DNA of 64,000 bases, from the NCBI RefSeq assembly GCF_022414535.1, contig NZ_JADWYM010000014.1, positions 1-64,000 of the forward strand, written 5' to 3'. Below, one piece after another: positions 1-64,000 of the stretch. The notes under the pieces are model-generated. The model made no database searches, had not been told where the DNA came from, and saw nothing but the letters and a program-made list of their open reading frames with translations. The DNA is from Streptomyces sp. MUM 2J (GTDB lineage Bacteria; Actinomycetota; Actinomycetes; Streptomycetales; Streptomycetaceae). The translations under genes and the position numbers were made by a program. Each line of letters opens with the position of its first letter. Position 1 is the first letter of the stretch.

Positions 1-510
1 CCCCTCGCCCCGCCGGCGCCCCCGCCCCGGCCGCCGGCACAGGCGCCCGCGCCGCCCACCGCCCAGGCACAAGGACCGGCACAGGCGCCCACGCCGACGC
101 CGGCCCCCGCTCCCCCACCGCACCACCCCGCGTGGCCCTACGGACACCCCGCCGCGGCTCGCCTTCCCGAGGCCGAGACCGGGGGCGAGTCCGCCTCCGC
201 CCTGCCTCCGCCCCGGTACGGCCACCATGCGGTCGACACCCCGACCGCGTCGTACACCGCCCGGGACCCCGGCGTGGCCCCCGGGCCCGTGACCATGCCC
301 GTCCCCGGGCCCGTGACCATGCCCGTCCCCGGGCCCGTGGCCGCGCACACCCCCGCGTCCGCCCCGCGGACACGGGCACCGCGGCACGGGTCCCGCTCCG
401 CGCGGGCCCGGCGCCGGCGGGCGGGACCACCCGCCAGGGTGGCGGTGCCGCTGCTGCTGCTCGCGCTGGCCTGCTACGCCGTGGGCTTCTGGGCGCTGAC
501 CCGGGTCTGA
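1..510 (+). CDS. C-terminal part of a proline-rich membrane-anchored protein (5' end outside window)
   Basis: An open frame runs from the first base of the window to a TGA at 508-510, so only the last 169 residues are seen. The visible part is almost entirely Pro/Ala-rich linker. It includes an 8-residue repeat PGPVTMPV present about 2.5 times (24-bp DNA repeat at 281-340). A basic stretch (RSARARRRR) follows, then a single hydrophobic segment (PLLLLALACYAVGFWAL) that ends two residues before the stop. This suggests a protein whose long linker is tethered by a C-terminal membrane helix. The catalytic or binding part, if any, lies upstream of the window, so I do not assign a function. Its last 37 bases overlap the end of the convergent gene at 474-1877. 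Confidence 0.65.
   Translation, partial: PLAPPAPPPRPPAQAPAPPTAQAQGPAQAPTPTPAPAPPPHHPAWPYGHPAAARLPEAETGGESASALPPPRYGHHAVDTPTASYTARDPGVAPGPVTMPVPGPVTMPVPGPVAAHTPASAPRTRAPRHGSRSARARRRRAGPPARVAVPLLLLALACYAVGFWALTRV
281..340 (+). repeat. 24-bp tandem repeat, about 2.5 copies
   Basis: The unit beginning CCGGGCCCGTGACC repeats exactly at 281-304 and 305-328 and partly at 329-339. It encodes the PGPVTMPV repeat of the proline-rich protein. Copy number may vary between strains because 24 bp keeps the frame. Confidence 0.85.
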
Positions 511-1877
511 GCCGACGCGGACGCCCTGCGGCGGGCCACGACCGCCCAGCCGCCGAGCACGGCCAGCAGCAGGGTTCCGGTGCCGATCCCCCCGGCGGCT
601 AGCGCCCTCATCGCCGTACCGTCCCCTGCGGCCGCCGGGTCACCGGCCGCGCCCGCAGCGCCCGCCGTGCCGGTCGGCAGGCCGCCTGTGAGGCTGCCGG
701 CGGCGGCCGCGGCCTGCCGGTCCCGGTCGGTGACCCGGAAGACGTCCTTCGGAGTGGACCCTCCGGCGTACCCGGGCCCGGGCTGCCGCGGTGCGCCCTC
801 GACCCGTACACGCAGGGTCAGCGCGAACGGGCCGTCGCCGTATCGCTCGGCGACCCGGCTCGACAGGTGCACGGCCAGGTAGTAGGAGCCGGCGAACCGC
901 ATGCCGCTGACCGTGTCGTGGACGGCGTAGCGGTTGCGGTAGTCGACCGGGGGGAGGGCGGCCAGGGCGGCCGACTTCTGGCTGCCGCCGTAGTTCGCCG
1001 TCGCGTCCGCGACAGGGCCGCGCACGGGGTTGTACAGGGACAGCCCCAGCGCACCGGCGACGAGCCCGGACCCGTTCTGACGCGTGCTGCCCAGCTCGGC
1101 GGTGGCCGACAGCTGCTGGCCCCAGTCGAGAGGCACCTTGTAGAAGAGGGTCTGGCCGGGGATCGCGGTAGCGCTCCAGACGCCCTGCCCCATCGGTGCC
1201 GCCGTGGCGAACCCGGCGCCGCCCCGGAGCGCACGAGGGGTACCGGGCTGCGGCGCGGGCGAGGCGGAGTTCCAGGCGTCGGGCGCGCTCGTCGGGCCGG
1301 GCTCCTGGAGGGCGGGTTCGGTGGCGGCGGTGAGTTCCAGGTCGAACGTGTCGTCGGCGGCGGGCGAGGACGACGTCCTCAGGCGTTCGACGACGACGTA
1401 GTACGTGCCCGCGCCCCGGCAGGCGGACCGGCCATGGTCGGCCTGCCGGACGCCCCACGCCGTGATCGGCCGGGCGCTGCGGGCGGCGCCGAAGCTCGCG
1501 GTGTCGGTGGAGCAGTAGTGGCTGTCGGCGTCCTGCAGGGCGACCCGGACACCGTCGGTGACGGCGACGTCGGAGCCCGCCGGGGGAACGGCGGTGACGG
1601 CGACGTACGCCGTCGGCGCGGCCTCCAGGTCGAGGCGGTAGTAGGTCTTGCCGCTCGGCGGAAGGGTGGAGCGGTAGCCGGCGCCGGGTTCGAGGAGGCC
1701 TGCGTCGGCGGAGGTGGCGGCGGCCGTGAGGCTGCGGTCGGCCGGGTCGAAGGCGTAGCCGCTGCCACTCGCCGCGCCGGCCGCGGCGGCCGGGAGCCCG
1801 GGCAGTGCGGCCACCGCACCGAACAAGGCGGCGGCGACGGCCCCGCGGATCGTTGCCCTCGGCGTACGCCGCCCCAT
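474..1877 (-). CDS. Secreted, membrane-anchored surface protein of unknown function
   Basis: A 467-residue protein with an export signal at the N-terminus: basic start (MGRRTPRATIRG), hydrophobic Ala-rich core, and Ala-rich cleavage region around residues 30-36. The middle part reads as beta-rich extracellular domain(s) with repeated themes such as GKTYYRLDLEAAPTAYVAV and TLFYKVPLDWGQQL. Near the C-terminus, after a Gly/Ala-rich spacer, there is one transmembrane helix (about residues 425-445) followed by an Arg-rich tail, so the bulk should face outside. The ATG at 1877 is preceded by GAGGGGG. It converges on and overlaps the proline-rich gene at 474-510. I do not recognise a named family. 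Confidence 0.8.
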   Translation of the reverse strand: MGRRTPRATIRGAVAAALFGAVAALPGLPAAAAGAASGSGYAFDPADRSLTAAATSADAGLLEPGAGYRSTLPPSGKTYYRLDLEAAPTAYVAVTAVPPAGSDVAVTDGVRVALQDADSHYCSTDTASFGAARSARPITAWGVRQADHGRSACRGAGTYYVVVERLRTSSSPAADDTFDLELTAATEPALQEPGPTSAPDAWNSASPAPQPGTPRALRGGAGFATAAPMGQGVWSATAIPGQTLFYKVPLDWGQQLSATAELGSTRQNGSGLVAGALGLSLYNPVRGPVADATANYGGSQKSAALAALPPVDYRNRYAVHDTVSGMRFAGSYYLAVHLSSRVAERYGDGPFALTLRVRVEGAPRQPGPGYAGGSTPKDVFRVTDRDRQAAAAAGSLTGGLPTGTAGAAGAAGDPAAAGDGTAMRALAAGGIGTGTLLLAVLGGWAVVARRRASASAQTRVSAQKPTA

Positions 1878-1908
1878 GACGCGCCACCCCCTCGCGACCG
1901 CTGCTGCA

Positions 1909-1938
1909 CAAAACCCCGACCGCGGCGGCGGTCGGGGT
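1909..1938 (-). terminator. Intrinsic terminator of the DLW-39 gene
   Basis: A perfect 11-bp stem (ACCCCGACCGC at 1913-1923 with its complement at 1928-1938), a 4-nt loop, and, read on the minus strand, a TTTT run right after the stem. It lies 25 bp past the stop of the small gene at 1964-2092. Confidence 0.75.
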
Positions 1939-1963
1939 CTGTATCAGATTGTGGTGTCGGGAC

Positions 1964-2092
1964 TCACGAACCCGTGGGCACGGAGTCAGTCGCCTCCGTC
2001 CACAGATCCTGCTCGGCGCGATCCGCCTGGATCTGGCGGTACACGAGGAGCCCGCCGATGGCGGCCAGTGCGACCAGGAGAAGCTTCTTCAC
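1964..2092 (-). CDS. DLW-39 family small membrane-associated protein
   Basis: A 42-residue protein starting at a GTG (2092) behind a GAGG ribosome site 7 nt upstream. The N-terminal KKLLLVALAAIGGLLVYRQI is a lysine-led hydrophobic helix. It is followed by QADRAEQDLWTEATD, which contains the DLW tripeptide that names this actinobacterial family. The family has no established function that I know of. In Streptomyces it sits close to the gyrA/tRNA-Ile region as here. The assignment rests on length, the DLW motif and position. Confidence 0.85.
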   Translation of the reverse strand: MKKLLLVALAAIGGLLVYRQIQADRAEQDLWTEATDSVPTGS

Positions 2093-2137
2093 CGCGCGAC
2101 CTCGTCTTTCCTTGACGTAGGGGACCTCTGGCGCCCG

Positions 2138-2167
2138 ACTATACACACCGACCGATATCGATCGGTG
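2138..2167 (-). promoter_or_regulatory. Candidate promoter and operator for the DLW-39 gene
   Basis: On the minus strand a TATAGT (-10-like) lies at 2138-2143, about 45 nt upstream of the DLW-39 start. Directly upstream is a 22-bp inverted repeat with one mismatch (CACCGACCGAT / ATCGATCGGTG, 2146-2167), where the -35 would lie. This could be a repressor site. Inference only. Confidence 0.35.
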
Positions 2168-2387
2168 ACCTGGATCCGGGCTCCAACTGGCCCCCCGTGC
2201 ACCGCACTCGAAGCGGACGCCGCCCCTCCGAGCAGGCCCGCTCCACCCGTGTCCGGGGCCCGTGCCGCCATCCGGGTGGTGTTGCCGGGAACATCGACGC
2301 GCCACGGGCGTCGGTCCCCCACTTCGCGACCTCCGTACACATCATGAGGAAAGTACGCAAATCGCCCAACCCGAAAGTGAGGGAATC

Positions 2388-2762
2388 ATGTCCCGGAACC
2401 AGGTCAGGACGCTGTGGACCGTCATCGTCACCGCCTTCCTCGCGCTGTGCACGGCGCTCGGGCTGATCACCGCGACCGCCGCCGCTGCGGTAACCCGGAA
2501 CGAGCCGGCGCGCAACAGCGACCCCGAGGGCGCCGAGAGCCCACAGGTGACGATCCCCACACAGTCCCCCTGGTCCCACGCCCGGGCGCTGCCGCCCACG
2601 ATGAAGCAGCGCATCCGCGCCGAGGCCCACGGCACATCCCCCCACTGCCGGCACCACCCCCTGACCGACACGGCCTCCGAGACGGCCACCGACACCACCT
2701 CCGACGCCTCCTGCGACACGCTCGCCCGAGGAGCCGAGCCCGCGCTTCCTCTCCAGCGCTGA
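2388..2762 (+). CDS. Small secreted protein of unknown function
   Basis: A 124-residue protein. I chose the ATG at 2388 because GAGGGA lies 5 nt upstream and because the protein then opens with a signal peptide: MSRNQVRTLW, a hydrophobic core (TVIVTAFLALCTALGLI) and an Ala-rich end (TATAAAAV). The mature part is hydrophilic and Thr/Ser/Asp-rich, with two cysteines that could pair. No enzymatic motif is visible. A strong hairpin follows the stop. It is transcribed away from the DLW-39 gene, and the 295-bp gap between the two starts must hold both promoters. Confidence 0.7.
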   Translation: MSRNQVRTLWTVIVTAFLALCTALGLITATAAAAVTRNEPARNSDPEGAESPQVTIPTQSPWSHARALPPTMKQRIRAEAHGTSPHCRHHPLTDTASETATDTTSDASCDTLARGAEPALPLQR

Positions 2763-2819
2763 GGCGCGCACCCACACACACGGACGGCGACTTGCGTACG
2801 GCAGTCCTGCATGCGGAAA

Positions 2820-2852
2820 ACGGCCCGGCCGCTCGACAGAGCGCCGGGCCGT
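2820..2852 (+). terminator. Hairpin terminator after the small secreted protein gene
   Basis: A 14-bp stem with one bulge (ACGGCCCGG...CCGGGCCGT plus CGCTC/GAGCG) and a 4-nt loop, 57 bp after the stop at 2762. There is no T-run, as is usual for Streptomyces hairpin terminators. Confidence 0.6.
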
Positions 2853-3214
2853 CGCCGTGTGCCCCTCACCTCACCTCACCTCACCGACGGCCCCGAACCG
2901 GTGCCGTCCCCACCCGCTGGCTGATGCCACCCCCACGGCCGACCGCCCTGCTGCGGTGGCGCGGCCATGCCCACATGACGCATCTCGTACGCGTCTGCAC
3001 CACGGTCTCCCCCGAGGGCGGGAAACGCCCCCACCACACCCTGAGCCCGCGGCTCTCCCTCACCCCGCCGACTGCGCCGGTGGAGACCCAGGCCGACCGG
3101 ACGGCGGCCTCCCCACGTCCGGGAGGGCGACGATTCACCTGGCGGCCGGCGAACGGTGCCCCCTGCACGCCTCCCGACGCGGCCCCGACGGGCTGGTGCC
3201 AGGCGTTGATGCCG
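2853..3214. other. Non-coding stretch with a short CCTCA microrepeat
   Basis: Apart from four to five tandem CCTCA units at about 2865-2884 I see nothing functional here. Open frames exist on both strands, but none has a ribosome site or a recognisable translation. Confidence 0.5.
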
Positions 3215-3247
3215 AAAGACCCCCGGTCCTGTGGACCGGGGGTCTTT
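3215..3247. terminator. Bidirectional hairpin terminator next to tRNA-Ile
   Basis: A perfect 15-bp stem (AAAGACCCCCGGTCC, 3215-3229, and its complement 3233-3247) with a 3-nt loop. It begins only 4 bp past the encoded CCA end of the minus-strand tRNA, so it most likely ends that transcript. Confidence 0.75.
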
Positions 3248-3254
3248 TCGCTGG

Positions 3255-3328
3255 TGGGGCTAACAGGATTTGAACCTGTGGCCTCATCCTTATCAGGGAT
3301 GCGCTCTAACCAACTGAGCTATAGCCCC
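3255..3328 (-). tRNA. tRNA-Ile (anticodon GAT)
   Basis: Read on the minus strand, GGGGCTATAGCTCAGTTGG opens a complete cloverleaf. It has a 7-bp acceptor stem (GGGGCTA/TAGCCCC), D arm, anticodon loop CTGATAA with anticodon GAT, T arm GGTTCAAATCC and discriminator A. A genomically encoded CCA follows at 3252-3254. In many Streptomyces this tRNA lies downstream of gyrA; no tRNA-Ala follows it here. Confidence 0.97.
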
Positions 3329-3368
3329 GCCGCGCTCTGCGGTGTGTGTCCCGCGCGCTGACCCCTGA

Positions 3369-3397
3369 AGATTAGCGCACGACCGCGGCAGTCCCAA
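3369..3397 (-). promoter_or_regulatory. Candidate sigma-70-type promoter of tRNA-Ile
   Basis: On the minus strand TTGGGA (3392-3397) and TAATCT (3369-3374) are separated by exactly 17 nt and lie 41 nt upstream of the tRNA. It would let the tRNA be transcribed independently of the gyrB-gyrA-DUF3566 operon. Confidence 0.55.
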
Positions 3398-3416
3398 AAT
3401 CGATACCCGAGGGGCC

Positions 3417-4154
3417 TCACTCGTCCTCGGCGAGGGTCAGCTCGACGCCGCCCACGAAGCCCGCGGAGAGGTTGTAGATGAAGGCGCCGAGGGTCGCCAG
3501 GGCCGTCGCGAGGACGACATCGATCACCGCGATGATCGTGCTGAACATCAGGACGTGGGGGAGGGACAGGAACGCCTGCAGGTCGAAGCCGTTCGACTCG
3601 TTCGAGCCGGTCGCCTCCGAGATCGTGCCGCCGACCGTGGAGAAGACCCCCATGGCGTCCATGACCATCCACAGCACCGCGGACGCCACGATCGTGCAGA
3701 CGCCCAGCGCGATGGAGAGCAGGAAGCTGACCTTCATCACCGACCACGGGTCGGCCTTGGCGACGCGCAGCCGCGCCTTGCGGACCCGGGGCATGGTGCG
3801 GGCCCCGGTGCGGGGCCGGCGGACCGCGCCGCCCTGGGCGGCGTTCGGCTCATCCGCCTGGGCGCCGGTCGGGTAGGCCTGCGGCGGGTGGTACGGCCCC
3901 GCGGGCTGCTGCGACTGCCGTTCCCCCGGCAGCGGTGACGCACCCGGCCCGCCCGCAGCCTGCGTCTGCGGGCCTCGGGTGTCCGTCACAGGTCCCCCCT
4001 GGGATCCAGGCATGTCGGGCGAGTCGGCCGCGGACGGCTTCACCGCTTTCAGATTGGTGGTGTGCGGATCGCTCGCGTACGCGGCGGAGCCACGGCCGCC
4101 GCCGCCCGTCTCCGTACTGGTACCGGTCGGTCCGGCGCCCGTGGCTCCGCTCAC
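3417..4154 (-). CDS. DUF3566 domain-containing membrane protein
   Basis: A 245-residue protein from a GTG at 4154. The first ~140 residues are a low-complexity Gly/Pro/Ala/Gln linker ending in a basic patch (RRPRTGARTMPRVRKARLRV). The C-terminal ~105 residues carry the DUF3566 pattern: DPWSVMKVSFLLSIALGV, a first transmembrane helix, an amphipathic loop with FDLQAFLSLPHVLMFS, and a second helix ending in the conserved GGVELTLAEDE. It starts 18 bp after gyrA and is surely co-transcribed with gyrase. This linkage is conserved in actinobacteria, including mycobacteria. Function unknown. Confidence 0.9.
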   Translation of the reverse strand: MSGATGAGPTGTSTETGGGGRGSAAYASDPHTTNLKAVKPSAADSPDMPGSQGGPVTDTRGPQTQAAGGPGASPLPGERQSQQPAGPYHPPQAYPTGAQADEPNAAQGGAVRRPRTGARTMPRVRKARLRVAKADPWSVMKVSFLLSIALGVCTIVASAVLWMVMDAMGVFSTVGGTISEATGSNESNGFDLQAFLSLPHVLMFSTIIAVIDVVLATALATLGAFIYNLSAGFVGGVELTLAEDE

Positions 4155-4172
4155 GATGACTCTCTCCTCGTG

Positions 4173-6764
<2,592 letters not shown>

Positions 6765-6806
6765 TGCTGGTGAAGATCCTTCCTGGTTCGGTCAGCTGAG
6801 ACCGAC

Positions 6807-9258
<2,452 letters not shown>

Positions 9259-9792
9259 TCACCCGTACGTGTCACCGGGTCCACGGCCGCCCGGAGCGCG
9301 CAGGGGACCGTACCGGCGGGCCGGCCCACCGGGGCCCTGCACCCGGATCATGCGCACCCGGCCCTGCCCCAGATCCTCGTTCAGCCGCGCCACCAGCTGC
9401 GGAGCCAGCAGACGCAGGTTCGTCGCCCACGCCGTGGAATCGCAGCGCACGACCAGCACCCGCTCGTCCTCGTCGTAGCGCTCCGGCACGCAGTGCTTGG
9501 CCACGTCCTCCCCGACGATCTGCGGCCAGCGGCCCATCACCCCGCCCACCGCCGCGGGCGCCTCCCAGCCCCGCTCGGTGATCAGCCGGTTGATCGCGGC
9601 CCCCAGCGCCATCGGGTCCCGCCCGTCCGCACGCGCGCCCGACCGCAGCCCACCACGCCGCGCCTGCCGCTTCTGCTGCACCGCGTCCCCCCGGGCACGC
9701 GCCGCCTCCTTCGCCGCCCGCAGCGCCACCCGCGCGAGATCGACACCCGAGGGCTCTCGCTCCTCGCCCCGGCCCGGCCCGTCGCCGCTCAT
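9259..9792 (-). CDS. dciA: DUF721 / DciA-type helicase loader protein
   Basis: A 177-residue protein. The N-terminal ~75 residues are charged and disordered ([25 protein letters not shown]). The C-terminal half is the DUF721 domain, a KH-like fold: [14 protein letters not shown], then [20 protein letters not shown] and the helix [13 protein letters not shown]. This domain defines DciA, the ancestral bacterial operator/loader of the replicative helicase DnaB in species that lack DnaC/DnaI; the mycobacterial protein at the same locus contacts DnaB. Its ATG overlaps the recF stop (ATGA, 9789-9792), so the two are translationally coupled. dnaB itself is about 41 kb away in this window. Confidence 0.85.
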
Positions 9793-10910
9793 ACGCGCTC
9801 CACCGCCCCGTCCGACACCGCGTACCGCGCCCCGCTCAGCACATGCGGCACGTCGTCGCCGACGGCGGCGGTCACCAGCACCTGCTCGCCGGGCACCACC
9901 AGCTCCGCCAGCCGCTCCCGGCGCCGCGCGTCCAGCTCGGCGAAGACGTCGTCGAGGACCAGCACCGGCTCGTTGCCCTCGGCACGCAGCAGGTCGTAGG
10001 AGGCCAGCCGCAGCGCCAAGGCGTACGACCAGGACTCGCCGTGCGAGGCGTACCCCTTCGCGGGGAGCCGGCCGAGCTTGAGCACCAGGTCGTCGCGGTG
10101 CGGCCCCACCAGCGTCACCCCGCGCTCGATCTCCTGCCGGCGGACGTCCGCCAGTGCCGCCATCACCTGCGCGTACAGATCCTCACGGCTCACCGCCTCA
10201 CCCGGCGCCGACGGCCTGTACTCCAGCTGGACCGGACCCCCGCCCGGCGCCAGCTGCTCGTACGCCTTGTCGGCCAGCGGCTGGATCACCGCGATCAGGT
10301 CGAGCCGCTGCGCGAGCAGCTCGGCACCCGCCCGCGCCAGGTGCTGGTCCCACACGTCCAGGGTCGACAGGTCCATGGCACGCCCGCCGTGCCGACGGGC
10401 CAGCGCGGCACTCTTCAGCAGGGTGTTGCGCTGCTTGAGCACCCGCTCGTAGTCCGCACGCACCCCCGCCATGCGCGGCGACCGCGCGGTGATCAGCTCG
10501 TCGAGGAAGCGGCGCCGCTCCCCCGGATCACCCTTCACCAGCGCGAGATCCTCCGGGGCGAACAGGACCGTCCGCACGATCCCCAGCACGTCACGCGGCC
10601 TGACCTGCGACGACCTGTTGATACGAGCCCGGTTCGCCTTGCCCGGGTTCAGCTCCAGCTCCACCAGTTGCCGCCGCTCGCCCTGCCGGACCTGCGCACG
10701 GATCACGGCCCGGTCGGCTCCCATGCGGACCAGCGGCGCGTCGGAGGCCACCCGGTGGCTGCCGAGGGTGGCGAGATAGCCGACGGCCTCGACGAGGTTC
10801 GTCTTGCCCTGCCCGTTGGGGCCGACGAAAGCGGTGACGCCCGGGTCCAGCGGGACCTCGACCCGGGCGTAGGAGCGGAAGTCGGCCAGCGACAGGTGCG
10901 TCACGTGCAT
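9789..10910 (-). CDS. recF: DNA replication and repair protein RecF
   Basis: A 373-residue SMC-like ATPase that, with RecO and RecR, helps load RecA at gaps and stalled forks. It has a Walker [10 protein letters not shown] (about residues 30-38), the ABC-type signature region [14 protein letters not shown], and Walker [14 protein letters not shown] with the catalytic acidic pair. Length and motif order are those of standard RecF. It starts 47 bp after gnd ends and overlaps dciA by 4 bp, so it is probably transcribed with its neighbours in the dnaN direction. Confidence 0.97.
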
Positions 10911-10957
10911 GGTCGTTCGCCGACCTCCCCGGCGTTCAGGTGGTACTGCGTGGATCG

Positions 10958-11833
10958 TTACTTCTTCTCGACCGCGTGGCCGCCGAACTGGTTGCGCAGC
11001 GCCGCGATCATCTTCATCTGGGGCGAGTCCTCCTGGCGGGAGGCGAACCGCGCGAACAGCGAGGCCGTGATCGCCGGAAGCGGAACCGCGTTGTCGATGG
11101 CGGCCTCCACGGTCCAGCGTCCCTCACCGGAGTCCTGTGCATGACCCCGCAGGTCGTCCAGGTGCTCGTCCTCGTCGAGAGCGTTCACCGCGAGGTCGAG
11201 CAGCCAGGAACGGATGACCGTGCCCTCCTGCCAGGAGCGGAAGACCTCGCGGACGTTCTCCACGGAGTCGGCCTTCTCCAGCAGTTCCCAGCCCTCGGCG
11301 TAGGCCTGCATCATCGCGTACTCGATGCCGTTGTGGACCATCTTCGCGAAGTGGCCCGCACCGACCCGGCCCGCGTGCACCGCCCCGAAGTCACCCTCCG
11401 GCTTGAGCGCGTCGAAGACCGGCTGCACCTTGGCGACGTCGTCCGCACCGCCTCCGTACATCAGCGCGTAGCCGTTCTCCAGGCCCCACACGCCGCCGGA
11501 GACACCGCAGTCGACGAAACCTATGCCCTTGGCCGCCAGTTCCCGGGCGTGCCTCTCGTCGTCCGTCCAGCGGGAGTTGCCGCCGTCCACGACCACGTCA
11601 CCCGGCTCCAGCAACCGTGCCAGCTCGTCGATCGTGGACTGGGTGGCCTCGCCGGCCGGGACCATCACCCACACCGCACGCGGGCCGGAGAGCTTGCCCA
11701 CAAGCTCCTCCAGGCTGTGGACGTCGGCGAGGTCCGGGTTGCGGTCGTATCCGACGACGGTGTGGCCCGCGCGGCGGATCCGCTCGCGCATGTTGCCGCC
11801 CATCTTGCCGAGGCCGACGAGACCGAGCTCCAT
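10958..11833 (-). CDS. gnd: 6-phosphogluconate dehydrogenase (decarboxylating), short form
   Basis: A 291-residue enzyme that oxidatively decarboxylates 6-phosphogluconate to ribulose 5-phosphate in the pentose phosphate pathway. I chose the ATG at 11833 ([15 protein letters not shown]) because AAGGAA lies 7 nt upstream and the Rossmann motif GLGKMG then sits at the N-terminus. Other family marks are [30 protein letters not shown] and [22 protein letters not shown]. It belongs to the ~300-residue type, which often prefers NAD over NADP. Its place between recF and dnaN is a Streptomyces feature with no known replication role. Confidence 0.95.
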
Positions 11834-12011
11834 CAGTTGTTTCCTTAGGTCGCTGTGTGGCGTGCGGGGCACGCTCGCACCCCTGGGGCACCCTCGTACC
11901 CCTGTCCGAGCCTAAACCCGGACGGTCACGCACAGCTGTGGGCATACGCGCTCATACGTACACCCTCACCTGCGGGTTCTCCCACAGGCCGGGGACAGTT
12001 GTGCACCGGCC

Positions 12012-12020
12012 TGTGGACAA
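12012..12020 (-). promoter_or_regulatory. Perfect DnaA box between gnd and dnaN
   Basis: TGTGGACAA, i.e. TTGTCCACA on the minus strand, an exact match to the Streptomyces DnaA box. A weaker box TTGTGCACC lies at 11999-12007. The site is outside oriC proper, about 180 bp upstream of gnd. Confidence 0.7.
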
Positions 12021-12031
12021 CAACCGGGAGC

Positions 12032-12063
12032 CTCAGCCGCTCAGCCGCTCAGCCGCTCAGCCG
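12032..12063. repeat. Four tandem copies of CTCAGCCG spanning the dnaN stop codon
   Basis: Perfect 8-bp repeats at 12032, 12040, 12048 and 12056. The dnaN stop codon (12049-12051 on this strand) lies within the third copy, so loss or gain of one unit would change the last few residues of the clamp. Confidence 0.85.
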
Positions 12064-13179
12064 CACCGGCATGATCAGGTACTTGTAGGCCGTGTCCGCC
12101 TCGGCGTCCACCGCCGGCTTGCCGGACAGCAGCGCGGGCTTGGTCGACGTCGTGAACGACAGCTGCGCCACGGGGGAGTCGATCGCGCTCAGACCGTCCA
12201 GCAGGAACGTCGGGTTGAAGGCGATCGAGATGTCGTCGCCCTCCAGCTGCGCGTCCACCCGCTCCACAGCCTGTGCGTCGTCGCTGGAGCCGGCCTCCAG
12301 GATGAGCACACCCTGCTCGAAGCTGAGCCGCACCGGGGTGTTGCGCTCGGCGACCAGCGCCACGCGCTTGACGGCCTCCACGAACGGCGCGGTCTCGATG
12401 GTGGCCACGCTGTTGAACTCCGTCGGGAACAGCGTCCGGTACTTCGGGAGGTCGCCCTCCAGCAGCCGGGTCGTCGTCCTCCGCCCGGCGCCCTCGAAGC
12501 CGATCAGGCCCTCGCCCGCACCCGAGCCCGACAACGCCAGCGTGACGCTGTCACCGGCGCCCAGCGACTTCGCGGTGTCCAGCAGCGTCTTGGCGGGCAC
12601 CAGGGCGACCGCCGAGGCGTCCGGGTTCTCCGGCTTCCACAGGAACTCACGGACCGCGAAGCGGTAGCGGTCGGTGGAGGCCAGCGTGACCGTGTCGCCC
12701 TCGATCTCGATGCGCACACCGGTCAGCACGGGCAGCGTGTCGTCCCGGCCCGCGGCGATGGCGACCTGCTGCACCGCCGCGGAGAAGACCTCGCCGGGCA
12801 CGGTGCCCGTCGCGTTCGGCATCTGCGGCAGCGCCGGGTACTCCTCGACGGGCAGCGTGTGGAGGGTGAAGCGCGAGGAGCCGCAGACCACCGTCGCCCG
12901 TACACCGTCCGTGGAGATCTCCACCGGCCGGTTGGGCAGGGCGCGGGAGATGTCCGCGAGCAGCCGGCCCGAGACCAGGACGGTGCCCTCCTCCTCGACC
13001 TCGGCGTCGACGCTCACGCGGGCGGAGACCTCGTAGTCGAAGCTGGACAGGCTCAGCTGGCCGTCCTCGGCCTTCAGCAGCAGGCCGGCGAGCACAGGCG
13101 CCGGTGGACGGGCCGGGAGGCTGCGCGCCGCCCAGGCCACTGCCTCCGCGAGTACGTCGCGTTCCACCCGGATCTTCAC
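12049..13179 (-). CDS. dnaN: DNA polymerase III beta subunit (sliding clamp)
   Basis: A 376-residue beta clamp, the ring that tethers DNA polymerase III and many repair partners to DNA. Three repeated clamp folds fit the length: MKIRVERDVLAEAVAWAAR starts domain 1, GEVFSAAVQQVAIAAGRDDT starts domain 2, and APFVEAVKRVALVAERNT starts domain 3. The C-terminus YLIMPVRLSG contains the conserved MPVRL segment that forms the partner-binding pocket. The extra SG at the very end comes from the 8-bp repeat that covers the stop codon. It is transcribed away from oriC, which lies directly upstream. Confidence 0.98.
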   Translation of the reverse strand: MKIRVERDVLAEAVAWAARSLPARPPAPVLAGLLLKAEDGQLSLSSFDYEVSARVSVDAEVEEEGTVLVSGRLLADISRALPNRPVEISTDGVRATVVCGSSRFTLHTLPVEEYPALPQMPNATGTVPGEVFSAAVQQVAIAAGRDDTLPVLTGVRIEIEGDTVTLASTDRYRFAVREFLWKPENPDASAVALVPAKTLLDTAKSLGAGDSVTLALSGSGAGEGLIGFEGAGRRTTTRLLEGDLPKYRTLFPTEFNSVATIETAPFVEAVKRVALVAERNTPVRLSFEQGVLILEAGSSDDAQAVERVDAQLEGDDISIAFNPTFLLDGLSAIDSPVAQLSFTTSTKPALLSGKPAVDAEADTAYKYLIMPVRLSG

Positions 13180-13401
13180 CGTAAGCCGCCTCCTGCTGTT
13201 GCCGGCGCTTCTCGCCCTGCTTCGCCTTCGTCGTCTGTCCCGGTGTCAGCCGCCCCGGAGAGGGGAAGGACACCGGGGAACAGTCTGACGCACCGCAGTG
13301 ACAGTAGGTGCCTCTCGGGGTCAAGTCGTGACGAGGGGCGGTCGGGCAGCTCGGGGCGAGTTGTGCACAGGTCCCGCTTCGAAACGGATTCCAGGCTCTC
13401 T

Positions 13402-13443
13402 CTAGTCGTTCGTAGTAGTAGGGCCTGTGGAAACCGTGGATAA
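13402..13443 (-). other. Predicted origin-unwinding module (two DnaA boxes, GC spacer, DnaA-trios)
   Basis: Read on the minus strand: TTATCCACG (13443-13435), immediately GTTTCCACA (13434-13426), then GGCC, then CTACTACTA (13421-13413), and the AT-richer CGAACGACTAG toward dnaN. Tandem boxes, a short GC block and repeated trinucleotides with 3'-(G/A)A(T/A)-5' on the other strand are the arrangement described for the Bacillus basal unwinding system, where DnaA spreads from the boxes onto one strand. Confidence 0.6.
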
Positions 13444-14004
13444 CCACGTTTGCGCAGCTCAGCGCGGAAATTTTGTCCACTGGCCCTGTGGGCGGAGGCA
13501 GTGGACAACCGGGTGTCTCTGTGGAGAACGGAAAGTTCTGCACATCCCGTGCACAGGCCGAGGGCAGTTCTCCCCAGACCTGTCCCCAGCTTTACCCCGC
13601 TTTCCCACAGCCCAACCAGGCACCTTGTTGTGACGGCTTTCACTCCGGCCGGTGAGGAGCCGCGCCGGGTTGCCGAACAGTGGACAGAGATGTGGAGAAG
13701 CCACCGATCGCTGGGGACAACCGGTGGGAAGCTGTGAGTTGCTCGTGGACAACTTCGTACACAGCTTGTGGACCGCCGCGTTGTCCACAGGCTGTGGAGA
13801 TCTTTTGTCCACGAATCCACATGCTGCTGACCTGCCAGGACGTCTCCAGGGTGGCCGCCCTGTGGACAGTGATCTGGAGAACTTCGCGGTCCCCAGTCTG
13901 TGGACGGAAGAAAGTCCCCCAATCTGTGGAGAAGAGCCGTAACCCCGCAGCTATTCGAACAGCGAGGGGCACGCGTGTGCCGGCGGCACCGCGCCGCCGC
14001 AGGA

Positions 14005-14043
14005 CGAAGGGCGCCTCCGGAACCCGTCCGGAGGCGCCCTTCG
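14005..14043 (-). terminator. Hairpin terminator downstream of dnaA
   Basis: A perfect 17-bp stem (14005-14021 with 14027-14043) and a 5-nt loop, 155 bp past the dnaA stop on the minus strand. It would shield the box-rich part of oriC from dnaA transcription. Confidence 0.7.
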
Positions 14044-14198
14044 GTCGCCGTGGGTGGTGGTGCTCGGCCGTGCCCGGCGGCGCCGCACGTGGTCTCGGGC
14101 GGCCCTGCCCGGGCCCGTTCCGCGGCCGTGCGTGTGCCGTCCGTGCCGTGGGCGGCACAGACGGGGGCGGGTGCTTGGCGGTGCCGTGGGCAGCCGCG

Positions 14199-16133
14199 TC
14201 AGCCGTTCTTGATCCGGTTGGTCAGCTCGGTCACCTGGTTGTAGATGGAGCGCCGCTCGGCCATCAGGTTCCGGATCTTGCGGTCCGCGTGCATGACCGT
14301 CGTGTGGTCACGCCCGCCGAACAGCGCCCCGATCTTCGGCAGCGACAGGTCCGTCAGCTCGCGGCACAGATACATGGCGATCTGCCGCGCGGTGACCAGG
14401 GCCCGGCCGCGCGAGGTGCCGCACAGGTCCTCCACCGTCAGCCCGAAGTAGTCCGCCGTGGCGCTCATGATGGCCGTCGACGTGATCTCGGGCGCCGAGT
14501 CCTCACCACCGGGGATCAGGTCCTTCAGGACGATCTCCGTCAGGCCCAGGTCCACCGGCTGCCGGTTGAGCGACGCGAACGCCGTCACCCGGATCAGCGC
14601 GCCCTCCAGCTCGCGGATGTTGCGCGAGATGCGGGAGGCGATGAACTCCAGCACCTCCGGTGGGGCGTTCAGCTGCTCCTGCACCGCCTTCTTGCGCAGG
14701 ATCGCGATCCGCGTCTCCAGCTCGGGCGGCTGCACGTCGGTGATCAGCCCCCACTCGAAGCGGTTGCGCAACCGGTCCTCCAGCGTGACCAGCTGCTTGG
14801 GCGGCCGGTCGGAGGACAGCACGATCTGCTTGTTGGCGTTGTGGAGCGTGTTGAAGGTGTGGAAGAACTCCTCCTGAGTCGACTCCTTGTCCGCCAGGAA
14901 CTGGATGTCGTCGACGAGCAGGATGTCCATCTCGCGGTAGCGCTTGCGGAAGCTGTCGCCCTTGCCGTCGCGGATGGAGTTGATGAACTCGTTGGTGAAC
15001 TCCTCCGAGCTCACGTACCGCACCCGCGTGCCCGGGTAGAGGCTGCGCGCGTAGTGCCCGATGGCGTGCAGCAGGTGCGTCTTGCCGAGCCCGGACTCCC
15101 CGTAGATGAACAGCGGGTTGTAGGCCTTCGCCGGCGCCTCCGCGACGGCGACCGCGGCAGCGTGCGCGAAGCGGTTCGAGGCGCCGATGACGAAGGTGTC
15201 GAAGAGGTACTTCGGGTTGAGCCGCGCGGTCGGCTCGCCCGGTCCGGTCGCCGGCGCCGGCTGCGCCGCCAGCGGACCGGGGGCGCCGGTGGCCGGCAGG
15301 TTCGGGCCGACGGGACCGCCGCGGTGCACGTGTCCGGAGCCGGGCGGCGGCTCGGGCAGCTCGCGCCGGCCGCCGTCCCGCTGGTCGTAGTCCCCGCGCG
15401 GGTGCTCGTACTCGCCGCGCGGGGCGTCGTAGTCGGCACGCTGGTCGTAGGGCGGGCGCTCGGGCCGGTCCATGGACGGCGCGCGGTAGTCCTGGGGGCC
15501 GTAGGAGTCCTGCGAGGACGGTGAGGCGTACGGGTCGCGCTCGGGAAAGCCGAGCCGCTGCTGCTGCCAGCCGTAGTCGTCCTGCGCGGAACGCGGCCAG
15601 GCGCCCGGCTCGGGGCGCTGGTACTCCGAGGGGTAGGCCGGCCGGGCGGTCGGCAGCTGGTCGGGGCGGGGGCCCGGAAGCTGGTCGTCGCCGCGGCCCG
15701 GCAGGTGCTCGGCGCGGTGGCGGCCGTAGCCCCCGTCGTAGGGAGCCTCGTACGGGGAGTCGTACGCGGGCAGTTCGGGCTGCTCGTCGTAGCGCTGCGG
15801 CTGCTGGGCCGGAGGCGCGGGCGGGGCCGGGGCCGGGGCGGGGGCCGTGGGCTCTCCCACGGAGTCGTCGACGGTGATCGCGATGCGGATCGGGCGCCCG
15901 CACTCGCGGCTCAATGTGTCGCTGACGATCGGGGCGAGCCTGCCCTCCAGTACGCCTTTCGCGAATTCGTTCGGTACGGCGAGGAGGGCCGTGTCGGCGA
16001 CCAGCGCGAGCGGCTGGGTGCGCCGGAGCCAGCGCTCGTCCTTGGCCTCGACACCCTGGCCGCGTCCCTCACCGAGGAGCTGCTCCAGCACGTGCGGCCA
16101 CACTGCGGCAAGATCGGCAGGTACGTCAGCCAC
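14199..16133 (-). CDS. dnaA: Chromosomal replication initiator protein DnaA
   Basis: A 644-residue DnaA starting at a GTG (16133) with GAGAGAG upstream. Domain I (residues 1-~90) mediates self and helicase contacts. Domain II (~90-300) is an unusually long disordered linker rich in Pro, Asp, Arg, Tyr and Gln, with near-repeats such as [18 protein letters not shown]. Domain III is the AAA+ ATPase: Walker A GESGLGKT at 345-352 and Walker [11 protein letters not shown]. Domain IV has the helix-turn-helix with the signature [15 protein letters not shown] that reads DnaA boxes. Streptomyces DnaA is typically longer than the ~450-residue E. coli protein because of domain II. Boxes flanking its promoter suggest autoregulation. 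Confidence 0.98.
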
Positions 16134-16203
16134 AGGGCACGCTCTCTCGCAGGTCCCACGATCGTGTGATCCGGGACGGGTCGGGATGTGAATCGGTGTG
16201 GGT

Positions 16204-16289
16204 CGGGGACAAGGGAACGAATCGGAGTTCAGCCACGGTAGTCAGCGCGGCGGGTGCGGTTCAAGTTGTTGTCCCCAGCCTGTGGATAG
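16204..16289 (-). promoter_or_regulatory. dnaA promoter with flanking DnaA boxes
   Basis: On the minus strand TTGAAC (16259-16264) and TACCGT (16235-16240) are 18 nt apart, giving a leader of roughly 95 nt. Just upstream of the -35 lie two DnaA-box-like sites, TTGTCCCCA (16269-16277, plus) and TGTGGATAG (16281-16289, minus). A weaker one, CGGGGACAA, lies at 16204-16212 downstream of the start point. Binding by DnaA would cover the promoter. Confidence 0.6.
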
Positions 16290-16310
16290 TGTCTCTTGGT
16301 GCTCCCTGGT

Positions 16311-16340
16311 TTGACCGGATGGCGTAGCCGCGCGTACCGT
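16311..16340 (+). promoter_or_regulatory. rpmH promoter, divergent from dnaA
   Basis: TTGACC (16311-16316), an 18-nt spacer and TACCGT (16335-16340). The -10 and spacer length are identical to those of the divergent dnaA promoter, and the two -35 elements are 46 bp apart with the DnaA boxes between them. The leader to rpmH would be about 160 nt. Confidence 0.6.
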
Positions 16341-16510
16341 AACCAGGTCGAGTTGTCGATGGCTGCTGCCGCCTGCCTCCGATGGGCACAGATCGCGTTC
16401 AAGGTGATCGGAAAGCGGTGCACTGGGGCGTGACTGCGAACTAATCGTGGGCGCACGGTGACAGCCAGGACGGCACCCCGCCAACACCCGATTTCTTCTG
16501 GAGCCCCCGA

Positions 16511-16648
16511 GTGAGCAAGCGCACCTTCCAGCCGAACAACCGTCGTCGCGCGAAGACCCACGGCTTCCGGCTGCGTATGCGCACCCGTGCCGGCCGCGCG
16601 ATTCTCGCGTCCCGCCGCAGCAAGGGTCGCGCCCGTCTGTCCGCCTGA
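16511..16648 (+). CDS. rpmH: 50S ribosomal protein L34
   Basis: A 45-residue, highly basic protein starting at [23 protein letters not shown], ending [12 protein letters not shown]. This is the complete L34 signature ([19 protein letters not shown]). It opens the operon rpmH-rnpA-yidD-yidC-jag and is transcribed divergently from dnaA, as in most bacteria. Confidence 0.97.
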
Positions 16649-16669
16649 TCCCGATCAGGTCATGACGTC

Positions 16670-17041
16670 GTGCTGCCCACCGAGAACCGGCTGAGGCGGC
16701 GCGAGGACTTCGCGACCGCGGTACGACGGGGACGCCGGGCGGGCCGCCCGTCCCTCGTCGTCCACCTTCGTAGCGGTGCCACGGACCCGCACGCGCCTGG
16801 GGAGAGCGCTCCTCCGACGCGTGCGGGTTTCGTCGTGAGCAAGGCGGTGGGCGGTGCGGTCGTCCGCAACAAGGTGAAGCGCAGACTGCGTCACCTGATG
16901 CGGGACCGGATCGCTCAGCTTCCCCCCGGTAGCCTGGTAGTGGTACGGGCGCTGCCCGGTGCGGGTGACGCCGACCATGCACATCTGGCCCGGGACCTGG
17001 ACGCCGCCCTCGAACGGCTACTGGGAGGGGGCACGCGATGA
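16670..17041 (+). CDS. rnpA: Ribonuclease P protein component
   Basis: A 123-residue basic protein that assists the RNase P RNA in removing tRNA 5' leaders. It starts at GTG 16670 ([20 protein letters not shown]), with the family's conserved opening RLRRREDF. The RNR motif lies in [15 protein letters not shown]. Its length is normal. The stop overlaps the yidD start by 4 bp (ATGA at 17038-17041). Confidence 0.96.
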
Positions 17042-17391
17042 AGTATCCGTTGCTGGCTCTGATCAAGCTGTACCAGTGGACGATCAGTCCCCTGCTGGGG
17101 CCGGTCTGCAAGTACTACCCGTCGTGCTCCCACTACGGCTACACGGCGATCGACCGACACGGAGCGATCAAGGGAACGGCACTCACGGCCTGGCGCATTC
17201 TGCGGTGCAATCCGTGGTCGCTGGGCGGTGTGGACCATGTTCCGCCGCGCAAGCGCCCGCGGTGGCACGAAATGCTGCGTGACGCCTGGCGTGCACGCAG
17301 GGGCGGGACCTCCGCCGCCGAACCGGGCCCCGACGGGGACACCTCGACGGGCCCGGCCGCAGAGACCTCGTCCCATGCCCAAGGAGCATGA
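17038..17391 (+). CDS. yidD: Membrane protein insertion efficiency factor YidD
   Basis: A 117-residue member of the YidD family, small cytoplasmic membrane-associated proteins that improve YidC-dependent insertion. Family marks are [27 protein letters not shown] with paired cysteines, [26 protein letters not shown], and GGVDHVP. The ~40-residue C-terminal tail after the domain is low-complexity. It overlaps rnpA by 4 bp and is 3 bp from yidC, so all are co-translated. Confidence 0.95.
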
Positions 17392-17394
17392 TTA

Positions 17395-18684
17395 GTGGAC
17401 ACGATTGCCAGCCTCTTCAGTTTCATCACCTGGCCCGTCTCCTGGGTCATCGTCCAGTTCCACTCGGTGTACGGCGCGATCTTCGGGCCCGACACCGGAT
17501 GGGCCTGGGGTCTGTCCATCGTGTCGCTGGTGGTCGTGATCCGGATCTGCCTGATCCCGCTCTTCGTGAAGCAGATCAAGGCGACCCGCGCGATGCAGAC
17601 GCTCCAGCCGGAGATGAAGAAGATCCAGGAGCGCTACAAGAACGACCGGCAGCGTCAGTCCGAAGAGATGATGAAGCTGTACAAGGAGACGGGTACCAAC
17701 CCACTCTCCTCGTGCCTTCCCATCCTGGCGCAGTCCCCGTTCTTCTTCGCCCTGTATCACGTGCTCAACGGCATCGCGACGGGCAAGACCATCGGGGTCA
17801 TCAACGAGGACCTGCTGGCCAGCGCACGTCAGGCCCACATCTTCGGTGCCCCGCTCGCCGCGAAGTTCATGGACAGCCCGGAGAAGGTCGAGGCGCTGGG
17901 CGCCTCGCTCACCGACGTCCGGGTCGTCACCGCCATCATGATCGTCCTGATGTCGGCGTCGCAGTTCTTCACCCAGCGCCAGCTGATGACGAAGAACGTC
18001 GACACCACGGTGAAGACGCCGTTCATGCAGCAGCAGAAGATGCTGATGTACGTCTTCCCGGTCATGTTCGCCGTCTTCGGCATCAACTTCCCCGTCGGTG
18101 TCCTCGTCTACTGGCTGACCACCAACGTGTGGACCATGGGCCAGCAGATGTACGTGATCCACAACAACCCGACCCCGGGTTCCAAGGCCCAGGCCGCCTA
18201 CCTGGAGCGCCTGTCCAAGCACGTCGAGCACCACGGCAAGACCCGTAACCGTCGCGAGAAGGCCATCGTCAAGGCCATCGTCTCCAAGGGCCGTGACCGT
18301 AACGAGTTCGAGCGCAAGTTCATCAACGGACTGAACAAGGCGGGCCTGGCGGCCCAGCCCGACGGTTCCGTGGTGATGAGTGACGCCAAGGCCGCCGCGC
18401 AGACCGAGGACGGTACGACGCAGCCGACCGCGAGCGCGACCCCGAAGCGGCAGCAGCCCAAGCGCCAGACGAAGTCTCAGCGCCAGTCGACCTCGTCGGC
18501 CCCGTCGCCGGCGGCCTCGCCGGCCACGTCGTCGTCCTCGCCGTCGCTGAGTAAGTCCGGTGATCAGGAGGACTCCCAGCCCGACAGCACGGCCGAGAAG
18601 CCTGCTTCCGGCACCCGCAGCAAGGCCCAGAGCGGGCAGCGCAAGGGTGGTCCGCAGCGCCCCAAGTCCCCGTCCAAGAAGTAA
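17395..18684 (+). CDS. yidC: Membrane protein insertase YidC
   Basis: A 429-residue Oxa1/YidC/Alb3 family insertase from GTG 17395. Helix 1 lies near the N-terminus ([20 protein letters not shown]). The conserved hydrophilic-groove arginine is in [21 protein letters not shown]. The coiled cytoplasmic hairpin [20 protein letters not shown] is followed by [20 protein letters not shown], and two more helices end near residue 255. The gram-positive form lacks the large periplasmic domain. The C-terminal ~130 residues are a basic, Ser/Pro/Lys-rich tail ([14 protein letters not shown]) that may contact the ribosome. Part of the rpmH operon. Confidence 0.96.
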
Positions 18685-18699
18685 GAAGGAGCCCATCCC

Positions 18700-19206
18700 G
18701 TGACGGAAGGCACCACCTCCGCCGAGGGTGCAGACACCCTGACCCGCCTGGAGCAGGAGGGCGATATCGCGGCGGACTACCTTGAGGGTCTGCTGGACAT
18801 CGCCGACCTCGACGGCGACATCGACATGGACGTCGAGGGCGACCGGGCATCCGTGTCGATCATCAGCGACACGGGCACCCGTGACCTGCAGAAGCTGGTC
18901 GGCCGGGACGGCGAGGTGCTGGAGGCGCTGCAGGAGCTGACGCGGCTGGCCGTGCACCGGGAGACCGGTGACCGCAGCCGGCTGATGCTGGACATCGCCG
19001 AGTACCGCGCCACGAAGCGCGCCGAACTGGCCGAGCTGGGCGCCAGGACGGCGGCCGAGGTCAAGAGCAGCGGTGAGCCCAAGCAGCTCAAGCCGATGAC
19101 CCCGTTCGAGCGGAAGGTCGTGCACGACGCGGTCAAGGCGGCCGGTCTGCGCAGTGAGTCCGAGGGCGAGGAACCGCAGCGGTTCGTCGTCGTGCTGCCC
19201 AACTGA
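18700..19206 (+). CDS. jag: Jag/KhpB-type RNA-binding protein (KH-R3H)
   Basis: A 168-residue protein from GTG 18700. It lacks the N-terminal Jag_N domain of firmicutes. It starts with a short acidic segment, followed by a KH-like domain with the loop LVGRDGEVLEALQELTRLAV, then RSRLMLDIAEYR and a C-terminal R3H domain with LKPMTPFERKVVHDAV (R-x3-H type). Such proteins bind single-stranded RNA and are linked to YidC expression and cell-wall control in other bacteria. It is the last gene of the rpmH operon, 15 bp after yidC, and is followed by a terminator. Confidence 0.93.
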   Translation: MTEGTTSAEGADTLTRLEQEGDIAADYLEGLLDIADLDGDIDMDVEGDRASVSIISDTGTRDLQKLVGRDGEVLEALQELTRLAVHRETGDRSRLMLDIAEYRATKRAELAELGARTAAEVKSSGEPKQLKPMTPFERKVVHDAVKAAGLRSESEGEEPQRFVVVLPN

Positions 19207-19225
19207 TTCGGTACGTACGTATCCC

Positions 19226-19258
19226 TCCGGCCCCGTCTGTTGCGCAGACGGGGCCGGA
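19226..19258 (+). terminator. Terminator of the rpmH-jag operon
   Basis: A perfect 14-bp stem (TCCGGCCCCGTCTG at 19226-19239 and its complement at 19245-19258) with a 5-nt loop, 20 bp after the jag stop. Confidence 0.8.
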
Positions 19259-19325
19259 CTTTGTCAGCCTGTAGTTCTGGTGGTCGGCGCGGGTTGCGCT
19301 GATGCGGTACGGAAGGACGGTCCCC

Positions 19326-20042
19326 GTGACGGAGGCAGCGGAGCTCCCCCCTGTGCCCGAGCAGGCACGCGACGTATTCGGTGATCGCTTCGCGGATGCG
19401 GTCCGGTACGCCGAGCTCTTGGCCGAGGCAGGAGTCCAGCGCGGGCTCATCGGACCCCGCGAGGTGCCCCGCCTGTGGGAGCGGCACCTGCTGAACTGCG
19501 CGGTGCTCTCGGAGGTCGTTCCCGAGGGTGTCACCGTGTGCGACGTCGGCTCCGGTGCCGGTCTGCCCGGCATTCCCCTCGCCCTGGTCCGGGAGGACCT
19601 GAAGATCACGCTCCTGGAGCCGTTGCTGCGGCGCACCAACTTCCTCACCGAGGTCGTGGAACTGCTGGGGCTGGACCATGTGACCGTTGTCCGGGGCCGG
19701 GCCGAGGAGGTCATGGGCAAGCTGCCCCCGGTCCATGTGGTGACGGCCCGTGCCGTGGCACCACTGGACCGCTTGGCCACCTGGGGCATCCCGCTGTTGC
19801 GCCCCTACGGTGAGATGCTCGCCCTCAAGGGCGACACCGCCGAGGAGGAACTGAAGAGTGCTGCCACGGCGCTCAGCAAGCTCGGTGCGGTCGAGACGTC
19901 GATCCTGCATGTCGGCGAAGGCGTCGTGGATCCGATGTCGACGGTGGTCCGGGTCGAGGTCGGGGAGAGCCCGGGCGGTGTGCGCTTCGCAGCCAAGCGG
20001 GCGAAGGCGGCTCGTGCGGGGCGGACTCGCCGTCGTCGCTGA
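19326..20042 (+). CDS. rsmG: 16S rRNA (guanine-527-N7)-methyltransferase RsmG (GidB)
   Basis: A 238-residue SAM-dependent methyltransferase acting on G527 of 16S rRNA; loss of it gives low-level streptomycin resistance. I chose the GTG at 19326 (VTEAAELPP) because GGAAGGA precedes it; an in-frame ATG 24 nt earlier has no ribosome site. The SAM-binding motif is VCDVGSGAGLPGIPLAL. Other marks are ERHLLNCAVL, LEPLLRRTNFL and VTARAVAPLDRL. The basic tail ARAGRTRRRR is typical for Streptomyces. It precedes parAB with a gap that contains a parS site. Confidence 0.95.
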   Translation: MTEAAELPPVPEQARDVFGDRFADAVRYAELLAEAGVQRGLIGPREVPRLWERHLLNCAVLSEVVPEGVTVCDVGSGAGLPGIPLALVREDLKITLLEPLLRRTNFLTEVVELLGLDHVTVVRGRAEEVMGKLPPVHVVTARAVAPLDRLATWGIPLLRPYGEMLALKGDTAEEELKSAATALSKLGAVETSILHVGEGVVDPMSTVVRVEVGESPGGVRFAAKRAKAARAGRTRRRR

Positions 20043-20135
20043 TCGTCTCCGACGGACCCGCGTACTCCACACAAGCTGCCCCGGCGACGTACGACGGAGT
20101 GTCGCGACAGTTCGGCCTCGGCCGCTGTGCATCGT

Positions 20136-20149
20136 GTTTCACGTGAAAC
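20136..20149. other. parS: parS site 1 (upstream of parA)
   Basis: GTTTCACGTGAAAC, the perfect 14-bp ParB-binding palindrome, in the rsmG-parA intergenic region. Binding here could also repress parAB. Confidence 0.95.
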
Positions 20150-20277
20150 GTCGCTCACTGCTGCACGGCATCATCAGCCGGGGCCGCGCTGCGGCCGAAC
20201 CCCGCGACCGCAGGCCTCTCGGCTCCCTGGAAGAGACGCGAGCCGCTCGGGCGCTCTCCCCCGGGAGAGGTACGGAG

Positions 20278-21414
20278 ATGTCCACAGAGGTGGATTTCTC
20301 CACAGAACCCAAGGGCTCACTGGCTCACGACCCCGAACCCGTGCGAGGCTCTGTTCATTGCGAGCCTGAAGTCGAGGAGAGTGAATCCTTGCGGTCCGAC
20401 GCCAACATCGCGGGACCGATGACCGATCCGGTCCCCGGTCCCCGCGCCGAGTCGCCAGGGGAGGATGTTTCACGTGAAACACCGCCCCCGATGGACGACA
20501 CCCCGATCGGTCGTGCGGCCCAACTCGCGGTGGAGGCAATGGGCCACGCCGGTGAAGGGCTGCCGCGCCCCGAACAGACCCGCGTCATCGTGGTGGCCAA
20601 CCAGAAGGGCGGAGTCGGTAAGACGACGACGACCGTCAACCTTGCTGCCTCGCTGGCCCTGCATGGTGGACGCGTCCTGGTGATCGACCTCGACCCGCAG
20701 GGCAATGCGTCCACCGCCCTGGGGATCGACCATCACGCCGAGGTCCCTTCCATCTACGACGTACTGGTGGAGAGCAAGCCGCTCTCGGATGTCGTCCAGC
20801 CGGTCGTCGATGTGGAAGGGCTGTTCTGCGCCCCCGCCACCATCGACCTCGCCGGCGCGGAGATCGAGCTGGTCTCCCTCGTGGCGCGTGAGAGCCGGCT
20901 CCAGCGGGCCATCCAGGCCTATGAGCAGCCGCTGGACTACGTCCTCATCGACTGTCCGCCCTCGCTCGGTCTGCTGACGGTCAACGCGCTGGTGGCGGGC
21001 CAGGAGGTGCTCATCCCGATTCAGTGCGAGTACTACGCGCTGGAGGGGCTGGGACAGCTGCTGCGCAATGTCGACCTGGTGCGGGGACACCTCAACCCGA
21101 CGCTGCATGTATCGACGATCCTGCTCACCATGTACGACGGCCGGACGCGTCTTGCGTCCCAGGTCGCGGACGAGGTGCGCAACCATTTCGGCGACGAGGT
21201 GCTGCGGACCAGCATCCCCCGCTCGGTCCGCATTTCCGAGGCACCGAGCTATGGGCAGACGGTGCTGACCTACGATCCCGGATCGAGCGGTGCCCTCTCC
21301 TATCTTGAGGCGGCACGAGAGATGGCGCTGAAGGGCGTCGGCGTCAGCTACGACGTCACCCACGCCCACATCGGTGCTCAGAGCAACCCGAACATGGTGG
21401 AGGGGATTCAGTGA
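20278..21414 (+). CDS. parA: Chromosome partitioning ATPase ParA
   Basis: A 378-residue Walker-type ATPase that positions ParB-parS nucleoprotein complexes. I chose the ATG at 20278 ([13 protein letters not shown]), with GGGAGAGG about 7 nt upstream. The first ~105 residues are a variable, probably disordered extension. The conserved core begins at [18 protein letters not shown] with the deviant Walker A KGGVGKTT. It then has [12 protein letters not shown] (Walker A') and [13 protein letters not shown] (Walker B). It overlaps parB by 4 bp (GTGA). A parS site (20467-20480) lies within the extension-coding part and is translated as VSRET. An internal start further downstream is possible. Confidence 0.93.
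20467..20480. other. parS: parS site 2 (inside parA)
   Basis: Perfect GTTTCACGTGAAAC within the coding sequence, read in frame as VSRET. Confidence 0.95.
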
Positions 21415-22508
21415 GTGAGCGACGAAGGGGGCTGGGCCGAGGTCTTGGCGCACTGATCCCCGCTGCCCCGACTGAGAAGACGCCGGCTGCGACGGCCATG
21501 GGGTCGGCGCCGTCCTCCCCGGCTTCCGTGCCGGCGATGGCTGCCGACCGCGGTGTGGCTGCGGCGAAGGTGGCCATGCTGCCGCCCGTTTCACGTGAAA
21601 CGGAGGAGTTGTCGACGGCGGGGGCTCTGGACGTGCCCACCCCTCCCGTGGGGGCGCACTTCGCCGAGATCCCCCTCGATGCCATCACCCCGAACCCACG
21701 TCAGCCGCGTGAGGTGTTCGATGAGGACGCTCTGCACGAGCTGGTCACCTCCATCAAGGAGGTCGGTCTCCTCCAGCCCGTCGTCGTTCGCCAGACGGGC
21801 CCTGCCCGCTACGAGCTCATCATGGGCGAGCGGCGCTGGCGAGCCTGCCGTGAGGCGGGGCTGGAGGCGATTCCGGCGATCGTCCGGGCGACGGACGACG
21901 AGAAGCTCCTTCTGGACGCGCTGCTGGAGAACCTGCACCGGTCGCAGCTGAACCCGATCGAGGAGGCTGCCGCCTACGATCAGCTGCTGAAGGACTTCAA
22001 CTGCACCCACGATCAGCTGGCTGACCGGATCGGGCGTTCCCGACCGCAGGTATCGAACACCCTGCGCCTGCTGAAGCTCTCACCGAGGGTGCAGAACCGA
22101 GTGGCCGCCGGTGTGCTGTCGGCGGGCCACGCCCGGGCCCTCCTCGCAGTGGACGACTCCGAGGAGCAGGAGCGGCTGGCCCACCGGATCGTTGCCGAAG
22201 GGCTGTCGGTCCGGAACGTCGAGGAGATCGTCACCCTCATGGGGTCGCGGCCGCAGAAGGCCACGCGGGCCAAGGGTCCGCGTCCTGGTGCCCACGTCAC
22301 CCCGGCGCTGACCGACCTCGCGGCGCGGCTGTCGGACCGGTTCGAGACACGGGTGAAGGTGGACCTCGGACAGAAGAAGGGGAAGATCACTGTCGAGTTC
22401 GCCTCCGTGGTCGACCTGGAACGGATTCTCAGCACGCTGGCTCCGGGCGAGGGCCCGCTCCTGCAGAGGAGCCTGGAGGACGGTGACGGCGAGGAGACCG
22501 ACGCCTGA
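21411..22508 (+). CDS. parB: Chromosome partitioning CTPase ParB
   Basis: A 365-residue ParB that binds parS and spreads as a CTP-dependent clamp. From GTG 21411 the protein starts [16 protein letters not shown], the conserved N-terminal ParA-contact peptide. After a ~70-residue linker comes the CTP-binding domain: [30 protein letters not shown] and the GERRxR box in [14 protein letters not shown]. The helix-turn-helix that reads parS is [20 protein letters not shown]. The C-terminal ~60 residues form the dimerisation domain ([18 protein letters not shown]). A perfect parS site is embedded in the linker-coding part. Confidence 0.97.
21588..21601. other. parS: parS site 3 (inside parB)
   Basis: Perfect GTTTCACGTGAAAC in the parB linker-coding region, again read as VSRET. 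Confidence 0.95.
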
Positions 22509-22523
22509 AATCCCGACCTGGAA

Positions 22524-22558
22524 CGGGCCGTGTCCGGTGTGTACCGGAACACGGCCCG
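22524..22558 (+). terminator. Terminator of parAB
   Basis: A 10-bp stem CGGGCCGTGT/ACACGGCCCG continued by CCGG/CCGG with one bulged base, starting 15 bp after the parB stop and followed by CTCTTTGCTTT. Confidence 0.75.
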
Positions 22559-22659
22559 CTCTTTGCTTTCTGCCGGTATTGAGGGAATCGCATCATGGAT
22601 ACGATGCGATCAGGTATGGCACACCACCAGGCGGCACCTGTAATGGGGAGGCGGGGGCC

Positions 22660-22917
22660 ATGCGAACGATGAGCCGGACCGGACTGGTGAGCACCGGCCT
22701 CGGGTTGGGCGCGGTCGGCGGGTTCGTCGGCAGTCTGCTCAAGGAACGGAGCGCTCTGACTGCCGCCCGCGAAGCCGCGGGCGAGGGAAGCGAGGAACAG
22801 CCTTCATGGGGCGTCGGCTCGTACCGCTCACGTTGGACAACCTTGGGGACCTCCCCCAGCGCTGCCGCGCCTGCGTCTTCTGGGAGCTGGATCCCGTCAG
22901 CGGCGAAGCCGCGGTAA
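22660..22917 (+). CDS. Possible small protein overlapping the acetyltransferase start
   Basis: The ATG at 22660 has GGGAGG 9 nt upstream. The translation [20 protein letters not shown] continues as a glycine-rich hydrophobic segment and a charged stretch (KERSALTAAREAAGEGSEEQ). Third-position G/C bias is strong up to about 22800, as in real genes. After that, the frame overlaps the acetyltransferase by 112 bp and looks non-coding. Either a small membrane peptide gene with a long overlap, or the remnant of a frame-shifted N-terminal extension of the acetyltransferase. Confidence 0.3.
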   Translation: MRTMSRTGLVSTGLGLGAVGGFVGSLLKERSALTAAREAAGEGSEEQPSWGVGSYRSRWTTLGTSPSAAAPASSGSWIPSAAKPR

Positions 22918-23423
22918 GGGCGGGCCGAGCGGCCCTGGAGAAGGAGTCCTGGATCTCCGCGGTTCTGCTGGACTGGGGTTCCTGCGGACGGGTGGTCTAC
23001 GTCGACGACGTCCCGGTGGGCTTCGTTCTCTACGCGCCGCCTGCCTATGTACCGCGATCCGCGGCTTTTCCCACGAGTCCCGTGTCGCCCGACGCCGTAC
23101 AGCTGATGACCGGCTTCATCATGCCGGGCCACCAGGGTCGGGGACTGGGGCGGGTGATGGTGCAGACGGTCGCCAAGGATCTGTTGCGTCGTGGCTTCAA
23201 AGCGATCGAGGCGTTCGGTGACGCCCGCTGGAAGGAGCCTGCCTGCGTGCTGCCCGCTGATCATCTTCTGGCCGTGGGCTTCAAGACCGTCCGCCAGCAT
23301 CCGACCCATCCACGGATGCGGCTGGAGCTGCGCTCCACGTTGTCCTGGAAGGAAGATGTGGAGATGGCGTTGGACCGGCTCCTGGGGGCGGTGCAGAAGG
23401 AACCGGTGCTTCGGCCGCTGTAA
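22806..23423 (+). CDS. GNAT family N-acetyltransferase
   Basis: A 205-residue protein from ATG 22806 (MGRRLVPLTLDNLGDLPQRC). The acetyl-CoA-binding motif A is FIMPGHQGRGLGRVMVQTVAKDLLRRG, containing the Q/RxxGxG/A pattern (QGRGLG). The N-terminal CVFWELDP segment is characteristic of a subgroup found next to parB in actinobacteria. Substrate unknown. It converges on trxA; a strong hairpin and a parS site separate them. Confidence 0.85.
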   Translation: MGRRLVPLTLDNLGDLPQRCRACVFWELDPVSGEAAVRAGRAALEKESWISAVLLDWGSCGRVVYVDDVPVGFVLYAPPAYVPRSAAFPTSPVSPDAVQLMTGFIMPGHQGRGLGRVMVQTVAKDLLRRGFKAIEAFGDARWKEPACVLPADHLLAVGFKTVRQHPTHPRMRLELRSTLSWKEDVEMALDRLLGAVQKEPVLRPL

Positions 23424-23424
23424 A

Positions 23425-23460
23425 CGAAATGGGCCAACCCGCAGGGGTTGGCCCATTTCG
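23425..23460. terminator. Bidirectional terminator between the GNAT gene and trxA
   Basis: A perfect 16-bp stem (23425-23440 with 23445-23460) and a 4-nt loop, starting 2 bp after the acetyltransferase stop. It ends with an ATTTCG/CGAAAT edge usable from both sides. Confidence 0.85.
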
Positions 23461-23461
23461 T

Positions 23462-23475
23462 GTTTCACGTGAAAC
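23462..23475. other. parS: parS site 4 (GNAT-trxA intergenic)
   Basis: Perfect GTTTCACGTGAAAC one base past the bidirectional terminator, between convergent genes. Confidence 0.95.
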
Positions 23476-23501
23476 GTGCGCTCAGCGCACGATCCTCATC
23501 G

Positions 23502-23834
23502 TCACTCGGCGATGAAGTCCTCAAGGTCACGGACGATCATGGCCTTGGGCTTGGCACCGACGATGGTCTTGGCGACCTCGCCGTTCTGGTAGACGTTCAG
23601 CGTCGGGATGGACATGACGCCGTACTTGGCGGCCGTACCCGGGTTCTCGTCGATGTTCAGCTTGACGACCTCGATCTTGTCGCCGTACTCGGCGGCGATC
23701 GCCTCAAGGGAGGGCGCGATCTGGCGGCACGGACCGCACCAGGCGGCCCAGAAGTCCACCAGGACGGGCTTGTCGCTCTTGAGTACGTCGCGCTCGAAGG
23801 AGTCGTCTGTCACGTTCTTGAGGGTGCCGGCCAC
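23502..23834 (-). CDS. trxA: Thioredoxin
   Basis: A 110-residue thioredoxin with the redox motif WCGPC (Cys33, Cys36) in VLVDFWAAWCGPCRQIAPSL and the cis-proline segment VMSIPTLNVYQNGE. It reduces protein disulfides using electrons from TrxB. It starts at GTG 23834 with AAGGAG 8 nt upstream and lies 44 bp after trxB in the same operon, so it should be induced from the sigma-R type promoter upstream of trxB. Confidence 0.97.
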   Translation of the reverse strand: MAGTLKNVTDDSFERDVLKSDKPVLVDFWAAWCGPCRQIAPSLEAIAAEYGDKIEVVKLNIDENPGTAAKYGVMSIPTLNVYQNGEVAKTIVGAKPKAMIVRDLEDFIAE

Positions 23835-23878
23835 GGAGGGGCTCCTTAACTGTTGGTGCGTGGGGCGGATGGGGGAGG

Positions 23879-24850
23879 TCAGGCAGAGGTCTTCGCAGGC
23901 TCGGCCTGCTGCTCGCTGTCGCCGAGGGCGGCCAGGAAACGTTCGGCGTCGAGGGCGGCGGAGCAGCCGGTCCCTGCTGCGGTGATCGCCTGGCGGTAGG
24001 TGTGGTCCACAACGTCACCCGCGGCGAAGACACCGGTGATGTTGGTCCGGGTAGAGGGAGCGGCAACCTTGAGGTAACCCTCCTCGTCCAGGTCCAGCTG
24101 GCCCTTGAAGAGCTCGGTGCGCGGGTCGTGGCCGATGGCGATGAACAGGCCGGTGACCGGCAGGTCGGAAAGTTCGCCGGTCTTGACGTTGCGCAGCTTC
24201 AGGCCGGCGAGCTTCGGGTCGCCCTGGATCTCGGCGACCTCGCTGTCCCAGACGAACTTGATCTTCGGGTCGGCGAAGGCGCGCTCCTGCATCGCCTTGG
24301 AGGCGCGCAGGGCGTCCCGGCGGTGGACGACCGTAACGGACTTGGCGAAGCGCGAGAGGAACGTGGCCTCCTCCATCGCGGTGTCGCCGCCGCCGATCAC
24401 GGCGATGTCCTGGTCCCTGAAGAAGAAGCCGTCGCAGGTGGCGCACCAGGACACCCCGCGGCCGGAGAGGGCGTCCTCGTTCGGCAGGCCGAGCTTGCGG
24501 TGCTGGGAGCCGGTGGTGACGATGACGGCCTTCGCCCGGTGGACGGTGCCTGCGGTGTCCGTCACGGTCTTGATCTCACCGGCGAGGTCGACGGAGACGA
24601 TGTCGTCCGGGATGAGCTCGGCGCCGAAACGCTCGGCCTGGGCCCGCATGTTGTCCATGAGCTCGGGGCCCATGATGCCGTCGCGGAAACCGGGGAAGTT
24701 CTCGACCTCGGTGGTGTTCATCAGGGCGCCACCAGCGGTGACGGCACCCTCGAAGACCAGTGGCTTCAGCGACGCGCGCGCGGTGTAGAGCGCCGCGGTG
24801 TACCCGGCGGGCCCGGAGCCGATGATGATCACGTTACGGACGTCGCTCAC
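23879..24850 (-). CDS. trxB: Thioredoxin reductase
   Basis: A 323-residue FAD/NADPH flavoenzyme that reduces thioredoxin. The FAD-binding motif is [20 protein letters not shown], the redox-active pair is C136-A-T-C139 in [11 protein letters not shown], the NADPH-binding motif is [17 protein letters not shown], and the C-terminal FAD motif is [10 protein letters not shown]. Length is standard. It is first in the trxB-trxA operon, with a sigma-R type promoter 72 bp upstream. Confidence 0.97.
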
Positions 24851-24921
24851 GGCTTGATTCCTCGTCTCTGGACTGCGTCGTACGGCCGGTGGGAGCCCCT
24901 TCCCGAGCTCTCACCCCACCC

Positions 24922-24948
24922 AACGGATCCTAAGGGGCGGGCATTCCC
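24922..24948 (-). promoter_or_regulatory. Sigma-R type (disulfide stress) promoter of trxBA
   Basis: On the minus strand GGGAAT (24943-24948), exactly 18 nt, then GTT (24922-24924). This is the consensus GGGAAT-N18-GTT of the Streptomyces thiol-stress sigma factor SigR, whose known targets include trxBA. Confidence 0.85.
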
Positions 24949-25018
24949 GCTGTGTCCGGGCACACGGCGGGCGAACACCGTACGGGACCCACATGGCGGG
25001 GGATGAAGCCCGAGGCGC

Positions 25019-25966
25019 TCAGGGACGCGCGTAGGAGCTCTGCAGCAGCACCTCTGCGGCGTCGGACGAGGAGGGCTCCTGCACGCAGCGCGCGTCCACG
25101 ATATAGGCCGTGACCCGCGTGCTGTCCTTGGCGTCCGGCAGCACCACAAGGAGTGCGTCGCTCCCCTGGTAGACGCCCTCCTCGGTGGCGAGCGCCGCGT
25201 CGTCGCGGCCGATGCCCCTCTGTACGCAGTCGGGCACGGTGGGCTGCTTGTAGACCCTGGGGTCGCCGGTGCCGGTTCCACCGCTGTCGGACTGGATGCC
25301 GAAGCTGTGCGGGGTACGGGAGATGCTCTTCGTGTTCTGAGCGAGCAGGTCTGTCACCTGCTGCGGGAGTGTGGCGCGGGAGAAAGTGTCCTGGGCGGTC
25401 GAGGGGCGTCCCGCCGCGGTCGTCCCGGACTCGCCACCGCCCATCAGAGAGGACACCAGCACGGTCCCCAGGCCCAGCGCCGCAGCGCCGAGTACCGTGC
25501 CGAGGACGGCCGCCCTGCGTCGCACCCGGCGGGTGCGATTCTTGCGGCCGGGCCCGGTCGAAGCGGTGCGAGCGTGACCCGAGGGACGGTCCGTGGCCGA
25601 CGTTTCACGTGAAACATCGTGCCGGTCGTCTGTGGTGGACCGGGTGCCCGGTTCATCCGGGAGATCGGTGGACGGCCCGGACTCGTTCTGTTCGGCGGGT
25701 TCGGGAGCTGTGGCGTCGAGCAGGGCCTCCGCGGCGAGGGCGGCGTCGATGCGGCCGGCGATGTCCTCGGGCATCCGGGGCGGGCCCGGCAGGGTACCGA
25801 GCATGCCGCGGATCTCCTCCAGCGACGCATGGACGTCGGCGCACAGGTCGCATGTGTCCAGATGCCGGCGCACATCAGCCGTGCGGGTCTGCGGGAGCAG
25901 CCCTTCGGTGAGCTCGGAGATCTCGGCGACGTCCGGGTGCTCAGCCCTGTCCGTCGTGGAAGTCAC
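25019..25966 (-). CDS. Zinc-type transmembrane anti-sigma factor, partner of SigM
   Basis: A 315-residue protein from GTG 25966, which overlaps the sigM stop by 4 bp (GTGA). The cytoplasmic N-terminus has the anti-sigma zinc motif H-x3-C-x2-C in RRHLDTCDLCADVH (about residues 35-48). A disordered Glu/Pro/Thr-rich linker leads to a basic stop and one transmembrane helix (AAVLGTVLGAAALGLGTVLV), and the last ~150 residues should be extracellular. The family holds its ECF sigma factor at the membrane until a signal triggers release or proteolysis. A parS site lies in the linker-coding part. The locus matches sigM-rsmA of mycobacteria. Confidence 0.85.
   Translation of the reverse strand: MTSTTDRAEHPDVAEISELTEGLLPQTRTADVRRHLDTCDLCADVHASLEEIRGMLGTLPGPPRMPEDIAGRIDAALAAEALLDATAPEPAEQNESGPSTDLPDEPGTRSTTDDRHDVSRETSATDRPSGHARTASTGPGRKNRTRRVRRRAAVLGTVLGAAALGLGTVLVSSLMGGGESGTTAAGRPSTAQDTFSRATLPQQVTDLLAQNTKSISRTPHSFGIQSDSGGTGTGDPRVYKQPTVPDCVQRGIGRDDAALATEEGVYQGSDALLVVLPDAKDSTRVTAYIVDARCVQEPSSSDAAEVLLQSSYARP
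25602..25615. other. parS: parS site 5 (inside the anti-sigma gene)
   Basis: Perfect GTTTCACGTGAAAC. On the minus-strand gene it is again read as VSRET (HDVSRETSATD). Confidence 0.95.
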
Positions 25967-26688
25967 GTTCGCCCACCTCCGCCCTTCACTGCAGCTGAGT
26001 CGCTCGGTCCTGGTTCGCGGGGTCCTGTGTCGGGCGGGCCCGCTGCGGGTGGGACGGATGTCCTCTGCGCCCGGTTCCGTCCTGGGACCGCTCTGTCCGC
26101 GCCGGCGCTGTTCTCCGGCCGGAGATGGGTCAGCAGCGGCAGCAGCCGGGCTCGGCCCCGGGCGCATCGGCTCTTCACCGTGCCCGTCGGCACGTCCAGG
26201 ATGCGGGCCGCTTCGGCGACGGGGTAGCCCTGCATGTCGACCAGGACGAGAGCGGACCGCTGGTCGGGCGGGAGCGTGGCGAGTGCCTCCAGCAGCTGCC
26301 GGTGGAGGTCGTTGCGCTCGGCAGGAGCAGAGGCGGACTCGTGGGGTTCCAGCAGTTGCTCCAGGCGCTCCGTGTCGTCGACGGGGGAGGTCTTGCGGGA
26401 GGCCGCCTTGCGGGCGCGGTCGAGGCAGGCGTTCACGGTGATGCGGTGCAGCCACGTCGTGACGGCCGACTGGCCGCGGAAGGTGTGGGCGGCCCGGTAA
26501 GCGGAGACCAGGGCGTCCTGGACCGCGTCGGCGGCCTCCTCACGATCCCCCAGGGTTCGCAGCGCCACCGCCCAGAGCCGGTCGCGATGACGCCGGACGA
26601 TCTCACCGAAGGCGTCCTTGTCTCCCGCCACGTGGCGCGCCAGGAGATCGGAGTCCGACAGATCGGCCCGCCACGACCTGCTATCCAC
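25963..26688 (-). CDS. sigM: ECF RNA polymerase sigma factor SigM
   Basis: A 241-residue ECF sigma factor starting at GTG 26688 (the nearby ATG is followed directly by a stop). Region 2 comprises DSDLLARHVAGDKDAFGEIV, AADAVQDALVSAYRA and the -10-reading segment FRGQSAVTTWLHRITVNACL. Region 4 contains LATLPPDQRSALVLVDMQGY and the helix-turn-helix VAEAARILDVPTGTVKSRCA. A ~55-residue Pro/Gly-rich tail follows. The downstream overlapping gene encodes its anti-sigma factor. The trxBA-rsmA-sigM synteny is shared with mycobacteria. Confidence 0.93.
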   Translation of the reverse strand: MDSRSWRADLSDSDLLARHVAGDKDAFGEIVRRHRDRLWAVALRTLGDREEAADAVQDALVSAYRAAHTFRGQSAVTTWLHRITVNACLDRARKAASRKTSPVDDTERLEQLLEPHESASAPAERNDLHRQLLEALATLPPDQRSALVLVDMQGYPVAEAARILDVPTGTVKSRCARGRARLLPLLTHLRPENSAGADRAVPGRNRAQRTSVPPAAGPPDTGPREPGPSDSAAVKGGGGRT

Positions 26689-27069
26689 TCATATCCCCCG
26701 AGTCTCTAGGGGAAGCAACCGCGATGCCGGCAACCCAACCCGTAAGCCCGAACCACAGGATGCCACACAGCGCGCCGGATCGAGACGGCCTGCGCGGGGC
26801 TCTTGGCAGGGCGGCGATCCCTTCTGCGAGCTCGTTCCGTTCGACGGACACCTGCGGAGTGGTGGCCCGGCCGTGAGTGCGGCCCTGTCGTCGTCGGGAG
26901 CGCGGTACCGAGGGAGTGCGTGACCGACGAGAGGGACGCAGGTCCGGAGGGACTCCTGGCCCTTCGGAATGCCAGGGTTGCCGTCGCCCGGAAGCCGCTC
27001 GGCTCGGGCGGTTCAAGACGTCGACCCGCAGCCCTGACAGGCTGCGGGTCCTCGGCTCCGGTCGGGGCG
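26689..27069. other. Intergenic region upstream of sigM
   Basis: A 381-bp gap that must hold the sigM promoter and the pseudokinase terminator (27023-27050). I looked for a GGAAC-type ECF promoter and did not find a convincing one. No open frame here has a ribosome site or a recognisable product. Confidence 0.4.
27023..27050 (-). terminator. Terminator of the pseudokinase gene
   Basis: An 11-bp perfect stem (GACCCGCAGCC with complement) and a 6-nt loop, 20 bp past the stop of the minus-strand gene at 27070. Confidence 0.7.
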
Positions 27070-28767
27070 TCAGGTGGTCACCTTGACGTCGATCACTCTG
27101 CCGCGGAACTTGCCTTCGTCCGCCTGTATCGGCAGCTCGGTGAGCCACACCAGCAGGTACCGCGCGTTCAGTGTCTTGGTGGGCTTGAGCGTCACCGTGG
27201 TGCCCTTGCCCTCGGCCACCTTGACGTAGCCGTCGAAGGACGTCGGGCTGGTGCCGGTGCTGTCCGAAGGCGCTCGGAGCTCGACGGAAGTCGACCCCAT
27301 GAAGGAGACCGTGACCTGGCCGACCTGCTGGGACCTTCCGAGGTCGAGAACGACTCCGACGCCCGGCTTCAGGTTCCCGAACCTGGCACTCTCGTAGTAG
27401 CTGGTCTGCCAGTACGTGCCTGAGGCGCTGTCGTAGACCTTGTACACATCGCCCGGGTACTCGGAACCGTCCTTGCCGAACGGATCGAAGTCACGGGCGC
27501 CTTCGATGCCGATCGACTTGCCACTCGCCGGCTTCTGCGCGTTGTCGTCGTTGCCGTCCGTGGTCTGCGTCGGCTGGGTGTCGTCGGACTTGCCCCGGTC
27601 CATCAGGGCGTCCGCGAGCTGCCAGCTGCCCAGCCCCAGCGCCGCGATGAGCAGAGCGGAGACGGCCCACTTCAGCGCCTTGCCGGTACGGGTCTGCAGC
27701 GGGGGCGGAGGTGTCGGCACGGGCTGGTTGGAGCCGGGGTGTGGCGCCGGACGGCCGTAGGTGCCCTGCTGGTAGGTGGTCCGCTGGTACTCCGGCGGTG
27801 CGGTGAACGCCGGCTCCGGCGGGCGGATGCGGGGCATCTCGCCGATCGCCTTCACCAGGTCCTCCGGCGTGGTGCACGGCGCCTCGGCCCGGGAGGCGGT
27901 GGCACCGTCGTTGACGAGCGCGCGCATCGCCAGCTCCGACAGGCCGCGGTGGACGCCGGCACGGACCTGGTCGGGGGCGATCAGCCCGATGTCCTTGGGC
28001 AGCCCGGACATGCCGTAGGCGTCGTTCTCGTACGGCCAGCGCTGGGTGAGCGCCGCGTACAGCAGGGCGCCGATGGCCTCGGTGTCGGTGCGCTGCGGGC
28101 TGCCGGAGCTGATGCCGCGCAGTGCGGCGTTGACCGCCAGCCCGCGGATGCGCCACTGCCCGGTGGAGGTACGCAGCACGGCATTCGGGTTGAGCCGCAG
28201 ATGCGACAGACCTTCGCGGTGCGCGGCGGCCATGGCGGCCGAGATCTGACTGACCATCTGATAGGCGTCGTGCGGCTCCAGCGGCCCGGCCGCGAGAAGC
28301 GCGGTCATCTCGGTGGCATCGGGCAGCCACTCGTGGACGACGTAGACGAGGTCGTTCTCCTCGACGGCGTCCAGCACCTGCACGAAGCGCGGGTCGCCGA
28401 GCAACGCGGAGGAGCGGGCGGCGGCCAGCACGGAACGGGCCCGGGCATGGTCGGCCGGCAGGACGTGCACGCCGACGGCACGGCGCAGTTTCTCGTCCAC
28501 CGCACGCCAGCTGCTGAATCCGTCCAGACGGGTGACGCACTCCTCCAGCCGGTAACGTCTGGCCAGTTTGTGGCCGCTGTGCAGCTCGGGCGGTGAGGCC
28601 TTCTCGGGACGCTCCGTCCCGCCACTCCCCTGTGCCTCGTCGTTGTCCGTGTCCTGCTCCCGGTTCTTGGCCACCCCGTCGGCCGTGGACTGGTCCGCCT
28701 GCGCGGTCAGCGACTTGTCGCCGCTGATGTCTGCCACGTCGACGGCAGCTGTGCTCCGTTCCGCCAC
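27070..28767 (-). CDS. Membrane pseudokinase with extracellular domain (MurJ partner)
   Basis: A 565-residue protein from GTG 28767 (AGGAA about 7 nt upstream). Residues ~65-310 have a Ser/Thr-kinase fold, but the catalytic loop reads HLRLNPN (189-195) instead of HRDxKxxN, and the DFG site is replaced by GLAVN. It therefore cannot be a normal kinase. A transmembrane helix (about 364-384) leads to a ~180-residue extracellular domain of galactose-binding/discoidin-like type (VVLDLGRSQQVGQVTVSF). In mycobacteria a pseudokinase is fused to MurJ (MviN) and recruits an FHA protein to control peptidoglycan synthesis. Here the two are adjacent separate genes, so the same role is likely. Confidence 0.85.
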   Translation of the reverse strand: MAERSTAAVDVADISGDKSLTAQADQSTADGVAKNREQDTDNDEAQGSGGTERPEKASPPELHSGHKLARRYRLEECVTRLDGFSSWRAVDEKLRRAVGVHVLPADHARARSVLAAARSSALLGDPRFVQVLDAVEENDLVYVVHEWLPDATEMTALLAAGPLEPHDAYQMVSQISAAMAAAHREGLSHLRLNPNAVLRTSTGQWRIRGLAVNAALRGISSGSPQRTDTEAIGALLYAALTQRWPYENDAYGMSGLPKDIGLIAPDQVRAGVHRGLSELAMRALVNDGATASRAEAPCTTPEDLVKAIGEMPRIRPPEPAFTAPPEYQRTTYQQGTYGRPAPHPGSNQPVPTPPPPLQTRTGKALKWAVSALLIAALGLGSWQLADALMDRGKSDDTQPTQTTDGNDDNAQKPASGKSIGIEGARDFDPFGKDGSEYPGDVYKVYDSASGTYWQTSYYESARFGNLKPGVGVVLDLGRSQQVGQVTVSFMGSTSVELRAPSDSTGTSPTSFDGYVKVAEGKGTTVTLKPTKTLNARYLLVWLTELPIQADEGKFRGRVIDVKVTT

Positions 28768-28903
28768 CGTCGTTCCTGCCTCCCCATCCCATGCGCGCCG
28801 TGCGACAACGAGCGCGCCGTCCGACGCCGAAACCAATTGTGCCCACAGACCGCCGCTCTGCACGACACGCGACGGCGGCAGTTGGTTGTGCGTCTACCCC
28901 CTT

Positions 28904-31198
28904 TTAGCGTCCCAGTCGGCCGCGCACCATGCCGACGAGGGAGTTCAGTTCCTCGATCCGCATGCGGCGGGCGGCGAAGTAGAAGATGCCGAGCAGCACG
29001 GCCCCGCCCGCCAGCAGAGCGGCGAAGGAGCCCGCGACACCCTGGCCGAGCGAGTGCCCGATGCCGTAGCAGGCGGCGCCGCTGAGCGCGGCGGCGGGCA
29101 CCGAGGCGATGCACAGGCGCGCGTAGGTGCGCAGGACGCGAGCTCCGTCCAGGTCGCCGCCGAGCCGCTTGCGCAGGCGGCTCCAGGCGACGCCCACCCC
29201 GATGGCGTAGGCCAGGCCGTAGGCGGCGGCCATGCCCACCACGGCCCAGCGCGAGGGGAGCAGGAAGAAGCACAGGGCCGCGGCGCCCGCGTTGACCGCG
29301 GCCACGATGACCGTGTTGTAGAAGGGGGTTCGGGTGTCCTCGTAGGCATAGAAGGCGCGCAGGACGACGTACTGCACGGAGTAGGGGATCAGGCCGAGGC
29401 CGAACGCCATCAGCATGAATCCCATGTTGGTGGCCTCGCTGGTGCCCGAGGAGCCGAAGATCAGCGTGCACATCGGGATGCCCAGTGCCAGGAAGCCGAA
29501 GGCGATCGGGACGATCGCGACGGCCGTGGTGCGCAGGCCCTGCGAGATGTCGTCGCGGACGGCGCCGCCGTCGCCCTCGGCGGCGGAGCGGGAGATCCGC
29601 GGCAGCAGCGCGGCCATCAGCGAGACGGTGATGATGGCCTGTGGCAGTCCCCAGATCAGCTGGGCGTTGGCGTAGGCGGCGAAGCCGGTGCCGTCGACGG
29701 GGGACGCCTTGCCGGCCGAGGTGGACAGCTGGGACACGACCAGTGCGCCGGCCTGATTGGCGAGCACGAACAGGAAGGTCCACTTGGCGAGCGTGACCGC
29801 CTTGCCGAGCCCGTGCCCCTTCCAGTCGAACCTCAGCCTCATCCTGAAGCCGGTCTCCCGCAGGTACGGGATCATCGCCAGCGCCTGCACCACGAGGCCG
29901 AGCAGGACACCGATGCCGAGGAGGCGCTGGCCCTCCGGCGGGATGCTGGTGACCGTCATGCCGGAGTCGGCGGCGGCGCCGTAGACCCAGATGAACGTGC
30001 CCAGCGTCACGATGATGACGATGTTGTTGAGGACCGGCGTCCACATCATCGCGCCGAACTTCCCCCGGGCGTTGAGGACCTGGCCCATCACCACGTGGAT
30101 GCCCATGAAGAAGATGGAGGGCAGGAAGAACTGGACGAAGGTGACGCCGACGTCGTGGGCCGCGGGATCGCTGGCGACGGAGTCCGACAGCAACCGGATC
30201 AGGACCGGCGCGGCGAAGACCGCAGCGACGGTGAGCAGGCCGAGGGTCACCATGACCAGCGTCAGGAGCCGGTTGGCGTACGCCTCGCCGCCGTCCTCGT
30301 CCTCCTTCATCGCTCGGACCAGCTGGGGAACGAACACGGAGTTCAGGCCGCCGCCGACGGTGAGGATGTAGATCATCGTCGGCAGTTGGTAGGCGACCTG
30401 GAAGGTGTCGCCGAGCAGGCCGACGCCGAGCGCGGAGACGATCAGCGCGGAACGGATGAAGCCGGTGAGACGGGAGACCATCGTGCCGGCCGCCATCACG
30501 GCACTGGACTGCAGCAGCCCCGCAGCGCGCCCCTTCTTCGCCGCGGGGGCGGGGGGCGGCGCGGGAGCCGGTGCGGCGGCCTCCACGGGAGCCGTGCCGA
30601 GGTTCATGGTCCGGTCGTCCATGGGCGCCGTCCGTGCCGTCTGTGCCTGGTGCTGCGGTGCCGGGCCGTTCCCGCCGGGTGCCGGGGCCGGGCCCGGCAC
30701 CGACGGAGAGTCCTGCACCGGGCGGGAGGCGCCCTGCTGCTGGTCGCGGAAGAGGTGGGCGAAGGCGTCCGGCTCGTGGTGCTTCTCCTCGCCCGCCCGG
30801 GTGACCAGGTCGTCGACGCCCACGTACTGCGTGGTCCGGGGGTCGTCGCCGTACGGGAGGTGCTGCGTGGGACCCTCCGGCTCCGGAGCCGGGGTCTGCG
30901 CCCACACGTGCGGGTCGGGCGCGTACGGAGACTGCGCAGGCTGCCCGTACAGCGGCTGCTGCGGCTCCTGGGCGCCCGGGGGCGGCGGGGGGTGCGCGGC
31001 GCGGTCGTAGAGGGCCTCGGCGACCGGGTCCTGGGCGGACAGGTCCTGGGCCCGGTAGGGGTCCTGGTCGTAGGCGTCCTGGAGGTACATGTCCGCGGGG
31101 TGCTGCGGCGGCACCTGGCCGTGCTCGGGCGAGGGGCCCTCGGGATGACCCGAGCTGCCCACGGCCTGGCCGCGGTCACCGTCGTACGGCGCGTTCAT
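28904..31198 (-). CDS. murJ: Lipid II flippase MurJ (MviN)
   Basis: A 764-residue protein from ATG 31198 (MNAPYDGDRGQ). The first ~220 residues are a disordered Pro/Gln/Tyr/Asp-rich cytoplasmic extension. The MOP-superfamily core starts at LLQSSAVMAAGTMVSRLTGFIRSAL and has about 14 transmembrane helices. Conserved polar segments include AYQLPTMIYILTVGGGLNSVFVPQ and RAFYAYEDTRTPF. It moves lipid II across the membrane for peptidoglycan synthesis. It sits between the DUF6049 gene and the pseudokinase, all on the minus strand with short gaps, so they form an envelope operon. Confidence 0.95.
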   Translation of the reverse strand: MNAPYDGDRGQAVGSSGHPEGPSPEHGQVPPQHPADMYLQDAYDQDPYRAQDLSAQDPVAEALYDRAAHPPPPPGAQEPQQPLYGQPAQSPYAPDPHVWAQTPAPEPEGPTQHLPYGDDPRTTQYVGVDDLVTRAGEEKHHEPDAFAHLFRDQQQGASRPVQDSPSVPGPAPAPGGNGPAPQHQAQTARTAPMDDRTMNLGTAPVEAAAPAPAPPPAPAAKKGRAAGLLQSSAVMAAGTMVSRLTGFIRSALIVSALGVGLLGDTFQVAYQLPTMIYILTVGGGLNSVFVPQLVRAMKEDEDGGEAYANRLLTLVMVTLGLLTVAAVFAAPVLIRLLSDSVASDPAAHDVGVTFVQFFLPSIFFMGIHVVMGQVLNARGKFGAMMWTPVLNNIVIIVTLGTFIWVYGAAADSGMTVTSIPPEGQRLLGIGVLLGLVVQALAMIPYLRETGFRMRLRFDWKGHGLGKAVTLAKWTFLFVLANQAGALVVSQLSTSAGKASPVDGTGFAAYANAQLIWGLPQAIITVSLMAALLPRISRSAAEGDGGAVRDDISQGLRTTAVAIVPIAFGFLALGIPMCTLIFGSSGTSEATNMGFMLMAFGLGLIPYSVQYVVLRAFYAYEDTRTPFYNTVIVAAVNAGAAALCFFLLPSRWAVVGMAAAYGLAYAIGVGVAWSRLRKRLGGDLDGARVLRTYARLCIASVPAAALSGAACYGIGHSLGQGVAGSFAALLAGGAVLLGIFYFAARRMRIEELNSLVGMVRGRLGR

Positions 31199-31241
31199 GG
31201 TTACCCCACCTCGTCGTCCTGGGCCCACGGCCACGTCATCC

Positions 31242-33632
31242 TCAACGGTCCACTCTCTCACCCGTCCCGGACGGGCCGGTGTTTTCCGCCGCGGTGTCCG
31301 GTGCCGGGTCACTCGGCTGCTGCGGGTCGTCCGTCCGTGCGTCGGTGCCGGACTGCTCGCTGAGACGTTCGGCGGGGCCCTGCGGGTTCTCCGCGTCGCC
31401 CTCCGTCTCGTGCGCCCCGTCGGAACCGTCGTCGCCGGCGGTGCGTGCGGCGGCCCGCTTGCGCTGGGTGTACATGCGGAAACCGGCCAGGACGAGCAGC
31501 AGCACACCGCCGCCGATGACCAGCATCACCGCGGCCGTGATCTCGGTGACCTTCACGTCGAAGGTCACGGGGGCACCGTAGGTCCGGCCGTCCTGTGTGT
31601 ACAGCTGGGCGACCACTGTGGTCTGGCCGTTGACGTTGGCGGAGGTCGTGAACTTCACCGTCTGGCTGTGCCCGCCGGAGACCGCGATGGGCTGCTCGTC
31701 GAAGGTCTTGCCACCGATCTTCAGACGGGTGGAGTTGGTCGACGTCAGCCGCAGTACCAGGTGGTCGACGCCCTGGACCAGGTTGTTCTGGACGGTCACC
31801 GGGATCGTGGCGCTGCGCCCGGACAGCTTGGTGTCGGACTTCTCGATCAGCCTGACCTGGTCGGAGAGCGTGGCGAGGTGACCCTCCACGTCTTGGCGGA
31901 AGGTACTCGCCGGCGCCGCCCGGCCCCGCCACGACGTGGACATCTCGCGGTTCATGGCCCGTCCGAAGGGGGTGGCGACGCGGGACTCGTCGGTGAGGAC
32001 GACCTGGAAGTTGTCGAGCTTGTCCTGCGTGGTGGCGATCTGCTGGAAGGCCGACCGCGGCAGCTGCTGCCTGCGCAGCGCCGAACGGTACGACGACGCG
32101 GACGGGATCTTCGTGGTGGCGTCCGGGTCCGGCTTGGCCCTGGCCGCTGCGGTCAGCTGCTGTGCCTGGGACCAGGTGCCGCCCTGGAGGGCGGTCAGGG
32201 CCGAGGCCATCGCCTGAGCCTGGCCGCTGGTCGGCATGCGCTGTGGGGCGACGACGATGCTGCGCTGCTTGGATGTCTGCAGGTTCAGCTCCAGGCTCTG
32301 GGCCAGGAACCGCTGCACGGCGAGGGTGGCGGAGGAGGCCTTCGTCAGGTCCCCCTGGAACGCCGTGGACAGGCCGGCGTCCGCCACGACGGCCGTGGTG
32401 CCGCCACCGATCGGGCGGGCCGCCGACGGCGTGTACCACAGCCCGCCGTTCTCCTTGAGGCTGTCGCTGCGCGCGATCACCTTGTCGGCGCCGGCGGACG
32501 TGGCGACCTTGACGATGGAGGGGTCGACGGCGCCTTCCACGGGCCAGGCGAAGTCGGTGCTCGGCGAGACGTGCAGCACGGTCTGCACCGTGGTCGCGGC
32601 GACGTCGGAGGCCGCCTTGAGCTGGCTGAGCGAGCCGGTGACGCTCGTGCCGTTGTGTGCGAGGGAGGCCAGATCAGGGTCGGCGAACGGGAGGGCGACG
32701 ACTTCCTTCTCGGCCACCGCCTGCTGCAGCTGGGCGAGCCACTGCTTGGCGACGGCCTGATGGGTGCCGGCGGTCGTGGTGTCGCCGTCCCCGCGGACGC
32801 GGTAGCTGCCCGTCATGGCATCGACCGAGGCCAGCAGGTCCGGGTCGACGACCCAGGTGACGTCGAGGCCCCGGCCGAGCGACACCAGCTGGTCCAGCCG
32901 GCCGCCCGGGGAGATCTCCTGCGCCAGGTCGTCGTCGAGGAAGACCGGCGTCTGCTGTTCGCCGGGCCCTGTCTCCGCCGTCATGTGGATCGTGGAGACC
33001 AGCGGCCACAGGAACGTGGTCTTCGTCCTGGGCTCGGCTTCCTCGGGCTGCCAGGGCAGGAAGGTCCGCTGGATGCCGAGGACGTGTTCCCACGACTGCG
33101 CCGCGGTGCTGCCGGAGAGGGATACACCGAGCTGGTAGACGCCGTCGTCGCCGAGGTGCAGTTTGTCGGCGGGCACGGAGATGCTGAAGTGCCGCGCCAC
33201 GCCCGGGGCGAGCTTGTCGATCTTCGTGACGTACTTGCTGCCGAGGGCCGAGCCGTCGGTCCCGGGAAGATAGCCGGTGCGCTCCGCGGCGGAGTCGATC
33301 ACCGAGCGGGTGGTCAGTTCCGGCCCCAGCCGCAGGTCCACACGGGCGTCGGTGACGGCCTGCTCGCCGTTGTTCGTGACCGTGCCCGACACGGTGAGGG
33401 TGTCCCCGTCGCCCAGAACGCCGGGGCTGAGGGAGTCCACGGCGACCGCGACCGTGCGGGAGCCCGACGCCTTCTCCGGGGCGTCCTGCAGGGCGGCCCC
33501 GGCGCTCTGAGCGCCGGGCAACTGGAGGAGTCCGGCCAGCAGGGGTGCTCCGGCCAGCAGGGACGCGGTGCGCCGGAGCCACCGGCGGGCAGGTGAGGGA
33601 CTCGTCCCCTGGAAGTCTGCCGCCTCGGCCAC
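31242..33632 (-). CDS. DUF6049-type large extracellular membrane-anchored protein
   Basis: A 796-residue protein with an N-terminal signal (ARRWLRRTASLLAGAPLLAG). A long extracellular part begins with a CARDB/NEW3-like beta domain (GDGDTLTVSGTVTNNGEQAV). Near the C-terminus is one membrane helix (TAAVMLVIGGGVLLLVLAGF), followed by a basic and acidic cytoplasmic tail. The family is found next to murJ across actinobacteria; its biochemical role is not established. It ends 43 bp before the murJ start, and the region upstream is shared with the divergent CCA gene. Confidence 0.85.
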   Translation of the reverse strand: MAEAADFQGTSPSPARRWLRRTASLLAGAPLLAGLLQLPGAQSAGAALQDAPEKASGSRTVAVAVDSLSPGVLGDGDTLTVSGTVTNNGEQAVTDARVDLRLGPELTTRSVIDSAAERTGYLPGTDGSALGSKYVTKIDKLAPGVARHFSISVPADKLHLGDDGVYQLGVSLSGSTAAQSWEHVLGIQRTFLPWQPEEAEPRTKTTFLWPLVSTIHMTAETGPGEQQTPVFLDDDLAQEISPGGRLDQLVSLGRGLDVTWVVDPDLLASVDAMTGSYRVRGDGDTTTAGTHQAVAKQWLAQLQQAVAEKEVVALPFADPDLASLAHNGTSVTGSLSQLKAASDVAATTVQTVLHVSPSTDFAWPVEGAVDPSIVKVATSAGADKVIARSDSLKENGGLWYTPSAARPIGGGTTAVVADAGLSTAFQGDLTKASSATLAVQRFLAQSLELNLQTSKQRSIVVAPQRMPTSGQAQAMASALTALQGGTWSQAQQLTAAARAKPDPDATTKIPSASSYRSALRRQQLPRSAFQQIATTQDKLDNFQVVLTDESRVATPFGRAMNREMSTSWRGRAAPASTFRQDVEGHLATLSDQVRLIEKSDTKLSGRSATIPVTVQNNLVQGVDHLVLRLTSTNSTRLKIGGKTFDEQPIAVSGGHSQTVKFTTSANVNGQTTVVAQLYTQDGRTYGAPVTFDVKVTEITAAVMLVIGGGVLLLVLAGFRMYTQRKRAAARTAGDDGSDGAHETEGDAENPQGPAERLSEQSGTDARTDDPQQPSDPAPDTAAENTGPSGTGERVDR

Positions 33633-33888
33633 GCGCTCGCCCGTCCCTCGTCGTCAGTGGTCGTCGGAATGTGCGTCCACGCATGGTAACGATGTGCGCT
33701 GAGATGAGGTGCCGCGGACCGCTCCACAAGATCGGAGACGGTCGGCCTGGTGTCCCGAATCCGCCCCTCTGCAGAGGAGGAGTGGATTGCGCGGAAACCA
33801 CATGCCTTGTGCGGGTATCGGCGGAGGCGTTCCCAGCCTCGTCCATCGGGGAACCCGGCAGCTGCCGGGCCACGTACCCTCTTCTGTT

Positions 33889-35331
33889 GTGCCGAACGCC
33901 AACGAAGACACTCCCCCTTCCCTGACCCAGGCGCAGCAGCGCGCGGTGAGCGAACTGCTGCGGGTCGCCCCCGTCGCCGACGACCTCGCCCGGCGCTTCC
34001 AGCAGGCCGGCTTCTCGCTGGCCCTTGTCGGAGGCTCGGTGCGTGACGTGTTGCTCGGCCGGCTCGGCAACGACCTGGACTTCACGACGGACGCCCGCCC
34101 CGAGAACATCCTGAAGATCATGCGGCCCTGGGCGGACGCCCTGTGGGAGGTCGGTATTGCCTTCGGCACGGTCGGAGCCCAGAAGGCCGGCTATCAGATC
34201 GAGGTCACCACCTATCGGTCGGAGGCCTACGACCGGACCTCCCGCAAGCCGGAGGTGTCGTACGGCGACTCCATCGAGGAGGATCTGGTCCGCCGCGACT
34301 TCACCGTCAACGCGATGGCCGTGGCGCTTCCCGAGAAGCGGTTCATCGACCCGCACGGCGGTCTCGACGACCTGGAGACGCGCGTCCTGCGGACGCCCGG
34401 CACTCCGGAGGATTCCTTCTCGGACGATCCGCTGCGGATGATGCGCGCTGCGCGCTTCGCCGCCCAGCTGGACTTCGACGTCGCCCCCGAGGTCGTCACC
34501 GCGATGCGGGAGATGACCGACCGTATCGGGATCGTCTCGGCCGAGCGGGTCCGGGACGAACTCAACAAGCTCGTTCTCTCCTCGCACCCGCGCAAGGGCC
34601 TGACCCTGCTGGTCGACACCGGGCTCGCCCAACGTGTTCTGCCGGAGCTGCCCGCTCTTCGGTTGGAGAGCGACGAGCACCACCGGCACAAGGACGTCTA
34701 CGAGCACACCTTGATCGTCCTGGAACAGGCGATGGCCCTGGAGAGCGGCGGGCCCGACCTGACGCTGCGGTTGTCCGCGCTGCTGCACGACATCGGCAAG
34801 CCCCGCACGCGCCGCTTCGAGAAGGACGGCAGGGTCTCGTTCCACCACCACGAGGTCGTCGGCGCGAAGATGACCAAGAAGCGCATGACGGCGCTGAAGT
34901 ACTCCAACGAGTTGGTGAAGGACGTCTCCCGGCTGGTCGAGCTCCATCTGCGATTCCACGGTTACGGCACGGGCGAGTGGACGGACTCGGCGGTGCGCCG
35001 GTACGTCCGTGACGCGGGTCCTCTCCTGGAACGCCTGCACAAGCTGACCCGCTCCGACTGCACCACACGCAACAAGCGCAAGGCTGCCGCTCTCTCCCGG
35101 GCCTACGACGGCCTGGAGGAGCGCATCGCCCAGCTGAAGGAGCAGGAGGAGCTGGACGCCATCCGGCCCGACCTCGACGGCAACCAGATCATGGAGGTGC
35201 TGGGCGTCCGACCCGGCCCCATGGTCGGCAAGGCCTACAAGTACCTGCTGGAGCTCCGTCTGGAGAACGGCCCGATGGAGTACGACCAAGCCGTGTCCGC
35301 GCTCAAGGAGTGGTGGACCGAACAGGCCTGA
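33889..35331 (+). CDS. cca: CCA tRNA nucleotidyltransferase
   Basis: A 480-residue class II nucleotidyltransferase that adds or repairs the CCA end of tRNAs. The head has LVGGSVRDVLLGRLGNDLDFTTDA with the catalytic DLD pair, then EEDLVRRDFTVNAMA and the RxxRxxR-type nucleotide selector in DDPLRMMRAARFAAQLDF. A C-terminal HD domain shows RLSALLHDIGKPRTR. I chose the GTG at 33889; no ribosome site precedes it, but a TACCCT -10-like element ends 8 nt upstream, so translation may be leaderless. It is transcribed divergently from DUF6049 and converges on the LppU-like gene. Confidence 0.93.
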   Translation: MPNANEDTPPSLTQAQQRAVSELLRVAPVADDLARRFQQAGFSLALVGGSVRDVLLGRLGNDLDFTTDARPENILKIMRPWADALWEVGIAFGTVGAQKAGYQIEVTTYRSEAYDRTSRKPEVSYGDSIEEDLVRRDFTVNAMAVALPEKRFIDPHGGLDDLETRVLRTPGTPEDSFSDDPLRMMRAARFAAQLDFDVAPEVVTAMREMTDRIGIVSAERVRDELNKLVLSSHPRKGLTLLVDTGLAQRVLPELPALRLESDEHHRHKDVYEHTLIVLEQAMALESGGPDLTLRLSALLHDIGKPRTRRFEKDGRVSFHHHEVVGAKMTKKRMTALKYSNELVKDVSRLVELHLRFHGYGTGEWTDSAVRRYVRDAGPLLERLHKLTRSDCTTRNKRKAAALSRAYDGLEERIAQLKEQEELDAIRPDLDGNQIMEVLGVRPGPMVGKAYKYLLELRLENGPMEYDQAVSALKEWWTEQA

Positions 35332-35342
35332 TCCATGGAACG

Positions 35343-35370
35343 GGGGCATGTTTCACGTGAAACATGCCCC
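35343..35370. terminator. Perfect 28-bp palindrome (terminator-like) centred on parS site 6
   Basis: GGGGCATGTTTCAC and its exact complement with no loop base, 12 bp after the cca stop. The central 14 bp (35350-35363) are a perfect parS. Confidence 0.8.
35350..35363. other. parS: parS site 6 (cca 3' flank)
   Basis: Perfect GTTTCACGTGAAAC at the centre of a 28-bp palindrome. Confidence 0.95.
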
Positions 35371-35377
35371 GCACGCC

Positions 35378-35435
35378 GGGTCATACGACAGCGGGTGGTG
35401 TTTCACGTGAAACACCACCCGCTGTCGTATGACCC
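35378..35435. terminator. Perfect 58-bp palindrome (terminator-like) centred on parS site 7
   Basis: Every base from 35378 to 35406 pairs with 35407 to 35435 (29 bp per arm, no mismatch). It lies between convergent cca and the LppU-like gene, whose stop is 8 bp away. As RNA it would form a strong hairpin for the minus-strand gene; as DNA its centre is a ParB site. Confidence 0.85.
35400..35413. other. parS: parS site 7
   Basis: Perfect GTTTCACGTGAAAC, 50 bp from site 6, at the centre of the 58-bp palindrome. Confidence 0.95.
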
Positions 35436-35443
35436 TCAGGCGA

Positions 35444-35950
35444 TCAGGGCGTCTCCTTCAGGCAGAGCACGACGTCGTCGCTGCCGCTCTCGATGTAGGA
35501 GATCGTCGCTTCCTGGACGGCCTCGCACTTGGAGTCGTCGGTGGTGTCGGCGAACTTCTCGACGACCTTGAACTGCGCCTTGTTGGAGGAGCAGTCGACT
35601 TCCTTCAGGTCCGGCTTCGACTCGGTGCCGGCGTTGTGCATGCACGCCCCCACCGAGGTGGCGTGAGCGTCCGACTCGGTCAGCCAGTCGGCTATGCCGA
35701 CCTTGATCGCGGCGATGATGAGGACGACGACGATGAAGCCGGCGATACGGGCCACCTTCTTGCCCGCGCGCTTTCCGGCCCCGCCCTGCGGCGGCACCGG
35801 AGCCCCTGTGGGGGTCCCCGGACCGGCCTGGTTCGGGAACGGGGCATAGGGCGCACCCTGCGGCGGGACCCCCGGCTGGCCCGGTTCCTGACCCGCGGGC
35901 GGGGGCGTCTGGGCGTACGGGTTCTGGCCGTGGGGCGGCGGAGTGGTCAC
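35444..35950 (-). CDS. LppU/SCO3897-like membrane protein
   Basis: A 168-residue protein from GTG 35950 (VTTPPPHGQNPYAQ). A Pro/Gly-rich cytoplasmic N-terminus (~75 residues) is followed by basic residues (KRAGKKVARI) and one membrane helix (AGFIVVVLIIAAIKVGIA). A ~90-residue extracellular domain follows, with four cysteines (GACMHN, VDCSSN, SKCEAV, VLCLKE) that likely form two disulfides. This pattern fits the LppU/SCO3897 family of actinobacteria, of unknown function. Confidence 0.8.
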   Translation of the reverse strand: MTTPPPHGQNPYAQTPPPAGQEPGQPGVPPQGAPYAPFPNQAGPGTPTGAPVPPQGGAGKRAGKKVARIAGFIVVVLIIAAIKVGIADWLTESDAHATSVGACMHNAGTESKPDLKEVDCSSNKAQFKVVEKFADTTDDSKCEAVQEATISYIESGSDDVVLCLKETP

Positions 35951-36070
35951 TTCGGGGATCCCCCTAGAACGTGGGTGCGTGCGCGCGGGGCGCGAGATAA
36001 GACCCACGTAAGTTACTGGGTCCCCCTGGCCACTTTGCTCTACCGACGCAACTCTGTGCCCCGGATGTGA

Positions 36071-37336
36071 TCACCGCCGATGATCAAATCGTGCCAAAGT
36101 CGCGGCAATCGCTCCGTAGATGCAGGCCACGGCGACCACGAGCGGCACGGACCGACCATCGGGCGGCAGCATCACGGCGGCCACTCCCGCGGCACCGACG
36201 AAAGCGACGTTGAACAGCACGTCGTAGACCGAGAAGATCCGGCCGCGGAACGCGTCGTCGACCGAGGACTGCACGATCGTGTCGGTAGCGATCTTCGCCC
36301 CCTGGGTGACCAGACCCAGCACGAACGCCGCAACGAGCACGGGAACCTCGGAGAACGTCAGACCGAGCAACGGTTCCAGCACCGCCGCTGTGCCGGCGCA
36401 GACGGCGATCCAGCGAATCGGCCCGAGCCGCCCGGCCGCCCACGGCGTCACCAGGGCCGCGGTGAAGAACCCCGCTCCGGAGATGCCCACCGCGAGCCCG
36501 AGCAGGGCCAGCCCCTGTTCCGTGTCGGACGACCAGGCGTACCGGCACAGCATCAGCACCAGGACGGTCAGCGCGCCGTAGCAGAACCGCATCAGCGTCA
36601 TCGCCGCCAGCGCGCGGGCGGCCTCCCGCCGTCCCGGCGCGGCGAGATGCCTGACCCCGGATGCGAGGCCGCGGGCGGTGCCCTTGAGCACGTCCACCAT
36701 GCGCGGCCCTGCCCAGACCCGGTCCGGGCCCAGCAGATCCGGTGCCATGCGCAGCGAGGCCAGCATCGCGCAGAGGTACAGCGCCGCCCCGAGCACCACC
36801 ACCGTCGCGTCGGAGTCGGAGACACCCAGGCGTACGACGAAGGCGAGTCCGCCTCCCGCGACGGCGGCGAGCGTCCCGGCTGTCGGGGAAAGGGAGTTGG
36901 CCATCACCAGGCGCTCGGCGTCGACCACCCGCGGAAGCGCGGCGGACAGGCCGGCCAGGACGAAGCGGTTGACGGCAGTCACGCACAGCGCGGAGACGTA
37001 GAAGAGCCAGACCGGGACGTGGCCGGCGATCAGCACGGCCGTCACCGTCGCCGTCAGCGCGCGCAGCAGGTTGCCGTGGACGAGGACCTGGCGGCGACGC
37101 CAGCGGTCCAGCAGGACCCCGGCGAAGGGGCCCACCAGTGAGTACGGCAGCAGCAGCACCGCCATCGCGGAGGCGATCGCGGCCGGCGAAGTCTGCCTCT
37201 CCGGGGAGAAGACCACGTAGGTGGCGAGCCCCACCTGGTAGACGCCGTCAGCGCCCTGGGAGAGCAGCCGCACCGCGAGCAGCCGCCGGAAGTTCCGGAA
37301 GCGGAGCAGCACGCGCAGATCACGGACGACGGCCAT
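36071..37336 (-). CDS. MFS transporter
   Basis: A 421-residue major facilitator with about 12 membrane helices. I chose the ATG at 37336 (MAVVRDLRVLLRFRNFRRLL) over a GTG 15 nt upstream because a GAGG lies before it. Family features are the cytoplasmic loop between helices 2 and 3, LVGPFAGVLLDRWRRRQVLV, and the matching motif in the second half, GRIFSVYDVLFNVAFVGAAG. It looks like an efflux-type carrier; the substrate is unknown. It stands alone between the LppU-like gene and the inositol phosphate synthase terminator. Confidence 0.88.
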   Translation of the reverse strand: MAVVRDLRVLLRFRNFRRLLAVRLLSQGADGVYQVGLATYVVFSPERQTSPAAIASAMAVLLLPYSLVGPFAGVLLDRWRRRQVLVHGNLLRALTATVTAVLIAGHVPVWLFYVSALCVTAVNRFVLAGLSAALPRVVDAERLVMANSLSPTAGTLAAVAGGGLAFVVRLGVSDSDATVVVLGAALYLCAMLASLRMAPDLLGPDRVWAGPRMVDVLKGTARGLASGVRHLAAPGRREAARALAAMTLMRFCYGALTVLVLMLCRYAWSSDTEQGLALLGLAVGISGAGFFTAALVTPWAAGRLGPIRWIAVCAGTAAVLEPLLGLTFSEVPVLVAAFVLGLVTQGAKIATDTIVQSSVDDAFRGRIFSVYDVLFNVAFVGAAGVAAVMLPPDGRSVPLVVAVACIYGAIAATLARFDHRR

Positions 37337-37464
37337 GCGGCACAGCCTCACATACGGGGGTGTCCCCGGGCGGCAGGAGCAAAGGCGCCGGGACGCGGAA
37401 GGCCGCCGGACGATCGTCGGCCCGGCACCGGCGCGGGGCCGCGGGAGCGGGGGGCCGGGGACAT

Positions 37465-37502
37465 GGGAGGGTCCCCGGGCATGACGCCTCGGGGACCCTC
37501 CC
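37465..37502 (-). terminator. Terminator of the padR-ino1 operon
   Basis: A perfect 13-bp stem (GGGAGGGTCCCCG with complement) and a 12-nt loop, 34 bp past the ino1 stop on the minus strand. Confidence 0.75.
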
Positions 37503-37536
37503 AGCCCTGGCAGGAGCTTTCAGCGCACGACGGGCG

Positions 37537-38619
37537 TCAGCGCTCGACCTCGCCGCGGATGAACTTCTCGACGTTCTCGCGGGCCTCGTCGTCGAAGTAC
37601 TGCACGGGCGGGGACTTCATGAAGTACGACGACGCCGAGAGGATCGGGCCGCCGATACCGCGGTCCTTGGCGATCTTCGCGGCGCGCAGCGCGTCGATGA
37701 TGACACCGGCGGAGTTCGGGGAGTCCCAGACCTCGAGCTTGTACTCCAGGTTCAGCGGGACGTCACCGAAGGCGCGGCCCTCAAGGCGGACGTAGGCCCA
37801 CTTGCGGTCGTCGAGCCAGGCGACGTAGTCGGACGGGCCGATGTGGACGTTCTTCTCGCCGAGATCCCGATCGGGGATCTGGGAGGTGACCGCCTGCGTC
37901 TTGGAGATCTTCTTGGACTCCAGGCGCTCGCGCTCGAGCATGTTCTTGAAGTCCATGTTGCCGCCGACGTTCAGCTGCATCGTGCGGTCCAGGATGACAC
38001 CGCGGTCCTCGAACAGCTTCGCCATGACGCGGTGCGTGATGGTGGCGCCGACCTGGGACTTGATGTCGTCACCGACGATCGGGACGCCCGCCTCGGTGAA
38101 CTTGTCCGCCCACTCCTTGGTGCCGGCGATGAAGACCGGCAGAGCGTTGACGAAGGCGACCTTGGCGTCGATGGCGCACTGGGCGTAGAACTTCGCCGCG
38201 TCCTCGGACCCCACCGGCAGGTAGCAGACCAGCACGTCGACCTGCTTGTCCTTCAGGACCTGGACGACGTCGACCGGCTCCTCGGCGGACTCCTCGATGG
38301 TGGCACGGTAGTACTTGCCGAGGCCGTCGAGGGTGTGGCCGCGCTGGACCGTCACACCGGTGCTGGGGACGTCGCAGATCTTGATGGTGTTGTTCTCGGA
38401 GGCGCCGATCGCGTCCGCGAGGTCGAGGCCGACCTTCTTGGCGTCCACGTCGAAGGCGGCGACGAACTCGACGTCCTTGACGTGGTAGTCGCCGAACTGG
38501 ACGTGCATCAGGCCCGGCACCTTGGACGCCGGGTCGGCGTCCTTGTAGTACTCGACTCCCTGTACCAGCGAGGCGGCGCAGTTGCCCACGCCGACGATGG
38601 CTACGCGAACCGAACCCAT
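37537..38619 (-). CDS. ino1: Inositol-3-phosphate synthase
   Basis: A 360-residue enzyme converting glucose 6-phosphate to inositol 3-phosphate with NAD, the first step toward phosphatidylinositol and mycothiol in actinobacteria. I chose the ATG at 38619 ([20 protein letters not shown]), with GGGAG 8-9 nt upstream. The NAD-binding motif is VGVGNCA. Conserved segments include [29 protein letters not shown] and [19 protein letters not shown]. It lies 44 bp after padR and is probably controlled by it. Confidence 0.95.
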
Positions 38620-38663
38620 TCCGGTTGCTCCCTGTGTGTACGAGTGAGGCCCTGAGTGGGCGC

Positions 38664-39350
38664 TCACGTGGCGGTGTCGCCGGGCGTATCCGGCCTGGGG
38701 TCGCCCCCGGACCGGGGCAGGCCGCCCGTCGCTCCAGATGTGGTGTCCTGCTGAGCGGTCCCCCCGGTCCCCCCGGCGGCGGATCCTTTCAGATCCCGCC
38801 CCGCCCGCTCGCTCTCGATGAGCTCGTTCAGCCAGCGCACTTCGCGCTCCACGGACTCCATCCCGTGGCGCTGGAGCTCAAGTGTGTAGTCGTCGAGCCG
38901 CTCCCGCGTGCGTGCCAGCGAGGCGCGCATCTTCTCCAGCCGCTCCTCCAGCCGGCTGCGGCGGCCCTCCAGCACGCGCATGCGGACGTCGCGCGACGTC
39001 TGTCCGAAGAAGGCGAAGCGGGCGGCGAAGTGCTCGTCCTCGTAGGCGTCGGGTCCTGTCTGGGACAGGAGCTCCTCGAAGTGTTCCTTACCTTCTGCCG
39101 TCAATCGGTACACGATCTTTGCCCGGCGCCCCGCGAGCGCGGTGCCGGTCTCGGCCGTGGTGCCCTGTTCCTCGATCAACCAGCCGTTGGCGACCAGCGT
39201 CTTGAGGCAGGGATACAGCGTCCCGTAGCTGAACGCCCGGAACACCCCCAGTGAGGTGTTGAGCCGTTTGCGCAGCTCATAGCCGTGCATCGGAGATTCG
39301 CGGAGCAGGCCGAGTACGGCGAACTCGAGGATCCCGGAACGCCGGCTCAT
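38664..39350 (-). CDS. PadR family transcriptional regulator
   Basis: A 228-residue regulator from ATG 39350 with AGGAGG 6 nt upstream. The winged helix is [25 protein letters not shown] followed by [21 protein letters not shown], the PadR hallmark (YGTLYPxLxxL). The middle part forms a coiled helix pair ([20 protein letters not shown]) for dimerisation, and the last ~40 residues are a Gly/Thr-rich tail. It is first in an operon with ino1. A large perfect palindrome 33 bp upstream is the likely operator for autoregulation. Confidence 0.92.
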
Positions 39351-39382
39351 GATCGCCTCCTCTCGGTCCTGCTCGACTTATC

Positions 39383-39417
39383 TCGTGCTGATGTATCGAC
39401 TCGATACATCAGCACGA
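39383..39417 (-). promoter_or_regulatory. PadR operator palindrome upstream of padR-ino1
   Basis: A perfect inverted repeat of 17 bp per arm around one central base (TCGTGCTGATGTATCGA / C / complement). It contains the ATGT...ACAT core typical of PadR sites and lies 33 bp upstream of the padR start. Confidence 0.75.
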
Positions 39418-39565
39418 TAGAACGGCCTTCCGGGTACGACAAGGGGAACGGCGGTGAACGGGATCACATCACCGTTTCGCCGGTGGCAAGTTGCCTGATT
39501 TGGGGTGAACTTCAGGGCTCGACAGGTTTCGGCGGTGCGTAGTCTGTGCGCCATGCACACCACCG

Positions 39566-39591
39566 GGAACCGAGTGACGTTCGAGGACGTC
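39566..39591 (+). promoter_or_regulatory. Candidate ECF sigma (SigE-type) promoter for the PBP gene
   Basis: GGAAC (39566-39570), 17 nt, then CGTC (39588-39591), which fits cell-envelope ECF promoters. It lies about 120 nt upstream of the penicillin-binding protein start within the 362-bp gap shared with divergent padR. Apart from the PadR palindrome I see nothing else in this gap. Confidence 0.35.
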
Positions 39592-39712
39592 CTCGCTCTC
39601 GGTGCAGTACGGGTGAATGCGGGTCCAGCCGCATCCGTACTTCGGGGGGACCGGAAACCAGCCGCCGTTTCCAGGCGCGCAAGGGTGCGCCTGCCCGAGG
39701 AGTAATCGTTCG

Positions 39713-42328
39713 ATGAGCGAGCACCGTCGCAAACCGCCGCAGCCGCAGGGAGGCGGACGGGCCGGAGCCCGACGCGGGCAGCCCGGCCCGTCCTCCGGCC
39801 GCCGGGCGGCACCGCGAGGCGCCACTGAGTTTCCGTCCGGCTCTTACGGGGCGGGTCACCAAGGGTCGGATGCCTATGCGCCGACCGGGGAGGAGCGGTC
39901 GCACGGCGGCCGTGCCGAGGCCCGTCGCGCGGCACAGAGAAGCACAGGCGGGCGTCGCCGCAACGCTCCCGCGGGCCGCGGCCGTGCGACCGCGCCCACC
40001 AGGAACCGGATCATCGACTACCCCCGTGCGGCGAAGTACGGCTGGCGTCGCTGGGTGCCGTCCTGGAAACTGGTCGCGGGGATGTTCATCGGCTTCTTGG
40101 GCAGCATGGTGGCGGTGGCGGGCATCGGCTACGCCATGGTCGGCGTCCCGAACCCGAACCGGACCGCGCTGGCGCAGAACAACGTCTTCTACTGGGCCGA
40201 CGGCTCACAGATGGCGGCCACGGGCGGCCAGACCAACCGCCAGATCGTGACCAACGCCGAGATCCCCAAGGCGATGAAGAACGCGGTGGTCGCTGCCGAG
40301 AACGCCTCCTTCTATACCGACAAGGGCGTCGACCCGATGGGTATCGCCCGCGCCCTGGCCAACATGGCGCGCGGTGGTCAGACGCAGGGCGGCTCGACCA
40401 TCACGCAGCAGTTCGTCAAGAACACCTACCTGAGCCAGGAGCAGACGCTCTCCCGCAAGTTCAAGGAACTGTTCATCTCCATCAAGGTGGGCTCGCAGCT
40501 GTCGAAGGACGACATCCTCGCGGGCTACCTGAACACCGCCTACTACGGCCGCAACGCCTACGGCATCCAGGCCGCCGCGCAGGCCTACTTCGGCGTGGAC
40601 GCCAAGGACCTGAGCACCGAGCAGTGCGTGTTCCTGGCATCCCTGCTCAAGGGGCCGAATCTCTACAACCCCGACGGTGGTGTCGGAGCGAACGCGACGC
40701 CCGAGGCGAACACCGCACGGGCCAAGGAGCGGTGGAACTGGATCCTGGACCGCATGGTCGAGGTGGACCGGATGTCCCCGGCCGAGCGGGCGAAGGTCAA
40801 GAACTTCCCCAGGCTCAAGCAGAAGACCTCGTCTCTGACCGGGCAGACCGGATACCTGATCGACATCGCCAAGGACTTCGTGGCGAAGAAGACCGGCCTG
40901 ACCCCCGAGCAGTTGGAGCAGGGCGGCTACCGGATCTACACGACCTTCGACAAGACCAGGGTCGAGGAGCTCGAGGTCGCCGTCAAGAAGACGCAGAAGG
41001 GCTTCCTCCACCCCGACAAGCGCGAGAAGGACAAGCTCGTGCAGTTCGGTGCCGCCTCGGTGGACCCGAAGAGCGGCGCCATCGTGGCGCTCTACGGCGG
41101 TGAGGGCTACGACAAGGGCCACTACACGAACAACGCGAACACGCAGGGTGTGCCGGTCGGTTCGACGTGGAAGCCCATCGTCCTGGCCGCGGCGATGGAG
41201 TACGGCACCTACCAGACGCAGGGTGAGCCGCTGTCGCCCATGGCCAGGTACAACGGCGACGACCTTCTGGTGATCAGGAACCAGCAGGGCGAGCCGATCA
41301 TGGGCGCCGACGGCAAGCCCTTCCGGCAGAAGAACGAAGGACCGCGGGCCTGGGGCATGATCACCCTCAGGAAGGCCATGGAACAGTCGATCAACTCGCC
41401 GTTCGCCCAGCTCGGCGTCGACGTGGGGCTGAGCAAGACCCGGGAGGTCGCGAAGTCGATCGGCATCCTGCCCGAGTCCTTCGACAAGGCCAACCTCAAC
41501 AACGTCTCCTTCTCCCTCGGCACCTCGACGCCGAGCGCGATCCGCATGGCCGACGCCTACGCCACGTTCGCGGCCTCCGGTGAGCACTACGAGCCGTACT
41601 CGGTCGTCAAGGTGGTCAAGGACGGTCAGGAGCTTCCGCAGTTCGAGGCTCCCAAGGGGTCGCAGGCCATGGAGGCGAACGTCGCCGACAACGTGACGGA
41701 CGTCCTGGAGAACGTGGTCAAGAACGGTACGGCCAGGAAGATCGCCGACATCGGCTTCCCGGCAGCCGGCAAGACGGGTACGACCGACAAGAACAAGTCG
41801 GCGTGGTTCGTCGGCTACACCCGGGAACTGTCGACGGCCGTCACTCTGTTCCGCACCGATCCGGCCGAGGGCAAGCTGCTCTCGATGAACGGTACCGGTG
41901 GTGTGGAGTCCATCCACGGTGGTGACATCCCGGCGCAGATCTGGAAGGACTACATGTCCCAGGCGTTGAAGAACGCCGACCACAAGCCCTTCCCCGAGGC
42001 CCAGCCGCTCGGGAAGATCATCAACGACACGCCGAGCCCGACGCCGACGCCCACGGAGACGGTGCAGGAGAGCCCGACGCCGACGCCGACCCCGAGCGAG
42101 ACGTTGACCAGCCCCTCGCCCACGCCCAGCCAGACCTGCAACGGGTGGAGCTGGAAGTGTGATCCCACCACCGGAGGCACCGACGTGGGCGGTACGACCG
42201 CGGGCGGCACGGATCCTGGAACGAGTTCCTCACCGAGTCCGAGTCCGAGTCCGAGCGTGAGCAGCAGCAGCAGCGGAGGCGGCAAGGGCAACGGTCCTGG
42301 CGGCTTCCTCGGAGGCACGTCCGGGTAG
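39713..42328 (+). CDS. Bifunctional class A penicillin-binding protein
   Basis: An 871-residue protein from ATG 39713 (MSEHRRKPPQPQ; GAGGAG upstream). A basic, Gly/Arg-rich cytoplasmic tail (1-~117) leads to a membrane helix (about 118-142). The glycosyltransferase-51 domain has its catalytic Glu197 in VAAENASFYTDKG and GGSTITQQFVKN. The transpeptidase domain has S484-T-W-K487, S559-I-N561 and K687-T-G-T. The C-terminal ~130 residues are Pro/Ser/Thr-rich repeats (PTPTPTETV, SPSPSPSPSV) that likely reach into the wall. It polymerises and cross-links peptidoglycan. Confidence 0.96.
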   Translation: MSEHRRKPPQPQGGGRAGARRGQPGPSSGRRAAPRGATEFPSGSYGAGHQGSDAYAPTGEERSHGGRAEARRAAQRSTGGRRRNAPAGRGRATAPTRNRIIDYPRAAKYGWRRWVPSWKLVAGMFIGFLGSMVAVAGIGYAMVGVPNPNRTALAQNNVFYWADGSQMAATGGQTNRQIVTNAEIPKAMKNAVVAAENASFYTDKGVDPMGIARALANMARGGQTQGGSTITQQFVKNTYLSQEQTLSRKFKELFISIKVGSQLSKDDILAGYLNTAYYGRNAYGIQAAAQAYFGVDAKDLSTEQCVFLASLLKGPNLYNPDGGVGANATPEANTARAKERWNWILDRMVEVDRMSPAERAKVKNFPRLKQKTSSLTGQTGYLIDIAKDFVAKKTGLTPEQLEQGGYRIYTTFDKTRVEELEVAVKKTQKGFLHPDKREKDKLVQFGAASVDPKSGAIVALYGGEGYDKGHYTNNANTQGVPVGSTWKPIVLAAAMEYGTYQTQGEPLSPMARYNGDDLLVIRNQQGEPIMGADGKPFRQKNEGPRAWGMITLRKAMEQSINSPFAQLGVDVGLSKTREVAKSIGILPESFDKANLNNVSFSLGTSTPSAIRMADAYATFAASGEHYEPYSVVKVVKDGQELPQFEAPKGSQAMEANVADNVTDVLENVVKNGTARKIADIGFPAAGKTGTTDKNKSAWFVGYTRELSTAVTLFRTDPAEGKLLSMNGTGGVESIHGGDIPAQIWKDYMSQALKNADHKPFPEAQPLGKIINDTPSPTPTPTETVQESPTPTPTPSETLTSPSPTPSQTCNGWSWKCDPTTGGTDVGGTTAGGTDPGTSSSPSPSPSPSVSSSSSGGGKGNGPGGFLGGTSG

Positions 42329-42351
42329 TCGACCTACTGCCCGACATACGC

Positions 42352-42365
42352 GTTTCACGTGAAAC
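42352..42365. other. parS: parS site 8
   Basis: Perfect GTTTCACGTGAAAC, 23 bp after the PBP stop, between two genes of the same direction. Confidence 0.95.
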
Positions 42366-42373
42366 ATCCAGAT

Positions 42374-42387
42374 GTTTCATGTGAAAC
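42374..42387. other. parS: parS-like site 9 (one mismatch)
   Basis: GTTTCATGTGAAAC, differing from parS at one position. It lies 8 bp from site 8, so the two could be bound together. Confidence 0.7.
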
Positions 42388-42459
42388 GAGGGCCGCCGCA
42401 CCGCCCCTGGTGTGGCGGCCCTCGGCGTGTTCCCAGCCATGTACGGCAGGATGTGCCCC

Positions 42460-43959
42460 ATGCCCAGTGCAGAATCGACGCCGACGCGCGTGCACGAGCC
42501 CGAGCCGGTGCGGCCCACCCAGGACGACCCGGTGGCCGCGGCCGGCGGTGAGCTGATCGGCGGCCCGCTCGGCCGGCGGGCCCTTGCAGGGGCGAGCTGG
42601 TGGACCCCGGTACGGATCGTCGTGCTCGTGGCGATCGGCATGTTCGCCCTCGGACTGGTGCAGAAGGCGCCCTGCTACGACGGAGCCTGGTTCTTCGGCG
42701 CCAGCTCCCAGTACACGCACGCCTGCTACTCCGACATCCCGCACCTGTACCAGGGGCGCGGGTTCGCCGACGGGCTGGTGCCGTACTTCGACAAGCTGCC
42801 CGGCGACATGGACTATCTCGAATATCCGGTGCTGACCGGTGTGTTCATGGAGGTGGCCGCATGGCTGACCCCCGGTAGCGGGAGCATCCAGCACCAGGAG
42901 CAGTGGTACTGGATGGTCAACGCCGGAATGCTGATGGTCTGCGCGGCCGTCGTCGCTGTCTGTGTCGCCCGGACGCACGCCCGACGTCCCTGGGACGGTC
43001 TGCTGGTCGCTCTGGCGCCCGCCTACATCCTGACCGCCACCATCAACTGGGACCTGCTCGCGGTCGCTCTCACCGCCGCCGCGATACTGATGTGGGCGCG
43101 GGGCCGTTCCGTCGCCTTCGGTGTGCTGCTGGGGCTCGCCACGGCTGCCAAGTTCTACCCGTTCCTGCTGCTCGGGCCGCTGCTGCTGCTGTGCTGGCGT
43201 GCCGGCAAGTGGCGGGACTTCGGCAAGGCGGTGGCCGGTGCCGTCGTCGCATGGCTCGTGGTGAATCTACCGGTGATGATCTTCGCCACCGATGGCTGGC
43301 TGAAGTTCTACCGGTTCAGTCACGACCGAGGCGTCGACTTCGGCTCCTTCTGGCTGATCATGGCCCAGAATTCGAGCCACCCGCTGTCCACGGACACCGT
43401 CAACCTCCTCGCCACGGTGCTGGTGCTGCTGTGCTGCGCGGGGATCGCCATCCTTACCCTCACCGCGCCACGCCGGCCCCGCTTCGCGCAGCTCGCCTTC
43501 CTGGTCGTCGCGGCATTCATCCTCACCAACAAGGTCTACTCACCGCAGTACGTCCTGTGGCTGGTCCCGCTCGCCGTGCTGGCCCGGCCCAAGTGGCGGG
43601 ACTTCCTGATCTGGCAGGCCTGCGAGGTCATGTACTTCCTCGGGATTTGGATGTACCTCGCCTACACGACCAGCGGGGACGCCCACAAGGGCCTGCCGGC
43701 CGACGGCTACCACGTCGCGATCGGCGTCCATCTGCTGGGCACGCTCTACCTGTGCGCCGTCGTCGTGCGCGACATCCTCATGCCCGAGCGGGACGTGGTG
43801 CGCCAGACCGGCGACGACGATCCGTCGGGTGGCGTTCTCGACGGGGCGGAGGACAGGTTCGTACTCGGGGAGACGGCTCATCCGCCGCGGCACGCCGCCC
43901 ATCACCAAGGCCCCCCGGTCGAATGGGGCCACCAGAAGCCCGCCGACGGTTCCTCCTGA
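42460..43959 (+). CDS. DUF2029-type polyprenol-linked glycosyltransferase-like membrane protein
   Basis: A 499-residue protein with about 11-12 membrane helices. I chose the ATG at 42460 (MPSAESTPTRV) with GCAGGA upstream. The first extracytoplasmic loop carries YDGAWFFGASSQYTHACYSD, HLYQGRGFADGLVPYF and MDYLEYPVLTG, the acidic and aromatic pattern of GT-C type DUF2029/GT87 mannosyltransferases. In mycobacteria such enzymes use polyprenyl-phosphate-mannose to build envelope glycans. The tail is cytoplasmic and Asp/His-rich. Substrate inferred from family only. Confidence 0.85.
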   Translation: MPSAESTPTRVHEPEPVRPTQDDPVAAAGGELIGGPLGRRALAGASWWTPVRIVVLVAIGMFALGLVQKAPCYDGAWFFGASSQYTHACYSDIPHLYQGRGFADGLVPYFDKLPGDMDYLEYPVLTGVFMEVAAWLTPGSGSIQHQEQWYWMVNAGMLMVCAAVVAVCVARTHARRPWDGLLVALAPAYILTATINWDLLAVALTAAAILMWARGRSVAFGVLLGLATAAKFYPFLLLGPLLLLCWRAGKWRDFGKAVAGAVVAWLVVNLPVMIFATDGWLKFYRFSHDRGVDFGSFWLIMAQNSSHPLSTDTVNLLATVLVLLCCAGIAILTLTAPRRPRFAQLAFLVVAAFILTNKVYSPQYVLWLVPLAVLARPKWRDFLIWQACEVMYFLGIWMYLAYTTSGDAHKGLPADGYHVAIGVHLLGTLYLCAVVVRDILMPERDVVRQTGDDDPSGGVLDGAEDRFVLGETAHPPRHAAHHQGPPVEWGHQKPADGSS

Positions 43960-43989
43960 CCGAACGCGGGCGGCCTCGTCCCAGCATGT

Positions 43990-44027
43990 ACAGGGCCGTA
44001 TCCGGAAGGCTCCGGGTACGGCCCTGT
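43990..44027. terminator. Bidirectional terminator between the DUF2029 gene and the racemase-like gene
   Basis: A 17-bp stem (ACAGGGCCGTA plus TCCGGA, one G-T pair) and a 4-nt loop between convergent genes. Confidence 0.8.
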
Positions 44028-44043
44028 CGCCTCCGATGCCGGC

Positions 44044-45075
44044 TCAGCGGTCCATGAGCCGGTCGTACTGCGTGGTCGTATGGCGCAGATGGGCCACCAG
44101 TTCGTCGCCGACCCGCGGCTCCTCGGCATCCGACGGCACGAACAGGATCGACACCTGCATGTGCGGGGGTTCGGCGAACCAGCGCTGCTTGCCGGCCCAC
44201 ACGAACGGCGAAAGGTTCCGGTTCACCGTGGCCAGACCGGCGCGCGCGACGCCCTTGGCACGTGGCATGACGCCGTGCATCGCCTTCGGGGCCTCCAGTC
44301 CCACCCCGTGGGACGTACCGCCCGCCACGACCACCAGGAAGCCGTCGGAGGCCGCCTTCTGCTGCCGGTATCCGAACCGGTCGCCCTTGGAGACCCGGGT
44401 GACGTCGAGGACCGCACCGCGGTACTCCGTGGCCTCGTGGTCCCCGAGCCACAGCCGCGTGCCGATCCGGGCGCGAAAGCGGGTCTGCGGGAACTGCTGC
44501 TGCAGCCGGTGCAGCTCCTCGGCCTTGAGGTGGCTGACGAACATCGTGTGCAGGGGCAGCCGGGCCGCACGCAGCTGGTCCATCCAGCCGATGACCTCCT
44601 CGACGGCGTCCGAGCCGTCGGTACGGTCCAGCGGCAGGTGGATGGCGAAGCCCTCCAGCCGCACGTTCTCCAGGGCGGCGTGCAGTTGCGGCAGGTCCTC
44701 CTCGCTGATGCCGTGCCGTTTCATCGAGGACATCACCTCGATGACGATCCGCGCACCCACCAGGCCGTACACGCCGTCGACCGACGACACGGAGCGGATG
44801 ACGCGGTCGGGCAGCGGCACCGGCTCCTCGCTGCGCCGGTACGGTGTCAGCACCAGCAGGTCACCGCTGAAGTAGTCCTTGATCCGCGCGGCCTCGTAGG
44901 TCGTGCCGACGGCGAGCAGGTCCGCACCCAGCCGCGTGGCCTCTTCCGCGAGCCGCTCGTTCCCGAAGCCGTAGCCGTTGCCCTTGCAGACCGGGACGAG
45001 TCCCGGGAACTGCTCCTGTACGTGCTTGTGGTGCGCCCGCCAGCGCGCGGTGTCGACGTAGAGCGTGAGCGCCAT
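44044..45075 (-). CDS. Alanine racemase-like PLP protein
   Basis: A 343-residue protein with the N-terminal fold III PLP barrel: VPVCKGNGYGFGNERLAEEA contains the PLP lysine K31. Conserved glycine/serine-rich phosphate-binding parts follow (GARIVIEVMSSMKRHG, RARIGTRLWLG). It is shorter than true alanine racemases (~370-390 residues), and the usual second catalytic tyrosine region is not clear. It may therefore be a dedicated amino-acid racemase or a regulator rather than the housekeeping enzyme. It starts 63 bp after femX, so it is likely in the same cell-wall operon. Confidence 0.8.
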   Translation of the reverse strand: MALTLYVDTARWRAHHKHVQEQFPGLVPVCKGNGYGFGNERLAEEATRLGADLLAVGTTYEAARIKDYFSGDLLVLTPYRRSEEPVPLPDRVIRSVSSVDGVYGLVGARIVIEVMSSMKRHGISEEDLPQLHAALENVRLEGFAIHLPLDRTDGSDAVEEVIGWMDQLRAARLPLHTMFVSHLKAEELHRLQQQFPQTRFRARIGTRLWLGDHEATEYRGAVLDVTRVSKGDRFGYRQQKAASDGFLVVVAGGTSHGVGLEAPKAMHGVMPRAKGVARAGLATVNRNLSPFVWAGKQRWFAEPPHMQVSILFVPSDAEEPRVGDELVAHLRHTTTQYDRLMDR

Positions 45076-45138
45076 GGCCGGACCCGGAACCTTTCTGGTC
45101 TGAACGGTCTATGGGGGTGAGAGAGAAAGTGTGGCGGT

Positions 45139-46260
45139 TCAACGGCGCGACATATAGAGGTCGAGCGCCTTGTGGAGCAGCTTGTTCAACGGGAAGTCCC
45201 ACTCGCCGAGGTACTCGGCAGCCTGCCCGCCTGTGCCGACCTTGAACTGGATGAGGCCGAAGAGGTGGTCGGTCTCGTCCAGCGAGTCGGAGATGCCGCG
45301 CAGGTCGTAGACCGTGGCACCGAGCGCGTAGGCGTCGCGCAGCATCGTCCACTGCATCGCGTTCGAGGGACGGACCTCGCGGCCGATGTTGTCGGAGGCG
45401 CCGTAGGAGTACCAGACGTGTCCGCCGACGACGAGCATCGTCGCCGCGGCGAGGTTCACGCCGTTGTGGCGGGCGAAGTACAGCCGCATACGGTTGGGGT
45501 CCTCGGTGTTGAGGGCCGTCCACATGCGCTGGAAGTACGACAGCGGGCGCGGCCGGAAGTGATCGCGCACGGCGGTGATCTCGTACAGCCGCTGCCACTC
45601 CTCCAGGTCGTGGTAGCCGCCCTGGACGACCTCGACGCCGGCCTTCTCGGCCTTCTTGATGTTGCGGCGCCACAACTGGTTGAAGTTCTTGTGCACCTCT
45701 TCCAGCGAGCGGTTCGCCAGCGGCACCTGGAAGATGTAACGGGGCTGGACATCGCCGAAGCCGGCCCCGCCGTCCTCGCCCTGCTGCCAGCCCATACGGC
45801 GCAACTTGTCGGCCACCTCGAAGGCGCGCGGCTCGATGAAGTCGGCCTCCAGGTCGCGCAGCCGCTTCACGTCCTGGTCCTGGATGCCCCTCTTGATGGT
45901 GTCGGCGTTCCACCGCCGGATGATCACCGGGGGGCCCATCTTCACCGAGAAGGCGCCCTGCTGCTTCAGATGCGCCAGCATCGGCTCGATCCAGTCCTGA
46001 AGGTTCGGCGCGAACCAGTTGATGACCGGGCCCTCGGGCAGATAGGCGAGGTAGCGCTTGATCTTGGGCAGCTGCCGGTAGAGAACCAGGCCCGCGCCGA
46101 CCATCTCGCCGGTCCGCTCGTCGAACCAGCCCAGGTTCTCCGAGCGCCACTCCGCCTTCACGTCGGCCCAGGCCGGGACCTGCATGTGGCTCGCCGCCGG
46201 CAGGCTCTGGATGTAGGCCAGATGCTGCTCGCGACTGATGGTCCTCAGGGTCAGGCTCAT
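45139..46260 (-). CDS. femX: Lipid II:glycine glycyltransferase FemX
   Basis: A 373-residue Fem family aminoacyltransferase with two GNAT-like folds. Marks: SRPxW-like QVPAWADVKAEWRSENLGWF, GPVINWFAPNLQDWIEPMLAHLK, FQVPLANRSLEEVHKNFNQL, WRRNIKKAEKAGVEVVQGG, and GHVWYSYGASDNIGREVRPS near the C-terminus. FemX uses glycyl-tRNA to add the single glycine cross-bridge to the lipid II stem peptide; it is essential in S. coelicolor. Its position beside an alanine racemase-like gene and near the PBP fits a peptidoglycan cluster. Confidence 0.93.
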   Translation of the reverse strand: MSLTLRTISREQHLAYIQSLPAASHMQVPAWADVKAEWRSENLGWFDERTGEMVGAGLVLYRQLPKIKRYLAYLPEGPVINWFAPNLQDWIEPMLAHLKQQGAFSVKMGPPVIIRRWNADTIKRGIQDQDVKRLRDLEADFIEPRAFEVADKLRRMGWQQGEDGGAGFGDVQPRYIFQVPLANRSLEEVHKNFNQLWRRNIKKAEKAGVEVVQGGYHDLEEWQRLYEITAVRDHFRPRPLSYFQRMWTALNTEDPNRMRLYFARHNGVNLAAATMLVVGGHVWYSYGASDNIGREVRPSNAMQWTMLRDAYALGATVYDLRGISDSLDETDHLFGLIQFKVGTGGQAAEYLGEWDFPLNKLLHKALDLYMSRR

Positions 46261-46370
46261 TCGGGGCGCTCCTCGGGCTGGTGTGTCCCCATGGGTACAG
46301 GGGCTCCGGCTCTCGCGCCGAAGCCTACTGCGCCCTGTGAGCGGCCCGAATGGGCGGACGGGCCGTCGTG

Positions 46371-46688
46371 TCAGCTGACGAGCCCGCCGAACAGCCCTCC
46401 GTGTGCCATCCCGAGGAAGAAGCCGACCCCCGAGGCACCGAGGCCCACCACGAGGCCGAAGCGCTCACGCGTCGTCTCCGAGATCCACTGGCCGTACGCG
46501 CCCGTGAGGATCCCCACCAGACCCGCCCAGGAGCTGAGCAGGTGCAGGCTGTCGGCTGTCAGTCCGGTGACGAAGGACGTCAGGCCCAGCACCAGGGTCA
46601 CCACGAGCAGGGAGTCCTGGAGGGGATGGGGCTTGCCGTCCGTGGAGAACAGGCCTCCGGCGGTGTTGGGTCGCAATGCCTGTGCCAT
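46371..46688 (-). CDS. Small membrane protein of unknown function
   Basis: A 105-residue protein from ATG 46688 with a perfect AGGAGG 6 nt upstream. Three hydrophobic segments are visible (LLVVTLVLGLTSFVTGLTA, LHLLSSWAGLVGILTGAYG, FGLVVGLGASGVGFFLGMAHGG), and it ends GLFGGLVS. It lies upstream of femX on the same strand (110 bp gap). It is conserved between femX and rpsF in Streptomyces, as far as I recall. No function known. Confidence 0.8.
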   Translation of the reverse strand: MAQALRPNTAGGLFSTDGKPHPLQDSLLVVTLVLGLTSFVTGLTADSLHLLSSWAGLVGILTGAYGQWISETTRERFGLVVGLGASGVGFFLGMAHGGLFGGLVS

Positions 46689-46771
46689 AGGGCACCTCCT
46701 GCGGAAGACGGCGCATCGTAGCGCCATACACACCCGATGTGTACAGATTGACGGTCCTGGGGCCTTGATTT

Positions 46772-46801
46772 CAACCGGAAGCGGGTGTGCGGGTACTCTG
46801 T
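46772..46801 (+). promoter_or_regulatory. Candidate promoter of the rpsF-ssb-rpsR-rplI operon
   Basis: TTCAAC (46772-46777), an 18-nt spacer, and TACTCT (46796-46801), giving a leader of about 175 nt to rpsF. The leader is long enough for ribosomal-protein feedback control, but I could not define a structure. Confidence 0.4.
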
Positions 46802-46984
46802 ACCGTCTGCACCGGTGTCTGCCCAGGCCGCGAGAGGGAATCCCGAGAGGGATCCCCGGTGGGGCCCGCGACGGTCTGCGGGAACCCGCGATTGTCAGTG
46901 GTGGCCGATACCGTTGCGTACGCATCACAACCCTCCTGCCACGGAACGACCGTGGCCGTTGAGTCCAGAGGAGGTGGGTTCCAC

Positions 46985-47275
46985 ATGCGTCACTACGAGG
47001 TGATGGTCATCCTCGACCCCGATCTCGAGGAGCGTTCTGTCTCCCCGCTGATCGAGAACTTCCTTTCTGTCGTCCGTGATGGCGGCGGCAAGGTGGAGAA
47101 GGTCGACACCTGGGGCCGTCGTCGTCTCGCGTACGAGATCAAGAAGAAGCCCGAGGGCATCTACTCGGTCATCGACCTGCAGGCCGAGCCTGCGGTCGTC
47201 AAGGAGCTCGACCGCCAGATGAACCTGAACGAGTCGGTCCTCCGGACCAAGGTCCTCCGCCCCGAGACCCACTGA
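46985..47275 (+). CDS. rpsF: 30S ribosomal protein S6
   Basis: A 96-residue S6: [19 protein letters not shown] opening and [20 protein letters not shown], as expected for bacterial S6. The ATG at 46985 has GAGGAGG 9 nt upstream. It partners S18 in the 30S platform, and the gene order rpsF-ssb-rpsR-rplI is the usual one. Confidence 0.97.
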
Positions 47276-47352
47276 GCTCTCCCGCTCAGCTGATCTCGGG
47301 TTTCGAGTAGCACCACCAGCAGCCAGCAGCAAACCCGCCGAGAGGTTCCCCC

Positions 47353-47937
47353 ATGGCAGGCGAGACCGTCATCACGGTCGTCGGCAATCTTGTCGACGAC
47401 CCCGAGCTGCGCTTCACCCCCTCCGGTGCGGCGGTCGCGAAGTTCCGTGTCGCGTCCACTCCCCGTACCTTCGACCGCCAGACCAACGAGTGGAAGGACG
47501 GCGAGAGCCTGTTCCTGACCTGCTCGGTCTGGCGCCAGGCGGCGGAGAACGTCGCCGAGTCGCTTCAGCGAGGCATGCGCGTCGTCGTGCAGGGCCGACT
47601 GAAGCAGCGGTCCTACGAGGACCGTGAGGGTGTCAAGCGCACGGTCTTCGAGCTGGACGTCGAGGAAGTCGGGCCCAGCCTGCGCAACGCCACGGCCAAG
47701 GTCACCAAGACCACGGGCCGCGGCGGCCAGGGCGGCTACGGCGGTGGCGGCCAGCAGGGCGGCGGCTGGGGCGGCGGCCCCGGTGGCGGCCAGCAGGGTG
47801 GCGGCCAGCAGGGCGGCGCTTCCGCCGACGACCCCTGGGCGACCGGCGCTCCCGCCGGCGGCCAGCAGGGCGGCGGCTGGGGCGGCGGCTCCGGTGGCGG
47901 CGGCGGTGGCGGCTACTCGGACGAACCCCCCTTCTAG
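47353..47937 (+). CDS. ssb: Single-stranded DNA-binding protein
   Basis: A 194-residue SSB. The OB fold covers residues 1-~115 ([60 protein letters not shown]). A long Gly/Gln linker with repeats [12 protein letters not shown] follows, and the acidic tip SDEPPF at the end recruits replication and repair partners. It lies between the S6 and S18 genes and should be co-expressed with them. Streptomyces often has a second SSB elsewhere; this is the main one by context. Confidence 0.97.
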
Positions 47938-48019
47938 GCCTGCGGGCCCGGTGCCCCCGGGCCCGATCCGGTCGAGGGCGGGTCGTACCCCAACTTCTTG
48001 ATCACACAGGAGAAACACC

Positions 48020-48256
48020 ATGGCGAAGCCGCCTGTGCGCAAGCCGAAGAAGAAGGTCTGCGCTTTCTGCAAGGACAAGGTCACGTACGTGGACTACAAG
48101 GACACGAACATGCTGCGGAAGTTCATTTCCGACCGCGGCAAGATCCGTGCCCGCCGCGTGACCGGCAACTGCACGCAGCACCAGCGTGATGTCGCCACGG
48201 CCGTCAAGAACAGCCGTGAGATGGCGCTGCTGCCCTACACCTCCACCGCGCGTTAA
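48020..48256 (+). CDS. rpsR: 30S ribosomal protein S18 (zinc-binding form)
   Basis: A 78-residue S18: [37 protein letters not shown] and [14 protein letters not shown]. The CxxC pair plus the later cysteine and histidine make the zinc-type (C+) form. Streptomyces usually also carries a cysteine-free paralogue used in zinc starvation; this is not that copy. Confidence 0.97.
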
Positions 48257-48274
48257 GGGAAGGGTGACCGACTC

Positions 48275-48721
48275 ATGAAGATCATCCTCACCCACGAGGT
48301 CTCCGGCCTCGGTGCTGCGGGCGACGTCGTCGACGTCAAGGACGGTTACGCTCGCAACTACCTGATCCCGCGGAAGTTCGCGATCCGCTGGACCAAGGGC
48401 GGCGAGAAGGACGTCGAGCAGATCCGTCGCGCTCGCAAGATCCACGAGATCCAGACCATCGAGCAGGCCAACCAGGTCAAGGCCCAGCTCGAGGGCGTGA
48501 AGGTCCGTCTGGCCGTTCGCTCCGGCGACGCCGGCCGTCTCTTCGGTTCCGTCACCCCGGCCGATGTCGCGTCTGCGATCAAGGCTGCCGGCGGTCCCGA
48601 GGTCGACAAGCGCCGCATCGAGATCGGTGCGCCGATCAAGACCCTGGGCGCCCACGAGACGTCCGTGCGTCTGCACCCCGAGGTTGCCGCCAAGGTCAGC
48701 GTCGAGGTCGTCGCGGCCTGA
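48275..48721 (+). CDS. rplI: 50S ribosomal protein L9
   Basis: A 148-residue L9: [20 protein letters not shown] followed by the signature [16 protein letters not shown], a long central helix, and a C-terminal domain with [17 protein letters not shown]. It is the last gene of the operon and is followed by a strong terminator. Confidence 0.97.
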
Positions 48722-48746
48722 TCGCCGTACCGGCGTGAGCAACTGT

Positions 48747-48782
48747 GGAAGGGGCCGCACCCCGCGGGGTGCGGCCCCTTCC
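48747..48782 (+). terminator. Terminator of the rpsF-rplI operon
   Basis: A 17-bp perfect stem (GGAAGGGGCCGCACCCC and complement) followed by CTTTTCT, 25 bp past the rplI stop. This is the best intrinsic terminator in the window. Confidence 0.9.
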
Positions 48783-48811
48783 CTTTTCTCGCCTCGCCTG
48801 CCGGACGTGTG

Positions 48812-48847
48812 CCGTTGCGTCTGTTTCACGTGAAACAGACGCAACGG
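48812..48847. terminator. Perfect 36-bp palindrome centred on parS site 10
   Basis: Eighteen base pairs per arm without mismatch (CCGTTGCGTCTGTTTCAC and complement), 8 bp before the MATE stop. It acts as the likely terminator for the minus-strand MATE gene while carrying parS at its centre. Confidence 0.8.
48823..48836. other. parS: parS site 10
   Basis: Perfect GTTTCACGTGAAAC between convergent rplI and MATE genes. Confidence 0.95.
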
Positions 48848-48854
48848 GTGCTGG

Positions 48855-50192
48855 TCATCGCGCCGCCCCGGGCACCAGCCAGCGACCCGAGCGGGCGCGC
48901 AGCCAGAGCGTCAGCATCCGTACGGTCATCATCAGCGTCATCGCCGCCCACAACGAGGTCAGGCCGCCGTCCAGCGTCGGTACGAGCAGCGCGACGGGAG
49001 CGAAGACAGCCAGGGTGAGCAGCATCGCCCCGGCCAGATAAGGCCCGTCGCCGGCGCCCATCAGAACGCCGTCCAGGACGAAGACGATGCCGGAGACCGG
49101 CTGTGAGAGTGCCACGATCACCAGGGCGGGCAGCGCCGCCTCGGTGACCGTGGTGTCGCTGGTGAACAGCGGCAGGAACACGGGCCGGGCCAGGATCACC
49201 AGCGCGCCGAGGACGATACCGACGGCGATGCCCCACTCCACCATGCGGCGACAGGCGTCGCGCGCCCTCTGGGTGTCGCCGGCTCCGAGATACCGCCCGA
49301 TGATCGCCTGCCCGGCGATGGCGATGGCGTCGAGGGCGAACGCCAGCAGGCTCCACAGCGACAGGATGATCTGGTGGGCGGCGACGTCGGCGTCTCCCAG
49401 CCGGGCAGCGACGGCCGTGGCGATCAGCAGGACGGCCCGCAGCGACAGTGTGCGCACGAGAAGTGGTCCGCCGGCCCGGGCTGATGTTCGGATCCCGGCC
49501 GCGTCGGGGCGCAGCGAGGTACCGTGCCGGCGAGCGCCGCGCACGACGACCCTCAGATAGACCACGGCCATGGCGCACTGTGCGACGACCGTTCCCCACG
49601 CCGATCCGGCGATACCGAGGCCGACGCCGTACACGAGGGCGGCGTTGAGCACGGCGTTGGCGACGAAGCCCGCGACAGCGACGTAGAGCGGCGTCTTTGT
49701 GTCCTGCAGTCCACGCAGAACGCCGGTCGCGGCGAACACGACGAGCATGGCGGGGATCCCGAGAGAGGAGATCCGCAGATAGGTGACCGCGTACGGAGCT
49801 GCTGTGGACGACGCCCCGAAGAGGTCCACGAGGCCTGGCGCTGCGGGCAGGGTGAGGGCGATGACGGCGGCTCCCAGGAACAGCGCGAGCCAGATGCCGT
49901 CCATGCCCTGGCGGATCGCTGCCTGGAGGTCTCCGGCACCGACCCTGCGCGCCACAGCGGCGGTGGTGGCGTAGGCCAGGAACACGAAGACACTGACGGC
50001 TGTCGTGAGCAGAGCGGAGGCGATGCCGAGCCCGGCGAGCTGGCGGGTGCCGAGGTGTCCCACGATGGCGCTGTCGGCCAGGACGAAGAGGGGCTCGGCG
50101 ACGAGTGCACCGAAGGCGGGGACCGCCAGGCCGATGATCTCTCGGTCATGCCGGCGGCGGACGCCCTGCGGGGCCGGGGGAGCCTGTGTCAT
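48855..50192 (-). CDS. MATE (DinF-like) family efflux transporter
   Basis: A 445-residue protein with 12 predicted membrane helices in two similar halves. I chose the ATG at 50192 (MTQAPPAPQGVRRRHD); a TTG 9 nt upstream is less likely. Typical segments: REIIGLAVPAFGALVAEPLF, DSAIVGHLGTRQLAGLGIAS, GVLRGLQDTKTPLYVAVAGF, and QAIIGRYLGAGDTQRARDAC in the second half. It should use a cation gradient to export drugs or metabolites; substrate unknown. Its start lies next to the DnaA-box-rich region upstream of dnaB. Confidence 0.92.
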   Translation of the reverse strand: MTQAPPAPQGVRRRHDREIIGLAVPAFGALVAEPLFVLADSAIVGHLGTRQLAGLGIASALLTTAVSVFVFLAYATTAAVARRVGAGDLQAAIRQGMDGIWLALFLGAAVIALTLPAAPGLVDLFGASSTAAPYAVTYLRISSLGIPAMLVVFAATGVLRGLQDTKTPLYVAVAGFVANAVLNAALVYGVGLGIAGSAWGTVVAQCAMAVVYLRVVVRGARRHGTSLRPDAAGIRTSARAGGPLLVRTLSLRAVLLIATAVAARLGDADVAAHQIILSLWSLLAFALDAIAIAGQAIIGRYLGAGDTQRARDACRRMVEWGIAVGIVLGALVILARPVFLPLFTSDTTVTEAALPALVIVALSQPVSGIVFVLDGVLMGAGDGPYLAGAMLLTLAVFAPVALLVPTLDGGLTSLWAAMTLMMTVRMLTLWLRARSGRWLVPGAAR

Positions 50193-50206
50193 GGGCGCCA
50201 ATCTAA

Positions 50207-50469
50207 TCGTCCACAGGTAAGCGATGCAATGGAGCAGTGACCCTTACGCCCTCTCTTGGTGCGTGTCCTTGTGCACAGAGTCTCAAGTGATCTTGATCCG
50301 ACCGGGCAACTTTTTCTTCTGCACAGCCGGTGGATGTTGAAGCCGCAGTTCAGAGGCGTTGTTGTGGTGGCGGCGCGACCTTGTTCACAGCACTGTCCAC
50401 CGGGTCGTGCACAGGTTTCGCGGAGTTCTCCACAGCATCCGGGCCGTCATCCACATGCCCTGTGGATAA
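50207..50469. promoter_or_regulatory. DnaA-box cluster in the dnaB upstream region
   Basis: At least eight DnaA-box-like 9-mers: TCGTCCACA 50207, TTGTGCACA 50269, TTCTGCACA 50317, TTGTTCACA 50381, CTGTCCACC 50393, TTCTCCACA 50426, TCATCCACA 50447, and TGTGGATAA 50461 (minus orientation, perfect TTATCCACA). This lies in the 459-bp gap between the MATE and dnaB starts. Clusters of this kind outside oriC have been described in S. coelicolor. The dnaB promoter must be in the same gap. Confidence 0.65.
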
Positions 50470-50651
50470 CCAGATTGGCTGACGGTGCCCGCAGGCCTAC
50501 CGTGGTCCGGCACCCGCTCCGTGCGCCGGTTTTCAAAACGTCACAAAACCGGCCCGCTGGAACCGGAGTTGGGCCCCTGATTTGTCAGTGCCGTGCCGTA
50601 GAAATGAGGGGCACGGCGAGGTCCGCTCCGCGGACGGGAGGAGGTGGCTCG

Positions 50652-52130
50652 GTGAGCATTTCCGAGCCGTTGGACGATCCGTGGGCCGACAGTGGTCCCA
50701 GCGATCGTCTGCCCGCCTCCCGTCGGCGCGGTGACGGTGGCCGGGGCCGCGACGAGCAGCACGACCGGGGACGGGACAACGGTGCCTGGGAGGGCGCCGG
50801 GTCCACCTTCGAGCGCCTTCCGCCGCAGGACCTCGAAGCCGAGCAGTCGGTCCTCGGCGGCATGCTGCTGTCCAAGGACGCCATCGCCGACGTCGTCGAG
50901 ATCCTCAAGGGACACGACTTCTACAAGCCCGCCCACGAGACGATCTTCCAGGCGATCCTCGACGTCTATGCCAAGGGCGAGCCGGCCGACCCCATCACGA
51001 TCGCCGCCGAGCTGACCAAGCGTGGCGAGATCAACAAGGTCGGCGGCGCCTCCTACCTGCACACCCTCGTCCAGACGGTGCCGACGGCGGCCAACGCCGA
51101 GTACTACGCGGAGATCGTGCACGAGCGCGCGGTCCTGCGCCGCCTCGTCGAGGCCGGCACCCGCATCACGCAGATGGGCTACGCAGCCGACGACGACGTC
51201 GACGAGATCGTCAACCGGGCCCAAGCCGAGATCTACGCCGTCACCGAGCAGCGCACCAGCGAGGACTACCTGCCGCTCGGCGACATCATGGAGGGCGCCC
51301 TCGACGAGATCGAGGCGATCGGCTCGCGCAGCGGCGAGATGACCGGCGTGCCCACCGGATTCACCGACTTCGACTCCCTCACCAACGGACTGCACCCGGG
51401 CCAGATGATCGTCATCGCCGCGCGTCCCGCGATGGGCAAGTCGACGCTCGCACTGGACTTCGCGCGAGCCGCCTCGATCAAGAACAACCTGCCGAGTGTG
51501 ATCTTCTCACTCGAAATGGGACGCAACGAGATCGCGATGCGCCTGCTCTCCGCCGAGGCCCGCGTCGCCCTGCACCACATGCGCTCGGGCACGATGACGG
51601 ACGAGGACTGGACACGTCTGGCCCGCCGGATGCCGGACGTCTCGGCGGCCCCGCTGTACATCGACGACTCCCCGAACCTGTCGATGATGGAGATCCGTGC
51701 CAAGTGCCGCCGCCTCAAGCAGCGCAGCGACCTCCGACTCGTCGTCATCGACTACCTCCAGCTGATGCAGTCCGGTGGTTCCAAGCGCGCCGAGAGCCGG
51801 CAGCAGGAGGTCTCGGACATGTCCCGTAACCTCAAGCTGCTCGCCAAGGAGCTGGAGCTCCCGGTCATCGCGCTCTCACAGCTCAACCGCGGCCCCGAAC
51901 AGCGCACCGACAAGAAGCCGATGGTCTCCGACCTGCGCGAGTCCGGTTCCATCGAGCAGGACGCCGACATGGTCATCCTGCTGCACCGCGAGGACGCCTA
52001 CGAGAAGGAGTCGCCGCGTGCCGGTGAGGCCGACCTGATCGTCGCCAAGCACCGAAACGGCCCGACGGCCACGATCACCGTGGCCTTCCAGGGCCACTAC
52101 TCCCGGTTCGTGGACATGGCCCAGACCTGA
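50652..52130 (+). CDS. dnaB: Replicative DNA helicase DnaB
   Basis: A 492-residue hexameric helicase from GTG 50652 (VSISEPLDDPWADSG), with GGAGGAGG upstream. After a ~50-residue charged extension comes the N-terminal domain (LPPQDLEAEQSVLGGMLLSK). The RecA-like motor has Walker A ARPAMGKST (257-265), Walker B LRLVVIDYLQLM, and the arginine-finger region near SLEMGRNEIAMRL. No intein is present, unlike some actinobacterial DnaB. It unwinds DNA at forks; DciA, encoded beside recF, is its likely loader. Confidence 0.97.
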   Translation: MSISEPLDDPWADSGPSDRLPASRRRGDGGRGRDEQHDRGRDNGAWEGAGSTFERLPPQDLEAEQSVLGGMLLSKDAIADVVEILKGHDFYKPAHETIFQAILDVYAKGEPADPITIAAELTKRGEINKVGGASYLHTLVQTVPTAANAEYYAEIVHERAVLRRLVEAGTRITQMGYAADDDVDEIVNRAQAEIYAVTEQRTSEDYLPLGDIMEGALDEIEAIGSRSGEMTGVPTGFTDFDSLTNGLHPGQMIVIAARPAMGKSTLALDFARAASIKNNLPSVIFSLEMGRNEIAMRLLSAEARVALHHMRSGTMTDEDWTRLARRMPDVSAAPLYIDDSPNLSMMEIRAKCRRLKQRSDLRLVVIDYLQLMQSGGSKRAESRQQEVSDMSRNLKLLAKELELPVIALSQLNRGPEQRTDKKPMVSDLRESGSIEQDADMVILLHREDAYEKESPRAGEADLIVAKHRNGPTATITVAFQGHYSRFVDMAQT

Positions 52131-52487
52131 TCCGCGGCTGTTGTAGGTCCGCGTTTCCGATGTCCCTTTCTCGTTGACGGTGGCCTCTGTCCGGCCCAAA
52201 GGACATTTCAGTGAGACGAATGCGTGCTGGTCGCCTCCCCGCTCCCAATCCGCCACCAGCGCCGGGCCCGCAGTCACCCTCCGGCCGCCGACCGACTCGG
52301 ACGGCCACGGGGAGGGCTGCCGCCGAGGACCGCTCGGAGGGCTGCTGGACGGTGCCCCTGGTGTGGCCCGTATCGCTCGGGTGCTCATTCCGCTCAATCG
52401 CGTGAGTTCTGGCGAGAGGCTGCCGTTGGCTGCTTGGTGCGGCCACACTGAGAGCGTCGGCTTCGTGGCGACGACACCGGGGGAGAC
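52131..52487. other. Intergenic region, left edge of the accessory insert
   Basis: 357 bp between dnaB and the EACC1 gene. No ribosome site plus open frame is convincing, and I see no strong hairpin after dnaB. The promoter for the EACC1-caspase pair should lie here. I found no direct repeat or integrase trace that would define an insertion boundary. Confidence 0.4.
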
Positions 52488-52925
52488 ATGTGGGACAGGG
52501 CTTCGGCGCCGGGCGCGCGTGCGGACCGCCCAGCGGACCTTGTGGTGGACGTGCTGCTGGACTTCGCGCCCGACCCTGAGCTGGATCGGGAGGCGGCCGA
52601 CCGGCTGGGGCGTCGACTACGCGCAGAAATAATCGAATTGGATGTCGAGTCGGTGCGGTGGGCGGAGGGTGGCCCCCCGCCCGACGGGGCGAAGGGCACG
52701 GACGCGCTCACCCTCGGAGCCGTCGTCGTGGCGCTGAGCGCGTCCGGAGGGGTGTTCACGTCGCTGATCGGCACCGTGCGCGACTGGCTGGGCAGATCCT
52801 CCGCCCGGCACCGCATCTCGGTGACCATCAACGGCGACACGCTCGAACTCGACCGGGCCTCGGATGCCGAGCGCCAGGCCCTGATCGACGCGTACGTCCG
52901 CCGCCACACCGGCGACCAGCGGTGA
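52488..52925 (+). CDS. Effector-associated constant component 1 (EACC1) protein
   Basis: A 145-residue protein. After a polar N-terminus, DPELDREAADRLGRRLRAEI and ELDVESVRWAEGG form a small alpha/beta half. A hydrophobic segment ALTLGAVVVALSASGGVFTS passes into IGTVRDWLGRSSARHRISVT and the beta-hairpin ISVTINGDTLELDRASDAER. This layout matches the EACC1 family, the constant small partner in predicted NTP-dependent biological-conflict systems of multicellular bacteria, where it is encoded beside a variable effector protein. Here the neighbour, 6 bp away, is a caspase-WD40 protein, which fits exactly. Molecular role unproven; membrane association is likely. Confidence 0.8.
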   Translation: MWDRASAPGARADRPADLVVDVLLDFAPDPELDREAADRLGRRLRAEIIELDVESVRWAEGGPPPDGAKGTDALTLGAVVVALSASGGVFTSLIGTVRDWLGRSSARHRISVTINGDTLELDRASDAERQALIDAYVRRHTGDQR

Positions 52926-52931
52926 GCGGCC

Positions 52932-55244
52932 GTGGGACGCAGACTGGCGCTGCTGATCGCCACCTACGAGTACCAGGACAGCGCACTGCGGCAGTTGACG
53001 GCGCCGGCGCACGACACGGAGGCGCTGGGCGCGGTGCTGAGGGATCCGGCCATCGCGGGGTTCGAGGTCACTACTCTGGTCAACCAGCCGCTTCATCTCG
53101 TCGGTCAGGCCATCGGCGACTTCTACCGCGACCGGCGCCGCGACGACCTCACCCTTCTGTACTTTACGGGCCACGGACTCAAGGACGACAGCGGCCGGCT
53201 CTATCTCGCGATGACCAATACCCGGCACGACAGTCTGCTGTTCACCGCACTGTCCGCTGAGCAGATCGACCAGGCTCTGGAGGGCTGCGTGTCCCGCCAG
53301 AAGGTACTGATTCTCGACTGCTGCTACAGCGGGGCCTACTCGGCGGGCGGACGGATCTCCAAGGGCGACACCGCGGTGCACGCCTTGGAGCGTTTCCAAG
53401 GGCGTGGTCGTACGGTGCTGACCGCGTCGGACTCGACGCAGTACTCGTTCGAGGGCGGCCGGGCGCATGGCCAAGCTCCGCAGTCTGTGTTCACCCGCTA
53501 TCTGGTGGAGGGCCTGCGCGACGGCAGTGCGGACCTCGACGGTGACGGCGACATCACCCTCGACGAGCTGTACGGCTACGTCCATGACCGGGTGGTTGAG
53601 GAGATACCCCAGCAGCGGCCCAAGAAGCAGGACAACGTCGAGGGCCGGATCGTCATCGCGCGGAACATCAACTGGCAACTCCCCCTCCATCTCCATAACG
53701 CCATCGGCAGCCCCATGGTCAGCGATCGTCTCGGTGCTCTCGATGGGCTCGCCCATCTGCACCGGATCGGGAACGAGGTGGTGCGGGCGGCCGTGATGGA
53801 GGTGATGCGGGGCCTTCAGGAGGACGACAGCAAGCAGGTCTCCGCCGCGGCGGCCGCACGGCTTCAGGCCCTTCTGCCTCAACAGCCCCCACCCGAACCG
53901 GCACCGACACCAGCCGCAGCACCCGCTCCGGCCCCCTTAGCGCGGGCGACACCGGCACCGACTCCGCGACCCGCCCCCGCACCCACGGCCGAGACCGCGC
54001 CACCCCGTTCCCGAGCCGCCACGCGCACCCCCGCGGCCGTGGGGCCTCCCGCCCCGCCGGCGCCGGTGGTACGGGCCACCACCCGTGCATCCCGCCCTGT
54101 CCGCCGGCCCCGCCGGGCCAAGACGCTCACCGTCGCTGTCGCCCTGGCCCTCGCCCTGACCGTCACCCTGGTGCTGGTCCTGGCGAAGGGCAACGGCGAG
54201 GGCTCGCAATCCAGCAGCGGGACGGTCGACACGCAAGTGATCGCCACCGCCACCGGGGCGGGCACTGAAGTGGAGTTCAGCCCGGACGGCAAGCTCATCG
54301 CCGTTGGCAGCGACGAAGGAATACGGCTGCTGCGGGCATCGGACGCCCAGACCGTCACCACGCTCGCGGGCCGAAACTACCCCGTGTTCAGCCCCGACGG
54401 ATCGATCCTCGCCATGGGGGACATCCTGCACAGCGGCGACGGGGCCAACCTGACCGTGCGACTGCTGAATCTGGCCACCGGCAAGACCCTCGTCATCCAC
54501 ACCAAGCACTCGGGCAGCGTGCTGAAGGCGTTCAGCCCCAAGGGAGACCTCCTCGCCACCGCGATGGGGGTCGCTGGTCCCGACTACGACAACCCGGTCC
54601 GGCTCTGGAACACCACCACCGGCAAGCTCGTCGCCAGCCTCTCCGGCCACCGGAACGGGGTCCAGACCATGGCGTTCACATCTGACGGCAAGACCCTCGC
54701 CACCGGAGCAGCCGGGTCTCCCTGCACGGTGCGGCTGTGGGACATGACGACCAGGAAGACCAGGGCTGTCCTGCCCGCCGGCTGCGTCCTCGCTTTCAGC
54801 CCCCACGGCAAGACGCTGGCCACCAGCAGCGAGTTCGCCGCAGACCAGAAGGTGCACCTGTGGGACGTCGACACGGCGAAGGACCTCGCAGCCCTGTCCA
54901 AGGGCCGGCCCGTGGGATTCAGCGCGGACCGTGCGTTTCTGGCGATCCAGTCCGGCGAGGGCTCCGCGCAGCTCTGGAAGCTGTACGTCGACAAGGTTCC
55001 GCGGACCTTCACCGGTGTCAGTGCCCTGAGGTTCAGCACCGTGGGTGAGATCCTCGCCATCGTCTATGCCGACGGCACGGCTGAACTGAGAAATCTGGCA
55101 ACGAGCGGATCGACCGTGCCCCTCACGGCCGACGCCGGCAGCAATGGAAAGATCCAGAGCGTGGCCTTCAGCCCGGACGGCAGGACGGCGGCCACCGCCA
55201 ACGCGGACGGCACGGTACGAGTGTGGCGCCTGGGCGCCTTCTGA
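52932..55244 (+). CDS. Caspase-like protease with EF-hand loop, transmembrane helix and WD40 propeller
   Basis: A 770-residue protein from GTG 52932. Residues 1-~245 are a C14 caspase/metacaspase domain: catalytic His81 in LLYFTGHGLKDD and the Cys of VLILDCCYSGAYS (Cys131, preceded by Cys130). Inside it, DLDGDGDITLDE (201-212) matches a canonical EF-hand calcium loop. A helical segment (~262-317) and a Pro/Ala/Arg-rich linker follow, then one membrane helix (~399-419) and seven WD40-type repeats (SPDGKLIAVGS ... SPDGRTAATANADGTVRVWR). By the positive-inside rule the protease is cytoplasmic and the propeller outside. It probably acts with EACC1 as a sensor-triggered suicide or immunity effector. 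Confidence 0.9.
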   Translation: MGRRLALLIATYEYQDSALRQLTAPAHDTEALGAVLRDPAIAGFEVTTLVNQPLHLVGQAIGDFYRDRRRDDLTLLYFTGHGLKDDSGRLYLAMTNTRHDSLLFTALSAEQIDQALEGCVSRQKVLILDCCYSGAYSAGGRISKGDTAVHALERFQGRGRTVLTASDSTQYSFEGGRAHGQAPQSVFTRYLVEGLRDGSADLDGDGDITLDELYGYVHDRVVEEIPQQRPKKQDNVEGRIVIARNINWQLPLHLHNAIGSPMVSDRLGALDGLAHLHRIGNEVVRAAVMEVMRGLQEDDSKQVSAAAAARLQALLPQQPPPEPAPTPAAAPAPAPLARATPAPTPRPAPAPTAETAPPRSRAATRTPAAVGPPAPPAPVVRATTRASRPVRRPRRAKTLTVAVALALALTVTLVLVLAKGNGEGSQSSSGTVDTQVIATATGAGTEVEFSPDGKLIAVGSDEGIRLLRASDAQTVTTLAGRNYPVFSPDGSILAMGDILHSGDGANLTVRLLNLATGKTLVIHTKHSGSVLKAFSPKGDLLATAMGVAGPDYDNPVRLWNTTTGKLVASLSGHRNGVQTMAFTSDGKTLATGAAGSPCTVRLWDMTTRKTRAVLPAGCVLAFSPHGKTLATSSEFAADQKVHLWDVDTAKDLAALSKGRPVGFSADRAFLAIQSGEGSAQLWKLYVDKVPRTFTGVSALRFSTVGEILAIVYADGTAELRNLATSGSTVPLTADAGSNGKIQSVAFSPDGRTAATANADGTVRVWRLGAF

Positions 55245-55554
55245 CGCAGCCGTAGCAACGCCCTTGTCCGCACAGGTGGTGTGCCGCCACACAGGAATGT
55301 CGGGGCAGGCAGAGGCCGGACTCGAACCTACGGTCGATCCGTCGAGGACGCAGGACAAGACCGTCAGACGGACATGCCGTGTCCCTAGTATGAGACAGCG
55401 GACGAACCGCAGGTCAGCGTATCGGAACAGGACATTCCTAATGCGGCCCTACAGTTGTTGCAGGGCCTCGTTCTCCGTGTCGGATTCTCACGGTCGATGT
55501 CGGATGGATGTCGGTTACGACATCACCGTGAGACCAGCGCGTGGGCGCTGCTGC
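55245..55554. other. Intergenic region after the caspase gene
   Basis: 310 bp between the convergent caspase-WD40 and DHFR-like genes. It holds a segment resembling the T-arm of a tRNA (about 55312-55340, minus strand), but no full cloverleaf can be built. No terminator with a long stem is obvious. Confidence 0.4.
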
Positions 55555-56121
55555 TCAGCGCCTCGTCTCGTACCTGGTCAGGACCACGCCGCCGGGAAAC
55601 GTCCGCGTCTCCACCAGGTTCAGGTTCACCCAGCTGTCCAGCGTGGTGAAGAACGGCGTGCCGCCGCCCACCAGGACCGGATGGGCGACGATCGCGTACT
55701 CGTCGATCAGCCCGGCGCGCATGGCCGCTCCGGCGAGCGTTGCGCCGCCGATGTTCATCGGGGCGCCGTCCTCGGCCTTGAGCCGGGTGATCTCGGCGAT
55801 CGCGTCTCCGGTGACCAGGCGGGCGTTCCAGTCGACCTTGTCGATCGTCGAGGAGAACACCACCTTCGGCGTGTCCCGCCAGTTCCGCGTGAACTCGATC
55901 TCCGCCGGGGTGGCGTTGGGCTGTTGGTCGCCGGTCGGCCAGTAGGAACTCATCGTCTCCCACAGTTTGCGCCCGTACAGCGACAGGCCACTCTCCTGCT
56001 CGTGGTCGAGCCACCACTGGAACAGCTCGTCGCTCGGCGGTCCGCTCCAGCCGATGTCGTCGCCGGCCGCGGCGATGTAGCCGTCCAGGGTCAGGTTCAT
56101 GCCGTAGATCAGTTTTCGCAT
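55555..56121 (-). CDS. Dihydrofolate reductase family protein (RibD C-terminal type)
   Basis: A 188-residue protein from ATG 56121 with GGAAGG 8 nt upstream. MRKLIYGMNLTLDGYIAAAG and DDIGW open a DHFR fold. Further marks are LYGRKLWETMSSYWP, KVVFSSTIDKVDWNARLVTG, NIGGATLAGAAMRAGLIDEY and HPVLVGGGTPFF. The family is widespread in Streptomyces and uses NADPH, but substrates are mostly unknown, and this is not the housekeeping DHFR. It is convergent with the caspase gene and part of the accessory segment. Confidence 0.88.
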   Translation of the reverse strand: MRKLIYGMNLTLDGYIAAAGDDIGWSGPPSDELFQWWLDHEQESGLSLYGRKLWETMSSYWPTGDQQPNATPAEIEFTRNWRDTPKVVFSSTIDKVDWNARLVTGDAIAEITRLKAEDGAPMNIGGATLAGAAMRAGLIDEYAIVAHPVLVGGGTPFFTTLDSWVNLNLVETRTFPGGVVLTRYETRR

Positions 56122-56473
56122 GGCCCAGCCTTCCGTCCGTGGGTGTCCGGCGTATGGACCAGCGCGGCGCGGGAAACTCATCGGTGCGCGGCCGGGGCTC
56201 GCCGGTAGTCCTCGTGCTCGGGGCCCCGCAGCCATCCGCCCGAATTCCGCCGCAAGGTCCTTGATCTCGTGCACACCTCATGCAGTCGGCATACCGCAGG
56301 GATCACGCGTCAGCCCCTGCCGACAACACGCTTTGAAGGTCAGTAGCGTAGGAGAAGAAGCACGGACTCACCTCAGAACTGCTTGTGCGGAGTGGGAAAG
56401 GCCACAATTCGGAGCAACTGACCCGGGAGGAGTTCGATGAGGTCCGGCGAGTGCGGGCCGCCCGCCGTCTCCG
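56122..56473. other. Intergenic region with a possible coding remnant
   Basis: 352 bp. On the plus strand a frame at about 56352-56490 reads TSELLVRSGKGHNSEQLTRE and EEFDEVRRVRAARRLRQ, charged and gene-like with moderate third-position G/C. It begins right after a TAG with no start codon. It may be a gene remnant beside the pseudogene. Nothing else seen. Confidence 0.3.
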
Positions 56474-57749
56474 TCAGTCGTCGTACACGACGTTCAGACC
56501 GCAGTCGACCAGATAGTCGGAGTACCCGAACCGCTCACCGAGCGCCGTGAAGGCCTCGCAGCGGCGTTCGGGCACCTGCACCCCGTAGGCCTCTTCAGGG
56601 CGCGCAGGAACAGACGGTGTCCGAGGTCTGCACAGGCCTCGGACACCACCCGCTCCAGCGCGGCACGTCGGTGGCGTCGGCGATGCCCCACGCCTCCTGC
56701 TGCGCGGTGGTGCCGCGTTCGGCTGCCGCAGCGGCTGCCTTGGCGTGACCGTTGGCCGAAGCCACCAGTTCATCGGCCTTGCTCCGCGCGTCGGCGAGGT
56801 CGGTGTCTGCCCGCTCGTACAGCTCGGGTTCGGGCTTGAACTGGGAGTCGGGGTCCGCGACGAGCTCTTCCGCGACGACCTTCTGCCAGGTCAGGATCTG
56901 GTCGGCACGCCAGGCCCGCTGGATGGCCCGGACCATGTCGTCCGTGGCCGCGCGGGTCTCGGCTGCGGCGTCCGTCTCCGCCTGGATGATCGTGTTGCGT
57001 TGCTTGGCCTGGCCGGCGTGCTCCTGCTCCCACTCGGTGCTCGCGGCCATGACGGGACCGTTGAGGACCCGGTTGCCGTCCAGCGGGTTCTGCCAGCTGC
57101 ACTCGGACCAGGCCTGCTTCAGGTTCTCCACCAGTACGCGGTACTCCGCGGAGTCCTTGGCGGGTGCCTTGGTCGGAAAGCCGCCGTAGCGCAGACAGGA
57201 GGCCACGTCGTGGGCGGTGGTGCCGCCGGAGTACCGCGTGTCGTAGACATCGCTGTCCGAGAACGAGGAGTCTGCGATGAAGTCGTTGGTGGCGTTCTTG
57301 CCCTTGTTCTCCTCGGTGATCTCCCGGGCCCGGGCGACCGCCCCGGGGCCGGCATTGGTGTGCCCGTCCCAACCGAGCTGCTGGGAGATCTCTTCTTGGG
57401 TGAACAGGGTGAACAGGGTGAACAGGGTGAACTGAAGAACCTCGGCGTCGAACTCCGGGATGTGCCAGTTCATCTCCTCGCTGTAGAACGCGTTGGAGGC
57501 ATACGGCTTGTTTGCTTCTTCCAGCGCGGTCGACCTGGCACCGAGTCCGTTCCGGTAGTCGAACGAGGCCTCCCGGTCCTCGCTGTTGGCCTGCCCGATC
57601 GGGTACAGGCCCAGGTAAGTACCGGGACCGACGATGCTGTTGAGCTCCTCGGACGTGCCCGAGAGGCCCTCGACGGCCTTGGCCTTCATCTGATGACCAG
57701 ACGCTGAGCCGGCCGGGTCGCGTGCCGCGCTCGCGCGGCGGTCCACCAT
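56474..57749 (-). pseudogene. Decayed ALF-repeat-like large protein gene
   Basis: From ATG 57749 a long frame reads MVDRRASAARDPAGSASG, then a helical Ala/Glu-rich protein with ARSKADELVASANGHAKAAA and AERGTTAQQEAWGIADATDV, typical of the large ALF-repeat secreted or polymorphic-toxin-like proteins of Streptomyces. Just after this (near 56658) the frame runs into junk and a stop at 56595. Coding-like sequence continues in a second frame (AALERVVSEACADLGHRLFL, about 56610-56690) and then in a third (EEAYGVQVPERRCEAFTALG to a stop at 56474). At least two frameshifts or deletions, and the lack of a signal peptide, mark it as a remnant. Confidence 0.7.
57398..57433. repeat. 9-bp tandem repeat (GGGTGAACA, about 4 copies) in the pseudogene
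   Basis: On the coding strand this gives FTLFTLFTLFT, an in-frame slippage expansion inside the decayed gene. Confidence 0.85.
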
Positions 57750-57882
57750 CACAACACCCCCAGGGACAACGCCGGCTGCGGCAGCTGGAGTCCGTGGTCG
57801 GCCGGCCCCCCTGGTGCACAGCGCGCCGGGGCTGAGGGCATATGCGCTCGACGAGTGGGCCCGGGCGGGGTGGACTGTACGC

Positions 57883-59277
57883 ATGACGACTTCTCAGCAG
57901 GGGCTGCTTCCGACCACGCGGCGTGCGCTGCTGCACCGGATCGCGGTGGCCCAGAGCGATGGGCGTACACCGTCACTCGCTGCCGCCGTCGTGCGGGGCG
58001 GACAGCGGGTGTGGGACGGCGCGCGGACATCGCTCGACGGGCAGGCTCCGGACGCGAACACGCAGTACCGCATCGGCTCGATCACCAAGACCTTCACCGC
58101 GGTACTCGCCCTGCGGCTGCGCGACGAGGGGCTGCTCGACCTCAACGACCCGCTGGAGAAGCATCTGCCGGGCACGGGCACGGGGGCGGGGGAGGCGACG
58201 ATCGCCGATCTGCTCGCCCACACCGGCGGCCTGGCAGCTGAGGCGTCGACGGGGCCCTGGTGGGAGCGCAGCCCTGGCTCGTTGCGCCCGGAGCTGTCGG
58301 ACGTGCTGGGCGACGAGCCCCACCGGCACCCGGTCGGGCGGCGGTTCCACTACTCGAACCCCGGTTACACCCTGCTCGGGGCCCTCGTCGAACAGCTTCG
58401 GGGTGCCCCGTGGGAGGACGTCCTTCAGCGAGAGGTGCTCCACCCGCTGGGCCTTGAGCGGACGGGCGTACGGCCTCGCGCACCGCACGTGGGCGGCTGG
58501 GCGGTGCACCCGTGGGCCGATGTGCTGTTGCCGGAGCCCGCGCAGGACTTCGGGCGGATGGAGCCGGCCGGACAACTCTGGTCGACCACCGGCGACCTGG
58601 CACGCTTCGCGACCTTCCTGGCCGAGGGGGACGACCGGGTACTGAGCGCGCGGAGCGTGCGGGAGATGCGGACGCCGGCTGCGCCTGCCGAGGCCGCAGA
58701 TCTGGCGGACGGTGTCACCTACGGCCTCGGGATGCAGCTCCAGTACAAGGGCGGGCGTCTGCTCGCAGGGCACAGCGGATCCGTGCCGGGCTTCCTGGCG
58801 AACCTCAGCATCAGCGTGGCGGACGACGTCGCGGCGGTGGTGCTGGCCAACTGCACCTCCGGGCCCCAGGTGTCGGCCGTGGCCGGCGATCTCGTGCGCA
58901 TCGTCGCCGAGGCCGAGCCCCGGATTCCCGAGCCGTGGCGTCCGTTGATGCACGTCGATCCGGCCGTGCTGGAGCTGGCAGGGCCGTGGTACTGGGGGAC
59001 GAACGGGGTCGTCCTGCGTCCGAGGGCTGATGGCCTGCTGGCACTGGACCCCCTGTCCGGCAGCGGACGCCGTGCGCGGCTGCGGCCGAACGGCGACGGA
59101 ACCTGGACCGGACTGGACGGCTACTTCGCCGGTGAGCTGCTGAGGGTGGTACGGCGGGCGGACGGGACGGTGGACCACCTGGACCTGGGCACGTTCGTCT
59201 TCACGCGCCGGCCCTACGAGGAGGGGGCAGCAGTGCCGGGCGGGGTGGATCCGGAGGGGTGGCGCGGCATCGGATAG
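57883..59277 (+). CDS. Serine hydrolase of the beta-lactamase / penicillin-binding class C type
   Basis: A 464-residue protein. I chose the ATG at 57883 (MTTSQQGLLPTTRRAL). The active-site S-x-x-K is in YRIGSITKTFTAVLALRL, the Y-x-N is in FHYSNPGYTLLGALVEQL, and the third motif is HSGSVPGFLANLSI (H-x-G). A ~110-residue C-terminal beta domain follows (WYWGTNGVVLRPRADGLLAL). No signal peptide is evident, so it is probably cytoplasmic, acting as an esterase or D-amino-peptidase rather than a resistance enzyme. Function inferred from family. Confidence 0.9.
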   Translation: MTTSQQGLLPTTRRALLHRIAVAQSDGRTPSLAAAVVRGGQRVWDGARTSLDGQAPDANTQYRIGSITKTFTAVLALRLRDEGLLDLNDPLEKHLPGTGTGAGEATIADLLAHTGGLAAEASTGPWWERSPGSLRPELSDVLGDEPHRHPVGRRFHYSNPGYTLLGALVEQLRGAPWEDVLQREVLHPLGLERTGVRPRAPHVGGWAVHPWADVLLPEPAQDFGRMEPAGQLWSTTGDLARFATFLAEGDDRVLSARSVREMRTPAAPAEAADLADGVTYGLGMQLQYKGGRLLAGHSGSVPGFLANLSISVADDVAAVVLANCTSGPQVSAVAGDLVRIVAEAEPRIPEPWRPLMHVDPAVLELAGPWYWGTNGVVLRPRADGLLALDPLSGSGRRARLRPNGDGTWTGLDGYFAGELLRVVRRADGTVDHLDLGTFVFTRRPYEEGAAVPGGVDPEGWRGIG

Positions 59278-59293
59278 GCGGTGCCGAGAGGCC

Positions 59294-59341
59294 ACGGTCA
59301 CCAAGGGGCTGTTTCACGTGGAACAGCCCCTTGGTGACCGT
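59294..59341. terminator. 48-bp palindrome with degenerate parS (site 11) between convergent genes
   Basis: Twenty-four base pairs per arm with a single mismatch near the centre. It lies between the serine hydrolase and the GNAT gene, and touches the latter's stop codon. Confidence 0.8.
59311..59324. other. parS: parS-like site 11 (one mismatch)
   Basis: GTTTCACGTGGAAC at the centre of the 48-bp palindrome. Confidence 0.7.
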
Positions 59342-59820
59342 CAGAGTGGCAGCTTGAAGCCCGCATGCGACGCGGTGAACCCGAGGCGCTCGTAGAACCG
59401 GTGGGCATCTGTTCGGGACGCGTCCGAGGCCATCTGCACCAGCTGGCAGCCCTCGCGGCGGGATGTCTCCACGGCCCACTCGATCAGCCGGGCGCCGAGG
59501 CCACTGCCCCGTTCGCCGGCATGCACGCGGACGCCCTCGATGATCGACCGGGTGGACCCGCGCCGGGACAGCCCCGGGATGATCGTGAGCTGGAGGCTGC
59601 CGACGATGCGGTCGCTCCGTACGGCCACGATCACGTGCTGGAGCGGGTCGGTGCTGAGCCGTTCCAGTGCTGCCCGATAGGGCGCCAGGTTGTCCGGTGC
59701 TTCACGTTGGGCGCCGAGGGGGTCGTCCGCCAGCATCGCGACGACGGCCGGGAGGTCGTCCTCGGTGGCGGGCCGCATGTGCAGATCGCCGGTTCCGGGT
59801 CGTGGTGCAGGATCTCCCAT
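59341..59820 (-). CDS. GNAT family N-acetyltransferase
   Basis: A 159-residue protein. I chose the ATG at 59820 (GAGGG 8 nt upstream); the domain proper starts at MRPATEDDLPAVVAMLADDP. The acetyl-CoA motif is EGVRVHAGERGSGLGARLIEWA (R/QxxGxG/A as RGSGLG), and the end DAHRFYERLGFTASHAGFKL is the classic GNAT C-terminus. Substrate unknown. Single gene with its own palindromic terminator. Confidence 0.88.
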   Translation of the reverse strand: MGDPAPRPGTGDLHMRPATEDDLPAVVAMLADDPLGAQREAPDNLAPYRAALERLSTDPLQHVIVAVRSDRIVGSLQLTIIPGLSRRGSTRSIIEGVRVHAGERGSGLGARLIEWAVETSRREGCQLVQMASDASRTDAHRFYERLGFTASHAGFKLPL

Positions 59821-59922
59821 GTGCCGCACCCTCTGGGCACCCTCCGGCCGGGCACCTCCAGCGAGGCACATGGCGCGCGCATGCGACCATGGCAGCCGGC
59901 CGTGCCCTCTCCTGCCCGCCGG

Positions 59923-60804
59923 TCAGACCGCGGCCACCGTCACCGGGGCGAATCTCCTGCGCCAGTCACCCGGAAGCTCCGTCCTGCCGAGACTCATCAC
60001 ATCGTTGAAGGCGACGGACGCCAGGCCGTGCTCCTTGACCCAGGCCAGCAGTTCCTCGTGCCGTACATCGATGTCGGTGCGCAGTGGACGGTCACTGCGG
60101 GCGGCCAGGGACGTCACGAGGGCCTTCGCGGTCTGCGTGTCACGGGCGATGAGCGGTCCTACGACGTGCGTGTGCATATTGGGCCAGACCGCCGCGTAGC
60201 CCGTGATCCGGCCGCACTCCTCGGCGACGTGCAGCCGGTCGGCGAAGGCGGGCAGCCGGGTGACGATGGGGGTCCGGTCGGTGCCCAGCACCTCCTCGTC
60301 GAGGCGGAGGATCGCAGTGAGGTCCTCGGCGGTCGCGGCTCGGGTGGTGACGCCCGAGCGGGTGCCCTCCATGTCGGTGCCGTGCGGGGAGAAGCGCCCG
60401 AGCACCATCTCCGTCCGGCCGATGACCTTGAACCCGAGCTCTTCGTAGAGCGGGCGGCCGTACGGGGTGGCGTGCAGGGTCATCGGCGTGGTGCCCATGT
60501 CGGCGAGGACGTGACGCATCATGCGGCGGCCGATGCCCTGGCGGGCATGCCGCTCGGCGACCAGCACCATCCCGATCGCCCCGAGGTCGGGCCGGTCCTC
60601 CGGACCGTAGCGTGTGACGACGCAGGCGCTGACGAGTCCGCCGTCCGGGTCGTCGATGCCGTAGCCCCGGCCGGCGGTGAGGAGGAAGCCCCACTTGTGC
60701 TCCTCGCGTAGCCACCCCCGGTTCTCCGACAGGTCGGCGCAGGCAGTCAGGTCGCGGAGGGTCAGACGACGGATGGGCAGAGCGGCGGGAAGAGCAGTCG
60801 GCAC
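59923..60804 (-). CDS. Two-domain GNAT acetyltransferase
   Basis: A 293-residue protein. I placed the start at GTG 60804 (VPTALPAALPIRRLTLRDLT), without a clear ribosome site; a longer start at 60876 is possible. The N-terminal GNAT domain has IGMVLVAERHARQGIGRRMM (RxxGxG) and LYEELGFKVIG. A second, GNAT-like domain (ATAEDLTAILRLDEEVLGTD, GYAAVWPNMHTHVVGPLIAR) completes it. Such two-domain proteins often acylate amino groups of small molecules. Substrate unknown. Confidence 0.82.
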   Translation of the reverse strand: MPTALPAALPIRRLTLRDLTACADLSENRGWLREEHKWGFLLTAGRGYGIDDPDGGLVSACVVTRYGPEDRPDLGAIGMVLVAERHARQGIGRRMMRHVLADMGTTPMTLHATPYGRPLYEELGFKVIGRTEMVLGRFSPHGTDMEGTRSGVTTRAATAEDLTAILRLDEEVLGTDRTPIVTRLPAFADRLHVAEECGRITGYAAVWPNMHTHVVGPLIARDTQTAKALVTSLAARSDRPLRTDIDVRHEELLAWVKEHGLASVAFNDVMSLGRTELPGDWRRRFAPVTVAAV

Positions 60805-60968
60805 GCAGGTCAGGCTGTCCGACCGAAGACCCCCGCGTCCACTCGTTTCCCGAGGGACGGACGTGCTTTTGGCCACGCGATGACCCGCGCTGCTCCGTTG
60901 CCGTGCGGCACCCCTTCCATGCCGCCGCACGCCGGAACCGTCACCTGCTGCCCGCAGCACCGATCGGA

Positions 60969-61451
60969 TCAGCCCAGGTCGGGGGCATGCATCGCGCGGA
61001 CGCCCTCGATGTTTCCGTCGAGATAGTGCCGCAGCGACAGCGGTACGAGATGGACGGAGGCGATACCGACGCGGGTGAACGGCACCCGGACGATCTCGTA
61101 CTCACCGGCGGGCTCGTCCATCTCCGGGCCGTGTCGGAGAGAGGGGTCCATGGAGGCCAGATGGCAGACGAAGAAGTGCTGGATCTTCACCCCCGTCGCG
61201 CCGCCGTCCGCTCCGATGTGCTCGACGGTGTCGACGAAGCAGGGCACGACGTCGGTGATCTTGGCGCCGAGTTCCTCGTACACCTCGCGGTGCAGGGCGT
61301 CGACGACGGTGGAGTCCTCGGGCTCGACCCCACCCCCGGGCGTCACCCAGTAGGGGTCCACACCGGGCTTGGTGCGCTTGATCAGGATGAGGTCGTCGCC
61401 GTCCAGCAGAACGGCACGCGCGGTGCGCTTGACCACGGGTCGGACGGTCAT
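60969..61451 (-). CDS. NUDIX hydrolase
   Basis: A 160-residue protein from ATG 61451 (MTVRPVVKRTARAVLLDGDD). The Nudix core is GGGVEPEDSTVVDALHREVY followed by EELGA: glycine, the first Glu and the REVYEELG helix are present, with two extra residues between them relative to the textbook spacing. It should cleave a nucleoside diphosphate linked to another group. Two degenerate parS sites lie 22-60 bp upstream, between it and the LysR gene. Confidence 0.85.
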   Translation of the reverse strand: MTVRPVVKRTARAVLLDGDDLILIKRTKPGVDPYWVTPGGGVEPEDSTVVDALHREVYEELGAKITDVVPCFVDTVEHIGADGGATGVKIQHFFVCHLASMDPSLRHGPEMDEPAGEYEIVRVPFTRVGIASVHLVPLSLRHYLDGNIEGVRAMHAPDLG

Positions 61452-61472
61452 GGGAGAAATGTGGCCCGGCCA

Positions 61473-61486
61473 GTTCCACGTGAAAC
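61473..61486. other. parS: parS-like site 12 (one mismatch)
   Basis: GTTCCACGTGAAAC, 22 bp upstream of the NUDIX start. Confidence 0.65.
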
Positions 61487-61496
61487 ATCTGGGCAC

Positions 61497-61510
61497 GTTC
61501 CACGTGAAAC
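61497..61510. other. parS: parS-like site 13 (one mismatch)
   Basis: GTTCCACGTGAAAC again, 24 bp from site 12, carrying the same mismatch. Confidence 0.65.
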
Positions 61511-61551
61511 ATCGCGAATGGTGACCGGGTGAATCCGCCGGGTGAGGGGGG

Positions 61552-62457
61552 TCATGACCAGTCGGCGGCCGCGTGCAGCAGCCAGTCATGGGCACGAGCG
61601 ATGTGCGGCATCGCGAGGGTGCCGGTGCGCACCGCCAGGAAGTACGTGCGCAGCGGTGGCACCGCCGGCTCGTGCAGGGCCACGACGTCCCCGCGCTCCA
61701 GAGCGCCGGTACACAGATAGCGGGGTAGCACCGCAAGCCCGGCGCCCGCCGCGGCGCAGGCGAGGACGGCGCGCAGATCCGGGACGATGACGGTGCCCCA
61801 CGCGGCAGGCCGGCTGTCGAAGACCGATCCCCAGTAGCGGGAGACGAACGGAAGCGACTCGTGCACCTCGACGACCGGGACGCTCTCCAGGAACGGTGCG
61901 TTCCTGGGAGGTTCCTTTCCGATGCCGAGCCGATCGGCCCAGCGTGGGGCGGCGACAAGCACATGTTCCTCGTCGCACAGCGGGGTCGCCGTGAGCAGTG
62001 TGCCCCGGGGCCGGGTGGAGCTGATGACCAGATCGTGGTGCCCGGCGGCCAGTCCCTCCAGGGTTTCCTCGGCGGTGCCGAAGGAGGTGCGCAGCGCGAG
62101 CCCCTGGCCTTCGACGCCGGTCAGTTCCGTGAGCACGGGCAGGGCCCGCTCGGCGGTGAACTCCAGTGGGCCGGCGAGATGCAGTGTGCCCAGGGCGGAC
62201 TCGTCGTCGAGGCCGGTCTCGGTGATCTCCACCAGGGCGTCCAGATGCGGGGCCGCCTTGTGGGCGAGTTCGTCACCGATGGTCGTCGGGGTCACTCCGC
62301 GGGCCTGCCGCAGGAACAGGGGGCGGCCGAGCTGCCGTTCCAGGGCGCGGATCTGTGCGGTGACCGCCGGCTGCGAGAGACCGAGCAGGGCCGCTGCACG
62401 GGTGAAGGAGCCGGCCCGATGCACGGTCACGAAAGTGCGCAGCAAGGCCAGATCCAT
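61552..62457 (-). CDS. LysR family transcriptional regulator
   Basis: A 301-residue LysR-type regulator. The winged helix is LALLRTFVTVHRAGSFTRAA and LLGLSQPAVTAQIRALERQL; an effector domain of the periplasmic-binding type follows (LHLAGPLEFTAERALPVLTE, GHHDLVISSTRPRG). There is no divergent partner gene, so the target may be elsewhere or the gene itself. An AT-rich inverted repeat lies upstream. Confidence 0.93.
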   Translation of the reverse strand: MDLALLRTFVTVHRAGSFTRAAALLGLSQPAVTAQIRALERQLGRPLFLRQARGVTPTTIGDELAHKAAPHLDALVEITETGLDDESALGTLHLAGPLEFTAERALPVLTELTGVEGQGLALRTSFGTAEETLEGLAAGHHDLVISSTRPRGTLLTATPLCDEEHVLVAAPRWADRLGIGKEPPRNAPFLESVPVVEVHESLPFVSRYWGSVFDSRPAAWGTVIVPDLRAVLACAAAGAGLAVLPRYLCTGALERGDVVALHEPAVPPLRTYFLAVRTGTLAMPHIARAHDWLLHAAADWS

Positions 62458-62512
62458 GCCGCACCCTCCCTTGTCCCCACGCCCGTTCCCGCAGCCCCCC
62501 GGCCCTGCTCAA

Positions 62513-62530
62513 CTATAAATAAGTCGATAG
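62513..62530 (-). promoter_or_regulatory. Candidate LysR box
   Basis: CTATAAATAAGTCGATAG, an imperfect AT-rich inverted repeat (CTAT...ATAG) 56 bp upstream of the lysR start. It stands out in a region that is otherwise very GC-rich. Confidence 0.4.
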
Positions 62531-62608
62531 GTCTCTGTCGCTACCGTGATTGGACACTGACACCCGGTCAACTAGCCTTGTTCGCGCGGTTCTTCGCGCG
62601 CAGAACCG

Positions 62609-62649
62609 CGGACGGTCCGAGCCACGAGGGGGGAGGCTCGGACCGTCCG
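62609..62649 (-). terminator. Terminator of the PLP enzyme gene
   Basis: A perfect 15-bp stem (CGGACGGTCCGAGCC with complement) and an 11-nt loop, 40 bp past the stop at 62689 on the minus strand. Confidence 0.75.
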
Positions 62650-62688
62650 ATCTGCGTAGCCGGACTCTGCCGGCCGTCTGCCGAGCGG

Positions 62689-63840
62689 TCAGCGCGCCGC
62701 TTCCCGGAGCGCGTGCAGCACATCCGCCACCAGGTCCTCGGGATCCTCAGCGCCGACCGACATGCGGATGAAGCCCTCCGGCACGGCGTCCCCTCCCCAG
62801 CGCCCACGCCGTTCGGCCGTGGAACGCACTCCCCCGAAACTCGTGGCGTCGTCGACGAGCCGCAGCGCGTCGAGGAAGCGGTCGGCATGCGCGCGCGAGG
62901 GCAGCACGAACGAGATCACGCAGCCGTAGCGCCGCATCTGCTGTGAGGCGATCCTGTGCGAGGGGTCGTCAGGAAGTCCCGGATAGCGCAGCCCGGTCAC
63001 CTCCGGCTGCTCCCGCAGGGCCTCGGCCACCTTCAGAGCCGTGGCGTTCTGCCGGTCGACCCGCAACTGGAGCGTGGCGATCGAGCGGTGGGCGAGCCAG
63101 GCCTCCATGGGGCCAGGGATGGCACCGACGATCTTGCGCCAGCGGCGTACGGCGCCCATGGCCGCGGCATCCCGCCCGACGACGTATCCCAGCAGGACGT
63201 CGCCGTGGCCGGTGAGCTGCTTGGTCCCACTGGCCACGGCGAAGTCGGCCCCCAGCTCCAGCGGACGCTGCCCGAGCGGTGTCGCCAGAGTGTTGTCGAC
63301 GGCGACGAGGGCACCGCCCGCGTGGGCCGCCCCGACCAGCCGTCGTACGTCGCACACGTCCAGCCCGGGGTTCGACGGCGACTCGATCCACAGCAGCTTC
63401 GCGCCGTCCAGGACCTTCAGTTGTGCGTCACCCCCGGTCGGCGCGGTACGCACCTCGACGCCGTAGGCCTCCAGCTGGGCGCGCACCAGAGGCAGCACCT
63501 GGTACCCGTCGCTGGGCAGCACGACCGCGTCCCCGGCCCGCAACCGGGAGAAGAGCACGGCCGAGATGGCGGCCATGCCGGAGGCGAAGACCAGCGTCTC
63601 GGCTCCCTCTGCGCCGGGTGCCTCCAGATCGCCGATGGCCCGCTCCAGCAACGTCCAGGTCGGGTTCTCGTCCCTGCCGTAGGTGTACGGGCCCGTCGGG
63701 TCTCCCGGAAGGTGGAAGTGGGCGGCGAAGGCCGGGCCGGGGAGCGTGGGCTCATGCTTGACCGGCTCGGGCAGTCCGGCACGCACCGCGCGCGTGCCCT
63801 CCCCGGTGCCGCCTCCCCCTCCCCGTGCTGCGTTGCTCAT
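62689..63840 (-). CDS. Cys/Met metabolism PLP-dependent enzyme (cystathionine gamma-lyase/synthase type)
   Basis: A 383-residue fold I PLP enzyme. The N-terminal tyrosine/arginine pair YTYGRDENPTW binds PLP phosphate of the neighbour subunit. Further marks are LVFASGMAAISAVLFSRLRA, LLWIESPSNPGLDVCD, VDNTLATPLGQRPLELGADF and the PLP lysine in ASGTKQLTGHGDVLLGYV. The substrate side is not settled by sequence: gamma-lyase, gamma-synthase or methionine gamma-lyase remain possible. The ATG overlaps the stop of the upstream phosphatase gene by 4 bp. Confidence 0.9.
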   Translation of the reverse strand: MSNAARGGGGGTGEGTRAVRAGLPEPVKHEPTLPGPAFAAHFHLPGDPTGPYTYGRDENPTWTLLERAIGDLEAPGAEGAETLVFASGMAAISAVLFSRLRAGDAVVLPSDGYQVLPLVRAQLEAYGVEVRTAPTGGDAQLKVLDGAKLLWIESPSNPGLDVCDVRRLVGAAHAGGALVAVDNTLATPLGQRPLELGADFAVASGTKQLTGHGDVLLGYVVGRDAAAMGAVRRWRKIVGAIPGPMEAWLAHRSIATLQLRVDRQNATALKVAEALREQPEVTGLRYPGLPDDPSHRIASQQMRRYGCVISFVLPSRAHADRFLDALRLVDDATSFGGVRSTAERRGRWGGDAVPEGFIRMSVGAEDPEDLVADVLHALREAAR

Positions 63841-64000
63841 ACCGTCCGCCCTTCCACGTGCGCACGTACTGCGGCGAGCAGACCGTCGCTCGCTGCCTCC
63901 ACCATCTCAAGGCACTCCTCGAAGCCTTCCGGGCCCCCGTAGTAGGGGTCGGGCACCTCCAGGTCGCCGGCCGCGGGATCGTATGACCGCAGCAGGCGTA
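63837..64000 (-). CDS. Low-molecular-weight protein tyrosine phosphatase, C-terminal part
   Basis: Only the last 53 residues are in the window; the gene continues beyond its right edge. RLLRSYDPAAGDLEVPDPYY followed by GGPEGFEECLEMVEAASDGL is the conserved C-terminus of this family, including the general-acid aspartate in VPDPYY. The catalytic CxxxxxR loop is outside the window. It dephosphorylates phosphotyrosine proteins or small phosphates. It is translationally coupled to the PLP enzyme by an ATGA overlap. Confidence 0.85.
   Translation of the reverse strand, partial: RLLRSYDPAAGDLEVPDPYYGGPEGFEECLEMVEAASDGLLAAVRAHVEGRTV

Follow-up and report, generated by a model that had tools for sequence, protein, structure and literature searches.

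Among described systems, the locus analysed here is closest to the conflict systems built around EACC1. In the passages of Kaur et al. (2020, PMC7159879) that define it, System 4 consists of a 5' EACC1 gene and a 3' gene whose product carries an N-terminal caspase and a variable C-terminus, including superstructure-forming repeats; the definition comprises two genes and does not require an NTPase. The same passages describe System 4 as coming chiefly from actinobacteria with a multicellular habit, predict a role in conflict or immunity, and present EACC1 as a single conserved membrane helix flanked by alpha+beta elements; in Table 1 of that paper, 650 of the 671 organisms with EACC1 systems are multicellular. 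The literature searched yielded no functional data on any EACC1 system. According to passages of Asplund-Samuelsson et al. (2012, PMC3501461), WD40 is the commonest of the additional domains carried by caspase homologues in prokaryotes (10.9%, 73 sequences).

The window, that is, the whole stretch of 64,000 nucleotides of Streptomyces DNA analysed here, holds a gene pair with the System 4 traits: an EACC1 domain encoded 5', an adjacent N-terminal caspase encoded 3', and a C-terminus that varies between relatives. We give a probability of roughly 60% to the reading that this is an EACC1-caspase System 4 member in which an outside propeller serves as a receptor controlling an inside protease. 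The pair and its neighbours are:

50676-52130, forward strand: dnaB (conserved part), bordering the variable slot on the left (PF03796, PF00772)
52488-52925, forward strand: EACC1 gene, 145 aa (PF19953 above cut-off)
52932-55244, forward strand: caspase, membrane helix and WD40 propeller gene, 770 aa, GTG start, 6 bp 3' of EACC1 (PF00656, PF00400, NF047832)
55555-56274, reverse strand: RibD_C-domain gene in the same slot (PF01872)
56595-57884, reverse strand: fragment of a much larger protein, 429 aa, probable remnant (outside matches)
57814-59277, forward strand: beta-lactamase-family gene, bordering the variable slot on the right (PF00144)

A first-pass annotation of this DNA had reported an EACC1-like gene of 145 aa 6 bp before a 770-aa caspase gene, and rechecking in the window found coordinates, lengths and gap all correct. 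The Pfam searches it had proposed for EACC1, Peptidase_C14 and WD40 all gave matches above the cut-offs: PF19953 scored 31.5 bits (cut-off 23.6) against EACC1, and PF00656 and PF00400 scored 58.4 (21.4) and 106.6 (27) bits against the 770-aa protein. From NCBIfam, NF047832 ("caspase, EACC1-associated type") matched the caspase with 187.8 bits (cut-off 140), and none of the models scanned matched EACC1. PADLOC returned a weak generic caspase match for the pair (E 1.1e-5) and none for EACC1. No consensus promoters or terminators were found between 52080 and 55600, a scan that is uninformative because only 0.1 and 1.0, respectively, are expected by chance.

The pair occupies a variable slot beside a core gene, as first proposed. 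dnaB was present in 61/61 genomes searched, the pair was absent behind it in all 20 relatives examined and is therefore not core at this place, and in 16 of the 20 the stretch fetched from behind dnaB contained the beta-lactamase-family gene. The neighbour once labelled DHFR-like encodes a RibD_C protein; because it stands behind dnaB without the pair in 2/20 relatives (L079, L080), it is probably independent of the pair. For the supposed pseudogene, the view of a probable remnant held, corrected to a fragment of a far larger protein: the 429-aa frame has no Pfam match, and in other genomes its top eight matches all fall within open frames 1,299-2,548 aa long. Among the seven neighbouring proteins we saw no defence genes, and PADLOC weakly matched DnaB only (E 2.3e-4).

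The linkage of EACC1 to the caspase, claimed in the first-pass annotation, is conserved. A caspase lies immediately 3' of EACC1 in 26 of the 28 loci of the genus that were fetched (out of 29 matches outside the window), and EACC1 was recognised beside 72 of the best 80 of 198 caspase loci in named genomes, mostly with a gap of 2-7 bp, by a profile seeded with the window's EACC1 and trained on those same candidates. The pair is an accessory, rare and movable copy. An EACC1 match occurs in 27 of 150 same-genus genomes, the window's own included, and the relatives' pairs occupy different genomic sites. With EACC1 matched, the linkage conserved and the pair not core at this place, none of the three outcomes that the first-pass annotation had named as refuting it was observed. 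By title, 68 of the best 80 of 198 named loci are actinobacterial, the query being actinobacterial itself. On plasmids, two Nonomuraea gerenzanensis records match, with the plasmid copy adjoining a recombinase; the phage records searched gave no match, and viral contigs one weak match (64 residues, 36%).

The product of the 3' gene can be divided as follows (all on the forward strand):

52938-53621: caspase domain, residues 3-230 (Pfam match)
53172-53174: His81, kept in 108/109 aligned caspases
53322-53324: Cys131, kept in 108/109 aligned caspases
53532-53567: EF-hand-like loop DLDGDGDITLDE, residues 201-212, lying within the caspase domain (conservation, model)
53667-53879: helical region, residues 246-316, conserved alongside the caspase across swapped C-termini
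53880-54125: Pro/Ala-rich linker, residues 317-398, Arg-rich beside the membrane helix (sequence)
54126-54182: membrane helix, residues 399-417, hydropathy 2.77, N-in/C-out by charge
54231-55232: WD40-type propeller of eight repeats, residues 434-767 (PF00400, repeat motifs, model)

A constant module of EACC1, caspase and helical region is joined via the Pro/Ala linker to a C-terminus that is exchanged between close relatives. The constant region is 65-83% identical to the window's in seven relatives; the C-termini beside it are WD40, PQQ, TPR or nine helices, and elsewhere YbjN, PP2C and NACHT occur. In the close relatives L039, L040 and L043 the propeller is 33-48% identical over its aligned part, as against 79-85% for the caspase. 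Judged by its conservation, the helical region (AlphaFold2 helices at 252-259, 263-279, 282-295 and 301-314) is still part of the constant module; in the model the linker mostly has pLDDT <50, and the caspase part is of poor quality. The C-terminal class changes at least 26 times on an 82-row tree of the "quick" type with SH-aLRT support only, built after three rows truncated at contig ends (L098, L136, L157) had been removed, the classes being drawn from BLAST linkage, hydropathy and some Pfam scans (the C-termini of 20 loci; four proteins), counting helix number as well and lumping unrelated domains as "other". The propellers fall in a cluster of 42 rows with partly checked membership, the size of which is not a propeller count: it includes one protein without a Pfam match (L112) and one with a weak propeller match only (L148, the same protein as L044). 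Another row, a fusion of caspase and 2-oxoglutarate dehydrogenase (L094) considered as a host-enzyme bait, was treated as a probable assembly chimera, kept in the tree and not used as evidence. No other PF16870 match was found in that genome, the junction of the fusion falls in a Pro/Ala-rich linker, and at the corresponding place in the window's genome (G000:C11:83) the same dehydrogenase gene starts 82 bases away from the end of a contig.

The caspase motifs YFTGHG and DCCYSG lie where the first reading had placed them, and its membrane helix, with an outside propeller and a cytoplasmic caspase, agrees with the charge bias. The net charge is +7 in the 15 residues preceding the helix and 0 in those following, which predicts this topology, and the N-in/C-out bias recurs in 18/18 caspase-propeller proteins. 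We counted eight WD-type repeats (motif starts at 449, 486, 534, 582, 622, 663, 701 and 746) in place of the seven blades given before; the propeller model has 31 strands, and its best Foldseek matches are WD40 structures. Since a cut in the cytoplasm cannot bring an outside propeller there as an effector, a receptor is favoured. The propeller would bind a ligand at the cell surface, and its engagement could cluster or release the caspase, with EACC1 potentially acting as a small regulatory or adaptor subunit. The active protease might then cleave itself or host proteins, and the outcome would be either a stopped cell (abortive-infection-like death) or a started signal. Two relatives with a PQQ propeller or TPR C-terminus (L042, L041) lack a predicted membrane helix, so an outside receptor is no family-wide rule. 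Defence or regulated death is the pair's putative role; of the earlier sensor-transmitter-killer scheme, the predicted topology stands, and the functional reading is plausible.

The caspase also contains a predicted built-in calcium-binding motif, a trait worth testing. EF-hand loops have 12 residues, acidic at positions 1, 3, 5 and 12, with Gly at 6 and Ile/Val at 8, and are flanked by two helices. The loop in the window satisfies this rule and sits between AlphaFold2-predicted helices 186-197 and 210-224 as a helix-loop-helix. Within the window's caspase branch it almost matches the catalytic residues in conservation (D201 in 107, D203 in 101, D205 in 102, G206 in 106 and E/D212 in 109 of 109 aligned caspases, an alignment that holds three same-genome pairs, L038/L149, L041/L103 and L044/L148). 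Pfam EF-hand models stayed below their cut-offs (EF-hand_5 14.9 bits against 25.9, EF-hand_1 13 against 25.4, EF-hand_6 12.1 against 25), and the loop is missing from the divergent EACC1-linked caspases L065 and L066. In a small control sample of 18 caspases found by PF00656, an EF-like loop was present in 3/3 with a strong upstream EACC1 (E<=1e-17, window included; looser in L174), in 0/5 with a weaker one (E 3e-5 to 8e-8) and in 1/10 of the remainder (L176). Thus, the loop marks one branch, being neither universal in EACC1-linked caspases nor exclusive to that branch. If it rendered the caspase calcium-dependent, envelope damage admitting Ca2+ would favour activation. We offer, tentatively, a calcium-gated receptor protease, in which the exchanged outside propeller would recognise an attacker, Ca2+ let in by envelope damage would bind the caspase EF-hand, and EACC1 would be a soluble ferredoxin-like adaptor. 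Its role would resemble that of adaptor domains in animal death complexes, with no common descent claimed.

Alternatively, the pair might encode a protease that serves signalling or development in multicellular actinobacteria, active in hyphal death, sporulation or envelope stress and not in immunity. An outside propeller could detect envelope or self signals, most organisms with EACC1 systems are multicellular bacteria (650/671 in the table of PMC7159879 cited above), and the seven scanned neighbours include no defence gene. However, the accessory distribution (27/150 genomes, window's included) at differing genomic sites, the turnover of C-termini and the Nonomuraea plasmid copy beside a recombinase resemble conflict genes, and we regard this explanation as possible but doubtful.

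The published model, stated in section 33 of Kaur et al. (PMC7159879), takes EACC1 for a single-pass membrane sensor that switches on the caspase, whose self-cleavage frees a C-terminal effector. Its hydrophobic segment does pass classical membrane thresholds (Kyte-Doolittle >1.6 in 89 and Wimley-White octanol >0 in 94 of 98 relatives), and enzyme C-termini such as PP2C fit an effector in those members. On the other hand, EACC1 is predicted to be a ferredoxin-like domain, unlike the published membrane helix: the AlphaFold2 model (pLDDT 80.6, pTM 0.71; beta19-27, alpha34-49, beta55-58, beta77-84, alpha87-103, beta109-114, beta117-121, alpha126-141) resolves the segment into strand 77-84 and helix 87-103 of a single alpha+beta domain. 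A gap at Gly87 (16/98 relatives) and Pro at 85 (14/98) or 91 (24/98) would be unusual for one membrane helix, and the segment is less hydrophobic on both scales (medians 1.95 and 2.51) than the membrane helix is in 18 partner caspases (2.47 and 5.17). In the window's protein, moreover, the C-terminal domain is predicted outside, and release would not place it in the cytoplasm. We consider this model unlikely for the present pair. Foldseek found nothing for the EACC1 model at E<=0.001, its rows being mostly mixed ferredoxin-like proteins; the N-terminal domain of TRADD (1f3v_A; rank 33, TM-score 0.32) was not accepted as kin. VIA-align reached a best Z of 8.1 with many tied near 7, a level common according to the tool's notes, and the best E of the EACC1 sequence profile against the PDB was 0.021.

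Decay in a variable slot, which the probable remnant next door might suggest, is very improbable: neither frame is broken, and the caspase protein retains its catalytic dyad, the EF loop and all eight repeats.

The pair adds one more case to a predicted family and provides a handle on it, being simple, intact and made up of two genes, with a receptor topology that is clearly predicted. Direct tests could address the membrane state of EACC1, on which the published model is based, a possible calcium requirement of the caspase, and the part played by the swappable C-terminus, as sensor or as effector.

With System 4, as defined in the passages of PMC7159879 cited, the pair shares gene order, EACC1, the N-terminal caspase, a variable C-terminus, a membrane helix in the caspase protein and the lack of an NTPase gene. 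The first-pass annotation had held that EACC1 systems usually include a signalling NTPase, making its absence special; we rejected the idea of a minimal, unusual system, because published System 4 has none. The differences are of detail only, namely an eight-repeat WD40 propeller predicted outside and an EACC1 model that is not a membrane helix. NF047832 models exactly this caspase type, and nothing compared differs. The prokaryotic metacaspase-WD40 proteins of Asplund-Samuelsson et al. (2012, PMC3501461) likewise combine WD40 with a caspase homologue; EACC1 is absent from the passages concerned, and "EF-hand" and "calcium" occur 0 and 0 times in the main text. In the PDB, the constant caspase module finds its best sequence match in the MALT1 paracaspase (E 0.0012, residues 4-132), a distant likeness that covers part of the caspase domain and with which we claim no functional likeness. 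The window's pair is thus another copy of an already described two-gene system and not a new kind.

The two genes lie, with a RibD_C gene and a fragment, in a slot between dnaB and a beta-lactamase-family gene:

52488-52925, EACC1 gene, 145 aa, frame intact (PF19953, 31.5 bits, cut-off 23.6)
52932-55244, same strand as the EACC1 gene after a gap of 6 bp, caspase/membrane-helix/propeller gene, 770 aa, frame intact
56595-57884, 429-aa fragment, a probable remnant with a short repeat stretch, FTLFTLFTLFT

The 770-aa product is recognized by Peptidase_C14 (58.4 bits, cut-off 21.4), WD40 (106.6 bits, cut-off 27) and the NCBIfam model NF047832 "caspase, EACC1-associated type" (187.8 bits, cut-off 140), and both catalytic residues, His81 and Cys131, are present. 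With both family models above cut-off, the first-pass annotation was right that EACC1 is paired here with a caspase, membrane helix and WD40 propeller. The propeller has eight repeats, modeled by AlphaFold2 as 31 strands, most with good prediction, and the top Foldseek matches of the large-protein model are WD40 propellers. Net charge is +7 over the 15 residues preceding the membrane helix (399-417) and 0 afterwards, a bias that predicts that the caspase faces inward and the propeller outward.

The pair belongs to an already known kind, System 4, the predicted two-gene EACC1-caspase conflict system of Kaur et al. (2020; PMC7159879). The initial interpretation was right in part; the observation itself stands, and the system is one already described. 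According to the accessible part of that paper, an NTPase gene is not a component of System 4, yet STAND NTPases occur among its C-termini. No experiment on the system was found in the accessible parts of two papers on EACC1 systems, this one included.

The linkage of the two genes is strong. Used as query, the window's EACC1 has a match in 27 of 150 genomes of the genus (its own among them), and seven same-genus matches outside the window reach at least 57% identity. Among the 28 loci fetched from the 29 matches outside the window, a caspase lies immediately downstream of EACC1 in 26 and upstream in one (L058); none was found beside EACC1 in L064. The constant caspase module, used as query against named genomes, gave 198 relatives; an EACC1 partner adjoins 72 of the best 80 of these, mostly 2-7 bp off, as judged by a profile built from these candidates, starting at the window's protein and extending outward. 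This profile recognized no partner at the other eight of those 80 (L111, L123, L131, L143, L153, L156, L159, and L164), of which L143 has a sequence starting just 344 bases ahead of its match. Across 198 genomes of the phylum, PF19953 finds the domain in 7 (five above cut-off, counting the window's). The five rows closest to the window's on the caspase tree include four from named genomes, every one a Streptomyces. A Nonomuraea gerenzanensis plasmid (NZ_CP084059.1) carries a broken or split version of the caspase-WD40 architecture, with a tyrosine recombinase adjacent:

L202:4962-7935, three separate genes for an EACC1 relative, a caspase and WD40, with the caspase and WD40 genes overlapping in distinct reading frames

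In metagenome bins, where contamination is possible, caspases also lie beside a recognized EACC1 in Chloroflexota (L157, L158, L161, L162 with a gap of 251 bp, L165, and L166) and Methanotrichaceae (L167), outside the actinobacteria and proteobacteria that section 33 of Kaur et al. (PMC7159879) names for the system; L156, L159, and L164 resemble these loci, with no EACC1 recognized. In Streptomyces griseorubiginosus, an open frame (L094:6001-10449) in which an EACC1-linked caspase is fused to 2-oxoglutarate dehydrogenase is probably an assembly chimera, with its junction at a Pro/Ala linker.

We compared the DNA behind dnaB in 20 of 36 other same-genus genomes (~7.4 kb apiece; 2.1 kb for L070). 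The beta-lactamase-family gene follows dnaB in 16 of the 20 and nearly adjoins it in five of those (L070, L071, L073, L083, and L084); in the window, 5.7 kb lie between them. One GNAT acetyltransferase gene was seen in 14 relatives and another in 11 (PF00583 and others); L079 and L080 have a RibD_C gene that shares 84-85% identity with that of the window, and other stretches hold different open frames. The pair was found in none of the 20, and dnaB neither within the stretch of up to 6 kb covered on either side of the 80 named caspase loci (best 80 of 198) nor beside any of the 28 fetched same-genus EACC1 loci. Thus, the content of the slot varies between genomes and the pair is a local arrival, which bears out the suspicion of a variable locus beside a core gene. 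Of 60 other genomes of the genus, 17 match the 429-aa fragment, and its eight best matches fall within open frames of 1,299-2,548 aa.

In seven close relatives, residues 1-316 of the caspase protein share 65-83% identity with those of the window's protein, but the C-terminus is WD40 after one helix (L039, L040, and L043), PQQ repeats (L038 and L042), TPR (L041) or nine helices with a propeller match that is weak at most (L044). The related propellers of L039, L040, and L043 are 33-48% identical to the window's over the aligned part, versus 79-85% for the caspase. Pfam matches on the C-termini of other loci (20 scanned) comprise YbjN, PP2C, TPR, PQQ, NACHT, and lactonase-type propellers; there was no match for three of the 20 (L091, L129, and L160), nor for L112. 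The 82-row caspase tree implies 26 or more changes of C-terminal class. A constant caspase with a changing C-terminus is typical of a recognition module mounted on an invariant executor, and the exchange agrees with the description by Kaur et al. (2020). The C-terminus could be either a released effector or a receptor; for the window protein, topology favors the receptor, and this reading, drawn from predicted topology, is new relative to that study.

AlphaFold2 modeled EACC1 (66 sequences) as an alpha+beta domain (pLDDT 80.6, pTM 0.71; beta-alpha-beta-beta-alpha-beta-beta-alpha), with largely ferredoxin-like structural matches, none significant by E-value. The published membrane-helix segment becomes strand 77-84 and helix 87-103. 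A membrane helix would fit a segment above threshold in 89 (Kyte-Doolittle) and 94 (Wimley-White) of 98 relatives, and the model is weaker at residues 61-80 (confidence blocks 62 and 68). However, the same relatives have gaps at Gly87 (16/98) and Gly88 (14/98) and proline at positions 85 (14/98) and 91 (24/98), and the segment's hydrophobicity is below that of the partner proteins' helices. We consider a soluble domain about twice as likely.

Between two predicted helices of the window caspase lies DLDGDGDITLDE (residues 201-212), which, by the usual sequence rule, is a canonical EF-hand-like loop; Pfam EF-hand models match this caspase below cut-off only. Among 109 aligned caspases, the loop is conserved at D201 (107), D203 (101, Asn in five), D205 (102), G206 (106), and E/D212 (109), with His81 and Cys131 at 108 each. 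In a control of 18 caspases grouped by strength of EACC1 match, it was present in 3/3 with strong EACC1 (the window among them), 0/5 with weaker EACC1 and 1/10 of the remainder; the loop is therefore characteristic of a single branch of the family. The window's own genome has a second pair:

G000:C7:115132-116162 (L066:5379-6929), minus strand, divergent EACC1-caspase pair

Its caspase has DCCFSG and no such loop, and its C-terminus has a twin-arginine-like helix, then a Rieske [2Fe-2S] domain (PF00355, 47.5 bits, cut-off 20.3), joining the caspase to a possible outside redox sensor. "EF-hand" and "calcium" are missing from the main texts of Kaur et al. (PMC7159879) and Asplund-Samuelsson et al. 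(PMC3501461); the accessible part of a 2019 pseudo-orthocaspase paper (PMC6426788) mentions an EF-hand motif for seven archaeal orthocaspases, and titles in the literature offered nothing further on EF-hands or calcium in such caspases. Calcium control in EACC1-linked caspases is an unproven idea.

Membership, linkage, exchange, and predicted topology come from computation. The propeller would then act as receptor and EACC1 as adaptor, with a caspase that may be gated by calcium and killing as the putative outcome; we give this whole reading, System 4 membership included, a probability of roughly 0.6. The window pair matches System 4 in gene order, EACC1, caspase, and variable C-terminus, whereas it has become doubtful that its EACC1 is a single membrane helix. 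What matters here is not the pair itself but its EF-hand-like loop and the fold modeled for EACC1; both reach past the System 4 description in the accessible part of Kaur et al. (2020).
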